IMG/VR virus record: IMGVR_UViG_3300030430_004251
Coordinates: 1-38,905 of that record
DNA from: a virus
Reading direction: 5' to 3' (one strand)
Length of the DNA: 38,905 bases
Numbering within the stretch: position 1 is the first letter of the stretch; each line of letters begins with the position of its first letter. Position numbers and translations under genes: made by a program. A model generated the notes under the pieces. It did not search any database, was not told where the DNA came from, and worked only from the letters and a program-made list of their open reading frames with translations. Below, piece by piece: positions 1 through 38,905 of the stretch.

Positions 1-1
1 G

Positions 2-1678
2 AAACCGGGGATCAAAGGCTTTACGCCTCTTGAAAGAATCGGCACCTTCAGAGACACCAACTCTTCACTGAAAAGGAGCAGAGGTAATCTTTTCCCTCGT
101 GCGACTGTTGGGACAGGGCTTCCCTACCCAATGGCTCTCGAAGCAAGAAAAGGCCCCGGCTTAGCCAAGGGAGGTCTTGCAAGCATACGTCAGCTGGCTC
201 TGCCTTTGTTTGAGATTGACAAGCAGCGGTTCAGGTTCATACAGAACTCAGAAGGAACCATCATACGTAATAGGTTTACTGCCGACGAAGGCTTGGATAT
301 CTATCAAAGGTACGCAGCCGTAAACGAGAAGCGGGCTCAAGAAGAAGTTATCTCAGCGCTCTCTAGCGACGAAACCATAAACTTCTACAAGAGTCAGCTT
401 GGTGAGCTTGAAGGCCTGCACAAGGGGCAGATGTCGGAGAAGCTTGATTACTTTACACCTGAGAGACGTGCAACTCGAACCAACATAAAAGAGTTAGCGA
501 TGTCCATCAACGGTATGTTTGATGACGGGGCAAAGCTTTCTACGTCGTACATCTTCCAGCCCTCGTCGGACCTGACCGGTGCAAACTTCAGCAAGTTGAT
601 TGTGGAACTGCAGGATCAAGGTCGACGTCCTTTTGACCCGGTAGATGGCAACTTCCAGTATGAGAAGAGAGGTATATCTATCTTCAATGCGGAAGAAGCA
701 GGTTTTGACCTAGACGACTTCAACAAAAAAGCAGTGCAGGCAGGAGCTGAGCCTTTGGTCTTGCCGTCAGGAACCTCGACCGCAGGAGACCTTATTGATC
801 CTGTCGCAGACTTGATCGACGAAGGGGAAACTCCAGGTCTCGGTTCACGAAGATTAGAAGTCGAGATGCCCCGAGCAGACCGCATGGCGTTGGCTTGGGA
901 CGACTTTTCTGCGGGAGTCAGAGGAGCTATCGAACAGGCAGATGAAGCGGACAAGCCTGCTTTGAGGGCTTTGCTTAGACCAAACTTTGTTATGGACCGT
1001 CCTGAGCCAGATATCATTGAAGACTTTAGACGTCTTCTAGATGATCCCAAAGCGCTTCGATCTGCTGTAGATGTAGACGCGCATGTGGCTGAGGCGTTAA
1101 GTGACGCAGCTGATCGTCGAGCTACCGCAGAGAAAACAATGAAGTACACTGAGGGGCCCGTGGCTGGCAGATACGCCAAGCTTACAGAGAAACGTCTGAT
1201 CAGTCTGGCTGAGCGAAGCGAGATGCAAAAGGCCGTTAGGGGCAATATAGATTACGACGCGTTCCGGGACTACACACGACCGAAGACAGGTCCTCGCATG
1301 GCCATGGAGTTTGCAGCAGAAACCTTGGTCAATCAGAGAGAGTTGTTCCCGAAGGTGGGGCCTACCTCAGGCAGTGTGGCCGGCAAGGCCTTGATACAGC
1401 GGTTTGAGATGGCCATGGAAATCGTGGCAGAGATGTACCCTGAGTACGGCGAGGGTCTTTTCTTTGACGAGTCCGGCAAGATAAACGACGAGACAAACGA
1501 CTTTATCCGTAAGTACTTCACCAACTCAGATGCAAGGGCGGCCCGTCTGGTGGCAGGAAACGATCCTGCGATGGCCGAGGGAATCGCAAAGAATCTGCGT
1601 CTGGGACGCTCGGACGTAGAGGCTGTTGGGGATATATTCGAGCAAGCACTGCGGCGCGCTTTGAGAGTGATCCTATGA
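2..1678 (+). CDS. C-terminal part of a large protein of unknown function (5' end outside window)
   Basis: I do not recognise this protein. The reading frame is open from base 2 to the stop at 1678 (558 codons plus stop). The first ATG, at 131, has no Shine-Dalgarno sequence, so the gene almost certainly begins left of the window. The visible part is mostly charged and predicted helical, with a long acidic, Arg-rich middle and no signal peptide or membrane segment. No catalytic motif is evident. Its place just upstream of the packaging genes and its general character recall the large internal virion proteins further right, but that is only inference. The next gene starts inside its stop codon (ATGA at 1675). 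Confidence 0.75.
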   Translation, partial: KPGIKGFTPLERIGTFRDTNSSLKRSRGNLFPRATVGTGLPYPMALEARKGPGLAKGGLASIRQLALPLFEIDKQRFRFIQNSEGTIIRNRFTADEGLDIYQRYAAVNEKRAQEEVISALSSDETINFYKSQLGELEGLHKGQMSEKLDYFTPERRATRTNIKELAMSINGMFDDGAKLSTSYIFQPSSDLTGANFSKLIVELQDQGRRPFDPVDGNFQYEKRGISIFNAEEAGFDLDDFNKKAVQAGAEPLVLPSGTSTAGDLIDPVADLIDEGETPGLGSRRLEVEMPRADRMALAWDDFSAGVRGAIEQADEADKPALRALLRPNFVMDRPEPDIIEDFRRLLDDPKALRSAVDVDAHVAEALSDAADRRATAEKTMKYTEGPVAGRYAKLTEKRLISLAERSEMQKAVRGNIDYDAFRDYTRPKTGPRMAMEFAAETLVNQRELFPKVGPTSGSVAGKALIQRFEMAMEIVAEMYPEYGEGLFFDESGKINDETNDFIRKYFTNSDARAARLVAGNDPAMAEGIAKNLRLGRSDVEAVGDIFEQALRRALRVIL

Positions 1679-2145
1679 AAAACAAAAATGAGATTATAAA
1701 ACCGCAACCTGAAGATGCCGTCTTAGGGTTCTTTTCTACTGAGGGTGCAAACTCAGGTATCCAAGCGTCTGCTTTTGATGCGAGAGAAGAGATGGAGATT
1801 ACCCTTCGACACGCAAGAGATCCTGATCCCAAGATCTCTCTAGCAGGTCTCAGGCACTTCAGAACAATTCTGAAAGATATTGCCAACGCAAACGGATTGG
1901 TTGGTAGTATCCAAGAAGTCAGAGAAAATAAATCAGAAGACGGGACTACGGTAAAACAGGTTGTGTCGACCAACGCACTTCTGTCTCGTCTACAGGAAAG
2001 ACGACATGCCACCACGATCGAAGACCACCTCGAACACCACCCCGCCGAAGCCAAGAAAGCGATTGGACATAGTAGTGACGATCGAAGCGTACCTGATGAA
2101 CATGCAGAGGATGGATCTGCTGAAGAGGGCTCTTCCCGTACTTGA
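1675..2145 (+). CDS. Small acidic protein, possible small terminase candidate
   Basis: A 156-residue protein starting at the ATGA junction with the upstream gene. The N-terminal 110 residues look like a folded helical domain, with a motif reading HARDPDPKISLAGLRHFRTI and a helix ending LLSRLQE. The last 45 residues are a His/Glu/Ser-rich tail that overlaps the next gene (from 2006) in another frame for 140 bases, so the tail may carry little function of its own. It lies two genes before the large terminase, where small terminases often sit, and the short helical build is compatible. I see no diagnostic motif, so the role is an inference from position. Confidence 0.65.
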   Translation: MKNKNEIIKPQPEDAVLGFFSTEGANSGIQASAFDAREEMEITLRHARDPDPKISLAGLRHFRTILKDIANANGLVGSIQEVRENKSEDGTTVKQVVSTNALLSRLQERRHATTIEDHLEHHPAEAKKAIGHSSDDRSVPDEHAEDGSAEEGSSRT

Positions 2146-2386
2146 AGATATTGGGGTTGCTCCGGTTATCCCTCGATGGGTAGATGGTCACGAACAGGCG
2201 TACAACTTGATTATGGATGAGCTGATGGAGGGCAGTGGTCGCTTGCGTCCTCAATACGAAGCAGCAACTCTTGCCCTTAACGACAACTCTTTTGTCGCAG
2301 CATCTGTAGAGATGCTTGCAACTTCTGTGCTGCGGGCAGCAGCCATGTCCGCATATCTGCGGTTCCAAATGGAGAAGTACTCCTGA
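2006..2386 (+). CDS. Small helical protein upstream of terminase
   Basis: A 126-residue protein. I chose ATG 2006 because AGGAAAG lies just before it at suitable spacing; the frame is open further upstream (to 1961), but that part has no ribosome-binding site. The N-terminus is basic and Pro/Thr-rich (MPPRSKTTSNTTPPKPRKR), followed by helices. A basic tail plus helical body fits a DNA-binding packaging protein, making it a second small-terminase candidate beside the 1675 gene; I cannot decide between them. Its stop codon TGA overlaps the probable CTG start of the large terminase (CTGA at 2383-2386), suggesting coupled translation. Confidence 0.7.
   Translation: MPPRSKTTSNTTPPKPRKRLDIVVTIEAYLMNMQRMDLLKRALPVLEDIGVAPVIPRWVDGHEQAYNLIMDELMEGSGRLRPQYEAATLALNDNSFVAASVEMLATSVLRAAAMSAYLRFQMEKYS
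2371..2385 (+). promoter_or_regulatory. Shine-Dalgarno and CTG start of terminase
   Basis: GGAG at 2371-2374 lies 8 bases before CTG 2383. The CTG overlaps the upstream stop as CTGA, the same geometry as the ATGA junctions throughout this genome. No ATG, GTG or TTG occurs in this frame between the upstream region and GTG 2536, yet the frame reads as plausible protein from 2383 onwards. Confidence 0.55.
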
Positions 2387-4311
2387 ACCCGGTAAAGATC
2401 GAGCCCAACGAGTTTTACCCGCTGCCTCCAGACTACCTCGAACTGGACGTTGAAGGGCAACGGCGCGCTCGTCTGAACGCATGTCGTCAGTTTCTAGTTC
2501 CCGGTCTTACGACCAGAGAGCAAGCAGACGCTTATGTGGCATCTCTTGATTTCTTTGATAACTACTATCTTGTTGCAGATCATGACGTTGATTTCGAACC
2601 TATGTTCTATGACGACGATCCGCTGCCCTCGCCAACTTTCCATTACGACATCGCGCGGCAGTGGGCCGCAGAGAGATTGTCTATTGCGATCGCACCCCGA
2701 GGGTCAGCAAAGTCTGCGCTGGTAAAGAAGACTCTGCTTCTAGAAATGCTTGCCCGTCCGATGTTTTCGGTGATGTATGCCACCTCTACCGGTGACAACA
2801 CCAAAGGTGTAGGCCAAGCACTGAAAGACCAGTTCCTGCACAACACACGGATCAACGACGACTTCGGGGCAGAAACCCCCCAAGGTCGACTGCACCCCAA
2901 ACGTGGCGAGGCGCCTTTCGGCAATACCCACATGCAGTTGCTGAACGGCTCGTGGATCCGCTGCATTTCTGCAGAATCCAAGCAGCGTGGTGGTCGCCCT
3001 CGCCTCTACGTTCTTGATGACCCTGAGTACGATCCGAAAGCCTCGACATCTATGTCGCTCATCCGTGAGTACATGGATCAGCTGCTCTTCAAGGTTGTTC
3101 TGCCCATGGTGATGCGCTCAGGCTGCGGTGCTCGATGGCTTGCAACCTTTGTATCTCGTCGACACTTTGCATGGCACGCTATGGATGTGAATGAAGGCAG
3201 GGCACGTGACCCTCGTTTCAACAAGTGGGATCGCATTGTTATTAGGTCGGAGTTTGAAGATGAGCAAGGAAAGCCCCAAAGCTGCTGGCCAGAAATGTGG
3301 CCCGCCACCACAGAAGAAAGACTTGAGCTGGCAGAAAAAGATAGCCGCTACGCCAAGTGTGTGTCTCTCGAAGAAATCAAAGAAACTATCGGGATTCCAA
3401 ACTACCTCTCTGAGTACATGGCAAAGCCTGGCTCAGGTGACGAAGTCTTCTTCCCGAATCTAGAAGAAGAGCGTCACGGCTACTGGTACGAGAACACTGA
3501 CGACCTGCTTGAGGACGATCCACGCAACAGCGCTTCAATGATCTGCTGGCACAAAGAGGACACGATTGAGAAGACCCCTTTGCGGTCTTTCTTGACAGGC
3601 TGCAGGATGTTTATGGCTGTCGATACGTCGTACACCGCAACCAAAGACTCAGACTCCAAGGTCTGTACTCTGATGGCAGTCAACCAAGACAACGAGTTGT
3701 TTGTGCTCGACATGTGGTCTGCTCAGACCATGCAGCAACATTTGATCAGCGCAGCCCTGCACATGGCTGACCGATGGCTTTGCCCTACCGTCCACGTTGA
3801 GGCAATTAAAGAAGGCATCAGTGTTTACAACGACTTGTACTCAATCATCAGTACCCGAGCGTCTGATATGGCGGACGTCCAGCACCTCCCCAAGGTCAAG
3901 AAGTTCAACCCCGGCATGACCTCCAAGTCGGCAAAGATTGCCTCTTTGCTCCGCAGGTTTGAGTACGGCAAGATCAAGATGCCTCTGCGCGAGAGATACA
4001 CCCGTCCTTGGAAAGCACTGTTTGACCAGATCGAGGAGTTCAACCCAGAAGCCCGAGATGGGGGTCTGCAACACGACGACGAACTTGATACCGTGTCCAT
4101 GTCGATGTACATCATCCGAGGCAAGCCGGGTAGGTCCCCCACTGCCGAAGATTCTGCGGATGACTTGATGGAGCGGTTCCGCAACGGAGAGACTCACGAC
4201 GACTTTGGATTCCCCATAATCCACGGTCTGGACATCCGGAACCTGACTCCTGACGATATAGCGGCTCACATGAGCCAGAATAAAGGCCCCGATGGAAGAA
4301 GCAAAGTCTGA
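2383..4311 (+). CDS. terL: Terminase large subunit (packaging ATPase/nuclease)
   Basis: The motor that cuts and pumps phage DNA into the prohead through the portal. From CTG 2383 the product is 642 residues. The ATPase half has a Walker A-like APRGSAKS at about 104-111 and a Walker B LYVLDD at about 208-213. The nuclease half shows the RNase H-like acidic pattern: Asp in FMAVDTSYT, Glu in VHVEAIKEG, and DDELD near the C-terminus. The first conventional start, GTG 2536, has no ribosome-binding site and would remove 51 residues, including the well-formed stretch FYPLPPDYLELDVEGQRRAR. Length fits large terminases of podoviruses. Identity is sure; the start codon is inferred. Confidence 0.93.
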   Translation: MNPVKIEPNEFYPLPPDYLELDVEGQRRARLNACRQFLVPGLTTREQADAYVASLDFFDNYYLVADHDVDFEPMFYDDDPLPSPTFHYDIARQWAAERLSIAIAPRGSAKSALVKKTLLLEMLARPMFSVMYATSTGDNTKGVGQALKDQFLHNTRINDDFGAETPQGRLHPKRGEAPFGNTHMQLLNGSWIRCISAESKQRGGRPRLYVLDDPEYDPKASTSMSLIREYMDQLLFKVVLPMVMRSGCGARWLATFVSRRHFAWHAMDVNEGRARDPRFNKWDRIVIRSEFEDEQGKPQSCWPEMWPATTEERLELAEKDSRYAKCVSLEEIKETIGIPNYLSEYMAKPGSGDEVFFPNLEEERHGYWYENTDDLLEDDPRNSASMICWHKEDTIEKTPLRSFLTGCRMFMAVDTSYTATKDSDSKVCTLMAVNQDNELFVLDMWSAQTMQQHLISAALHMADRWLCPTVHVEAIKEGISVYNDLYSIISTRASDMADVQHLPKVKKFNPGMTSKSAKIASLLRRFEYGKIKMPLRERYTRPWKALFDQIEEFNPEARDGGLQHDDELDTVSMSMYIIRGKPGRSPTAEDSADDLMERFRNGETHDDFGFPIIHGLDIRNLTPDDIAAHMSQNKGPDGRSKV

Positions 4312-4546
4312 GTTACAGGTGCATCCGAGCCACGTTGTGGTTCCCCTTGCCTTCTTCGAGAGGGTTATGGAGGTCTACTACTCCGTAAAAAATACAGAAA
4401 TTGTGGCGCCAAAGCCCCCCTTACAGAGTCCTGCCTCTCAGAGAGTCGAAGATAGTCTGAACCTAAAGTCAATGACTGTTGTCCGACAGCTCGTGCCAGA
4501 GGGGTACGTGCCGAAGGGTGTAGCGGCAAAGGACGAAGATGCCTAA
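4292..4546 (+). CDS. Small protein between terminase and portal
   Basis: An 84-residue protein of unknown function. It starts at ATG 4292, inside the last 20 bases of the terminase gene, with AAAGG five bases upstream, and its end overlaps the portal start by 8 bases, so it is locked into the packaging operon. The sequence has a predicted helix around residues 12-35 (VVVPLAFFERVMEVYYSVKN), a Pro-rich linker and a C-terminal segment with VRQLVPEGYVPKG. It could be a small packaging accessory factor, but nothing in the sequence proves this. Confidence 0.75.
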   Translation: MEEAKSELQVHPSHVVVPLAFFERVMEVYYSVKNTEIVAPKPPLQSPASQRVEDSLNLKSMTVVRQLVPEGYVPKGVAAKDEDA

Positions 4547-6527
4547 CGATACAATCCAGCTTACTAAAGACCGTGATGCGATCTGCAAGATTATTGACCG
4601 GCACATCGACCGCGAAGAAGCAAGGATGTCTTACCGGTACACGACATGGTCGTTGGCTTGGTATTACCTCAACGGCGCTCGTCGCTTCGATGTGTTTGAT
4701 CCAGACAACGGGCTAGTACAGCCTCACTTCTTAGACGAAGATGGCAACATGGAGTTCCAAAGCCAGGAACTCCTTGCGGCTATTGATCGGGTATCCGGCC
4801 AGATCGCTTCCATGGACGTCCGGCCAAAAATCAATCGGACAGGCTCCTCTCTTGCCTCCATTCGTGACCGAGCTATTGCTCAGGTCATCGCAGACGGGGT
4901 GATTCCTGTTGACCGAGCAGATGAGGCACTCACTGAGTTTGCTCACATCTTTACAGCACTGGGCTCCTGCGGTATCACCGGGCACATCGTGGATCACCCA
5001 GTGGTGGGATTGACCACGGACTTTGAGGTTGTCCACCCTAGAGAGTTGTACCCGTTCCCTTCTTTGGGCCAGGACTACACCAAACAGCGTGGTCTGATCC
5101 GTGAGCGCATTGTGCCTCTCGACTTCCTTACCAAGAAATACGGTCGAAAGATCAAGAGCAATCTCGACAAGATGTTCTACTACGAGGTCGAAGCCGGCGC
5201 CGCCATGACTGGCGTTGACGAGTATGACCGCCTCGACCACACAGGAGCAGGGCCTACCTACAACAACGGCCACGGCTCCCAGGCTTTGTCCGAAGAGAAG
5301 ACACGTGCCGGTCTTGCCAAGATCCGAGAACTGTGGATCTACGGGCACCGCAACATGGTGGAGCGTTACGTCCTCATGTCCGGCGAGTATGTCATCGAAG
5401 ACATCGACTTCGAGGGTGCAGAGGTTTACTGCCCCATCGGGTTTGCCCGGTTCATGGAGACAGGCGCTTTCCACGGCGCAGGGCTGTTTGACCTGTTGTT
5501 CTCCATCAGTCGTGAGATGGAGAAAATGCTGAAGAGCCTCTTCAACAACATCCGCGACATCGACCAGTACGGCATTCTGGTTATGCCGCAGGGCCAGTTC
5601 AACGAGCGTGCTGCTCTACGAGATGTGGGGCGCGGTCTTCGTGTTCTGCCTTACGAACCAGATGCAATCGACCCCGGCTTCCGTCCGTTCAACATTGCTC
5701 CGTTCAACTCCGGAGACATCCCCGGCAAGACTGCTGCGTTTGCTAAACAGCTGATGGAGTCCATCAGTCCGTACCGCGACCTGATGGAGAACAAAGGTCG
5801 AGTAGACAGTGCTGCGGGGCTTGGCTTCCTTGATGAGAAGAACCGCCAGCTGATGGCAGGACCCATGCGTGCAGTTGAGCGTGCATGGTCCCAGTCACAC
5901 CGATCTTCTTTGGCATCTGCTTCCAGAACTCTGTCGCGTACTCGACGTGCTCTGCCCGTTAGTCAGTTGACTTTGGATCTTGCAGGGGCGATTGTGGACC
6001 CAAGCGCAGGGGCAGTTTCGTTTGCAGAGAATCCTTTGCCCAACTTGTCTAGCCTTTCTGTAACCATCAAGGGCACCCAGCCTCGATCAGAGATTGCACG
6101 TAAGCAAGAAGCACTGCAGTTGATGCAAATGCCGGGACTTTCTGATCCGACACGCTTCATTTTGTTTGCGCTTCAGGAGGGGTTGGACTTTGCTATGTAC
6201 ATGGAAGAGGAGAAAGCGGCGTACGAATCTATTGTTCGCAACATCCTCTTGCTGTTCGCGGACGGCGAAACACCGGGGGAAATTGTTTTGACGCCTCACA
6301 CAGTTCTACCAGAGCTGCAGATGAGGGTCCTATCCTCTTTCATGACGTCACCCGTCATGAGCCTGTCTTCAACTGAAGTGCAGGATGAATTCAAAAAGTT
6401 CCGTGAGTTCTTGTTCCGAACCATGGGCACCATGCTCCCAGCAGGTGTCCCGCTGCCTGAAGAGGCCGCAATGATGGTTCAGCAGGCACAGCAGGGACAA
6501 CAACAACCCCAAGGAGTCCAACAGTAA
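4539..6527 (+). CDS. Portal (head-tail connector) protein
   Basis: A 662-residue protein placed directly after the terminase and before scaffold and capsid, where the portal belongs. Portals form the dodecameric ring through which DNA enters and leaves the head. The N-terminal third (YRYTTWSLAWYYLNGARRF, then repeated helices with RVSGQIASMDVRPKI) and the long middle helices (ISREMEKMLKSLFNNIRDID) are typical of podovirus-type portals, and the length is within their usual range. The C-terminus is a Gln-rich tail (MVQQAQQGQQQPQG). AAAGGA lies five bases before ATG 4539. The next gene starts within its stop (TAATG at 6525). Confidence 0.85.
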   Translation: MPNDTIQLTKDRDAICKIIDRHIDREEARMSYRYTTWSLAWYYLNGARRFDVFDPDNGLVQPHFLDEDGNMEFQSQELLAAIDRVSGQIASMDVRPKINRTGSSLASIRDRAIAQVIADGVIPVDRADEALTEFAHIFTALGSCGITGHIVDHPVVGLTTDFEVVHPRELYPFPSLGQDYTKQRGLIRERIVPLDFLTKKYGRKIKSNLDKMFYYEVEAGAAMTGVDEYDRLDHTGAGPTYNNGHGSQALSEEKTRAGLAKIRELWIYGHRNMVERYVLMSGEYVIEDIDFEGAEVYCPIGFARFMETGAFHGAGLFDLLFSISREMEKMLKSLFNNIRDIDQYGILVMPQGQFNERAALRDVGRGLRVLPYEPDAIDPGFRPFNIAPFNSGDIPGKTAAFAKQLMESISPYRDLMENKGRVDSAAGLGFLDEKNRQLMAGPMRAVERAWSQSHRSSLASASRTLSRTRRALPVSQLTLDLAGAIVDPSAGAVSFAENPLPNLSSLSVTIKGTQPRSEIARKQEALQLMQMPGLSDPTRFILFALQEGLDFAMYMEEEKAAYESIVRNILLLFADGETPGEIVLTPHTVLPELQMRVLSSFMTSPVMSLSSTEVQDEFKKFREFLFRTMGTMLPAGVPLPEEAAMMVQQAQQGQQQPQGVQQ

Positions 6528-7420
6528 TGTCTGAAGAAATCATCAACGATCCCACCCCCACTGAAGAAAATGCCGCTTCAGAGTCTCCGTCTTTGAACCT
6601 GGATCAGACAATCCAAGTAAATGGAGAGCAAATATCCGTGCAAGATCTCTTGGCTGCACGGGAAAAGGCAAATCAGCTGGAAGAGTATCGACGTCATGCG
6701 AGCCACATCATGCGCTCAGAGGGCGGATTCGCAGAGAAAGAAGAGTCCACCCGGTACATCATGACCCAAGAGGGATACACCCCGGATCAAATCGAAGAAT
6801 ACGTAGCAGCATCTAAACAATACGAGAACCAAGTGAAAGAATCGCAACAGCCACAATCTCAACCCGCGAGTCCAGAACCTCAAGACGACCGAGTTACACA
6901 ACTCGAACAGCGTCTGGGGCAAGCTGAACAAGAGGCAGCCCAGCGAAAGCTAGACCAAATGAAGGTACAGCTCAAGCAGGGCGTGGATGAAGTTGCATCG
7001 AGCGCTCCGATCCAACAAATCTTGGAAGCATCCAAGAGGATCAACGGAGACAAAGAATTTGAGCAGACTGAGACCCTGCTCAAACAAGACATTGAGCGGG
7101 AAACGCTTGCGATCTTAAAACGTGAGCGAGCCGCTAAGGGCAATATTACCGACGCATCTTTTGCCCAAGCAGCCAAAGCAGCGGCTGAGTCGGTTTCGAA
7201 TAGGTATCGTGCGGTCATCGGTGATCCCAATAGTCTTGGGCGAGCTCCGCAAACGGGCATGGCACCAGATCTTCTGTATCAGAAGAAACCCGTCGAGGAT
7301 CCGAAGTATGTCGCTGGGGAGAACCCCGGTCAGGTATACGACAAGGCGAGAAACTTTGCTGAGCAATCGTTGCTCAACATCGCTGCGGATGTCTCTTCGG
7401 GAGGTGAATCTAAACTCTAA
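6527..7420 (+). CDS. Capsid assembly scaffolding protein
   Basis: A 297-residue, highly charged protein with little hydrophobic core. Residues about 85-150 are a Gln/Glu-rich coiled coil (QLEQRLGQAEQEAAQRKLDQ). Such proteins guide capsid subunits into a prohead and then leave. The identification rests on composition, the coiled coil, and position between portal and major capsid protein; scaffold sequences are poorly conserved. It begins at a TAATG junction with the portal gene. Upstream AAGGAG is about 10 bases from the start. Confidence 0.82.
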   Translation: MSEEIINDPTPTEENAASESPSLNLDQTIQVNGEQISVQDLLAAREKANQLEEYRRHASHIMRSEGGFAEKEESTRYIMTQEGYTPDQIEEYVAASKQYENQVKESQQPQSQPASPEPQDDRVTQLEQRLGQAEQEAAQRKLDQMKVQLKQGVDEVASSAPIQQILEASKRINGDKEFEQTETLLKQDIERETLAILKRERAAKGNITDASFAQAAKAAAESVSNRYRAVIGDPNSLGRAPQTGMAPDLLYQKKPVEDPKYVAGENPGQVYDKARNFAEQSLLNIAADVSSGGESKL

Positions 7421-7433
7421 GGAGAGCTAGGCA

Positions 7434-9104
7434 ATGGGTAACATTGTAACTGGTAAGCTCTTCAACACGCACGAAAAGCGTATCGAAGAGGTTATCAATA
7501 AAAACATCGACATCATGCTTCCCGGGGTTGACCCCATTTGGGAAAACATGGTGACGACATCCATGGGCGTGGGCCCTGTGGATGCATTGGGCCGTGACTA
7601 TAAGATCCTCAAGACTTATATGGGCGGCATCACTGGTATCTTCGAGCAGGGCCGTCCTCGTGGCGACTTCCCTCTGTTCGGTGATAGCACCTCATCCCTC
7701 GGTGATCGTCTGTACCAACAGTCGCTTACCCAGAACTTCCCCGATCCGTTGGATGGTGTGAATGCTAAGGCTTACCGCTTTGGTGTTGGCATGCGTTCGA
7801 TGGTGGCGAACATTGCGTTCACCCTCGGGGAACTGCAGGCCGAAGCATCCCCTGCTTTCATCGGTCAGATTGTTGCTCCGAAGCTCGAAGGCTTCTCCCG
7901 CAACATCGCGCAGACTCTGTGTAACTCTTGGTACACCTCACAGAACGACGGTTATGTGCTCGCTCACATCTCCGACAAAGACTCTGTGCGGACTGACGCT
8001 ACTGATGGTTCTAAGTACTTGAAGGTCGAAGTCGGCAACCAAGCCGTAGATCGTTTCATGGTCGGCATGCAGCTCGACATCATGGACGCGTCTGCCGGTA
8101 CCGGTGTCGGTCAAGGCAAAACCAACACCCGTCTCAACGAGTCGGGTGGCGTACGTCAAACGGTCGTGGTCGACTCACTTGACGAGCTCGCAGGCACTAT
8201 CACGCTTGTGGCTCCGTCCGGTGGCTTCGACTTCTCGAGCGTTGCTGACGGCGTTTCTGGCACTGGTGACGTTCTCGTGCACGCTAACAGCGTCCACACC
8301 GACACCGCCAAGTACTTCACCAACATCGCAGGTATCAACTCGTACCTCAAGTTCGGTGATACCTCAGGCTCCGCCAACCGTGGCGAAAGCGACACCGATG
8401 CAAACACCATCCTCGGACTCTACGAGTCTATTGCTGGCGAGCGCATCAACGTCAACGACAAGCCTGAGCACCGTTCATTCGAGTACGACATGAACAACGC
8501 GCTCCTCACCGAGCACACCATGCGTCAAATCCTTCGCCGCTTCCACGCTGCGAAGCACAAGTACGGTCATGTCATCGACACCCTCGTGGCGTCTGATGGT
8601 GTGTGGCTCGGTTACGAGTCCACCAAGATTGGCCGTGAAATCCTCGATCGCACCGGACGTCTCTCCAACATCTCCGTGGGCCAAGGCTCCGAAGGTGGCG
8701 GTGACCAAGGTACGACCGAGCAATTCTCATCTGGCTTCTCGTTCACCATGGACGGTAAGACCTACCGCGGATACACCTCTACTTACATCGAGAACGGTGT
8801 TATGTACGGTCTCCGCATGCAAGGCGGCAACTACAAGAAGTATGTGCCACCAAGCATCCAAGGCACGTCGACGTTCGACCAAGCCCCGGCCTTCGCGCCA
8901 TTCGAATTCGTTGCAGGTGCTCTGACCGGTACTGGTACCAACCAGCTCCCGATCTACACCAACGCCAACGGTCGAAACCTTGTGACCGAAGCATCGCAGA
9001 TGCCAGGCTACATGAAGATGCAAATCGTCCCTGATCAGTTCTCCGGTCTCAAGATCAAGAACATCAGCGAAGATCGCGTCTACGCTGCGAAGACCTTCTC
9101 CTAA
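7434..9104 (+). CDS. Major capsid protein
   Basis: A 556-residue protein following portal and scaffold, with the strongest ribosome-binding site of the region (AAGGAG, 9 bases before the ATG) and an intrinsic terminator right after it, both expected for the most abundant virion protein. The N-terminal part (FNTHEKRIEEVINKNIDIML) and the C-terminal part (YMKMQIVPDQFSGLKIKNIS) look like the conserved ends of an HK97-fold capsid protein. A Gly/Val/Thr-rich stretch at about residues 195-290 probably forms an extra beta domain. Codon choice shifts visibly toward C-ending codons (AAC, ATC, ACC, GAC, TTC) relative to neighbours, fitting high expression. Fold assignment is inferred from context. Confidence 0.88.
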   Translation: MGNIVTGKLFNTHEKRIEEVINKNIDIMLPGVDPIWENMVTTSMGVGPVDALGRDYKILKTYMGGITGIFEQGRPRGDFPLFGDSTSSLGDRLYQQSLTQNFPDPLDGVNAKAYRFGVGMRSMVANIAFTLGELQAEASPAFIGQIVAPKLEGFSRNIAQTLCNSWYTSQNDGYVLAHISDKDSVRTDATDGSKYLKVEVGNQAVDRFMVGMQLDIMDASAGTGVGQGKTNTRLNESGGVRQTVVVDSLDELAGTITLVAPSGGFDFSSVADGVSGTGDVLVHANSVHTDTAKYFTNIAGINSYLKFGDTSGSANRGESDTDANTILGLYESIAGERINVNDKPEHRSFEYDMNNALLTEHTMRQILRRFHAAKHKYGHVIDTLVASDGVWLGYESTKIGREILDRTGRLSNISVGQGSEGGGDQGTTEQFSSGFSFTMDGKTYRGYTSTYIENGVMYGLRMQGGNYKKYVPPSIQGTSTFDQAPAFAPFEFVAGALTGTGTNQLPIYTNANGRNLVTEASQMPGYMKMQIVPDQFSGLKIKNISEDRVYAAKTFS

Positions 9105-9125
9105 TCCACACTTGTGGGTTCCTTT

Positions 9126-9160
9126 GGCCCCCTTTCCCTTTACAGGGGAGGGGGGTTTTT
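9126..9160 (+). terminator. Intrinsic terminator after the capsid gene
   Basis: Two stem blocks, CCCCC(TTT)CCCT and AGGG(GA)GGGGGG, close on a TTAC loop and are followed by TTTTT at 9156-9160. It lies 22 bases after the capsid stop codon and before the next gene, so it probably caps the high-level head transcript while allowing some read-through. Confidence 0.82.
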
Positions 9161-9192
9161 ACTACACTCCTATCATGAGTAAAGGTTTGCGA

Positions 9193-9681
9193 ATGGATGA
9201 AGAGCATCGGGTCATGCCCGATGGCGATTGGATCCGGTATGTGCGGAGACGCACCAATAACCCCGACTATTTTGTATACCACCACCAGATCCACAACACT
9301 TTTGTGCTGGCCGCTTGGCTAGACAAAACACAGCGTATCTGTATGGAGCTTCATGCCATGGAGACTCCCCCTGACAGAGGGGGCTGGGTAGACAACAAGA
9401 TCCTTGACCTGATTACCATGCCTCATGACAAGAAGATGGAGATGGCTGCACGCCAGCGTCGGGAGTCAGAGGCTCGGAAACGAGGAGACAGATACGATTC
9501 TGTTATGGAGAAACGGGACACCAGCAAGTGGCTCCGCTCCAAAAACATGGGTCTCGAGGCCGAAATGGTTGAAGGGTCTCGATATGTGGGTGATCGAGAG
9601 GGTCAAGAGTCCCTTGCCCGCACGAAAGAAGAGTTGAACTCCATGTCAAAATCGAAGGCTTACTTCCATGCACGCGACTAA
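9193..9681 (+). CDS. Unknown protein between capsid and neck genes
   Basis: A 162-residue protein if started at ATG 9193, which has AAAGG seven bases upstream; ATG 9175 would add six residues but has no ribosome-binding site other than the terminator stem. The sequence is strongly charged, with many His, Arg and Trp residues (GDWIRYVRRRTNNPDYFVYH) and a long Lys/Arg/Glu helix (KKMEMAARQRRESEARKRGD). Position between the major capsid protein and the head-tail adaptor suggests a head-completion or decoration role. No family recognised. The 3' end overlaps the next gene by 14 bases. Confidence 0.8.
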   Translation: MDEEHRVMPDGDWIRYVRRRTNNPDYFVYHHQIHNTFVLAAWLDKTQRICMELHAMETPPDRGGWVDNKILDLITMPHDKKMEMAARQRRESEARKRGDRYDSVMEKRDTSKWLRSKNMGLEAEMVEGSRYVGDREGQESLARTKEELNSMSKSKAYFHARD

Positions 9682-10600
9682 TTCATTTCTTCTCACCATC
9701 ATCGAACGCGTCCGGGGCTACCTCGATGAGCCTTCCTCCAAGTACAGCGATGATTTCTTGGTGCGCAACTGCATCATGCCTGAAATGGTCAACGTTCTTT
9801 CCCGCCTGTCTCTGACCTTCGACAATCCTGTCGTGGTTCGGACCACCATCAATCTAACTACGGATACTGAGTACTACCAGCTGCCTCCGAACGTGGGCGA
9901 GGTGTTCCGTCTGGTGGAGATGGACTCCAACAACCGAGTCAATCGTGAGTATCTCCCCTTCAGTGAGTTTCACCCTGACGGACCCAACTGGCAACTCCAA
10001 GGCAACCTGCTCGCCGCAAGACCACTGCCAGAGTCCACCAAAACTCTTACCCTGTTCTACATCCCGAACGGTGACTTTCTCCCCCACTACAACCAAGGGA
10101 ATGGCCAGCTCTCTTCGGACAGAAAGACGCTTACCCTTTGCTTGCCTACGCAGGTGAAAGTGGGTGCGATTGACCGCCGACCAAATGCATACGTCGGTGC
10201 AACCTTGCGTCTGCTGAAGAACACCGCAGGCAACTCAACCGTAGTTGAAGAGCGCATCATCGACTCTCATACGCTGTCGGCCACTGACGCCGGCGATGAC
10301 CAGGTGACTGTGCGGGTTCCATTTGACACTTCAGCGTATGGGTCCAAAACAGATATCCACTACGAGATCGTGCCTCAAGGCTTCCAGTCTCTCATGCAAT
10401 GCATCTCGTCAGCTGCAGCCATCAACCTGGGGGTCATGAAAGATGTGACCAACAAGAAGATGCAGTATCTGCATGTCGAATACCGCAAAGCCCTCAAGAC
10501 AATCGGTGACAACTTGTCCTACATGCAAATGCGCAAAGGCAAGTCCTTCCAGAAATACACAGTCGATAACCCTGAGACAAGAATCTACCACCTCACATAA
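9668..10600 (+). CDS. Putative head-tail adaptor (neck) protein
   Basis: A 310-residue protein. The N-terminal 80 residues are helical and resemble adaptor proteins that dock beneath the portal (IIERVRGYLDEPSSKYSDDF, then FLVRNCIMPEMVNVLSRL). The middle is beta-rich (TEYYQLPPNVGEVFRLVEMD, a pattern I associate with gp4/gp11-type adaptors of podoviruses), and the C-terminus returns to helices (MQYLHVEYRKALKTIGDNLS). Gene order (capsid, one gene, adaptor, tail) supports this. AAGG lies about 9 bases upstream of the start. Family assignment is by pattern and synteny, not by search. Confidence 0.68.
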   Translation: MHATNSFLLTIIERVRGYLDEPSSKYSDDFLVRNCIMPEMVNVLSRLSLTFDNPVVVRTTINLTTDTEYYQLPPNVGEVFRLVEMDSNNRVNREYLPFSEFHPDGPNWQLQGNLLAARPLPESTKTLTLFYIPNGDFLPHYNQGNGQLSSDRKTLTLCLPTQVKVGAIDRRPNAYVGATLRLLKNTAGNSTVVEERIIDSHTLSATDAGDDQVTVRVPFDTSAYGSKTDIHYEIVPQGFQSLMQCISSAAAINLGVMKDVTNKKMQYLHVEYRKALKTIGDNLSYMQMRKGKSFQKYTVDNPETRIYHLT

Positions 10601-11166
10601 TGGCCATTTCAAGCTCTACCGTAAGTCTCTCTGAATCAATCGCACCCTTGGCGGGCGACTGGACACCTGTCAACTGGCAGAACTTCTCTAACAACATGAT
10701 GGTTAGAAACATCGCCCCCGGACTTGAGTACATGTCGAGCGGGGTGCAGCCAGTGTTTGGGGGTAGGGATGAAGTCCAAAACGGGTTTAGTCTGCCCGGT
10801 CTTGATGGGCTCAATGGGATCCAAGGAGCTGCAGGAGCTGCAGGTGCAAACGGACAGGATGGAGAGCAAGGCATCCAAGGGCTTAGGGGAGCGCCTGGAG
10901 AAAACGGTTTGCCAGGAGAAAGAGGCGCTGAAGGTCCTCCCGGAGAGCCTGGAGAAGAAGGACCTCAAGGACCCCAAGGACCTCAAGGTCCTGCAGGTTC
11001 TGGTTCTGTCCCAGGGGGAACAACTCAAACAGTTGATGTAGTCACTGACCTTACGTTCGCCAGCAACTGCCTGACCTTTCAACAAGTGACTCTAACGTTC
11101 CACGGAATAAAGACTACGGCTCCCTCTCGAAGCAGTGTGTTCTGTACTGCTGCTTGTCCTCCCTAA
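10600..11166 (+). CDS. Collagen-like repeat protein, probable virion fibre
   Basis: A 188-residue protein. Residues about 67-135 are some 23 unbroken Gly-X-Y triplets (GPQGPQGPQGPAG at the end), the signature of a collagen-type triple helix. Residues 1-66 form a small head domain (WTPVNWQNFSNNMMVRNIAP). After the repeat comes a short beta-type segment (TQTVDVVTDLTFASNCLTFQ) like those ending phage fibres, and a C-terminus with three cysteines in all (N-C-L, F-C-T, A-C-P). It starts at a TAATG junction with the adaptor gene and is followed by TAATG into the Cys-rich gene. Likely a trimeric fibre on head or tail; the exact site cannot be told. Confidence 0.85.
   Translation: MAISSSTVSLSESIAPLAGDWTPVNWQNFSNNMMVRNIAPGLEYMSSGVQPVFGGRDEVQNGFSLPGLDGLNGIQGAAGAAGANGQDGEQGIQGLRGAPGENGLPGERGAEGPPGEPGEEGPQGPQGPQGPAGSGSVPGGTTQTVDVVTDLTFASNCLTFQQVTLTFHGIKTTAPSRSSVFCTAACPP
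10798..11004 (+). repeat. Gly-X-Y (collagen-like) triplet repeat region
   Basis: About 23 consecutive GGN-NNN-NNN codon triplets inside the fibre gene. At the 3' end the DNA is close to a 9-base tandem repeat (GGACCTCAA and variants). Such tracts change length easily by slippage. Confidence 0.88.
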
Positions 11167-13061
11167 TGGCAATCCAAGAAAATGCCAATGGAATCATGCG
11201 AGGAGAGGGAGGAGTCCCGTCCGAAGAGTGTTGTTGCGTCACAGGTTTTTACCGTCTACTTCCTTGCGTCCTTGCTTGCAGCGAAAAGTGCGGGGACTTC
11301 AGCAAGAACCAAGACATCATTTTTGTGCAGGCAAACGAGTTCAACGCTCAGTTCTCCGGTGCTTGTGCAGAGGCCCCCAACTCAAAGTACATCTACAAAA
11401 ACCAGTGCTATGAACTTAGCTGCACCTCTGGCCAAACTCCCTCAGGTGATCAACAAGTGGTGTTGGTGCGGGAGATCACGAAGTCGAGTGCCAACCAATC
11501 ATGCGCCGACTGTTGCGGTGCTGTAAAAGATACCACTATCTACTGTGACTGCCACGGATGTCAGCAGTACAAACTGCCTTGTGGGGTTGTCAATGCGGGA
11601 GGCGGAGGCACAGTTCAAACAGGACAAGACCTGAAGTTCAAAGAGCCAGGGGCTTCTGTCTTCGAGAAGTGCCTGAAGTTTATCCGTAACGCAAATGCAG
11701 CGGACGCCAGCAGTGGGGGAGCCATAGACACTGGAGCTATCACTGCCGGCGGTATCTCTACTGAGTTTACTGCTATGAGTGGTGACTGCCTTACCGATTC
11801 AGACTGCGTAGGCGCAGCCACCAAGCCGGGTAGGATAGATGGTTGCGGTATTGTTGGGCATTGCGGATGCCAATACGACTGCGGTGACAAGTTTGGGCCT
11901 AAGGCTTTTGGCTGTGGGGATGCGGTGGGAGAAGTGCCCAGCGCAGTAAACGTGTCTGTGCCTCCTGTAGAAGGATCAGGGTCAAGCCACCAGTGCAGTC
12001 TCCCTTGCGGGGTTACTGACTGCGATAACACTTACTGCGGAGGTAACTTTGTTGTGCAAAACGACGGGGGATTCGGGGGCATCCCTGCAGGCTCTGAATG
12101 TAGCTATTTCAATGGAGGGACTCAGAGCTCATGCCCGCACCCAAATGCACATGTAAGAGCCAAGTTCCTCGAGTTCTTCCAAAATCAAGATGGTAGTCCC
12201 ACGGGGATCCCTCCTTTTCAAACCCCTGTGCCTTGTTGTGATCTATGCGCAGGGTGTTTTTCAGGGTCTAGAGCCGGCGGAAACGCCCCTTTTGTTCCTA
12301 TACCCCCAATTCTGTTTCCTGCAGGTCTGCAACCGGGAATCCCGATCTCTGAAGAGGACGACCCGATTGGTGAGCCCAACGGAAAGTTGCAAGGTATTCA
12401 GGTTGTGCCCCGCCCCCAAGACTCTCAGGCCACGGTAGGTAACTGTTGGGAGATCAGACTTGCTTACATGAATATAGTTAGAGCAGGAGAGACCAGTGTT
12501 CCTTGCGGGATGATCTCTCCCGGGTTGATCTTTCCGGGGTTTGTCAACCAAAACGATCAAGGCGATGGCGCTGCAGACGTGAACTGCCTCCCAGGGGCTT
12601 GTGATACATGCGATGGTACTATCCGGGAGCCCCACGATTTAACCGCCTGTCCTTGCACCCTTGGTGTAGGTCAAAGAAACTGTGACACTGACGGTGATGG
12701 TTGCGGGTGTTGTGGCCAAGGGCCGATTGACTCAGGAGGAGGATCTAACTGTGCCCCTGCTGACCTCGATGCAAACATTGGCTGTTGTGATGCAAACCCG
12801 GGACAGGAGTTTGCTTGGGTGGGCAAGAAGGTAGACACCTCTAACGACACCGGATGCCCCTTCGGAACTTATGAGTTTGATATGGTGATCAGCGATCACA
12901 ACTCAGGAGTCGTAGGTCTGCCGAACCAACCCTTTATAAACACGGGAGATACCTACACCCCGTCAGGTAATACTTGTGGTGGAGGTACAACTTACACTGC
13001 GGTGCCCCCTTCTTGTACTGCCGTGGGACAATGGACTAGCCTAACCGTAACCGTGGAGTAA
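11166..13061 (+). CDS. Extremely cysteine-rich protein, probable virion component
   Basis: A 631-residue protein started at ATG 11166, which overlaps the upstream stop (TAATG). I count about 51 cysteines (8 percent), spread along the whole length in clusters such as EECCC, CADCC, CDCHGC, GHCGCQYDC and CDTDGDGCGCC. A short [LV]PCG[VM] motif recurs three times (KLPCGV, SLPCGV, SVPCGM), suggesting degenerate repeat modules. One DTDGDG stretch at about residue 508 resembles a calcium-binding loop. There is no signal peptide or membrane segment. Its place between the collagen-like fibre and the nozzle gene points to the virion. I do not recognise the family. The cysteines may form disulphides after release from the cell or bind metal. 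Confidence 0.85.
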   Translation: MAIQENANGIMRGEGGVPSEECCCVTGFYRLLPCVLACSEKCGDFSKNQDIIFVQANEFNAQFSGACAEAPNSKYIYKNQCYELSCTSGQTPSGDQQVVLVREITKSSANQSCADCCGAVKDTTIYCDCHGCQQYKLPCGVVNAGGGGTVQTGQDLKFKEPGASVFEKCLKFIRNANAADASSGGAIDTGAITAGGISTEFTAMSGDCLTDSDCVGAATKPGRIDGCGIVGHCGCQYDCGDKFGPKAFGCGDAVGEVPSAVNVSVPPVEGSGSSHQCSLPCGVTDCDNTYCGGNFVVQNDGGFGGIPAGSECSYFNGGTQSSCPHPNAHVRAKFLEFFQNQDGSPTGIPPFQTPVPCCDLCAGCFSGSRAGGNAPFVPIPPILFPAGLQPGIPISEEDDPIGEPNGKLQGIQVVPRPQDSQATVGNCWEIRLAYMNIVRAGETSVPCGMISPGLIFPGFVNQNDQGDGAADVNCLPGACDTCDGTIREPHDLTACPCTLGVGQRNCDTDGDGCGCCGQGPIDSGGGSNCAPADLDANIGCCDANPGQEFAWVGKKVDTSNDTGCPFGTYEFDMVISDHNSGVVGLPNQPFINTGDTYTPSGNTCGGGTTYTAVPPSCTAVGQWTSLTVTVE

Positions 13062-13063
13062 TT

Positions 13064-13486
13064 ATGACCGTCAAATGCCAACACTGGGGACCTGTGTCCG
13101 AAACCGAAACTCGATTTGGCAAATGCCATCTGAACTACTACGGGGGATACCCGTCAAAAGGTGTATGCGAAAAGCACTGTCCCGCCTTCAAGCTCCAGAA
13201 TCCTACAGTAGAAAACATGGAGGTTTCCTCCGCACCCATCATTCAGTCGCTCCAAGACTTAAATGCTACGATTACGGCGGCAAGAGAAAGAAGGATTGAT
13301 ATGACTCCCCCACGTAAAAGAATCCCATGGAGAGAGGTCATTATCGGTAGCAAATCTGTCGGGTTCGGAGACACTGTCAAGTACTGGATCGAGAAGGTAT
13401 CCTTTGGGATGATCAAGCAGAAAGAGGGATGCGGATGTGAAAGACGCCAGCATCTCTTGAACAAGTGGTTCCCGTATGGCAGTTAA
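13064..13486 (+). CDS. Small two-module cysteine protein
   Basis: A 140-residue protein with GGAG six bases before its ATG. The N-terminal 45 residues hold four cysteines (KCQHWG, GKCHLNYYGG, GVCEKHC), likely a small metal-binding knuckle. The C-terminal 45 residues read GFGDTV, then GCGCERRQHLLNKWFPYG. From memory, both halves resemble small domains common in marine phage genomes, usually found separately, but I could not search. It lies just before the nozzle gene, overlapping it by 11 bases, so a structural role is likely. No enzymatic motif is visible. Confidence 0.8.
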   Translation: MTVKCQHWGPVSETETRFGKCHLNYYGGYPSKGVCEKHCPAFKLQNPTVENMEVSSAPIIQSLQDLNATITAARERRIDMTPPRKRIPWREVIIGSKSVGFGDTVKYWIEKVSFGMIKQKEGCGCERRQHLLNKWFPYGS

Positions 13487-16400
13487 GACACGAGATACAA
13501 CTTGGAGCTACCCACTGGTAAATATCACCAGTGATTTGTCCGTTCCTAGAACCTCAGTATCCAAAGGTTTGTTCCCCTCTCTGAGAGGAGTGGACGGGTC
13601 TTTGCGTGGAGGTGCACGTCCGTTTCCTGGAATGCGCACTGTCCACGAACTGGGTTATGTGGGATACTCGCAGACGGGTTATGACATTACGAACAATGCC
13701 GGGGCATCAGCTGATTACTCTGCCACGAACTCTGTAGTTACAGACTTCTTCCCCGTCTCTGTAGTCCGCACCTCTAGCGATGCCAATCGAAACCCGTACC
13801 AAATACAAGCATTTGTGTATCGAGTTAAGAAAGCAGTTGCCGGTTCAGACGACCAAAGAGCCGAAGTCTTTATTGACTACATCGACATCAAACGCGCAAA
13901 CACCACCAGTGGGGGTCACAACACCAACAATATTTACACTCCAGCAGATCACGAGGATGCGTCAGACACTGGTAACCTTTTGATGTACAACCTTACTGGA
14001 GACCAGATTGATGCACCTATGGACGTCAAGGTCTTTGGCAAATTGATCTACGTGTTCATTGAAGGGCGCATGCCTGCAGTGGCTTTCTTTGACGACAAGG
14101 CATTCGATGATGCAAGCTATCGGGGCTTGATCGTCCGAGGAGTGACTGAGGTCACAGGCAACAACGGAGGAGAGGCTACAAACTTTAGGGGCTTCTCAGG
14201 ACCTGGGTTACGTCCTAGCCTTTTCGCGCAAGAAGCAGGGGTAGCCTTTGGAACTGTAGGGGTAAACTCTCTTTCTACGACAGCGTTTCCTGACACCCAG
14301 AACGAGCTGAGTCCTCCAGGAGTAGGCCAGGTTGTCATTACCAACAAAACGCCTGAAGACAGCGGCTTCTTTGCCGGGGGGACTGTAGGAACATTTAGCA
14401 ACCCTCTCTCACCAACGCCTTCTATATCTCGAATTAGCCAAGACGTGCTCCAAGCATCAGGGGTTAGCGCGACCTTGTCTAGTGCAGTCTCGGGCACAAA
14501 CTTTTCTCAGGCAACGACGGATACGAAAAATAGATACTTTGTAGTTGTAGGCGTGTACTCCCACAATGCAGTCCCAACAATCACAAACGTTGAACTTTCG
14601 GATTCATCTGGGAATGTACTTGCGAGCACAACGGGGACCGGGCTGAAAGACATAACTAAGAACAAACACGACGACGGCTCGGGGGGCCTTGGTGAGGAGG
14701 CATCTCTTGGCAAAAAGCTTCGTGTCTTTGCAGTGCCAGGCGGGTCAAACAATATCACATTCACAGACAAAAGAGTCAAGGTCACCGGCACCTTCGGGGT
14801 CTGTGTTATCTCTGTATTGAAAGCATCCAATATTGCAAGCGAAGGTGATACGGGAGCCTTTGCAATGATTAGAGCCAGCCTCCAGGCGGCGGATAACTCC
14901 GGAGTTGCAGAATGCCCTGCGGAGTCTACTGTCACCACAAGTGTGGAAGGGGTTGGAGGTAACGTAACCAACATCCGGAACGGTATTCACTGCATCGCCT
15001 CTTTCGGTATCGCTACTGATGGCAGTCCTGACATTGACGATTTTGATGAGGGAGGTCAAGGGTTTGTATCTAAGGTGAACTTGGATACTGCTCTTAGTAC
15101 ATACCACAACACCTCGAGCCAACACCTTCACCTCAATGTTTCTGCCTTAACTAAAACACAACTGGCAAGTTCAGCAGTTACGGGAACTTTGATCAAAGGC
15201 CAGCATGGCTTTGATGAAGCAATCGACCAGTTCGTAAAACACCCCTCTGATGCAGCAGCGGGCACTGCAATTTTGGGGGCTAGATTCTCTATTGCAGGTC
15301 AGATCTTTACTTATCCAGATACGGTGACTCCCACCAATAATGCAGGTTGTCCTGGGTTTGCCGAAGGTTTTAGGATCCGTGAGCTTACTCCAGGCAACCA
15401 AGCAGAGCTGGTATCTCAAGAGGTTCAGCTAAACTGGGAAGGTTTTTACAGCTCCGGAGAGAACCAAGGAGACTCCCAAGAAGCCATCGTGTTTGATCTG
15501 TACTGGCAACATGATGACGATGACGGAACAGTGGAGAGAGTGGCAGAGGGCTTGACCTCCCCCACTTTTGACCCGGGCACTCTGTACTCAAACGGCACAT
15601 TGCCTGCAGGTAAAAAGTTTAAGTGGGCAGTGGTTGCACGGCACACTCTCTGTAGCAGTGATCTCTACACTACAGAGCTCAGCGACGGCACTTCTGTTGA
15701 CCATGTGTTTGTAAAAAGTAACATCTTTGAGTTCACAACTGTTCCTGCCCAAGAAGCTCGAAGGCTCGAAGGTGGCGACTACACTTTTGCATTCAAGCTG
15801 ATTGATTCCAAGACCGGACGGGAATCCCAAATCTCTACTATCACCCGCGTAGGTGCAGACGCTTTCCCTCTCGAAGTCATAGTTGAAGATCAGGCCAGCG
15901 GCATCGAACTCAACGGGGTCCTGGAAAACGATGTAGATCTCGCCAGAGATGTTGCAGCACACAAGCCTAGGTTCGCGGCTCTGGAGATTGCCTACGACAA
16001 CTCAGAGTATGACCGTGCAGTTTTCTATCGCAGTCTGCGTATCCCTCCGCGTGACTCAAACTTCCGATCCGCAATCCTGTTGATTGATGGAATTGTCGAT
16101 CTCAGCACGATTCAAACAACCAAGAACAACGCTGCTCCGTTTAGAGACAGTGATCAGACCAACGATCAGTCTGTCTTCAAACACGCAATCTACTACTACC
16201 GCCTTCAAGATAGAGCCCTAGCAGTGTCCTCTGGATACTTTGAGTCATTCAACCACGACGAGAAGATTCCAAAAGCAGGTACCGCAGAGTTCCTCGGCAA
16301 CACAATGCTGCTTTCTAGCATCAAGAACGAGGGCGGGTCTTCGTCTTCTAGTATCCGTGCTTTCCCTAACGACCCCTACCGGGGATTGGCAGAGACTAGA

Positions 16401-17861
16401 TACTCAAGTGCATCTAGCTACAGCGCTGAGATGTTCCCTCCGCAGAATGTGTTTATCCCTGCAGACCCCAGCAATGAGATTAGACGCCTGATCCGTGTAG
16501 GACCAAACATTCTGGGTCTCTCTGATGACCGGATGTACATCATCCGAAGAGAAGGCCAGCTCATCATCTTCCGTGAGATGCATGAAGGATTGACTGGAGT
16601 GTCTAGCCCGGCAGGGGCTGCGGTCGTTGGCAACCAGTTGTTTGTGGTTACGTCCAAGGGAATCAAGATTATTGGTTCTCAAGGGTCTCTTGATGCCATG
16701 AATGTTATGGACGATTTGATCAAGACTCGCTGGACCAACGCTCTTAGTCAAGTCAAGTTGGCATATGACCCATTCACTTCGTGTCTCTTCTTCTTGAATG
16801 CTGTTGACCCTACCGTTGCACTAAATGCTCAAGCCTCTGAGTACGCCGGCGAGAGCGCCGTGGTCTGGTTCGAAACATCTACTCTCACTGAACTCAGCGA
16901 CATGCCTTTTACAGATGTGAAGCAAGGGGTGATCCCCAACGACGAGACCTTCAGTAGTGGGTACTCAATGAACACAACCTCCCCCACTGCGAAGCGGGCG
17001 TTGTTCTTGCAGAATCACCCCAAGTTTGCAGATGCTCCTAGTGACTGGAAACCCAAGATCATGGTCATGAATCATGACCGGACCCGCAAGGCCTGTTCTG
17101 ATGGGGGCAGCCAAGAGACCTTTGCCCGCAGGACCATGTTTGATATCCGGGGCACCACACGATTTACCAAGTCGAGTGCGTCCCACAGCGCAGGCATCAC
17201 GACCATCGACGTGTCAGGTACCCCCTTTGCAGATGCTGCAACCCGCGCCTCGGTTGTAGGTGCAAAGATGTACATCACGCAAGACACTACCGCAGGGAAT
17301 GTGGGCAAGTCCTTCTATGTTCTCGAGGCGACGGACAGCAACACGATCAAGGTTCTGGGGGACGCGGGCACCACGTTCACCCGCTTTGTGATTAGCCCCG
17401 TGTTTGTTCAGGTTGTCGGTCACACCCTGGGGCTTAGCGGGGCAGACTCACAGCTCTTTGAGTTGCAAGAGCGGCACATCGTCAAGCAGGCAAATGAGCT
17501 GGTGTGCACCTTTGTGGATGTAGAAGGTGACGCCTCTACTGACAACTCAAACCAGGACGACTTCTTCCGAGGGGTTGTGTTCTCTGGCAACGAAGAGACA
17601 ATAACTGCTTCAGACGTTCCCGTTGATCCAGGGGGCGCTCAGGTCAAATCTGTTAGTAACCTGGAGTCGCTGCACCCTGCTGCCTTCAATGCCAGTGGGG
17701 GAGGGTCCGACTCTTTCACCGGTAAGCAAGGACCGCAAGGTGTGGCTCTGACCGTAGGCTTCCAGACATTCTGCCCGGATCTAGACTATCGGGCACTCAG
17801 TATGCAATGTGAGGGGCGTATTCTCGGCACGCAAACGACGGGTCGATACAGCCCCTCATAG
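13476..17861 (+). CDS. Giant tail nozzle-like protein with inserted beta domains
   Basis: A 1461-residue protein, far longer than T7 gp12 (about 794 residues), the tail tube/nozzle protein it most resembles in context. The N-terminal 300 residues and residues about 800-1170 are beta-rich with blade-like segments, for example DRMYIIRREGQLIIF and GNQLFVVTSKGIKII, typical of nozzle proteins. Between them sit extra beta domains: one at about 320-470 (RYFVVVGVYSHNAVPTITNV) and one at about 646-755 with a fibronectin-III-like pattern (LNWEGFY, then KKFKWAVVA, then FEFTT). It overlaps the preceding gene by 11 bases. Assignment is from architecture and order; a large tail fibre is the main alternative. 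Confidence 0.72.
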   Translation: MAVKTRDTTWSYPLVNITSDLSVPRTSVSKGLFPSLRGVDGSLRGGARPFPGMRTVHELGYVGYSQTGYDITNNAGASADYSATNSVVTDFFPVSVVRTSSDANRNPYQIQAFVYRVKKAVAGSDDQRAEVFIDYIDIKRANTTSGGHNTNNIYTPADHEDASDTGNLLMYNLTGDQIDAPMDVKVFGKLIYVFIEGRMPAVAFFDDKAFDDASYRGLIVRGVTEVTGNNGGEATNFRGFSGPGLRPSLFAQEAGVAFGTVGVNSLSTTAFPDTQNELSPPGVGQVVITNKTPEDSGFFAGGTVGTFSNPLSPTPSISRISQDVLQASGVSATLSSAVSGTNFSQATTDTKNRYFVVVGVYSHNAVPTITNVELSDSSGNVLASTTGTGLKDITKNKHDDGSGGLGEEASLGKKLRVFAVPGGSNNITFTDKRVKVTGTFGVCVISVLKASNIASEGDTGAFAMIRASLQAADNSGVAECPAESTVTTSVEGVGGNVTNIRNGIHCIASFGIATDGSPDIDDFDEGGQGFVSKVNLDTALSTYHNTSSQHLHLNVSALTKTQLASSAVTGTLIKGQHGFDEAIDQFVKHPSDAAAGTAILGARFSIAGQIFTYPDTVTPTNNAGCPGFAEGFRIRELTPGNQAELVSQEVQLNWEGFYSSGENQGDSQEAIVFDLYWQHDDDDGTVERVAEGLTSPTFDPGTLYSNGTLPAGKKFKWAVVARHTLCSSDLYTTELSDGTSVDHVFVKSNIFEFTTVPAQEARRLEGGDYTFAFKLIDSKTGRESQISTITRVGADAFPLEVIVEDQASGIELNGVLENDVDLARDVAAHKPRFAALEIAYDNSEYDRAVFYRSLRIPPRDSNFRSAILLIDGIVDLSTIQTTKNNAAPFRDSDQTNDQSVFKHAIYYYRLQDRALAVSSGYFESFNHDEKIPKAGTAEFLGNTMLLSSIKNEGGSSSSSIRAFPNDPYRGLAETRYSSASSYSAEMFPPQNVFIPADPSNEIRRLIRVGPNILGLSDDRMYIIRREGQLIIFREMHEGLTGVSSPAGAAVVGNQLFVVTSKGIKIIGSQGSLDAMNVMDDLIKTRWTNALSQVKLAYDPFTSCLFFLNAVDPTVALNAQASEYAGESAVVWFETSTLTELSDMPFTDVKQGVIPNDETFSSGYSMNTTSPTAKRALFLQNHPKFADAPSDWKPKIMVMNHDRTRKACSDGGSQETFARRTMFDIRGTTRFTKSSASHSAGITTIDVSGTPFADAATRASVVGAKMYITQDTTAGNVGKSFYVLEATDSNTIKVLGDAGTTFTRFVISPVFVQVVGHTLGLSGADSQLFELQERHIVKQANELVCTFVDVEGDASTDNSNQDDFFRGVVFSGNEETITASDVPVDPGGAQVKSVSNLESLHPAAFNASGGGSDSFTGKQGPQGVALTVGFQTFCPDLDYRALSMQCEGRILGTQTTGRYSPS

Positions 17862-17870
17862 GAGTAGAAA

Positions 17871-18971
17871 TTGAGCGCATTTTATCTACCCAACATCGGC
17901 GCCGGCTTTTTCCCCGACAATACAGGGGGAGGCAATTTTCGCGTAGCAGGGGTCCGAAGCCCGGACACTGGATTTGTCTACGGCAATATGCCCTCTTACT
18001 ACCTTTCTGAAGGGGGCGGCGGAGGATTCGACCAGGGGCCTTTCGGTCAACCAATCCCAAACAGTCTGATCAACGATATGGGGGACCTTATTGATCAGAT
18101 TGGGGACGTTGACACTAGCAGGTTTAATGATCTTGCGCAGCAAGGGGTGGATGCCTTCGGGGATATAACTCCTGATAGCGATTTTGCAAGCATTTTTGAT
18201 CGCCTTTACGGAGACGCGACAACTCAACTGGCGTCGGGTAGAAGCCGGTTGGATTCAGCCCAAAGAAGGGGGCGTGCTCGCACAGATAGGCTTCTTGGTC
18301 AACAACGAGAGATGGGTCAAGAGGCCATCGAGGATGTGAGCGGTCGGGTTGACGCCTCCATCGCGCGTATGGAACAGGTGGTCAACGACTTCGCAGACAA
18401 CACCGCCTTGAGTGTTGCCGCAGTGGGGGAGGGAATGATCCGAAACGCCAACAGCCAAGCGATGCAGACAGAGCAAGATCTGATCAATCAAGGGGTGCCT
18501 GCCGCTCAAGCAGCTTCGATCGCTAACAACATCAAGCTTGACGCCTCTCGAGCAATCGGAAATAACGCAGCCCAGGTGTACACCAGAAGGGATGAAACCC
18601 TTGCCACGTTGGGATCTCGTGTTGCGGACGTAATGAGATCAGGCGCACAGATTGTGGCAGGAACCCGTGCAAATGTTATGGGTAATCTGACAAGTCTTGG
18701 ACAAGCAGCAATCAGCCAAGACACTCAGTTTGCGGGGCAGATTGCTCAGTTTGAAAGCTCTACCTTTGCCAGCTTGAACCAGCTCCGGAGTGCGGGTCTT
18801 TACGGCACCAACCAAGCCAATCAGATCAGAAGCAACAACGTGCGTTTTCTTCTTGAGCATCAAAGAGCCAGCATGGATTCAGCTCTGAACCACCAGTTGA
18901 GAGCTCAACAATTGCAACTACAAGGATTTGGCGATCTTGCTAATCTCCACATGACAAACTACTTCTCATGA
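17871..18971 (+). CDS. Putative internal virion protein (helical)
   Basis: A 366-residue protein starting at TTG 17871, supported by GGAG six bases upstream. The first 75 residues are Gly/Pro-rich and extended; the rest is Ala/Gln/Asn-rich helix, probably coiled coil (MEQVVNDFADNTALSVAAVG, HQRASMDSALNHQLRAQQLQ). In podoviruses such proteins, encoded after the tail genes, fill the head core and are ejected with DNA. No enzyme motif is seen. The next gene begins at an ATGA overlap (18968). Confidence 0.75.
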   Translation: MSAFYLPNIGAGFFPDNTGGGNFRVAGVRSPDTGFVYGNMPSYYLSEGGGGGFDQGPFGQPIPNSLINDMGDLIDQIGDVDTSRFNDLAQQGVDAFGDITPDSDFASIFDRLYGDATTQLASGRSRLDSAQRRGRARTDRLLGQQREMGQEAIEDVSGRVDASIARMEQVVNDFADNTALSVAAVGEGMIRNANSQAMQTEQDLINQGVPAAQAASIANNIKLDASRAIGNNAAQVYTRRDETLATLGSRVADVMRSGAQIVAGTRANVMGNLTSLGQAAISQDTQFAGQIAQFESSTFASLNQLRSAGLYGTNQANQIRSNNVRFLLEHQRASMDSALNHQLRAQQLQLQGFGDLANLHMTNYFS

Positions 18972-20545
18972 GCCAGTTCAATCCCACACAGTTCGGTAGC
19001 GTTTTCAACCCTGCATCTAGCCTGCAAGCGGACCTGGCCAACCAGTATGCTCGTGACCAGCAGGCCATGAACACCATGCAGCAGCGTCAAGAGGTCTTGT
19101 TTGACACTGCCCAGCGCACTGTTATGACAAAACTGTTTTCAGATCTAGAGCAAAAGAGAGTGGAGCGCGAGAACGTAAAGGCGATGATCGGTCGGATCCA
19201 CCGGGCTGCATCTTTGTTGGGGGACTACGGGGTCAGCCTTGATGATTCAGATACCGACATGGGGAGCGGCAAGTTGTCGGACTTGCTTGAAGAACAACAG
19301 CGTAGAAAAGCAGACATCAATAAGCAGATGGCATCGCTTTCCGCTCAAGCAAAAGAGATTGAACGCGGTACTGCCCAGCAAACACAACGCTCTCAACTGT
19401 TGACCCAAGACTTCAATGAGATTGCATCCAGTATTACAGCAGAGTCTTTGGGGTTGGCTTACTCATCCGGTACCCGACAAGCAGCTACGGAAGCGATCAC
19501 AAAAAATCCTGCATATGCAGAGGCTCTGGCTGCAATGGCAAGAGGTGGATTTACGGAAGGTACAGTTACACGATCTAAAGCGTATGAGTTAAGTGATCCC
19601 GCAACTCGCATGCTTATGGCATTGAATATGGGAGACGGAGGAGTCGATCTAGGCCTTGAAGGTAACATGACTCAACTGATCATAGAGTCAGAGAGAAATG
19701 AGCCTGGCACAGTGGCTTCTCGTGCAGCGGCAGGGGGTCTTGGAGCCCTTGCCCGAATATTTGTTGACGAGGTCGATGCACGCGTAGCTCCTGATGAAGA
19801 CGCTCAGCTAAAGGCAGCAGTGTCTCTTGCTGCATCTCAGATGCTGGGCGCCCAACTGGATCAAGATAACCCTCTGACTCAAGATCAAAAGGGGCGGGTG
19901 GTAAAAATCCTTAACGCTCTTATCACAGGTGATCTTTCTCAAGATCAAATAGATCGCACGATCGCAGACAATGCACAAGGAGAAGCAGGAGACGTGCGCG
20001 GATATGCTCGTGACATTCTTTCGACTGCTAAATCAGTTATTGATCAACTGAGTACGTCTCAAGATCCAAAAGGTGAGGAGGCAACCCGGATACGAAAGTC
20101 GTTCGGACGAACCAGAGCCCGTCTCAATGAAGCTGCAAGCATCCTAGAGAGAGATATCATTATCCCCAAGGGGGGTGATGGAAGCACAGATATCCGACTC
20201 AAAGGTCTCGTTGCTCCAGAAGAGGTTTTGGTAGATCTTCGAGGCAAACTCCAAACCGCATTGCTAACCAACGACCAATCCGATATTGCTGATGCACTGG
20301 CAGCTTTACCTTCAGATAAAGCCAACAAGCTTGAGCAGGTTCTGCAAGGTCTTGACGATATTGAAGCACGGACCAAGGCGCTTGCAACTCAAGGCGAAGA
20401 CATCGGGGTGCAACTCTCTGCTCTTATGGGACAAGAGAAAGTTGCCGGCGCAAGGGCAGGTGAACTTGCAGGCGCGATTAACGAACGACAAGCCCTTGAA
20501 GCAGACCTTGCTGGACTGATAGCGCAACTAGGACTGGAGGACTGA
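18968..20545 (+). CDS. Putative internal virion protein (coiled coil)
   Basis: A 525-residue, largely helical protein. Coiled-coil segments lie near the N-terminus (AMNTMQQRQEVLFDTAQRTV and following) and in the last 150 residues (LNEAASILERDIIIPK, then ALEADLAGLIAQLGLED). The middle is Asp/Gln-rich. It starts at ATGA with the preceding gene and ends at a TGATG junction with the next. Composition and place in a run of helical late proteins suggest an internal core or ejection protein. I recognise no family. Confidence 0.75.
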   Translation: MSQFNPTQFGSVFNPASSLQADLANQYARDQQAMNTMQQRQEVLFDTAQRTVMTKLFSDLEQKRVERENVKAMIGRIHRAASLLGDYGVSLDDSDTDMGSGKLSDLLEEQQRRKADINKQMASLSAQAKEIERGTAQQTQRSQLLTQDFNEIASSITAESLGLAYSSGTRQAATEAITKNPAYAEALAAMARGGFTEGTVTRSKAYELSDPATRMLMALNMGDGGVDLGLEGNMTQLIIESERNEPGTVASRAAAGGLGALARIFVDEVDARVAPDEDAQLKAAVSLAASQMLGAQLDQDNPLTQDQKGRVVKILNALITGDLSQDQIDRTIADNAQGEAGDVRGYARDILSTAKSVIDQLSTSQDPKGEEATRIRKSFGRTRARLNEAASILERDIIIPKGGDGSTDIRLKGLVAPEEVLVDLRGKLQTALLTNDQSDIADALAALPSDKANKLEQVLQGLDDIEARTKALATQGEDIGVQLSALMGQEKVAGARAGELAGAINERQALEADLAGLIAQLGLED

Positions 20546-20859
20546 TGTCCGTTTGGAAAGATGTAAGTAAAGAACTGCTTCGCCGTTACCAGACGGAGGA
20601 TGAAGTTGCGGTGCTACCCGTCAACATTCATGACGATGATCTTTCTCACACCGTGCGCCTTGAACCTGACGAGCATCCCGTCTACACCTTGGAGAAAGGT
20701 AAAGAACTTACAGCCAAAGAGATCCGAAGATACCTTTGGGATATTCGGAACAGGGAAGACTTGCAAGAGGCAAAAGCCTTCTATGTGGTCAAAGATGAAG
20801 AAGAGGACATTGTCCAGATTGGCACTGCTGATTTGGTGATCCAAGAGGAGATTGAGTAA
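20545..20859 (+). CDS. Small acidic protein of the internal-virion cluster
   Basis: A 104-residue protein with GGAGG just before the ATG. It is acidic and appears alpha/beta (VAVLPVNIHDDDLSHTVRLE, then ELTAKEIRRYLWDIRNRED). No family recognised. It is joined to both neighbours by stop-start overlaps (TGATG at 20544, TAATG at 20857), so it is translated with the internal virion proteins and may be a chaperone or a minor virion part. Confidence 0.72.
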   Translation: MSVWKDVSKELLRRYQTEDEVAVLPVNIHDDDLSHTVRLEPDEHPVYTLEKGKELTAKEIRRYLWDIRNREDLQEAKAFYVVKDEEEDIVQIGTADLVIQEEIE

Positions 20860-21515
20860 TGGCATTGCCTCTAGCTTTAGGCGCAGGTAGTTTGAAAGCA
20901 TTGGCCGGATCAAAAGGGGTCCAACTCGCTCTTGCGGCAGGGACTTTGCTCCCTTTTCTTGGCGGCAGGAAAGGGGCTGCTAGTAAAGCAGCAGCAAAAG
21001 CGGCGGTCGAAAATCTCCAACGTGGAGAGCTAACAAACCTGGCCAAACAGCTGGGCCTCAAAGATGTAACAAAGAAAAAGAACCCTGCCCTCAAAAAAGA
21101 GATCATGGATGAGCTGGTAAAACAGCAACTCCCTTCAACTACTCGCTTGGGTACGATTCAAGGCACAGGAACGGGCTCTGCTCTTGCTCGCTCAACTGTT
21201 CTAGGGGCTGGGATTTTTGAGGGCATAAGAGGTTTGCAGGGAGAGGAAGATGCTCTTGACATAGAGCGCCTTGCTCAGAGCGCAGACATAACTTCGCAGT
21301 TGGGTTTGATGGAACAAGACTTAGCACGCTTGGACTTTGCGGAAGGAGTGGGCAGGTCATTCATGGATAGAGCACAAGATGCCCAATCTGAGTTGGCAAG
21401 TTTGCTTTCTCCTGCAGATCTGTATAGCATCAGCACCGCAGCAGCTGCTGATCAGGTGGCTCAACAAGGCATGGGCATGGCTATGCAAGGCATGGCAGGA
21501 GTTCCACGAGTATGA
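20859..21515 (+). CDS. Helical protein with hydrophobic N-terminus
   Basis: A 218-residue protein with GAGGAG about 8 bases upstream. Residues 3-35 are Ala/Leu/Gly-rich and could insert in a membrane (LALGAGSLKALAG, VQLALAAGTLLPFLGG). Residues about 55-87 (LTNLAKQLGL, then ALKKEIMDELVK) have a helix-extension-helix look reminiscent of a SAP-type DNA-binding motif, though weak. The C-terminus is Met/Gly/Ala-rich (GMGMAMQGMAG). Such amphipathic proteins in this position can form part of the DNA ejection channel. The role is inferred from context. Confidence 0.72.
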   Translation: MALPLALGAGSLKALAGSKGVQLALAAGTLLPFLGGRKGAASKAAAKAAVENLQRGELTNLAKQLGLKDVTKKKNPALKKEIMDELVKQQLPSTTRLGTIQGTGTGSALARSTVLGAGIFEGIRGLQGEEDALDIERLAQSADITSQLGLMEQDLARLDFAEGVGRSFMDRAQDAQSELASLLSPADLYSISTAAAADQVAQQGMGMAMQGMAGVPRV

Positions 21516-22282
21516 GCATGTTCCCCGCAACCCAAGGCCTACGGGCGATCGCAGGTGGGGGGGCTGCCGCTCCCAGGATTGCAAAGTTCTTGGACTTTGT
21601 CAGCGGTGTTCCGTTGTCAGAGCTTGTGCGACAGACCTTTAAGGGTGGGGGAGCATTCAGACTCAACTCTCGGGGGATTGCTGCGGCGGATGCTGCGGGC
21701 CTTGAGCGTCTTCAGGCTGAGCGAATTGTCAAAAGACTGGCAGAACAAAGCAAAAAAGATGGGGTCAAAGTAACTCCTAGGCTGAACGCTGTGTTCGACA
21801 GCAAGACAGGTAGGATCGAAGAGTCATACCGCCCAAAGAGATTCGATAAGGACATTGCGGAACAGGCTGAGGCTATGTTGTTCCGTGAACATATGGTTCA
21901 AGCAGTGCCTGCTGCTGGGCTCGCGGCGGGGCTAGGTGTCAGTCCTTTTTCAACCAGAGAAACCACGCCTGCACTAGATGCATTCATGCAGGCAAAAGCA
22001 GTATCCAACGAGACCATGCGTCAAAGCATGCAGACGGCAAAGTTTGATAGACTGCGACAAGACATGCTACGATCGGCAGCACGGCTCTCAGCTGCCAACC
22101 CGCAACTATACGAACAAGTATTGGCGGGTCGTAGACTTCCTATGGGAGCGACGGTTCTGGGTGGACAGCCCAGAGTCGATCTTCTACAAGAGCTCGCTTT
22201 GGGAATGGCCCAGGGTCAGTTCAAATCTTCTGTTGATCCAAGTCGGGCGGCAGCACTCAGCCAGCTCGTAGGAGGTATGTAA
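21512..22282 (+). CDS. Putative internal virion protein
   Basis: A 256-residue Ala/Arg-rich helical protein starting at an ATGA overlap with the previous gene; AGGAG lies 10 bases upstream. An Ala/Gly segment at about residues 128-140 (VPAAGLAAGLGVS) follows a charged helix (DIAEQAEAMLFREHMVQ). No enzymatic motif. It is the last helical protein before the two beta-rich paralogues. I recognise no family; position suggests a virion core role. Confidence 0.7.
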   Translation: MSMFPATQGLRAIAGGGAAAPRIAKFLDFVSGVPLSELVRQTFKGGGAFRLNSRGIAAADAAGLERLQAERIVKRLAEQSKKDGVKVTPRLNAVFDSKTGRIEESYRPKRFDKDIAEQAEAMLFREHMVQAVPAAGLAAGLGVSPFSTRETTPALDAFMQAKAVSNETMRQSMQTAKFDRLRQDMLRSAARLSAANPQLYEQVLAGRRLPMGATVLGGQPRVDLLQELALGMAQGQFKSSVDPSRAAALSQLVGGM

Positions 22283-22284
22283 CA

Positions 22285-22716
22285 ATGGCTGGACAAGCCC
22301 TTCACGACTTTAATAACGGTGTCCCCGACAACTGTCTGGTGCTCACCTATTTCCAAGACGGTTCCATTACGGAAGACGTCGAACTTGCAGATGCGCTTAT
22401 TGCGATTGCACCATTTGATCTGGTGGTCCAAAAGTGTACTTTCCGTCCTGAAACAGATGCTGACGGCTCTAACGATGCTCACATCAAAGCAGTCCCTTCC
22501 GCTACCGCACTCAGTGCTGCGGGAACTGCTCTTACAACTGCCGTCGACATCAACGCTAGCGGTGATAACACGAACGTGGACTTCCCTGTTATCACCACCG
22601 CTAACGTGGTGCCTGCGGGTAGCGCCATTGTTCTCGACCTCGAGAGTGCAACCACTGCCCTGACTCACCCTCATGTCACTGTTCTCTGCACCCCATACTC
22701 ACCCACTCGTGGATGA
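22285..22716 (+). CDS. Small beta-rich structural protein, paralogue A
   Basis: A 143-residue beta-rich protein with GGAGG nine bases upstream. The C-terminal half has TANVVPAGSAIVLDL, matching TTNIVPAGSFIALDL in the next gene, and both proteins share the same order of strands, so the two are tandem paralogues. There is no signal peptide. Small beta-sandwich proteins of this kind often decorate the capsid or cap fibres. Sequence alone does not say which surface it occupies. Confidence 0.78.
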   Translation: MAGQALHDFNNGVPDNCLVLTYFQDGSITEDVELADALIAIAPFDLVVQKCTFRPETDADGSNDAHIKAVPSATALSAAGTALTTAVDINASGDNTNVDFPVITTANVVPAGSAIVLDLESATTALTHPHVTVLCTPYSPTRG

Positions 22717-22728
22717 TCGGAGTAACTA

Positions 22729-23127
22729 ATGCCAGGTGAAAAACCACTACCAATCGACGTAACGCCTGACTTCATGCAGACCGTTGTGTTGAACTTCAAC
22801 TCCGCTGTCGGAACCGACCAAGCCCTGTTCTTTTGCGAGCGTGACACTGTCATCGACAGAGCCAGTCTCGTGTTTACAACGGGCGACGGTGACGACACGT
22901 ACGCACTCCGCCACTGCACCTCTGGAACTGCACCAGGATCGGGCGTCCTGTTCACTGATGTAGTCACTGCAGTTGTTGCGAACACTCCTAAGCACTTCAC
23001 GCTGGTTGAAACAACCAACATTGTGCCTGCGGGTTCATTCATTGCTTTGGATTTGACTCAAAATGGTGGATCATCTACTGCCAAAGAGGGCATCATCCAA
23101 CTGCGGATTCGTACTAAGCGGCGCTGA
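22729..23127 (+). CDS. Small beta-rich structural protein, paralogue B
   Basis: A 132-residue beta-rich protein, GGAG six bases before the ATG. It shares with the preceding gene the VPAGSxIxLDL motif, a preceding Thr/Val-rich strand, and the general layout, with a diverged N-terminus (MQTVVLNFNS). The C-terminus is basic (RIRTKRR). A duplication followed by divergence is the simplest explanation. Probably a capsid decoration or fibre-associated protein. The next gene begins in its stop codon (TGATG at 23126). Confidence 0.78.
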   Translation: MPGEKPLPIDVTPDFMQTVVLNFNSAVGTDQALFFCERDTVIDRASLVFTTGDGDDTYALRHCTSGTAPGSGVLFTDVVTAVVANTPKHFTLVETTNIVPAGSFIALDLTQNGGSSTAKEGIIQLRIRTKRR

Positions 23128-26100
23128 TGTCCGCGATTCAACAGAGCTCGTTTGCGCCGGTAACGGCGTACGATGCTCCGAACGTACTCTTCACTCAGTT
23201 ACTTGAGGATGAAGCGACGTTCGAGTCGTTCCTTGATACATTCTTGGACGACTCACAACTTACCCCCAAGCAGCGTGACAGTTATGTGGATCGACTGAAG
23301 GCTGAGTACGGGGGAGGTAACAAGGTCCAGGAGGCACTAATCGGGGTTGCCACAAACCCCTTAGTGCTTCTTGGATTCTTGATCAGCCCGCAGATCGGGC
23401 GCAACCTTGCCAACAACGGACAGGCTTTCCAGCACTTTGTAAAGGGTGCGGACGGTCTTGGTTTTATGGCACTTAAGAACTTCAAGCAGATGTTCCAGAA
23501 CACGCCTCTGGACCCTGCTCTGCGGCAGGTGGCGAACAGTGTTCGACTCTCCAACCGGATCTTTGACGACATCATGGTGCCGGCGGAAGAGAAGTTCATC
23601 AAGCAGTTTGGCATCACCCGCAATCAGTTCCACGACCCTGCCAGTATCCCTGATAAATCCATGAGAACAAGGGTCGAAAGGCTCAAGCGAATGATGGTCG
23701 CTGACATGGACGGTCAATTGCTTTCATCAGCAGAAGACCGTACCGCTGTCCTCAGGGATATGAACATCAATCTTGTCAGTCGAGACGGCACCACAAAAAC
23801 ATTTACTCTGAACCAGGATGCGCTGGCCGAAGTGACAGAGTCTTTTGGAGCAAAGGGGCTGAATAGCGATGAGCGTAGGGCGCTGTTGACCTACCAAAAG
23901 TATCTCAATAGTGATGAGATAGAACAAGCAACTCAGAATCTAAGCCTGTCTCTCAGAGATCAGTTGTTTAGTTCTGCGTTTAGAACCCTAGACAATTCTA
24001 AGGGAGTGCTACCTGCATCTGATTACGGGATAGTCAAGCTGTCCGATTATCAGGCAGTGCGAAACAGTGCCGCCTTCAAGGCGTTGATCCCCCAGAAGAC
24101 AGTCTCGGGGGCTACAAAGTTTGACGGGACCAAATCAGATGTCTCATTGTTGCGTAGGGTATTGGAGAAGGTAGACCCCAAGGCAAAGGCATACATAAGT
24201 CAGCAAGACATTGCTGGCATGACTGTGTCTCCAAACTTTGTTATGCGTGATGCCGCTGGCAAAGTAAAGAACCCTTCGTTCGATGACGGGAAGGTTGCAT
24301 TTGATGGGGTGTTCATAAGCCTAGATGATTCGATCAAAGATAGTGGGCTGCTGGGCATCAAAAAGCGAGTTGTAAACTTCAGAGATGCAGCGACATCTGG
24401 TCCAATGATCGAAGAGTTCGAGACCAAGACGGGAGATACTTTCCGAGATGCAATTGAGAAAGCCTACCCTGGGTACTTTGAGTTCAAGTCTTCAATACAA
24501 CAAACCCTAGACACTCAGTTTGCACGCATGTACGGCAAGTCAAACGTCACTGCCGCTGACATACGTGAGTTCAGGCAAATGGATCTTGCGACAAGAGAGG
24601 CTCGAGCTGCAGAGATTCTTGACACTGAAAAGATTGTGCGGATCAAAGACGGACTACAGAACCGCAGCAACTACGGGTTTACAGAGGGAGACGCGTTTAT
24701 AGACCGGCTGCTGAGTCAAGATACTCGAGACTTGATGTACGCAGGCAAGCTCTCAGACAACGATTTTACCAAAGAAATCCGTAGAGGGTTCGCAGCTACC
24801 GTAGTCTCCAACTATCTGCCTCGCAACACCAGCGAGTTTTACAAGATGAGGACTCCGGTGGGGGCAACTTTGGAGGGTCTTGATGAGTTGAGAGGTCGTC
24901 TTACTCTTCTCGCTCCTGATGAAACACCTGCAGGGGTTGCAGGAACTGGACGACTGGTTGCGACAAACCGGCAAGTACAGCGTCAAGGGCGCCAAGTGAT
25001 GCACCCTGACGACATAGATGCTTTGGAGGCTGATTTTGCAGCCCTTAATCTTGATCCCGTAAAAAGAGAAGTAGCCCTAGGCAAAGACATTGAGATAAAT
25101 ACTGTCTTTGACGATCTTCGCTTTGCTTCTCAACGAGCGATGCAAGCTGCTCAGGATGACACTATTGCTCTGCGCCGGCTTGACCTATCCAAGACTCTAT
25201 TCCGATCTAGAAGCAGTTCTGCTAAAGACTACGCTTTGTTTATTGAGGCCCCTGGGTCCAACGTGATTGCAGCTCAAAGGAACATCATTCCAAACATTAG
25301 CGACACCTACGGCAATCAAAAGTTACCTGCTCCGTACAAAGAGAAAAAAGGGGGACTTGTTTTTGGGACTGACAAAATCCCTTTGATGCAAGTCTTTGAT
25401 AAGACAGGCGCGAAAGCCCCCCCTGGCGGGTTCAATCTGGCCCACGTGTTGGAGCAAGGCTCTGAGCTGATTGCTTATGGAGGACGTAATGATCCCAACA
25501 GCGTGGCGCGCGGAGTCAAAGCCCGTGAGTTGTTGAGCGAGGTGGCAATCCCCAAAGCTTTGGGGGTGCAGAACGAACGCACGGGTCTGGGGCGTCTGGT
25601 GATCGGTACTGCTCAAGCGCAGGCCAGCCGGATGAAAGACTCTGCTTTCATGAAAGGCATCGGTAGTATGGGGCCTTTTGGTAAGGCTGTCCGAGAACAG
25701 GTTGAGTATTTTGCTCAAGCAGATACGGGCGCCCTTGCTTCTGCTACTCAAGCCAATGCCTCTGGGTATCTCTACACCTCCCACCTGGGTTTGAATGTTG
25801 CATCTGTTATCCAGAATCTAACTCAACCTTTTCTGCATGCGTCTGCCTATGTGGGCACAGGCAATGTCCTTCGAGGGTACAAAGGAACCTTTGATGACTT
25901 GTACCGTTATGCTCAGAATCGTCAGAAGATCAAGCAGGCACAGCTCACTCCTTTCCAAAAAGAACGGCTGATCCAAGAGTCATTTGAGTTCCCTGATGAG
26001 ACAGGTTTGACCAGCGGTATCTTGGATGACCTTGACCGTCTGGTTGCTAACCGGGGTATGGAGGTAAGCAAGTTCAAGTTCTACACCCAAGAACTGCCCA

Positions 26101-27401
26101 TGCTTCTGTTCGAGAAAGGTGAATGGGTCAACCGGATTACCGCTACGCACTCTATGAAGAACGCGTATATACGACAAGGATTAGCAAAGAGAGGCGGAGA
26201 CGGAAGAGCTATATTTTCTAACAAAGCGACTCGTGAATCGTTTGCTCGTGACGCATCGTTCTTGGTGGAGGAGACTCAGTTTGGTTCTGATATTCTGAAC
26301 ACCCCTGCTCTGTTTATGCAGGGCACGTCTAAGGTCTTGAACACTCCTGCATTGCTGGAGAATCCTCTGATTCGTCAGTTCCAGACGTTCTCTCTTCGAG
26401 CGCCCTTGGCCTTGATGTTTACGGGTCGGATGCTTGGAGCTACTCGAGGCGTGCGAGGCACCCGAGTTGAGCTGCCCTACTTGTTGGGTGACTCCATGCG
26501 GATGCTGGGGACCTCCGCTCTGATCTACGAAGCCGGCAAGCCATTCGCATTCGACCCCAGTAGTGGGGGAGCTGTGACTGCGATGACGCAGTTCTTCAAC
26601 CCTGAGAGGCTGGCTGAGGGCAAGTTCCCTATGCGAGGCCCTCCGATCGTATCTATCGCCACAGACAGCATGCAGGGGCTTCTAGGCGGCGACATGAACC
26701 TTGTAGTGAATGCTGCGGTGCGAACACTCCCCGGTGGCCTTGCCATCCAAAGAGCTATGGGGTCACTTCCAAACCTCAGAGACGACCCATTCTTGTCGTT
26801 TATTGGAGAGGCACAAAAGACATACGCTGATTACAGCAAGATAAACTCAGACGGGCGAGTTCCTGTGTTCAAAGGAACGGGTCAACTTGTTGATTATCAA
26901 AGTCCAACTGAGATGGTCCTGCGAGGACTTGGTATAAACATGGCTGGCGTACGGAACACGCGAGACATTGATGGCTACATCAGCAGTCAGCGTGAGAAGT
27001 TCAACCAGATGAGACGGTCTTATCTGGATCACCTCTTCGCAAACAACGTAGGGAAAGCCGAGTCTATTAGAGCACAGTTCAAGCGAATCTACGGGTTTGA
27101 TCTACCCGTCACCAAACAGCAGGTGGACTCGTATATTCGTCAGCGTGAAGTCCCGCGCTCGGAGCGCATGATGGATCGTCTGCCTGTTGAGCTGAAGTCT
27201 TACTTCCGACAGACCTTGGACCCCGAACGGCTACAACTGACTCAACAACAGCTACAGATGAAAACCTCTTTCCAGAGAACAGCACAGCAAGCAGAACGGG
27301 CTCCAGTGGCTGTCACACCCGAGCTAGCAGCGCAGCTGCAGCGAGAGATAGCAGCGACAGAGCAGCAACGAGAACTCTTCGAAGGCTTTACAGGATTTTA
27401 A
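23127..27401 (+). CDS. Giant internal virion / DNA ejection protein candidate
   Basis: A 1424-residue protein, of a size similar to T7 gp16 (about 1318 residues), the largest internal core protein. It is almost all helix with few strands. A hydrophobic stretch at about 70-95 (IGVATNPLVLLGFLISPQIG) and helices at about 885-910 (LGLNVASVIQNLTQPFLHAS) could touch membrane. The C-terminal 60 residues are Gln-rich (LQLTQQQLQMKTSFQ). I do not see the Glu-Ser-Gly pattern of a lytic transglycosylase or other peptidoglycan-cutting motif. The second half resembles long uncharacterised regions I associate with polyvalent phage proteins; that is memory, not a search. Confidence 0.75.
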   Translation: MSAIQQSSFAPVTAYDAPNVLFTQLLEDEATFESFLDTFLDDSQLTPKQRDSYVDRLKAEYGGGNKVQEALIGVATNPLVLLGFLISPQIGRNLANNGQAFQHFVKGADGLGFMALKNFKQMFQNTPLDPALRQVANSVRLSNRIFDDIMVPAEEKFIKQFGITRNQFHDPASIPDKSMRTRVERLKRMMVADMDGQLLSSAEDRTAVLRDMNINLVSRDGTTKTFTLNQDALAEVTESFGAKGLNSDERRALLTYQKYLNSDEIEQATQNLSLSLRDQLFSSAFRTLDNSKGVLPASDYGIVKLSDYQAVRNSAAFKALIPQKTVSGATKFDGTKSDVSLLRRVLEKVDPKAKAYISQQDIAGMTVSPNFVMRDAAGKVKNPSFDDGKVAFDGVFISLDDSIKDSGLLGIKKRVVNFRDAATSGPMIEEFETKTGDTFRDAIEKAYPGYFEFKSSIQQTLDTQFARMYGKSNVTAADIREFRQMDLATREARAAEILDTEKIVRIKDGLQNRSNYGFTEGDAFIDRLLSQDTRDLMYAGKLSDNDFTKEIRRGFAATVVSNYLPRNTSEFYKMRTPVGATLEGLDELRGRLTLLAPDETPAGVAGTGRLVATNRQVQRQGRQVMHPDDIDALEADFAALNLDPVKREVALGKDIEINTVFDDLRFASQRAMQAAQDDTIALRRLDLSKTLFRSRSSSAKDYALFIEAPGSNVIAAQRNIIPNISDTYGNQKLPAPYKEKKGGLVFGTDKIPLMQVFDKTGAKAPPGGFNLAHVLEQGSELIAYGGRNDPNSVARGVKARELLSEVAIPKALGVQNERTGLGRLVIGTAQAQASRMKDSAFMKGIGSMGPFGKAVREQVEYFAQADTGALASATQANASGYLYTSHLGLNVASVIQNLTQPFLHASAYVGTGNVLRGYKGTFDDLYRYAQNRQKIKQAQLTPFQKERLIQESFEFPDETGLTSGILDDLDRLVANRGMEVSKFKFYTQELPMLLFEKGEWVNRITATHSMKNAYIRQGLAKRGGDGRAIFSNKATRESFARDASFLVEETQFGSDILNTPALFMQGTSKVLNTPALLENPLIRQFQTFSLRAPLALMFTGRMLGATRGVRGTRVELPYLLGDSMRMLGTSALIYEAGKPFAFDPSSGGAVTAMTQFFNPERLAEGKFPMRGPPIVSIATDSMQGLLGGDMNLVVNAAVRTLPGGLAIQRAMGSLPNLRDDPFLSFIGEAQKTYADYSKINSDGRVPVFKGTGQLVDYQSPTEMVLRGLGINMAGVRNTRDIDGYISSQREKFNQMRRSYLDHLFANNVGKAESIRAQFKRIYGFDLPVTKQQVDSYIRQREVPRSERMMDRLPVELKSYFRQTLDPERLQLTQQQLQMKTSFQRTAQQAERAPVAVTPELAAQLQREIAATEQQRELFEGFTGF

Positions 27402-27402
27402 G

Positions 27403-27510
27403 ATGCACAAAAAAGGCGGATGTGGCTGCCCAGGCAGCAAGAGAAAACCAGCTCCCAAGAAGAAGACAGGCGGCATCAAGCTGCTGAACCGAGGACGACG
27501 TAAGCGTTGA
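27403..27510 (+). CDS. Polybasic minigene 1 (35 residues)
   Basis: A 35-residue protein, 14 of them Lys or Arg, one base after the stop of the giant internal protein; AGGA lies 8 bases before the ATG. It reads MHKKGGCGCPGSKRKP and ends LLNRGRRKR, with a CGC pair that could bind metal. It is the first of the tiny basic proteins here and overlaps the next gene by four bases. Probably nucleic-acid binding. Unknown family. Confidence 0.62.
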   Translation: MHKKGGCGCPGSKRKPAPKKKTGGIKLLNRGRRKR

Positions 27511-28031
27511 TCACAGTAGAGCAAGTCAAGCAGGAGATTCGTAACTGGACAGAGAACTATCTCGATGTCCCAAGCGATCACTACAACGGTAGTAAGCCCT
27601 GCCCATTTGCCAAGAAGACCCTGGACAACAACGAGCACCGCATCGAGGTATCGGCAGAACACCCTGCTAGGTGGTACCAAGAGTTTGCGGAGGACAGCAA
27701 GAAGATCTACATCATCGCCTACCAGCCTGACACGATTGGCTTGTCAGAGGCAGTAGAGGAACTGAACCTGAAGTGGGCACAAGACGACGTTTGGGGTATC
27801 GCATTCGAGCCAGGAGAGGACGAACCCGAGGACGACGGCAACGACCCTGAGCAGTGGGGGAGTGTGACTGATGAGTCGTACCCCATGCTGCTGATCCAAT
27901 CACTATCAGAGACAAACAATCTGTCTCTGTCTCTTGAGAAGAAAGGCTACTACAACAAATGTAGCCCTGATTTTATGGACTATGTACAGTCCAGGAAGGA
28001 TTTACACAATGGCAGGACGCGGAAACGGTAA
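27507..28031 (+). CDS. Acidic protein of unknown function
   Basis: A 174-residue acidic protein starting at TTG 27507, overlapping the previous stop (TTGA). GAGG is 12 bases upstream, so the start is weakly supported and coupling probably drives it. It contains two alpha/beta-type segments (IRNWTENYLDVPSDHY, then KKIYIIAYQPDTIGLSEAVE), an Asp/Glu run (GEDEPEDDGNDPEQWG) and a final region YYNKCSPDFMDYV. It stands out among basic neighbours and might neutralise or chaperone them, which is speculation. Its last 23 bases overlap minigene 2. Confidence 0.72.
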   Translation: MITVEQVKQEIRNWTENYLDVPSDHYNGSKPCPFAKKTLDNNEHRIEVSAEHPARWYQEFAEDSKKIYIIAYQPDTIGLSEAVEELNLKWAQDDVWGIAFEPGEDEPEDDGNDPEQWGSVTDESYPMLLIQSLSETNNLSLSLEKKGYYNKCSPDFMDYVQSRKDLHNGRTRKR

Positions 28032-28095
28032 GAAGAAAACAGGTAAGAAGAAGAAGAAGATGGCCAAGGTCACTAAGAAGGTCAAGAAGAGCTAA
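28009..28095 (+). CDS. Polybasic minigene 2 (28 residues)
   Basis: A 28-residue protein, half of it Lys/Arg (MAGRGNGKKKTGKKKKK, then VTKKVKKS). AGGAAGG lies 8 bases before ATG 28009, one of the best ribosome-binding sites in the region, which argues it is translated despite its size. It begins inside the preceding gene in another frame and ends at a TAATG junction. No fold expected; likely an unstructured nucleic-acid-binding peptide. Confidence 0.6.
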   Translation: MAGRGNGKKKTGKKKKKMAKVTKKVKKS

Positions 28096-28253
28096 TGGCT
28101 AAGAAGAAAAAAGGTAAGAAGGACGCCTGCTACCACAAGGTGAAAGCAACCGCCAAGGTCTTCCCTTCTGCGTACGCGTCTGGTCGCATTGTGCAGTGCC
28201 GTAAGGTCGGTGCCGCTAACTATGGAAACAAGAGTAAAAGGAAGAAGAAGTAA
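28095..28253 (+). CDS. Polybasic minigene 3, Cys/PSAYASG protein (52 residues)
   Basis: A 52-residue basic protein beginning at TAATG. After a Lys-rich start it reads ACYHKVKATAKVFPSAYASG followed by RIVQCRKVGA. I recognise this Cys...PSAYASG...CRK pattern as a small domain that recurs in phages and some large DNA viruses, function unknown. The two cysteines may bind metal. The C-terminus is again Lys/Arg-rich. It is joined to the next gene by TAATG, so the set is translated as one coupled unit. Confidence 0.68.
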   Translation: MAKKKKGKKDACYHKVKATAKVFPSAYASGRIVQCRKVGAANYGNKSKRKKK

Positions 28254-28408
28254 TGGCTATGCGAAAAATGGGTAACGGAAACGGCAACGGCCGTGGTAAC
28301 GGTAAGAAGAAGTTGACCGGTAAACAAAAGAATTTGCCTGCCAGTCTCCAGAAAGTCATCTTGAAGTCCAAGGCCAAGAAGGCTAAGGGCGGCAAGAAGA
28401 AGAAGTAG
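28253..28408 (+). CDS. Polybasic minigene 4 (51 residues)
   Basis: A 51-residue basic protein from the TAATG at 28251. The N-terminus is an Asn/Gly repeat (MGNGNGNGRGNG), followed by a short predicted helix (LPASLQKVILKSKAKKA) and a Lys tail. No cysteine. The stop TAG overlaps the GTG start of the next gene (TAGTG). Unknown family; the design matches its neighbours. Confidence 0.6.
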   Translation: MAMRKMGNGNGNGRGNGKKKLTGKQKNLPASLQKVILKSKAKKAKGGKKKK

Positions 28409-28644
28409 TGGCCAAGAAGAAGTCTGCTACGTCCGGTGGTCTACGCAAATGGTTCGCCCAGAACAAAGGCAAGGGCTGGATTGACTGCAAGACCGGTAAG
28501 CCTTGCGGTAGGAGCGGCAAGAAGGACAAGAATCGTCCTTATCCTGCTTGTCGCCCTACTAAGGCTCAGTGCACCTCTGCCGCCAAGCGGAAGAAGGGTC
28601 CTGCACGAATCTCTTGGAAGAAGAAAACAAAGAAGAAGAAGTAA
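28408..28644 (+). CDS. Polybasic minigene 5, conserved Cys/Trp domain (78 residues)
   Basis: A 78-residue protein starting at GTG 28408. It holds a conserved-looking core: GLRKWFAQN, then GWIDCKTGKPCGRSGKKD, then RPYPACRP and GPARISWKKK, with four cysteines suitable for a zinc site. I recall this pattern from small uncharacterised proteins in marine phages and large DNA viruses. Lys runs at both ends make it strongly basic. It is coupled to its neighbours by TAGTG and TAATG junctions. Confidence 0.72.
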   Translation: MAKKKSATSGGLRKWFAQNKGKGWIDCKTGKPCGRSGKKDKNRPYPACRPTKAQCTSAAKRKKGPARISWKKKTKKKK

Positions 28645-28937
28645 TGGCGCGCAAGAAAAAAGGGTCAATGAAAGGTATGTCGGTAAAGAGCGGGCACAAG
28701 CGGCCCACTTCCAAAGGCGCTGGTATGACCAAGAAAGGGGTCAAAGCGTACCGACGAAGAAACCCTGGTTCAAAGCTTAAGACTGCTGTTACTGAAAAAA
28801 GTCCTTCGAAAGGCCGCGCAAAACGACGAAAGTCCTACTGCTCACGGTCCAAAGGACAGATGAAGATGCATGGTATTAACTGCTCTAAGACTCCTGAGAA
28901 GCGTATCTGCGCTGCTCGCCGGCGCTGGAGGTGTTGA
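28644..28937 (+). CDS. Polybasic minigene 6, KAYRRRNPGSKLKTAV domain (97 residues)
   Basis: A 97-residue protein from ATG 28644 at a TAATG junction; the open frame upstream is the previous gene read out of frame. Its core reads GVKAYRRRNPGSKLKTAVTE, then AKRRKSYCSRSKGQMK and AARRRWRC. I recall this as a recurrent small domain of unknown function in marine phages and some giant viruses. It is very rich in Lys/Arg with three cysteines. DNA binding or compaction is plausible but unproven. The stop is followed at once by the lysozyme gene. Confidence 0.75.
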   Translation: MARKKKGSMKGMSVKSGHKRPTSKGAGMTKKGVKAYRRRNPGSKLKTAVTEKSPSKGRAKRRKSYCSRSKGQMKMHGINCSKTPEKRICAARRRWRC

Positions 28938-28938
28938 T

Positions 28939-29778
28939 ATGGTTGATCCGCCTCGACTCCCAAGAGTCAACGACTTAGCTGTAGGTTCTGCCCCGCAAGG
29001 AAACCTTGCGGCGGCTACTGCAGGTGAGTTGTATGACATGTTCAATCGTTTTGTCCGAGACGCGCTTGGGACAGGCGAGACGGATGAGGCGAGAGCTCTC
29101 CGCGAGAGAAACTTCAGTAGCCCGACTTACAACTTTGAGCATGAGGCGAAACTAGAGAGAGCTCGTGAAATGGGACGAGCAGCTCAAGCGGTTGAGGAGA
29201 TGGACTTCCCTGTCCCCCACCCTGATGACCCTCGCAATCAAGCGCAACCCCGACCTCAGGAAGGGCTCGATGAGACTGTGCTCAATGCAGCACGTAACTA
29301 CATCCAGAGAAATGAGGGGTTTAGAGATGCTGCATACCCCGACCCTGTTCGGGGTGCAAGGACCCCCACCATTGGATTCGGCACTACTCGAAATCGTATG
29401 ATTGATCAGTATTTGGAGGGGCAAGGCCTAGATCCGGAAGCTGTGTTTACTATTGGGGGAGGCACAAGAATCACCCGACAGCAGGCTCGAGATATGGAAG
29501 ACCTGTATATGCGGAGATCTCTTCGAACTCTGCAAACAAGACCAGATACTCGTTGGTTTAATGATCTCCCAGTTGAAGCTCAGGTAGTCATGCTTGACAT
29601 GACGTACAACCTGGGTTCTCACTTCAGCTTCCCAAACATGTTTAGGGCTCTAGAGCGTGGAGACTTCAACACTGCTGCTGATGAGATTCTAAATACAGGC
29701 CCTAACGGTTATGCATCTCAGGTAGGCAACCGAGCGATCAGAAACGCCAATCGCATGAGGGCTCTAGCTGGTGACTAA
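28939..29778 (+). CDS. GH24-type lysozyme with N-terminal extension
   Basis: A muramidase that cleaves peptidoglycan between MurNAc and GlcNAc. From ATG 28939 (GGAGG seven bases upstream) it has 279 residues. The T4-lysozyme-like catalytic domain starts at about residue 112: Glu126 in QRNEGFRDAAYPD, Asp135 nine residues on, and Thr144 in TPTIGFG, matching the Glu-x8-Asp spacing of the family. The C-terminal lobe (VVMLDMTYNLG) is also typical. The first 110 residues are a charged, Pro-rich extension that ordinary endolysins of about 165 residues lack, and there is no signal peptide or anchor. It could be the endolysin or a virion-associated lysozyme; position after virion genes leaves both open. 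Confidence 0.88.
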   Translation: MVDPPRLPRVNDLAVGSAPQGNLAAATAGELYDMFNRFVRDALGTGETDEARALRERNFSSPTYNFEHEAKLERAREMGRAAQAVEEMDFPVPHPDDPRNQAQPRPQEGLDETVLNAARNYIQRNEGFRDAAYPDPVRGARTPTIGFGTTRNRMIDQYLEGQGLDPEAVFTIGGGTRITRQQARDMEDLYMRRSLRTLQTRPDTRWFNDLPVEAQVVMLDMTYNLGSHFSFPNMFRALERGDFNTAADEILNTGPNGYASQVGNRAIRNANRMRALAGD

Positions 29779-30532
29779 AGCGAAGATCCTAGCAATCAGC
29801 TGCACCCACGCGCCTTTTATGCCGGAGTCAACTCTCGACTGGCTCCTCGGAGTCATTGACCGTGAGGCGAAGGATGTCACCCACTTCTGTCACTTGGGTG
29901 ATTTGTTCGATGCCACCGCTGCCTCCGTGCACCCCAGCGAATACACCCACACGCTTCGGGAGGAGTACGACCAAGCTGGTTTGCTTCTCGAGAATATCCG
30001 AAAGATCCTGCCGGTAGACTGTCGTCGTGTCGTCCTTATGGGAAATCATGACGACAATCTCCGTGTCGCTGATCCCCGTCGTATCCCAAGGGCTCTCAGG
30101 GATCTCATCAATCCTCACATGCACCATAGTGAATTCTCCAATTGGCAGTGGTTACCCTACGAGAAGTCCGAACGTGGCTGCTACCGGGTAGGTCAGTGCG
30201 TATTCTACCACGGCTTTGACGCGGGCGCCACCAGCGATGAGACAGAGGCGCTCCAGTTCAACAACCTGACAGGCAGTGATCCTTGGCGTCTGTTCGTTCG
30301 GGGGCACACCCACCGACCTGTGGACCCCACCCGGTGTATGCGTACCAAGAGAATCCCTCTGCCGTGGTGGTACATGAACGTGGGCACATGCGGACCTCTG
30401 AAGCCAGACTATATGCAGCGCAAAGACACATCCCAGTGGGGGAGTTCTGTTGGCATCATTGAGTGTCTCACTGATCGACCCGACCGTATGCGTACACGTA
30501 ACTGGTCAGCCCGATTGGAGAGAATGCTATGA
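29771..30532 (+). CDS. Calcineurin-like metallophosphoesterase
   Basis: A 253-residue protein starting at GTG 29771, overlapping the lysozyme stop by 8 bases. It has the metallophosphoesterase motifs in order: ISCTHAPF at 9-16, GDLFD at 43-47, GNHDD at 91-95, a His in FYHGFD at 147, and GHTHRP at 178-183. These bind two metal ions and hydrolyse phosphodiester or phosphomonoester bonds; phage members include DNA or nucleotide phosphatases. The first motif normally reads Asp-x-His but here is Cys-Thr-His, so one metal ligand is changed. The substrate is unknown. ATGA overlap with the next gene. Confidence 0.88.
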   Translation: MTKAKILAISCTHAPFMPESTLDWLLGVIDREAKDVTHFCHLGDLFDATAASVHPSEYTHTLREEYDQAGLLLENIRKILPVDCRRVVLMGNHDDNLRVADPRRIPRALRDLINPHMHHSEFSNWQWLPYEKSERGCYRVGQCVFYHGFDAGATSDETEALQFNNLTGSDPWRLFVRGHTHRPVDPTRCMRTKRIPLPWWYMNVGTCGPLKPDYMQRKDTSQWGSSVGIIECLTDRPDRMRTRNWSARLERML

Positions 30533-30696
30533 GACCCCCCTCAGAGGTTCTGTATAAACAACTATTGGACATGTGTATGGCATGGGCCTCCGAATGGGAT
30601 CTAGGTAAACACGCTGTGGTGGGCGTCTTAGAGGAGGTAAAACATGACATTCTTTGGGAAACCCACGAAGACGAAGAGGATTTAGACGATGAGTAG
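30529..30696 (+). CDS. Small acidic protein (55 residues)
   Basis: A 55-residue protein from the ATGA overlap at 30529. It has an amphipathic start (EVLYKQLLDMCMAWASEWDL) and an acidic end (ETHEDEEDLDDE). Without it there would be a 156-base gap in an otherwise gapless operon, and both junctions are typical overlaps (ATGA at each end), which supports its being real. Function unknown. Confidence 0.62.
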   Translation: MRPPSEVLYKQLLDMCMAWASEWDLGKHAVVGVLEEVKHDILWETHEDEEDLDDE

Positions 30697-31285
30697 CTTT
30701 TATAGCCCCCAACAGTTCAATCAGTTTGCTCAACCAACAGGAGGTTTTGCTAGGCCGATGCCGAGCAGGCCTTTTGCCTCGCCTCCTATGCCTACTGGCA
30801 ACATGATGGGTTTTAGCGGAGCTCAAAATTCTATGCCGTTTCCTGTGCTGCCACCGCAAGTGCAGCCGGGATTTAACCCTGAGCCTACGGGTAGTCCTGG
30901 GCCTGGCATGGCATACGACTCGCCTGCTGAAACCTCTCCGCCGCCTCCCCCTGCTCCTCCAAGCGGAGGCGGTAATCAGGGTACGAATACAGGTCAGACC
31001 ATGACAGGGCTAAGGGCTCTTAACCCGCAAGACATAGACCTGTCACGCTTTGGGGGAGGCATTATCTCTCCTGCAATGCAGTCAGCTGCGGTGCAAATGG
31101 GCATGATCTCTCCTGGGGCACTTAACCTTTTGGCTGGTATCCGAAACACCGGAGGTCCAAGAGGAGACTTTGCACGTCGGATGCAACGGCAATTTGCTGA
31201 GATGGATAGAAGGAACCGTCTGCGTCAACGACAAAGAGCTGCAGGATTCCGATCGCCACTCGTGGGCTCCATCATCTACGACTAA
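30689..31285 (+). CDS. Proline/glycine-rich protein
   Basis: A 198-residue protein. The first 105 residues are low-complexity, rich in Pro, Gly, Phe and Met (FARPMPSRPFASPPMPTGN; SPPPPPAPPSGGG) and probably unstructured. The last 90 residues are more ordered (RFGGGIISPAMQSAAVQMGM) and end in a very basic helix (RRMQRQFAEMDRRNRLRQRQ). I recognise no family. It could be a minor virion protein or a nucleic-acid-binding adaptor. It is coupled to the sigma-like gene by TAATG at 31283. Confidence 0.72.
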   Translation: MSSFYSPQQFNQFAQPTGGFARPMPSRPFASPPMPTGNMMGFSGAQNSMPFPVLPPQVQPGFNPEPTGSPGPGMAYDSPAETSPPPPPAPPSGGGNQGTNTGQTMTGLRALNPQDIDLSRFGGGIISPAMQSAAVQMGMISPGALNLLAGIRNTGGPRGDFARRMQRQFAEMDRRNRLRQRQRAAGFRSPLVGSIIYD

Positions 31286-31806
31286 TGTCACCCGCTGAAG
31301 ACCACATGGGGTACTTGGTTGTCTGGACTAAAAGAGCAGTCAAACAGTCTTGGTTTCCGCAGTGGTCATTCAATGAGATATTGTCTGAGGCTTTCATGCG
31401 CGCAGATCATCTGCTCAGTGAGAAGTATGACAGCAAGCGAGGCAACGTAACCACTTTCTTGTCGGCATGTCTGCGGACAGACTTGTCGTACAGATATCAA
31501 CGTTCGTTAGGGAAGAGCATACATTGGGAAAAGAAAGAGTGCGGAACTGGACGCCGAAGGGTTTGGACCCAACGCGTGCCGTCAGTAGAACACATCGAGT
31601 CGCTCGCTCCTGCCTTCGAGATCCCCGAAGATCTCGACCTAGAGGCGGCAGAGCTCACCCCCAGGGAAGCTCACATCGTGCAGCTCCTACTGCAAGGCAA
31701 GACTCGCGTAGAAATCGCACAAGATCTTGGAGTATCCCCAAGCCGCGTAAGCCAGTTGATCCTTCATAGAATCAAAGAGAAGATAGAGCCCTATCTAGAC
31801 GGGTAG
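31285..31806 (+). CDS. Sigma-factor-like transcription regulator
   Basis: A 173-residue protein resembling a small sigma-70-type factor. Residues about 29-75 look like region 2 (EILSEAFMRADHLLSEKYDS, then NVTTFLSACLRTDLSYRYQR), which would contact core polymerase and the -10 element. Residues about 122-168 look like region 4, with a helix-turn-helix (ELTPREAHIVQLLLQGKTR, then IAQDLGVSPSRVSQLILHRI). A variable basic loop joins them. Length fits small sigma factors. It is the last gene of the plus-strand late block and meets the minus-strand block tail to tail. It probably redirects host RNA polymerase; the target promoters cannot be seen here. A LuxR-like regulator is the alternative. Confidence 0.75.
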   Translation: MSPAEDHMGYLVVWTKRAVKQSWFPQWSFNEILSEAFMRADHLLSEKYDSKRGNVTTFLSACLRTDLSYRYQRSLGKSIHWEKKECGTGRRRVWTQRVPSVEHIESLAPAFEIPEDLDLEAAELTPREAHIVQLLLQGKTRVEIAQDLGVSPSRVSQLILHRIKEKIEPYLDG

Positions 31807-32343
31807 CCATAACTGTCTGTGCTCTGCTTGTACTCTGTAGGTTACGGGCACTAGCTTTGGTTTGAACCAAGCATTCAGTTCTTCTGGAAACAGAGACAGT
31901 TGCTCTTTGTTGACGTAGAGCGTGGCGCCTTTGTCTGTGCCTCGGGATGTCCACGCGCTCGCTCCGGCGCTGTGGCCGAGCGAGCTTAGTGTCCACCCTC
32001 CGCTTTCCTCTCCGCGTTTGATCATTGCTTCGTGCTGTGCTTGCGGCTCTTCCTTCCCGTGCCACCAGCTCCACACAAGCCAGTCTCCCCCACTACTGCT
32101 GTAGTACCACATGCGGGATCTTACCGGGTCTCTGAAGCTTTTCTCTAGCCTCTGCTGCGTAGCGCTGTCCGCTATTGGGACGTCAGCAGCTTTGATTCTC
32201 AGGATGCGAGCAGACTCAGGAGAGTCATACCTGCCGGCCCACCTGATGTTTGCAGTAGTTGGGTGCTCCCAAAAAGAAAAACGACCCCCGGGAAGAGGAT
32301 CGTTCTTCGTGCTGCGGTGCGTGTTATTAGTATCAGATCCCAC
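31795..32343 (-). CDS. Trp-rich protein of unknown function
   Basis: A 182-residue reading frame beginning at GTG 32343 and ending 12 bases inside the convergent sigma-like gene. The middle is unusually rich in aromatic residues (RMWYYSSSGGDWLVWSWWHG) and the whole looks protein-like, but I recognise no family. A strong intrinsic terminator (32271-32304) lies within its first 25 codons, so its expression would need read-through or an internal start; the next in-frame ATG is at the MWYYSS motif. Start position and expression are therefore uncertain. Confidence 0.6.
   Translation of the reverse strand: MGSDTNNTHRSTKNDPLPGGRFSFWEHPTTANIRWAGRYDSPESARILRIKAADVPIADSATQQRLEKSFRDPVRSRMWYYSSSGGDWLVWSWWHGKEEPQAQHEAMIKRGEESGGWTLSSLGHSAGASAWTSRGTDKGATLYVNKEQLSLFPEELNAWFKPKLVPVTYRVQAEHRQLWLPV
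32271..32304 (-). terminator. Intrinsic terminator of the minus-strand block
   Basis: Read on the minus strand, AACGATCC and GGGTCGTT pair (one G-U) around a 9-base loop, followed directly by TTTCTTTTT. This is a textbook rho-independent terminator for transcripts coming from the replication genes. On the plus strand no T-tract follows the stem. It lies inside the start region of the last minus-strand ORF. Confidence 0.75.
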
Positions 32344-32352
32344 ATGAGAAGT

Positions 32353-32583
32353 CTACACCCCTTTTGTGTTTTCTGACCAAACATATTGACATTGTTTACA
32401 GCGGTAGTAGACCCGTCCATGACCACCCTTAAATGTCTCGCCTAGGTGGTAGGGGTCTTCTTCTCCGCAGTCAGGACATTTGATTGTCTCTACCTCTCCC
32501 AGGTGTTCCTGAGTCCACCGCTTGTTGCGATACATCCCCCCACGGGGACCGTAGTTGTATTCACTCTTGCCCCGGTGTGACAT
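32353..32583 (-). CDS. Small zinc-ribbon protein
   Basis: A 76-residue protein with a GGGAG Shine-Dalgarno sequence upstream. It carries two CxxC pairs, Cys36-Pro-Asp-Cys39 and Cys62-Lys-Gln-Cys65, separated by a beta-type spacer (GRVYYRCKQCQYVWSE), the layout of a zinc ribbon as in TFIIS-type or transposon/phage ribbon proteins. Such domains bind nucleic acid or RNA polymerase. The N-terminus is basic and Gly/Tyr-rich. It overlaps the preceding gene by 23 bases in another frame and is the last gene before the terminator at 32271. Confidence 0.78.
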   Translation of the reverse strand: MSHRGKSEYNYGPRGGMYRNKRWTQEHLGEVETIKCPDCGEEDPYHLGETFKGGHGRVYYRCKQCQYVWSENTKGV

Positions 32584-32746
32584 CCTTGGTCTCCCATACA
32601 GTCTCTACATCTAGGTAGAGCATCTGGACATTTTTGGGCTCAGACTCTGACGCGATGTCTTGCGCTTCATCTTCGCTCTCTGCGTCGATGATCCAGGTCT
32701 TCTTCTGTTCGACTACATCGCTTGACGTTACTTCATACATTGGCAT
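32561..32746 (-). CDS. Small acidic protein (61 residues)
   Basis: A 61-residue protein. ATG 32746 is chosen because GGAGG lies six bases upstream; the open frame above it crosses a hairpin and the end of the preceding gene and reads as low-complexity. The product is beta-alpha-beta-like (MYEVTSSDVVEQKKTWIIDA, a Glu/Ser helix, then QMLYLDVETVWETKD). Unknown family. It lies between the possible ssDNA-binding gene and the zinc ribbon. Confidence 0.72.
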   Translation of the reverse strand: MPMYEVTSSDVVEQKKTWIIDAESEDEAQDIASESEPKNVQMLYLDVETVWETKDVTPGQE

Positions 32747-32762
32747 TGAGTACCTCCTGAAG

Positions 32763-32794
32763 GCCCCGCCTCCCCGGGAAGGGGAGGACAGGGC
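32763..32794 (-). promoter_or_regulatory. GC-rich hairpin ahead of the 61-residue gene
   Basis: CCTCCCC and GGGGAGG (32769-32775 and 32781-32787) form a perfect 7-bp stem with a five-base loop, extended by an outer GCCC/GGGC stem. On the minus strand no T-tract follows, and the ribosome-binding site of the next gene lies about 10 bases downstream. It may be an RNA-processing or stability element rather than a terminator. Confidence 0.45.
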
Positions 32795-32816
32795 TGCAGT
32801 GGGGGAGTTCAGGATA

Positions 32817-33338
32817 TCAGACGGTAGCGCCTGAGAGGAGCTCACGAATGTACTCGGTCTTGTAGGTGCGATCACCGACTTCGCGGTAGTTGCACTTGAC
32901 GTTGCACACAACAGCTTGATCCGACTGGATCATGTTGGAGACTTGTTCCAACGCTGAGACCATGTTGGTTGGTTCACTGCCCAAGAGGACTGTGAGGTGA
33001 CCCTTCAACCGATTCATCTCGATCTCGGCACGCTTCTTGGAGCCTTCGAGAGTGATCTGACTTGGGTCAGTTGGCAGGCTGAAGATTGCACCACGCCACT
33101 GGAGTGGACTTGGTCGATCTGGGTCCTCACACAATTCGTACTCGAACTGGATGGTGGCAGCGGGGAACTCAAGTCCATCGGACTGCCGGAACTTGCCCGT
33201 GTCAGTGTGGAGTCCAACCAGATAGCACTGGTGGTCACCTGCTTTGGGCCATGGGGTGCCGCCACCTGACTCGGCGGTTGCGGCTGCGAATGTGTTTTGC
33301 ATGTTAGCAAAGGCGTTTTTGGTTTCATTATTCATCAT
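32817..33338 (-). CDS. Possible ssDNA-binding protein
   Basis: A 173-residue protein, mostly beta in its first two thirds (GDHQCYLVGLHTDTGKFRQS, then PAATIQFEYELCED) with a C-terminal strand set (AVVCNVKCNYREVGDRTYKT). It starts in an ATGA overlap with the RecA-like ATPase. In many phages the gene after this kind of ATPase encodes a small ssDNA-binding protein (DUF669/OB-fold type), and the beta content and acidic N-terminus are compatible. This is an inference from synteny; I see no decisive motif. Confidence 0.7.
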   Translation of the reverse strand: MMNNETKNAFANMQNTFAAATAESGGGTPWPKAGDHQCYLVGLHTDTGKFRQSDGLEFPAATIQFEYELCEDPDRPSPLQWRGAIFSLPTDPSQITLEGSKKRAEIEMNRLKGHLTVLLGSEPTNMVSALEQVSNMIQSDQAVVCNVKCNYREVGDRTYKTEYIRELLSGATV

Positions 33339-34243
33339 TGTGCTGTAGTTCCTGTATATGCACTTTCAAAGATATTCCATGCATCCTCACGTGTAAGATG
33401 CAAGTCGGGGAAGTCCACCTTCCCCTTGGTGATGCCGAGATAATCTTGGTGATTGATGGTAAAGGTATGTTTCTTCACCTTCCGTGTTTCGGGGCGCTTG
33501 CGTACGATCTCGTTTCCTTGGGAATCTACACGGCCCGTCTTCACTTCCCGCTCATAGGTCTCGACGTCCCACTCTGCGGTAATCACACCTGACAGTTCCA
33601 ACTGCCAGAAGAGTCGCTGCCAGAACCCACCAGTGATGGTGAGCCGAGGCCGCTCCTCGTACCTGTCTTCTCCAAGCTGGACAGACTTGTTGACGATGTG
33701 GCAGATAAGCCACACACCATAGCCATGCCGGCGCAGATCATTACAGGTGTTCAGTATCAAAGAGTAGAGGTCATCGTAAGCACGACGTCCATCCAGTTCT
33801 TTGAAGTCTTTCTTGCCTCCCTTGCGGGTGACGTATTCAGTTGCGAGTTGCAGCATACCAGAAAGTGTGTCGAACACAACCATCTCTGGTCGCGGTTCTT
33901 TCTTGGCAGCCAAGTCTTTGAGCAACTCAACTTTCTCTTGTACCTTCTCCCATGTCATGGCAAACGAACTGCCGTTGACGTCGACACACTGACCGTCATC
34001 ATCAACGCCCGGCCACACGCCGCACCGGATGTCATCCTCTGTGCGTGCAGGCATAGATGCCTGATCAAGATTGATGATGTAGGCGCCATCGCAACCCATG
34101 AAGAAGTTTGTCTTGCCACTCGCAGGAGGTCCGCTGATCATTGCAAACATTGATCGAGGTCCTGCAAACATCTTGCTTTTGGGCACGCATAGCTTGGCGA
34201 ATCGCTGCTGTGTCGTAGTCCCATGTTCTAGTTCTTGTTCCAT
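33335..34243 (-). CDS. RecA-like P-loop ATPase (phage AAA_24 type)
   Basis: A 302-residue ATPase. Walker A is GPPASGKT at 38-45, Walker B is MVVFDTLS at 121-128, and a later strand reads GYGVWLICHIV. This layout, a short N-terminus then a RecA-type core and a C-terminal basic region (RKRPETRKVKKHTF), matches phage nucleotide-binding proteins used in recombination, usually beside an ssDNA-binding protein and a RecB/Cas4-like nuclease as here. It likely loads on or remodels single-stranded DNA during replication-coupled recombination. ATGA overlap with the next gene. Confidence 0.82.
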   Translation of the reverse strand: MEQELEHGTTTQQRFAKLCVPKSKMFAGPRSMFAMISGPPASGKTNFFMGCDGAYIINLDQASMPARTEDDIRCGVWPGVDDDGQCVDVNGSSFAMTWEKVQEKVELLKDLAAKKEPRPEMVVFDTLSGMLQLATEYVTRKGGKKDFKELDGRRAYDDLYSLILNTCNDLRRHGYGVWLICHIVNKSVQLGEDRYEERPRLTITGGFWQRLFWQLELSGVITAEWDVETYEREVKTGRVDSQGNEIVRKRPETRKVKKHTFTINHQDYLGITKGKVDFPDLHLTREDAWNIFESAYTGTTAQ

Positions 34244-34246
34244 ACT

Positions 34247-34639
34247 TTAGTCCGTTGGTGGTGGTGAGGGAATGATTCCGCCGACCCCAGGCACCTGAGG
34301 TGGGCGACGATAATGTGTGTAGTTAGGTCCGTCATCGGGGACGATGGAGAATGATCCACCCTCCTCATGATCCATACTTGGTTCGACAAACATATCAGAT
34401 GCGGTGCCGGGACGCTCGAACATGACACGCTGCTTGAGTTCATAACCCAAAGCCTCGAGCCAGTCATTCATGCGTGCTGCGGTGACGCCTGCCATGTTGT
34501 AGTCTTCTTCCATGAACTTGATGAGCTCAGCCCGTGAGGACGGCTCTCGTTTCTGGATAGTCAGATGAATCTTGGGTCCGATGATCTTGGCGAGGATCTC
34601 TGCCTCGATCCATTCGTAAGCGTTTGAACGTGATGCCAT
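34247..34639 (-). CDS. Small helical protein of unknown function
   Basis: A 130-residue protein if started at ATG 34639, which has GGAA six bases upstream; ATG 34651 would add four residues without a good site. The first 75 residues are helical and could be a winged-helix or HTH-type domain (RAELIKFMEEDYNMAGVTAA, then RMNDWLEALGYELKQRVMFE). The tail is Pro/Gly-rich (RRPPQVPGVGGIIPSPPP). It is the first gene after the hairpin at 34677 and precedes the ATPase by three bases. A DNA-binding accessory role is plausible but unproven. Confidence 0.75.
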   Translation of the reverse strand: MASRSNAYEWIEAEILAKIIGPKIHLTIQKREPSSRAELIKFMEEDYNMAGVTAARMNDWLEALGYELKQRVMFERPGTASDMFVEPSMDHEEGGSFSIVPDDGPNYTHYRRPPQVPGVGGIIPSPPPTD

Positions 34640-34676
34640 AGTAGTTTCCATTGGTATTAGTAGTATTAGTTAGAGA

Positions 34677-34709
34677 GCAAACCCCCCGGCGAAGCCGCCG
34701 GGGGGTTGC
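34677..34709 (-). terminator. Very stable hairpin, probable terminator
   Basis: GCAA(A)CCCCCCGGC pairs with GCCGGGGGGTTGC over 13 bp with one bulged A and a six-base loop. It fills the only intergenic gap over 80 bases in the minus-strand block, just after the RecB-like nuclease gene. On the minus strand GGGGGG is followed by TTTGCTCTCT, a weak T-tract, so partial termination or a processing site is likely. Confidence 0.65.
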
Positions 34710-34739
34710 GAGGGGGGAGGAACTCAGAGATAGAGTGGA

Positions 34740-35972
34740 TCAATATATCCCAGAGTTCCCGGGAACTTCTTCGTCGCGCCGCAGCGTAATGAGTCGAAGT
34801 TCCTTGATGATGTTAATCCATTGTGCAACGCCCGTCAAGTAGAAAGGTGCCATCTTCGACAGTTTCCCGAAACTTCTCAGGGAGCTAGCTGACTTGGGGA
34901 AGTTGCTTGGCTCTGGCGGTATGGTTGCATAGTGGTGAATCATCTTGGTTCTGGCATACCACTCAGGATTTACATCTTGAGGGTCATGCCTACGGTTGAA
35001 TGTGTATGAGATGTTGACCGGAGGGTTTTCTTCGCGGTCAACTTTTGCATGCTCATACTCACCTTCGCCGGCGTACCAGCGCTTGCAGCGAGCTACGTAG
35101 TTCTCATACCTGGGTTCCCCCAGATACTTACGACGTATCTCTACCTGCCCCTTGCGAGGGCCTGACTTGAGCGTGTGCTCTTCCTCTTGGAAGTCACGAT
35201 CATTGAGACCGAAGTTGATGGTGGGCTTCTGCACAGCAATGTGCGCCATGCCTGCGACCCGAACGTCGGCAGGCAACTCAAAGCTCTCTTGCAACTCTCC
35301 GCTAGCAACTAGAAGACGAGCAATCTCAATGTAGTGCTGCGTCTGATACTCGATTGTACATGTCTGCAAACGGTCAGTGGGGGACTCGCCACAAGTTTTC
35401 AGGTCAACCACCCACAGAGAGTTCTGCTCTTCGTGATACAAGAGTGCATCGAATTGTGCAATGAGCGGTGTGCCAGGGAACCTGTCATCATGGTAGATAG
35501 CTTTGATCTCACTGCCCAGAAAGCGGAAGTGGGACTGGTTCATCCACTCCATAGGCTTACCTTTGATGGCGTCATACCATGCGCTGGTCACCTGGAAGTC
35601 TTGCACCTCGCGCTCGATAATGTTCTTGCGCTCATCCGCTTGGATATTCATCTCTTTGCAGATCCCAGTCAGCTCTTCCTTCCTCTCTTCCAAGCTCTTG
35701 TCCAAGAGAATGCCTGCCTGGTCATCAGGCAGCTGGCAATACTCAAAGCGTTTGTGGAACCAAGAGCCGCGAGACAAAGCTTCTGACCACCGCAGGGCAT
35801 CAGACAAGCCAAGCCTGCGGTGCAAGTAGTAACTGAATGGGTTGCCTAAGACAGTCTCGTAGTCAGAAGATCTGATAGGGGGCTGCTCAGCCACAAGCCC
35901 ATGAGACTCGAGCCACGGGATAGCTGACTCCCCTTCTTGGGGAGGTTTTATTTCTTGAGTTTTAGGGGGCAT
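34740..35972 (-). CDS. PD-(D/E)XK nuclease, RecB/Cas4-like
   Basis: A 410-residue exonuclease-type protein. Motifs in order: NPFSYYLHRRLGL at 44-56, GSWFHKRFE at 69-77 (His73), FDALLY with Asp175, the catalytic VVDLKT with Asp190 and Lys192, and QTQHYIE at 210-216. These match the RecB/Cas4 family of the PD-(D/E)XK superfamily, which degrades or processes DNA ends. The four cysteines of Fe-S Cas4 proteins are not evident. With the ATPase and the possible ssDNA-binding protein downstream it forms a recombination set. It starts one base after the stop of the upstream small membrane gene. Confidence 0.85.
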   Translation of the reverse strand: MPPKTQEIKPPQEGESAIPWLESHGLVAEQPPIRSSDYETVLGNPFSYYLHRRLGLSDALRWSEALSRGSWFHKRFEYCQLPDDQAGILLDKSLEERKEELTGICKEMNIQADERKNIIEREVQDFQVTSAWYDAIKGKPMEWMNQSHFRFLGSEIKAIYHDDRFPGTPLIAQFDALLYHEEQNSLWVVDLKTCGESPTDRLQTCTIEYQTQHYIEIARLLVASGELQESFELPADVRVAGMAHIAVQKPTINFGLNDRDFQEEEHTLKSGPRKGQVEIRRKYLGEPRYENYVARCKRWYAGEGEYEHAKVDREENPPVNISYTFNRRHDPQDVNPEWYARTKMIHHYATIPPEPSNFPKSASSLRSFGKLSKMAPFYLTGVAQWINIIKELRLITLRRDEEVPGNSGIY

Positions 35973-35973
35973 G

Positions 35974-36111
35974 TCAGGCCTTCAGTTTGCTGACTACTGC
36001 TTTGAGCCATCCTGCGACGGTTGATCCGGTGATAGCACCGAGTACGTAGAAGAAGAACCACGCTCCGGTGCTGGCGAAGAAGGCGTTGAAGGTGTCTTGA
36101 ATAGAGTCCAT
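35974..36111 (-). CDS. Small single-span membrane protein, holin candidate
   Basis: A 45-residue protein from ATG 36111, with AAGGA six bases upstream. It has one clear membrane helix at about 13-36 (GAWFFFYVLGAITGSTVAGW) and a basic C-terminus (KAVVSKLKA), the build of a small holin or antiholin. It lies wholly after the start of, and out of frame with, the 3' part of the preceding lipoprotein-like gene (118-base overlap). Its good ribosome-binding site favours real translation. Holin activity is an inference. Confidence 0.62.
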   Translation of the reverse strand: MDSIQDTFNAFFASTGAWFFFYVLGAITGSTVAGWLKAVVSKLKA

Positions 36112-36497
36112 TGTTGTTCCTTGAAAAGTTTTCGTGCACTGGCTATCACAGCCAGGGATCCCACCACCCCGCTGGTAATGGCGATCGGTAATATAGCAAT
36201 GTTGGCATACGTCTGCAATGCCCACGCTCCCACCACGAGAGCGATCCCCGCGACCAGCGGGATCGCTCCTCGGACGGGTAATCCCAGGAAGCGGGTCACA
36301 GTCATGAGAATGATTCCGCCCAGTATCGACACGCCCCCTACCCAAGTCAGGGGGCTGAGTGCCGGGTCCTGAGGACCCTCCAATGGAGGAACCCACCCCG
36401 GGGGGAGGGCGGGTCTATCTCCTACGCTAGCAATCCTTGTGGCACAACTCAGGAGCGCGAGGCTTCCAAGTGTGACAAGCGCGTCTCGTGATCGCAT
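35994..36497 (-). CDS. Lipobox-bearing multi-span membrane protein
   Basis: A 167-residue protein. The N-terminus has a lipoprotein-type signal (Arg, then LVTLGSLALLSC, the Cys at 18), followed by a Pro-rich stretch (ALPPGWVPPLEGPQDP). Then come three hydrophobic segments (GGVSILGGIILMTVTRFLG, IPLVAGIALVVGAWAL, ILPIAITSGVVGSLAVIAS). The last 45 residues are Ser/Pro-rich and overlap the 45-residue membrane gene in another frame. Its start lies inside the preceding TM-plus-coil gene (49-base overlap), an arrangement like overlapping spanin genes, but an outer spanin would not have extra membrane spans. Role uncertain; lysis or membrane remodelling is suggested. Confidence 0.65.
   Translation of the reverse strand: MRSRDALVTLGSLALLSCATRIASVGDRPALPPGWVPPLEGPQDPALSPLTWVGGVSILGGIILMTVTRFLGLPVRGAIPLVAGIALVVGAWALQTYANIAILPIAITSGVVGSLAVIASARKLFKEQQWTLFKTPSTPSSPAPERGSSSTYSVLSPDQPSQDGSKQ
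36118..36122 (-). promoter_or_regulatory. Shine-Dalgarno site of the 45-residue membrane gene
   Basis: AAGGA on the minus strand, six bases before ATG 36111. It decides the start of a small gene nested in the 3' end of a longer one; the same frame is open further upstream, but without a comparable site. Confidence 0.6.
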
Positions 36498-36649
36498 AGT
36501 CTTCGTTCCATCTTGTCGACTGATTGCTCAAGTCGATTGACGGAGGCTGTCAATGTGGTGACTGCAGCGGTAATTTTAGCGACCGACCAGACAGCACCCG
36601 CCACAAGGGCAAACACGTTTATAACGGGCATCATCTCTGCGAAGGTCAT
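36449..36649 (-). CDS. Membrane-anchored coiled-coil protein
   Basis: A 66-residue protein with an N-terminal membrane helix at about 9-30 (VINVFALVAGAVWSVAKI) and a C-terminal coiled coil (VNRLEQSVDKMERRLCDHET). That topology, a short cytoplasmic end, one span and a periplasmic coil, is seen in inner spanins and some lysis accessory proteins, though this one is short. It begins at a TAATG junction with the Lys-rich gene, and the lipobox gene starts within its last 49 bases. Spanin-like function is an inference. Confidence 0.68.
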   Translation of the reverse strand: MTFAEMMPVINVFALVAGAVWSVAKITAAVTTLTASVNRLEQSVDKMERRLCDHETRLSHLEASRS

Positions 36650-36780
36650 TATCCGCCGCCTTTGCCGCCTTTGCCGCCTTTGCCGGCCTTTTTAGTCTTG
36701 CTTCTCGGCTTTGCTTTGGTGCTGGGCTTGCCTTTTCCGGCACGTGCGGCAGCTTTCATCAACTTCTTTTTCTCTGGCAT
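36649..36780 (-). CDS. Lys/Gly-rich small protein (43 residues)
   Basis: A 43-residue protein with a strong site (AAGGAGG about 6 bases before ATG 36780). About 37 percent of residues are Lys or Arg. It starts MPEKKKLMKAAARAGKGKPS and ends in GKGGKGGKGGG, encoded by a 9-base tandem repeat. It resembles the polybasic proteins at 27403-28937, but lies in the minus-strand block and is coupled to the next membrane gene by TAATG. Likely nucleic-acid or membrane-surface binding; function unknown. Confidence 0.65.
   Translation of the reverse strand: MPEKKKLMKAAARAGKGKPSTKAKPRSKTKKAGKGGKGGKGGG
36655..36681. repeat. 9-base tandem repeat in the Lys/Gly gene
   Basis: Three exact copies of GCCGCCTTT in plus-strand orientation, encoding Lys-Gly-Gly units on the minus strand. 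Length variation by slippage would keep the frame. Confidence 0.85.
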
Positions 36781-36790
36781 GGTTGCCTCC

Positions 36791-37573
36791 TTAGGCTAAG
36801 AATCGACCCATCATGAAGGCAGCGTCTGGAGCGCTGGTGTAACTCATGGGTACATGGACGGTCATAATCACTTCGGTACAACCGTCAAGCAGCACAGTTT
36901 GCGGGCACTTGAAGGCCATACCGATATCGGTGTTAGTGGTAAACGTTCCACCTTTGATCTTTACTTCGTCCGCTTCTGTTACTTGAACGGCGGTAGCGTT
37001 GGGGTACCAAGCACCTGCGTACAAGAAGTTGAACGCATACATCTCCATGGCACCAGAGCCATCAGTTGCACCAGTGTCTAGATTGTTATTGGTTGTCTTG
37101 GTTTTGGACAAGGTATTGGGGAACCGAAGCGGCAACCACACATGGTCTACCTTTTCAAAGGTTGAACTGACCTGTACATTTGGAGACAGGATCTGCTCTT
37201 GATCTCGGATTGGGTGCTTGCCATAGATAGAAATAGCCAAGTCATCTTGGTTCGCACGAGACAAAGCACTGTTCTGTTCCAGCTCAGCCAGCCAGAACTG
37301 GAGGCTGTGGTACTCAGGAGCAACAGGAACACGAACAATGCTGCTTAGTTTGCCGGCTGCATTCTCTGTAAAGTGGCCCTTGGCAATGTTGTAAGGCGCG
37401 TCTGCAACAACACCGCTGCTACCACTTCCGTCGTCAGAAGCTTCGGAGTCCAACAAGACGTTCTTGTGGAGCACAAACATTGGGGAGCTCGCGCTACCTG
37501 CAACTCCAGAGAATTGAGGAAAGCGGGTGGAGTCAAGAACGCTCTTGCCTATTTCAGTGATTGAGGTTGCCAT
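36791..37573 (-). CDS. Beta-rich virion-like protein in the replication block
   Basis: A 260-residue protein with AGGA seven bases before its ATG. It is beta-rich with Ser/Gly/Asp/Asn loops (SEASDDGSGSSG, then TKTTNNNLDTGATDGSG) and several hydrophobic strands (MEMYAFNFLYAGAWYPNATA, EVIMTVHVPM). This composition resembles capsid decoration or fibre proteins rather than enzymes. It is encoded between the nuclease gene and the membrane cassette, away from the plus-strand structural genes. No family recognised. Its start overlaps the nuclease gene by 20 bases. Confidence 0.75.
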   Translation of the reverse strand: MATSITEIGKSVLDSTRFPQFSGVAGSASSPMFVLHKNVLLDSEASDDGSGSSGVVADAPYNIAKGHFTENAAGKLSSIVRVPVAPEYHSLQFWLAELEQNSALSRANQDDLAISIYGKHPIRDQEQILSPNVQVSSTFEKVDHVWLPLRFPNTLSKTKTTNNNLDTGATDGSGAMEMYAFNFLYAGAWYPNATAVQVTEADEVKIKGGTFTTNTDIGMAFKCPQTVLLDGCTEVIMTVHVPMSYTSAPDAAFMMGRFLA

Positions 37574-38063
37574 TTACAGTCCTGTTGATTAGAAGGCGAG
37601 CTACCCATTCACCCAGGGCACGCCGGTGTTTCGTGATTCCAGACGGCAAGAGCAATAGCTCGACACCGTACTCTTGTAAAAGTCGGATCAATGCGTCTAC
37701 CGCAATAGACCCTTCATGAGATTCCAGCAATTGCGCAGGAGAGCCTTCAAGGACCAGCACGGGGTGTGACGTCTCTTCCTTGAGTCGAACAAGTTCTCGT
37801 ATGAATCTCTGCCTGTCTTTTCTGTCGAAGCAGTTTTTGGAGATCTCCAGTAGGGATCCTTTTCTTTCAATGATGCACTCTGATTCGGACCCGGAGAGAA
37901 CATAGTCTCCAGTTGGGAGCTTTTGCCGCACCGTGTGTAGTTCCACAGTGACCATTTTCTTTTCTTGGGCTGGCCGTGTGTCATCTAACATCACCATCCT
38001 CTTGGGGAGCAACAGGGGTAGCTTCTCTCGCGTGTCCTGGATTATGCAAAACTTTCTCTGCAT
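37554..38063 (-). CDS. ERCC4-type nuclease
   Basis: A 169-residue protein with the XPF/ERCC4 nuclease signature: Asp10 and Arg12-Glu13 in IIQDTREKL, Gly-Asp53-Tyr in LPTGDYVLSG, and Glu66-Arg67-Lys68 in CIIERKGS, followed by helices (RQRFIRELVRLKEE) and a strand VLVLEG. Enzymes of this type cut branched or flap DNA. It lacks a helicase or helix-hairpin-helix partner domain, as do other small phage members. It sits next to the DNA polymerase and overlaps the HTH gene by 83 bases, fitting a role in replication or resolving recombination intermediates. Confidence 0.86.
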   Translation of the reverse strand: MQRKFCIIQDTREKLPLLLPKRMVMLDDTRPAQEKKMVTVELHTVRQKLPTGDYVLSGSESECIIERKGSLLEISKNCFDRKDRQRFIRELVRLKEETSHPVLVLEGSPAQLLESHEGSIAVDALIRLLQEYGVELLLLPSGITKHRRALGEWVARLLINRTVNGNLNH

Positions 38064-38352
38064 ACCCTGCAGACAGTAGCACAGATTCCACAGCTCTGGG
38101 AGCCATATTGAAAGCTTCTCCTACAGTCTCAAAGTTGTGACCCAACGCAATCATCCGAAGTATCTGGGCTTCTTTCCTGCCCCCCGGCTTCACTGGCCTG
38201 TTGTAAGGCAGACTCCTTGAGTTGGCGAACGAATAGACTCGTTTCTTGGAAAGGTCCACTCGGGTGGCTACTTCGGAGATCGACACTCCGCTCTCCAGAA
38301 GGTTCTTCATCTCTTGCTGTCGACTGACTACGCTCGGATCCTTGGCATACAT
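37981..38352 (-). CDS. Helix-turn-helix DNA-binding protein
   Basis: A 123-residue basic protein with two HTH-like units, at about 18-45 (GVSISEVATRVDLSKKRVYS) and about 66-98 (ILRMIALGHNFETVGEAFNM then RAVESVLLSAG). Tandem HTH domains of this sort occur in resolvase-like and transposase-like DNA-binding proteins and in phage regulators. GGAG lies about ten bases before ATG 38352. Its first 224 bases are also read, in another frame, as the end of the polymerase gene, and its last 83 bases overlap the nuclease gene. It may regulate the early block; this is inference. Confidence 0.7.
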   Translation of the reverse strand: MYAKDPSVVSRQQEMKNLLESGVSISEVATRVDLSKKRVYSFANSRSLPYNRPVKPGGRKEAQILRMIALGHNFETVGEAFNMAPRAVESVLLSAGYAEKVLHNPGHAREATPVAPQEDGDVR

Positions 38353-38905
38353 CTACATCAAACTCCACTGGTATCTCACGACCGTAGTGCTCTTGCAGTC
38401 TTGCCCAATACCCACGTTCAACAACTTCACGTACTGCATCACCAATCAACTGCTCAAGCTCTGAGACACGGTCTAACTTGCAGTCGAAGTATACTGCGTC
38501 ATAGATATTAAGGAACATGTACGCCCACGGATCCCTGCTGTTGAGGTCAGGAAGCCGCCTGTGTAGCTCGTGTTGGATGTTCAACAGGGTGTTGCCGGCG
38601 GTAGTTTGGATCGGGAAGTTGATGATCTCATTCAGCTGATTCTTCGCCTCGTTCTGGCGGTCGGTCTTTGAGAAACCTACGAAGTACCTTGACTGCCCAG
38701 TTATCGGCAGCTCGACGTAACCTCTCTGCTCCGCTAGCTTTAGCATCTCCTCCTGCCACCCCCATAGTCCCGGCCTCACTATCGGACGGTCGTTCACGAT
38801 CTTCTGGAACAGACTCAGAGGGAAGTCGATCCCCGTGTCCTCCATCATCGCTGATTTCATGGTGGGTGCAGAAGATCTGAACAAGTCTGCGAAATTCGTC
38901 CTCTT
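38129..38905 (-). CDS. Family A DNA polymerase, C-terminal part (5' end outside window)
   Basis: The frame is open to the right edge, so only the end of the gene is present. The palm-region pattern of Pol I is visible: a helix with GWQEEMLKLAEQRGYVELP, then EIINFPIQTTAGNTLL (the NxPIQGTAAD-type motif) and LNIYDAVYFDC, which is motif C, usually HDE, here Tyr-Asp-Ala with the catalytic Asp kept. The frame continues about 75 residues past the usual C-terminus (after VEFDVDV) as a Ser/Glu-rich tail coincident with the HTH gene. That tail may be a by-product of overprinting, or the true stop may have been lost. Role: phage DNA replication. Confidence 0.85.
   Translation of the reverse strand, partial: KRTNFADLFRSSAPTMKSAMMEDTGIDFPLSLFQKIVNDRPIVRPGLWGWQEEMLKLAEQRGYVELPITGQSRYFVGFSKTDRQNEAKNQLNEIINFPIQTTAGNTLLNIQHELHRRLPDLNSRDPWAYMFLNIYDAVYFDCKLDRVSELEQLIGDAVREVVERGYWARLQEHYGREIPVEFDVDVCQGSERSQSTARDEEPSGERSVDLRSSHPSGPFQETSLFVRQLKESALQQASEAGGQERSPDTSDDCVGSQL

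Follow-up and report, generated by a model that had tools for sequence, protein, structure and literature searches.

Stop-start coupled genes for small polybasic proteins in a phage genome and their fused relatives in T4-like cyanophages

Introduction

The head of phage T4 carries the small basic internal proteins IPI, IPII and IPIII, which are packaged and injected together with the DNA. The genes ipII and ipIII adjoin the lysozyme gene e, and their products share the N-terminus MKTYQEFIAEA. The families treated in this work are already known as DUF and PHROG entries without an assigned function, and a search of a limited literature collection returned no functional statement for either DUF5872 or DUF6321. 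Here we analyze a locus that combines these families in a row of separate small genes. The window, meaning the whole stretch of DNA analyzed, is a complete IMG/VR virus record of 38,905 bases, in which an earlier note had pointed out a series of tiny polybasic proteins between virion genes and a lysozyme gene.

Results

Layout of the locus

The region from 27403 to 28937 holds six polybasic ORFs of 28-97 aa, with Lys and Arg making up 35-50% of each protein, and one acidic ORF, all on the plus strand (Table 1). Coordinates and composition thus confirm the description of six such proteins with about a third to a half Lys plus Arg, and the acidic protein of 174 residues does sit inside the set. 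The four TAATG or TAGTG junctions that had been listed are present as well: adjacent genes share one base at p2/p3 (TAATG), p3/p4 (TAATG), p4/p5 (TAGTG) and p5/p6 (TAATG), linking p2 through p6 in one chain. The overlap between p1 and the acidic ORF is TTGA, p2 starts before the acidic ORF has ended, and a spacing of one base separates p6 from the lysozyme gene. The large ORF directly upstream gave no match in Pfam and PHROG searches; judged by its size and position, it is possibly an internal virion protein.

Table 1. Coordinates of the cassette genes and their neighbors in the window
Feature	Coordinates	Strand	Description	Match or basis
1424-aa upstream neighbor	23127..27401	+	large late protein	ORF
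p1	27403..27510	+	35 aa, 40% K+R, MHKKGGCGCPGSKRKP..., tiny polybasic protein, CGC core	ORF
Acidic protein	27507..28031	+	TTG start, 174 aa, net -15; function unknown	phrog_28122 E=4e-12
p2	28009..28095	+	28 aa, 50% K+R; least certain gene	ORF and TAATG junction to p3
p3	28095..28253	+	52 aa, 35% K+R	PSAYASG module (F3); phrog_727 E=9e-21
p4	28253..28408	+	51 aa, 35% K+R, K-rich, LPxxLQKxI core	ORF with TAATG and TAGTG junctions
p5	28408..28644	+	GTG start, 78 aa, 36% K+R	WxDCKTGKPCGR...YPACRP module (F5)
p6	28644..28937	+	97 aa, 35% K+R	DUF6321 module (F6); PF19846
Lysozyme-domain protein, downstream neighbor	28939..29778	+		PF00959 E=4e-8; phrog_7 endolysin E=4e-15

The phage itself appears to be without isolate relatives, as judged from its terminase (2536-4311) and a large ORF (4539-6527), neither of which gave a tblastn match among 50,697 phage records at E<=1e-5. 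Outside the cassette, a minus-strand ORF of 43 codons at 36780 encodes another tiny polybasic protein (MPEKKKLMKAAARAGKGKPSTKAKPRSKTKKAGKGGKGGKGGG), located in an oppositely oriented region with annealing-protein and exonuclease genes. A low-complexity, collagen-like protein at 10600-11166 matches many tail-fibre PHROGs. A sigma-factor-like protein at 31285-31806 (phrog_1740, E=1e-7), encoded a few genes past those for lysozyme and metallophosphoesterase, is a possible late-gene regulator.

Coding potential of the small frames

The stop-start coupled chain comprises five ORFs of at least 25 aa each, while the longest coupled chain was two ORFs in 1000 dinucleotide shuffles of the stretch and three ORFs in bases 1-27000 of the window. 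Under the filter used, 7 of the 454 window ORFs of 25-125 aa are polybasic, and six of these seven lie inside 27403-28937; the six include a longer in-frame version of p2 and one 25-codon out-of-frame ORF, and leave out p6, since the first start codon in its frame (GTG) is located farther upstream.

Related loci allow for a comparison at the codon level. In p5, which is 96% identical to its homologue in locus L091, synonymous differences affect 43 of 51 sites and nonsynonymous differences 4 of 183. The respective values are 53/68 and 21/220 for p6 against L011, and 21/33 and 6/123 for p3 against L092. This pattern indicates that p3, p5 and p6 are real coding genes, the best-conserved frames being under strong purifying selection.

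Module families

We designate the p3 type (PSAYASG) as F3, the p5 type (CGR) as F5 and the p6 type (DUF6321) as F6. The p6 protein belongs to DUF6321 (PF19846), scoring 50.5 bits against a gathering score of 28.5 over profile positions 4-72 of 72. The PSAYASG core of p3 matches phrog_727, phrog_38880 and phrog_3477. With the DUF5872 profile (PF19197), p3 aligns at positions 6-44 with 16 bits, below the cut-off of 27.5, and p5 gave no match. The p5 orthologue of the Prochlorococcus phage P-SCSP2 passes the cut-off with 53.3 bits (E=5e-14) at positions 55-112. Since these two alignments cover successive parts of the profile, DUF5872 reads as a p3-like module followed by a p5-like one, in the same order as the window genes. 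The alignments indicate that p3 and p5 are related to the N- and C-terminal halves of DUF5872, respectively, without being members of the family. Combined with a DUF5872 protein listed for the algal virus CpV-BQ1 (PMC12085832), the composite profile lends indirect support to the proposal that the cores recur in large DNA viruses.

The cores of p6 and of the other modules hold invariant residues beyond charge, which in p6 include non-basic ones. The AlphaFold model of p6 has a pLDDT of 85.5 and three helices, by which p6 is predicted to be a basic domain with a fold of its own, unlike a disordered protamine. When compared with a viral structure library, the model gave confident named matches that were all DUF6321, including the 'Virion protein' of S-SCSM1; a fold search of the PDB returned no match at E<=0.001. 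Sequence searches of the PDB, run with single proteins and with profiles of all three modules, found no chain either. The AlphaFold model of p5 was set aside due to its low confidence (pLDDT 63).

Gene association and neighborhood

The loci compared were picked by similarity to p5 or p6, and all rates below therefore apply among relatives, not among all phages. All three modules occur in 79 of the 171 loci and records scanned, a count in which the window and its locus copy are merged. Where F3 and F5 are separate genes, they lie on the same strand and at most 1 kb apart in 104/104 loci, and at most 200 bases apart in 92. These profile searches, which had been suggested as a check on whether the genes stay together in other phages, indicate that they do. 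Among separate-gene loci, the order is F6-F3-F5 in 59 and F3-F5-F6 in 17. In F5 loci with at least 3 kb on either side (n=28), F3 is present in 28/28 and F6 in 17/28. Standalone homologues of the modules have median net charges of +17, +23 and +29.

Further tiny polybasic ORFs accompany the modules, with a ten-fold higher density around the cluster (0.30 per kb) than elsewhere in the same loci (0.03 per kb) and at least one such ORF in 95/142 loci. In L349, a contig assigned to a marine Myxococcales MAG, F6, a p1 homologue, F3, an acidic-like protein, a p4-like protein and F5 fall within 1.5 kb, with the p1 homologue (MAHKKGGCGCPHKMKSKPRKKSPKKKGKK) between the p6-like and p3-like genes. Short p4-like proteins are found in L349 (7058-7174) and in L091 (3323-3451), in the latter case beside F3, F5 and F6. 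Proteins homologous to the acidic one (phrog_28122) are encoded in 12 further loci with modules, and the resemblance in L349 was judged by eye. Taken from the sequences compared, the same gene row recurs in unrelated marine phages.

The neighbors in module loci are terL, endolysin, major capsid and tail genes. In P-SCSP2, F3, F5 and F6 are all located between the scaffold and capsid genes, and in P-SCSP1u the DUF6321 gene, the only module gene in the stretch covered, directly follows the capsid gene. Such placement among late genes (terminase, capsid, endolysin) in relatives agrees with the earlier suggestion that the cassette is made late.

Distribution

Among isolate phages, F3 was found in 365 records, mainly T4-like cyanophages, F6 in 70, including Synechococcus, Prochlorococcus, Microcystis and Pelagibacter phages, and F5 in 7, mainly Roseobacter phages. 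Each of the four scans of viral contigs for module proteins yielded at least 600 matches. The cores thus do recur in marine phages, as stated in the earlier note, whose remark that such a set would be unusual in a tailed phage was wrong, because marine tailed phages carry these families very commonly. In the cellular collection, relatives of p6 occur in 35 of 84,980 species genomes of bacteria and archaea, nearly all on marine MAG or single-cell contigs, and we read these 35 loci as viral, not cellular. Loci L327-L361 are phage-like contigs that seem to have been placed in MAGs whose hosts are unrelated (Myxococcales, Pacearchaeota, Chitinophagales, Flavobacteriaceae).

Fused forms in T4-like cyanophages

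Among ORFs of at least 150 codons in the viral-contig and phage loci, 88 fuse F3 with F6 and 12 fuse F3, F5 and F6. The 271-aa gp114 of P-SSM2 (ACY76002) is an F5-F3-F6 fusion with a weak F5 domain, and gp114 of Syn9 (ABA47082) displays a similar three-module arrangement. In gp029 of S-SCSM1, F5 is found at 64-126, F3 at 208-250 and F6 at 443-517; E-values for the module domains of the gp114 and gp029 proteins refer to a search of ten sequences.

The linkers of the fused proteins are enriched in the motif [ILVMF]xE[GAS], which occurs before F3 in 38 cases against 10.7 in shuffles (20/70 at one fixed position) and before F6 in 20 cases against 6.5 (14 at one position). This motif could mark sites at which the prohead protease sets the modules free, or reflect a shared ancestry of the linker ends. 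As shared ancestry could give the same pattern, we treat the processing site only as a lead.

The segment W..KYKKSIDC..PKGFSQRAHCQGRKKK forms a further module at the N-termini of long cyanophage-type module proteins (L033, L086). A part of it, SINCKKPRGFSERAHCAGRRKRKK, is also present in a tiny standalone protein of the small-phage-type locus L303 (725-877).

Virion proteomes and capsid-targeting leaders

The three-module gp029 of S-SCSM1 is annotated as 'virion protein', and the authors of that study identified 45 proteins by mass spectrometry in CsCl-purified virions (PMC9602691). In the available portion of the record, the terminase neighboring gp029 is without this label, from which we infer that the label means detection by mass spectrometry. 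In S-CREM2, ORF137 (108049-109521) carries an F6 match and ORF160 (128342-129235) carries F3 and an F5-like segment. Table 3 of the S-CREM2 virion proteome lists 7 unique peptides for ORF160, 8 for the adjacent basic ORF136 and 4 for ORF137, the last at a coverage of 4.1% with peptides that need not fall in DUF6321, and its authors warn that abundant proteins can co-purify (PMC10665884). The F6 protein of S-SZBM1 (SSZBM1_192) was not found in the accessible part of the 30-protein virion list of that phage, and the sections available of the P-SCSP1u cryo-EM paper report no small internal protein. The published data, all of which concern the fused or long relatives, support module proteins being packaged virion proteins. 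Usable tryptic peptides number none for p2, one each for p1 and p6, and two each for p3 and p4; hence, standard proteomics could miss p1-p4 and p6.

A capsid-targeting leader of the T4 type (MKTYQEFIAE) is absent from p1-p6. SSZBM1_192 starts with a T4-like leader, MKTFKQYITEA, and ends with DUF6321. Among the 105 long module proteins, 12 have such a leader, compared with 40 among 1152 controls (Fisher p=7e-4). We rejected the leader as a general explanation: it is enriched, yet found in only ~11% of the long module proteins. In S-SZBM1 (L367, OL473597), SSZBM1_191, encoded next to SSZBM1_192, starts with the T4-leader-like MKSFKSFLSES, and SSZBM1_194 has an internal TYREFIAE.

Discussion

We consider it moderately probable that the cassette encodes late, cationic, partly Cys-rich small proteins that are packaged in the head, with modules that are separate and coupled here and fused in T4-like cyanophages. 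Support for this explanation comes from the reality of the genes, their association, the fusions, the late context and the presence of fused relatives in virions. The small cationic proteins would be made late from stop-start coupled genes and, like their fused relatives, would be packaged. Inside the head they may sit on the DNA, where their charge would neutralize or compact the genome; one set of the six polybasic proteins has a net charge of about +121, and with ~64 copies per protein, 10% of the genome phosphates would be balanced. The cassette proteins probably coat or compact packaged DNA. They may also enter the cell along with the genome. The acidic protein might act as a counter-ion or chaperone, keeping its polybasic partners soluble before packaging.

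A different role would be that of virion-carried or late effectors that would act, once injected or late during infection, on the host nucleoid, RNA polymerase or ribosome, with charge binding nucleic acid and the Cys/Trp cores giving specificity. The invariant residues beyond charge and the predicted fold of p6 are in line with such a role. Cyanophage virions also carry other non-structural proteins, such as a cytidylyltransferase, whose gene adjoins module genes in P-SSM4 and lies near them in S-CREM2. We nonetheless regard host effectors as doubtful, as no characterized effector or PDB entry was matched, the genes lie among morphogenesis genes, and the phages have unrelated hosts.

Proteins that aid assembly or packaging in the prohead or on the motor, scaffold-like or as terminase or portal cofactors and not coating DNA, would fit the position of the genes beside terminase, scaffold and capsid genes in P-SCSP2, CRP-2, Syn9, P-SSM2 and S-CREM2, and terL being the closest large downstream gene in at least 8 loci. 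This reading is distinctly unlikely given that mature virion preparations contain the fused forms and that pure cofactors would not require several separate polycationic proteins. Even less credible is a role in lysis, in which cationic peptides made with the endolysin would weaken the membrane. The cassette directly precedes the lysozyme gene in the window, and endolysins are frequent neighbors elsewhere, but the sequences show no hydrophobic stretch that would span a membrane, P-SCSP2, P-SCSP1u and the T4-like phages have the genes away from lysis genes, and relatives are found in virions. That A-rich sequence merely yields spurious lysine-rich frames can practically be dismissed: synonymous saturation with conserved protein, homologues in hundreds and a stop-start chain far above shuffles refute it for p3, p5 and p6, and it is possible for p2 alone, which is very short, lysine-rich and without a conserved core or a homologue among the loci compared.

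Returning to packaged cationic proteins, we tentatively hypothesize, with rather low confidence, that a single modular nucleoprotein system is common to marine tailed phages and algal giant viruses. Small phages would encode it as separate coupled genes, and T4-like phages would make one long chain. Inside the head, the prohead protease would cut this chain just before each module, at hydrophobic-x-Glu|Gly sites, and thereby release the same set of small DNA-binding proteins. As far as we found, what is new is that the split genes, the gp114-type fusion and the algal-virus DUF5872 form one module system that is virion-associated; our limited literature collection held no prior record of this link or of which modules the proteins detected in virions contain. 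The F3, F5 and F6 families are among the commonest unknowns of marine viromes. Three labels of 'unknown function' hereby turn into one testable question: how marine phages handle their packaged DNA, and why a dedicated set of cationic proteins is so common among them.

The known systems differ from the cassette in distinct ways. In the Pfam model, DUF5872 is one protein, whereas the window has two genes with p4 between them. DUF6321, of which p6 is a member, is a Pfam family without function and silent on partners or virions. T4 internal proteins show no sequence relation to the modules. Pfam searches gave no match to histone, HU or protamine, and neither the profiles nor the p6 fold found one in the PDB. 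The pure protamine analogy put forward earlier fits poorly: with its predicted fold and with invariant residues that are not basic, p6 makes the 'protamine' label too simple. The gp114-type protein (phrog_727) consists of the same three modules as p3, p5 and p6, and its genes lie in the morphogenesis region. In contrast to the separate window ORFs with their intervening stop codons, it is a single fused polypeptide with partly acidic linkers. The condensing proteins of large DNA viruses can be compared with the cassette, whose p6 is predicted to fold, by charge and role: those of the ascovirus P64 type (PMC6163548) share with it a strong positive charge and a presumed DNA-neutralizing role.
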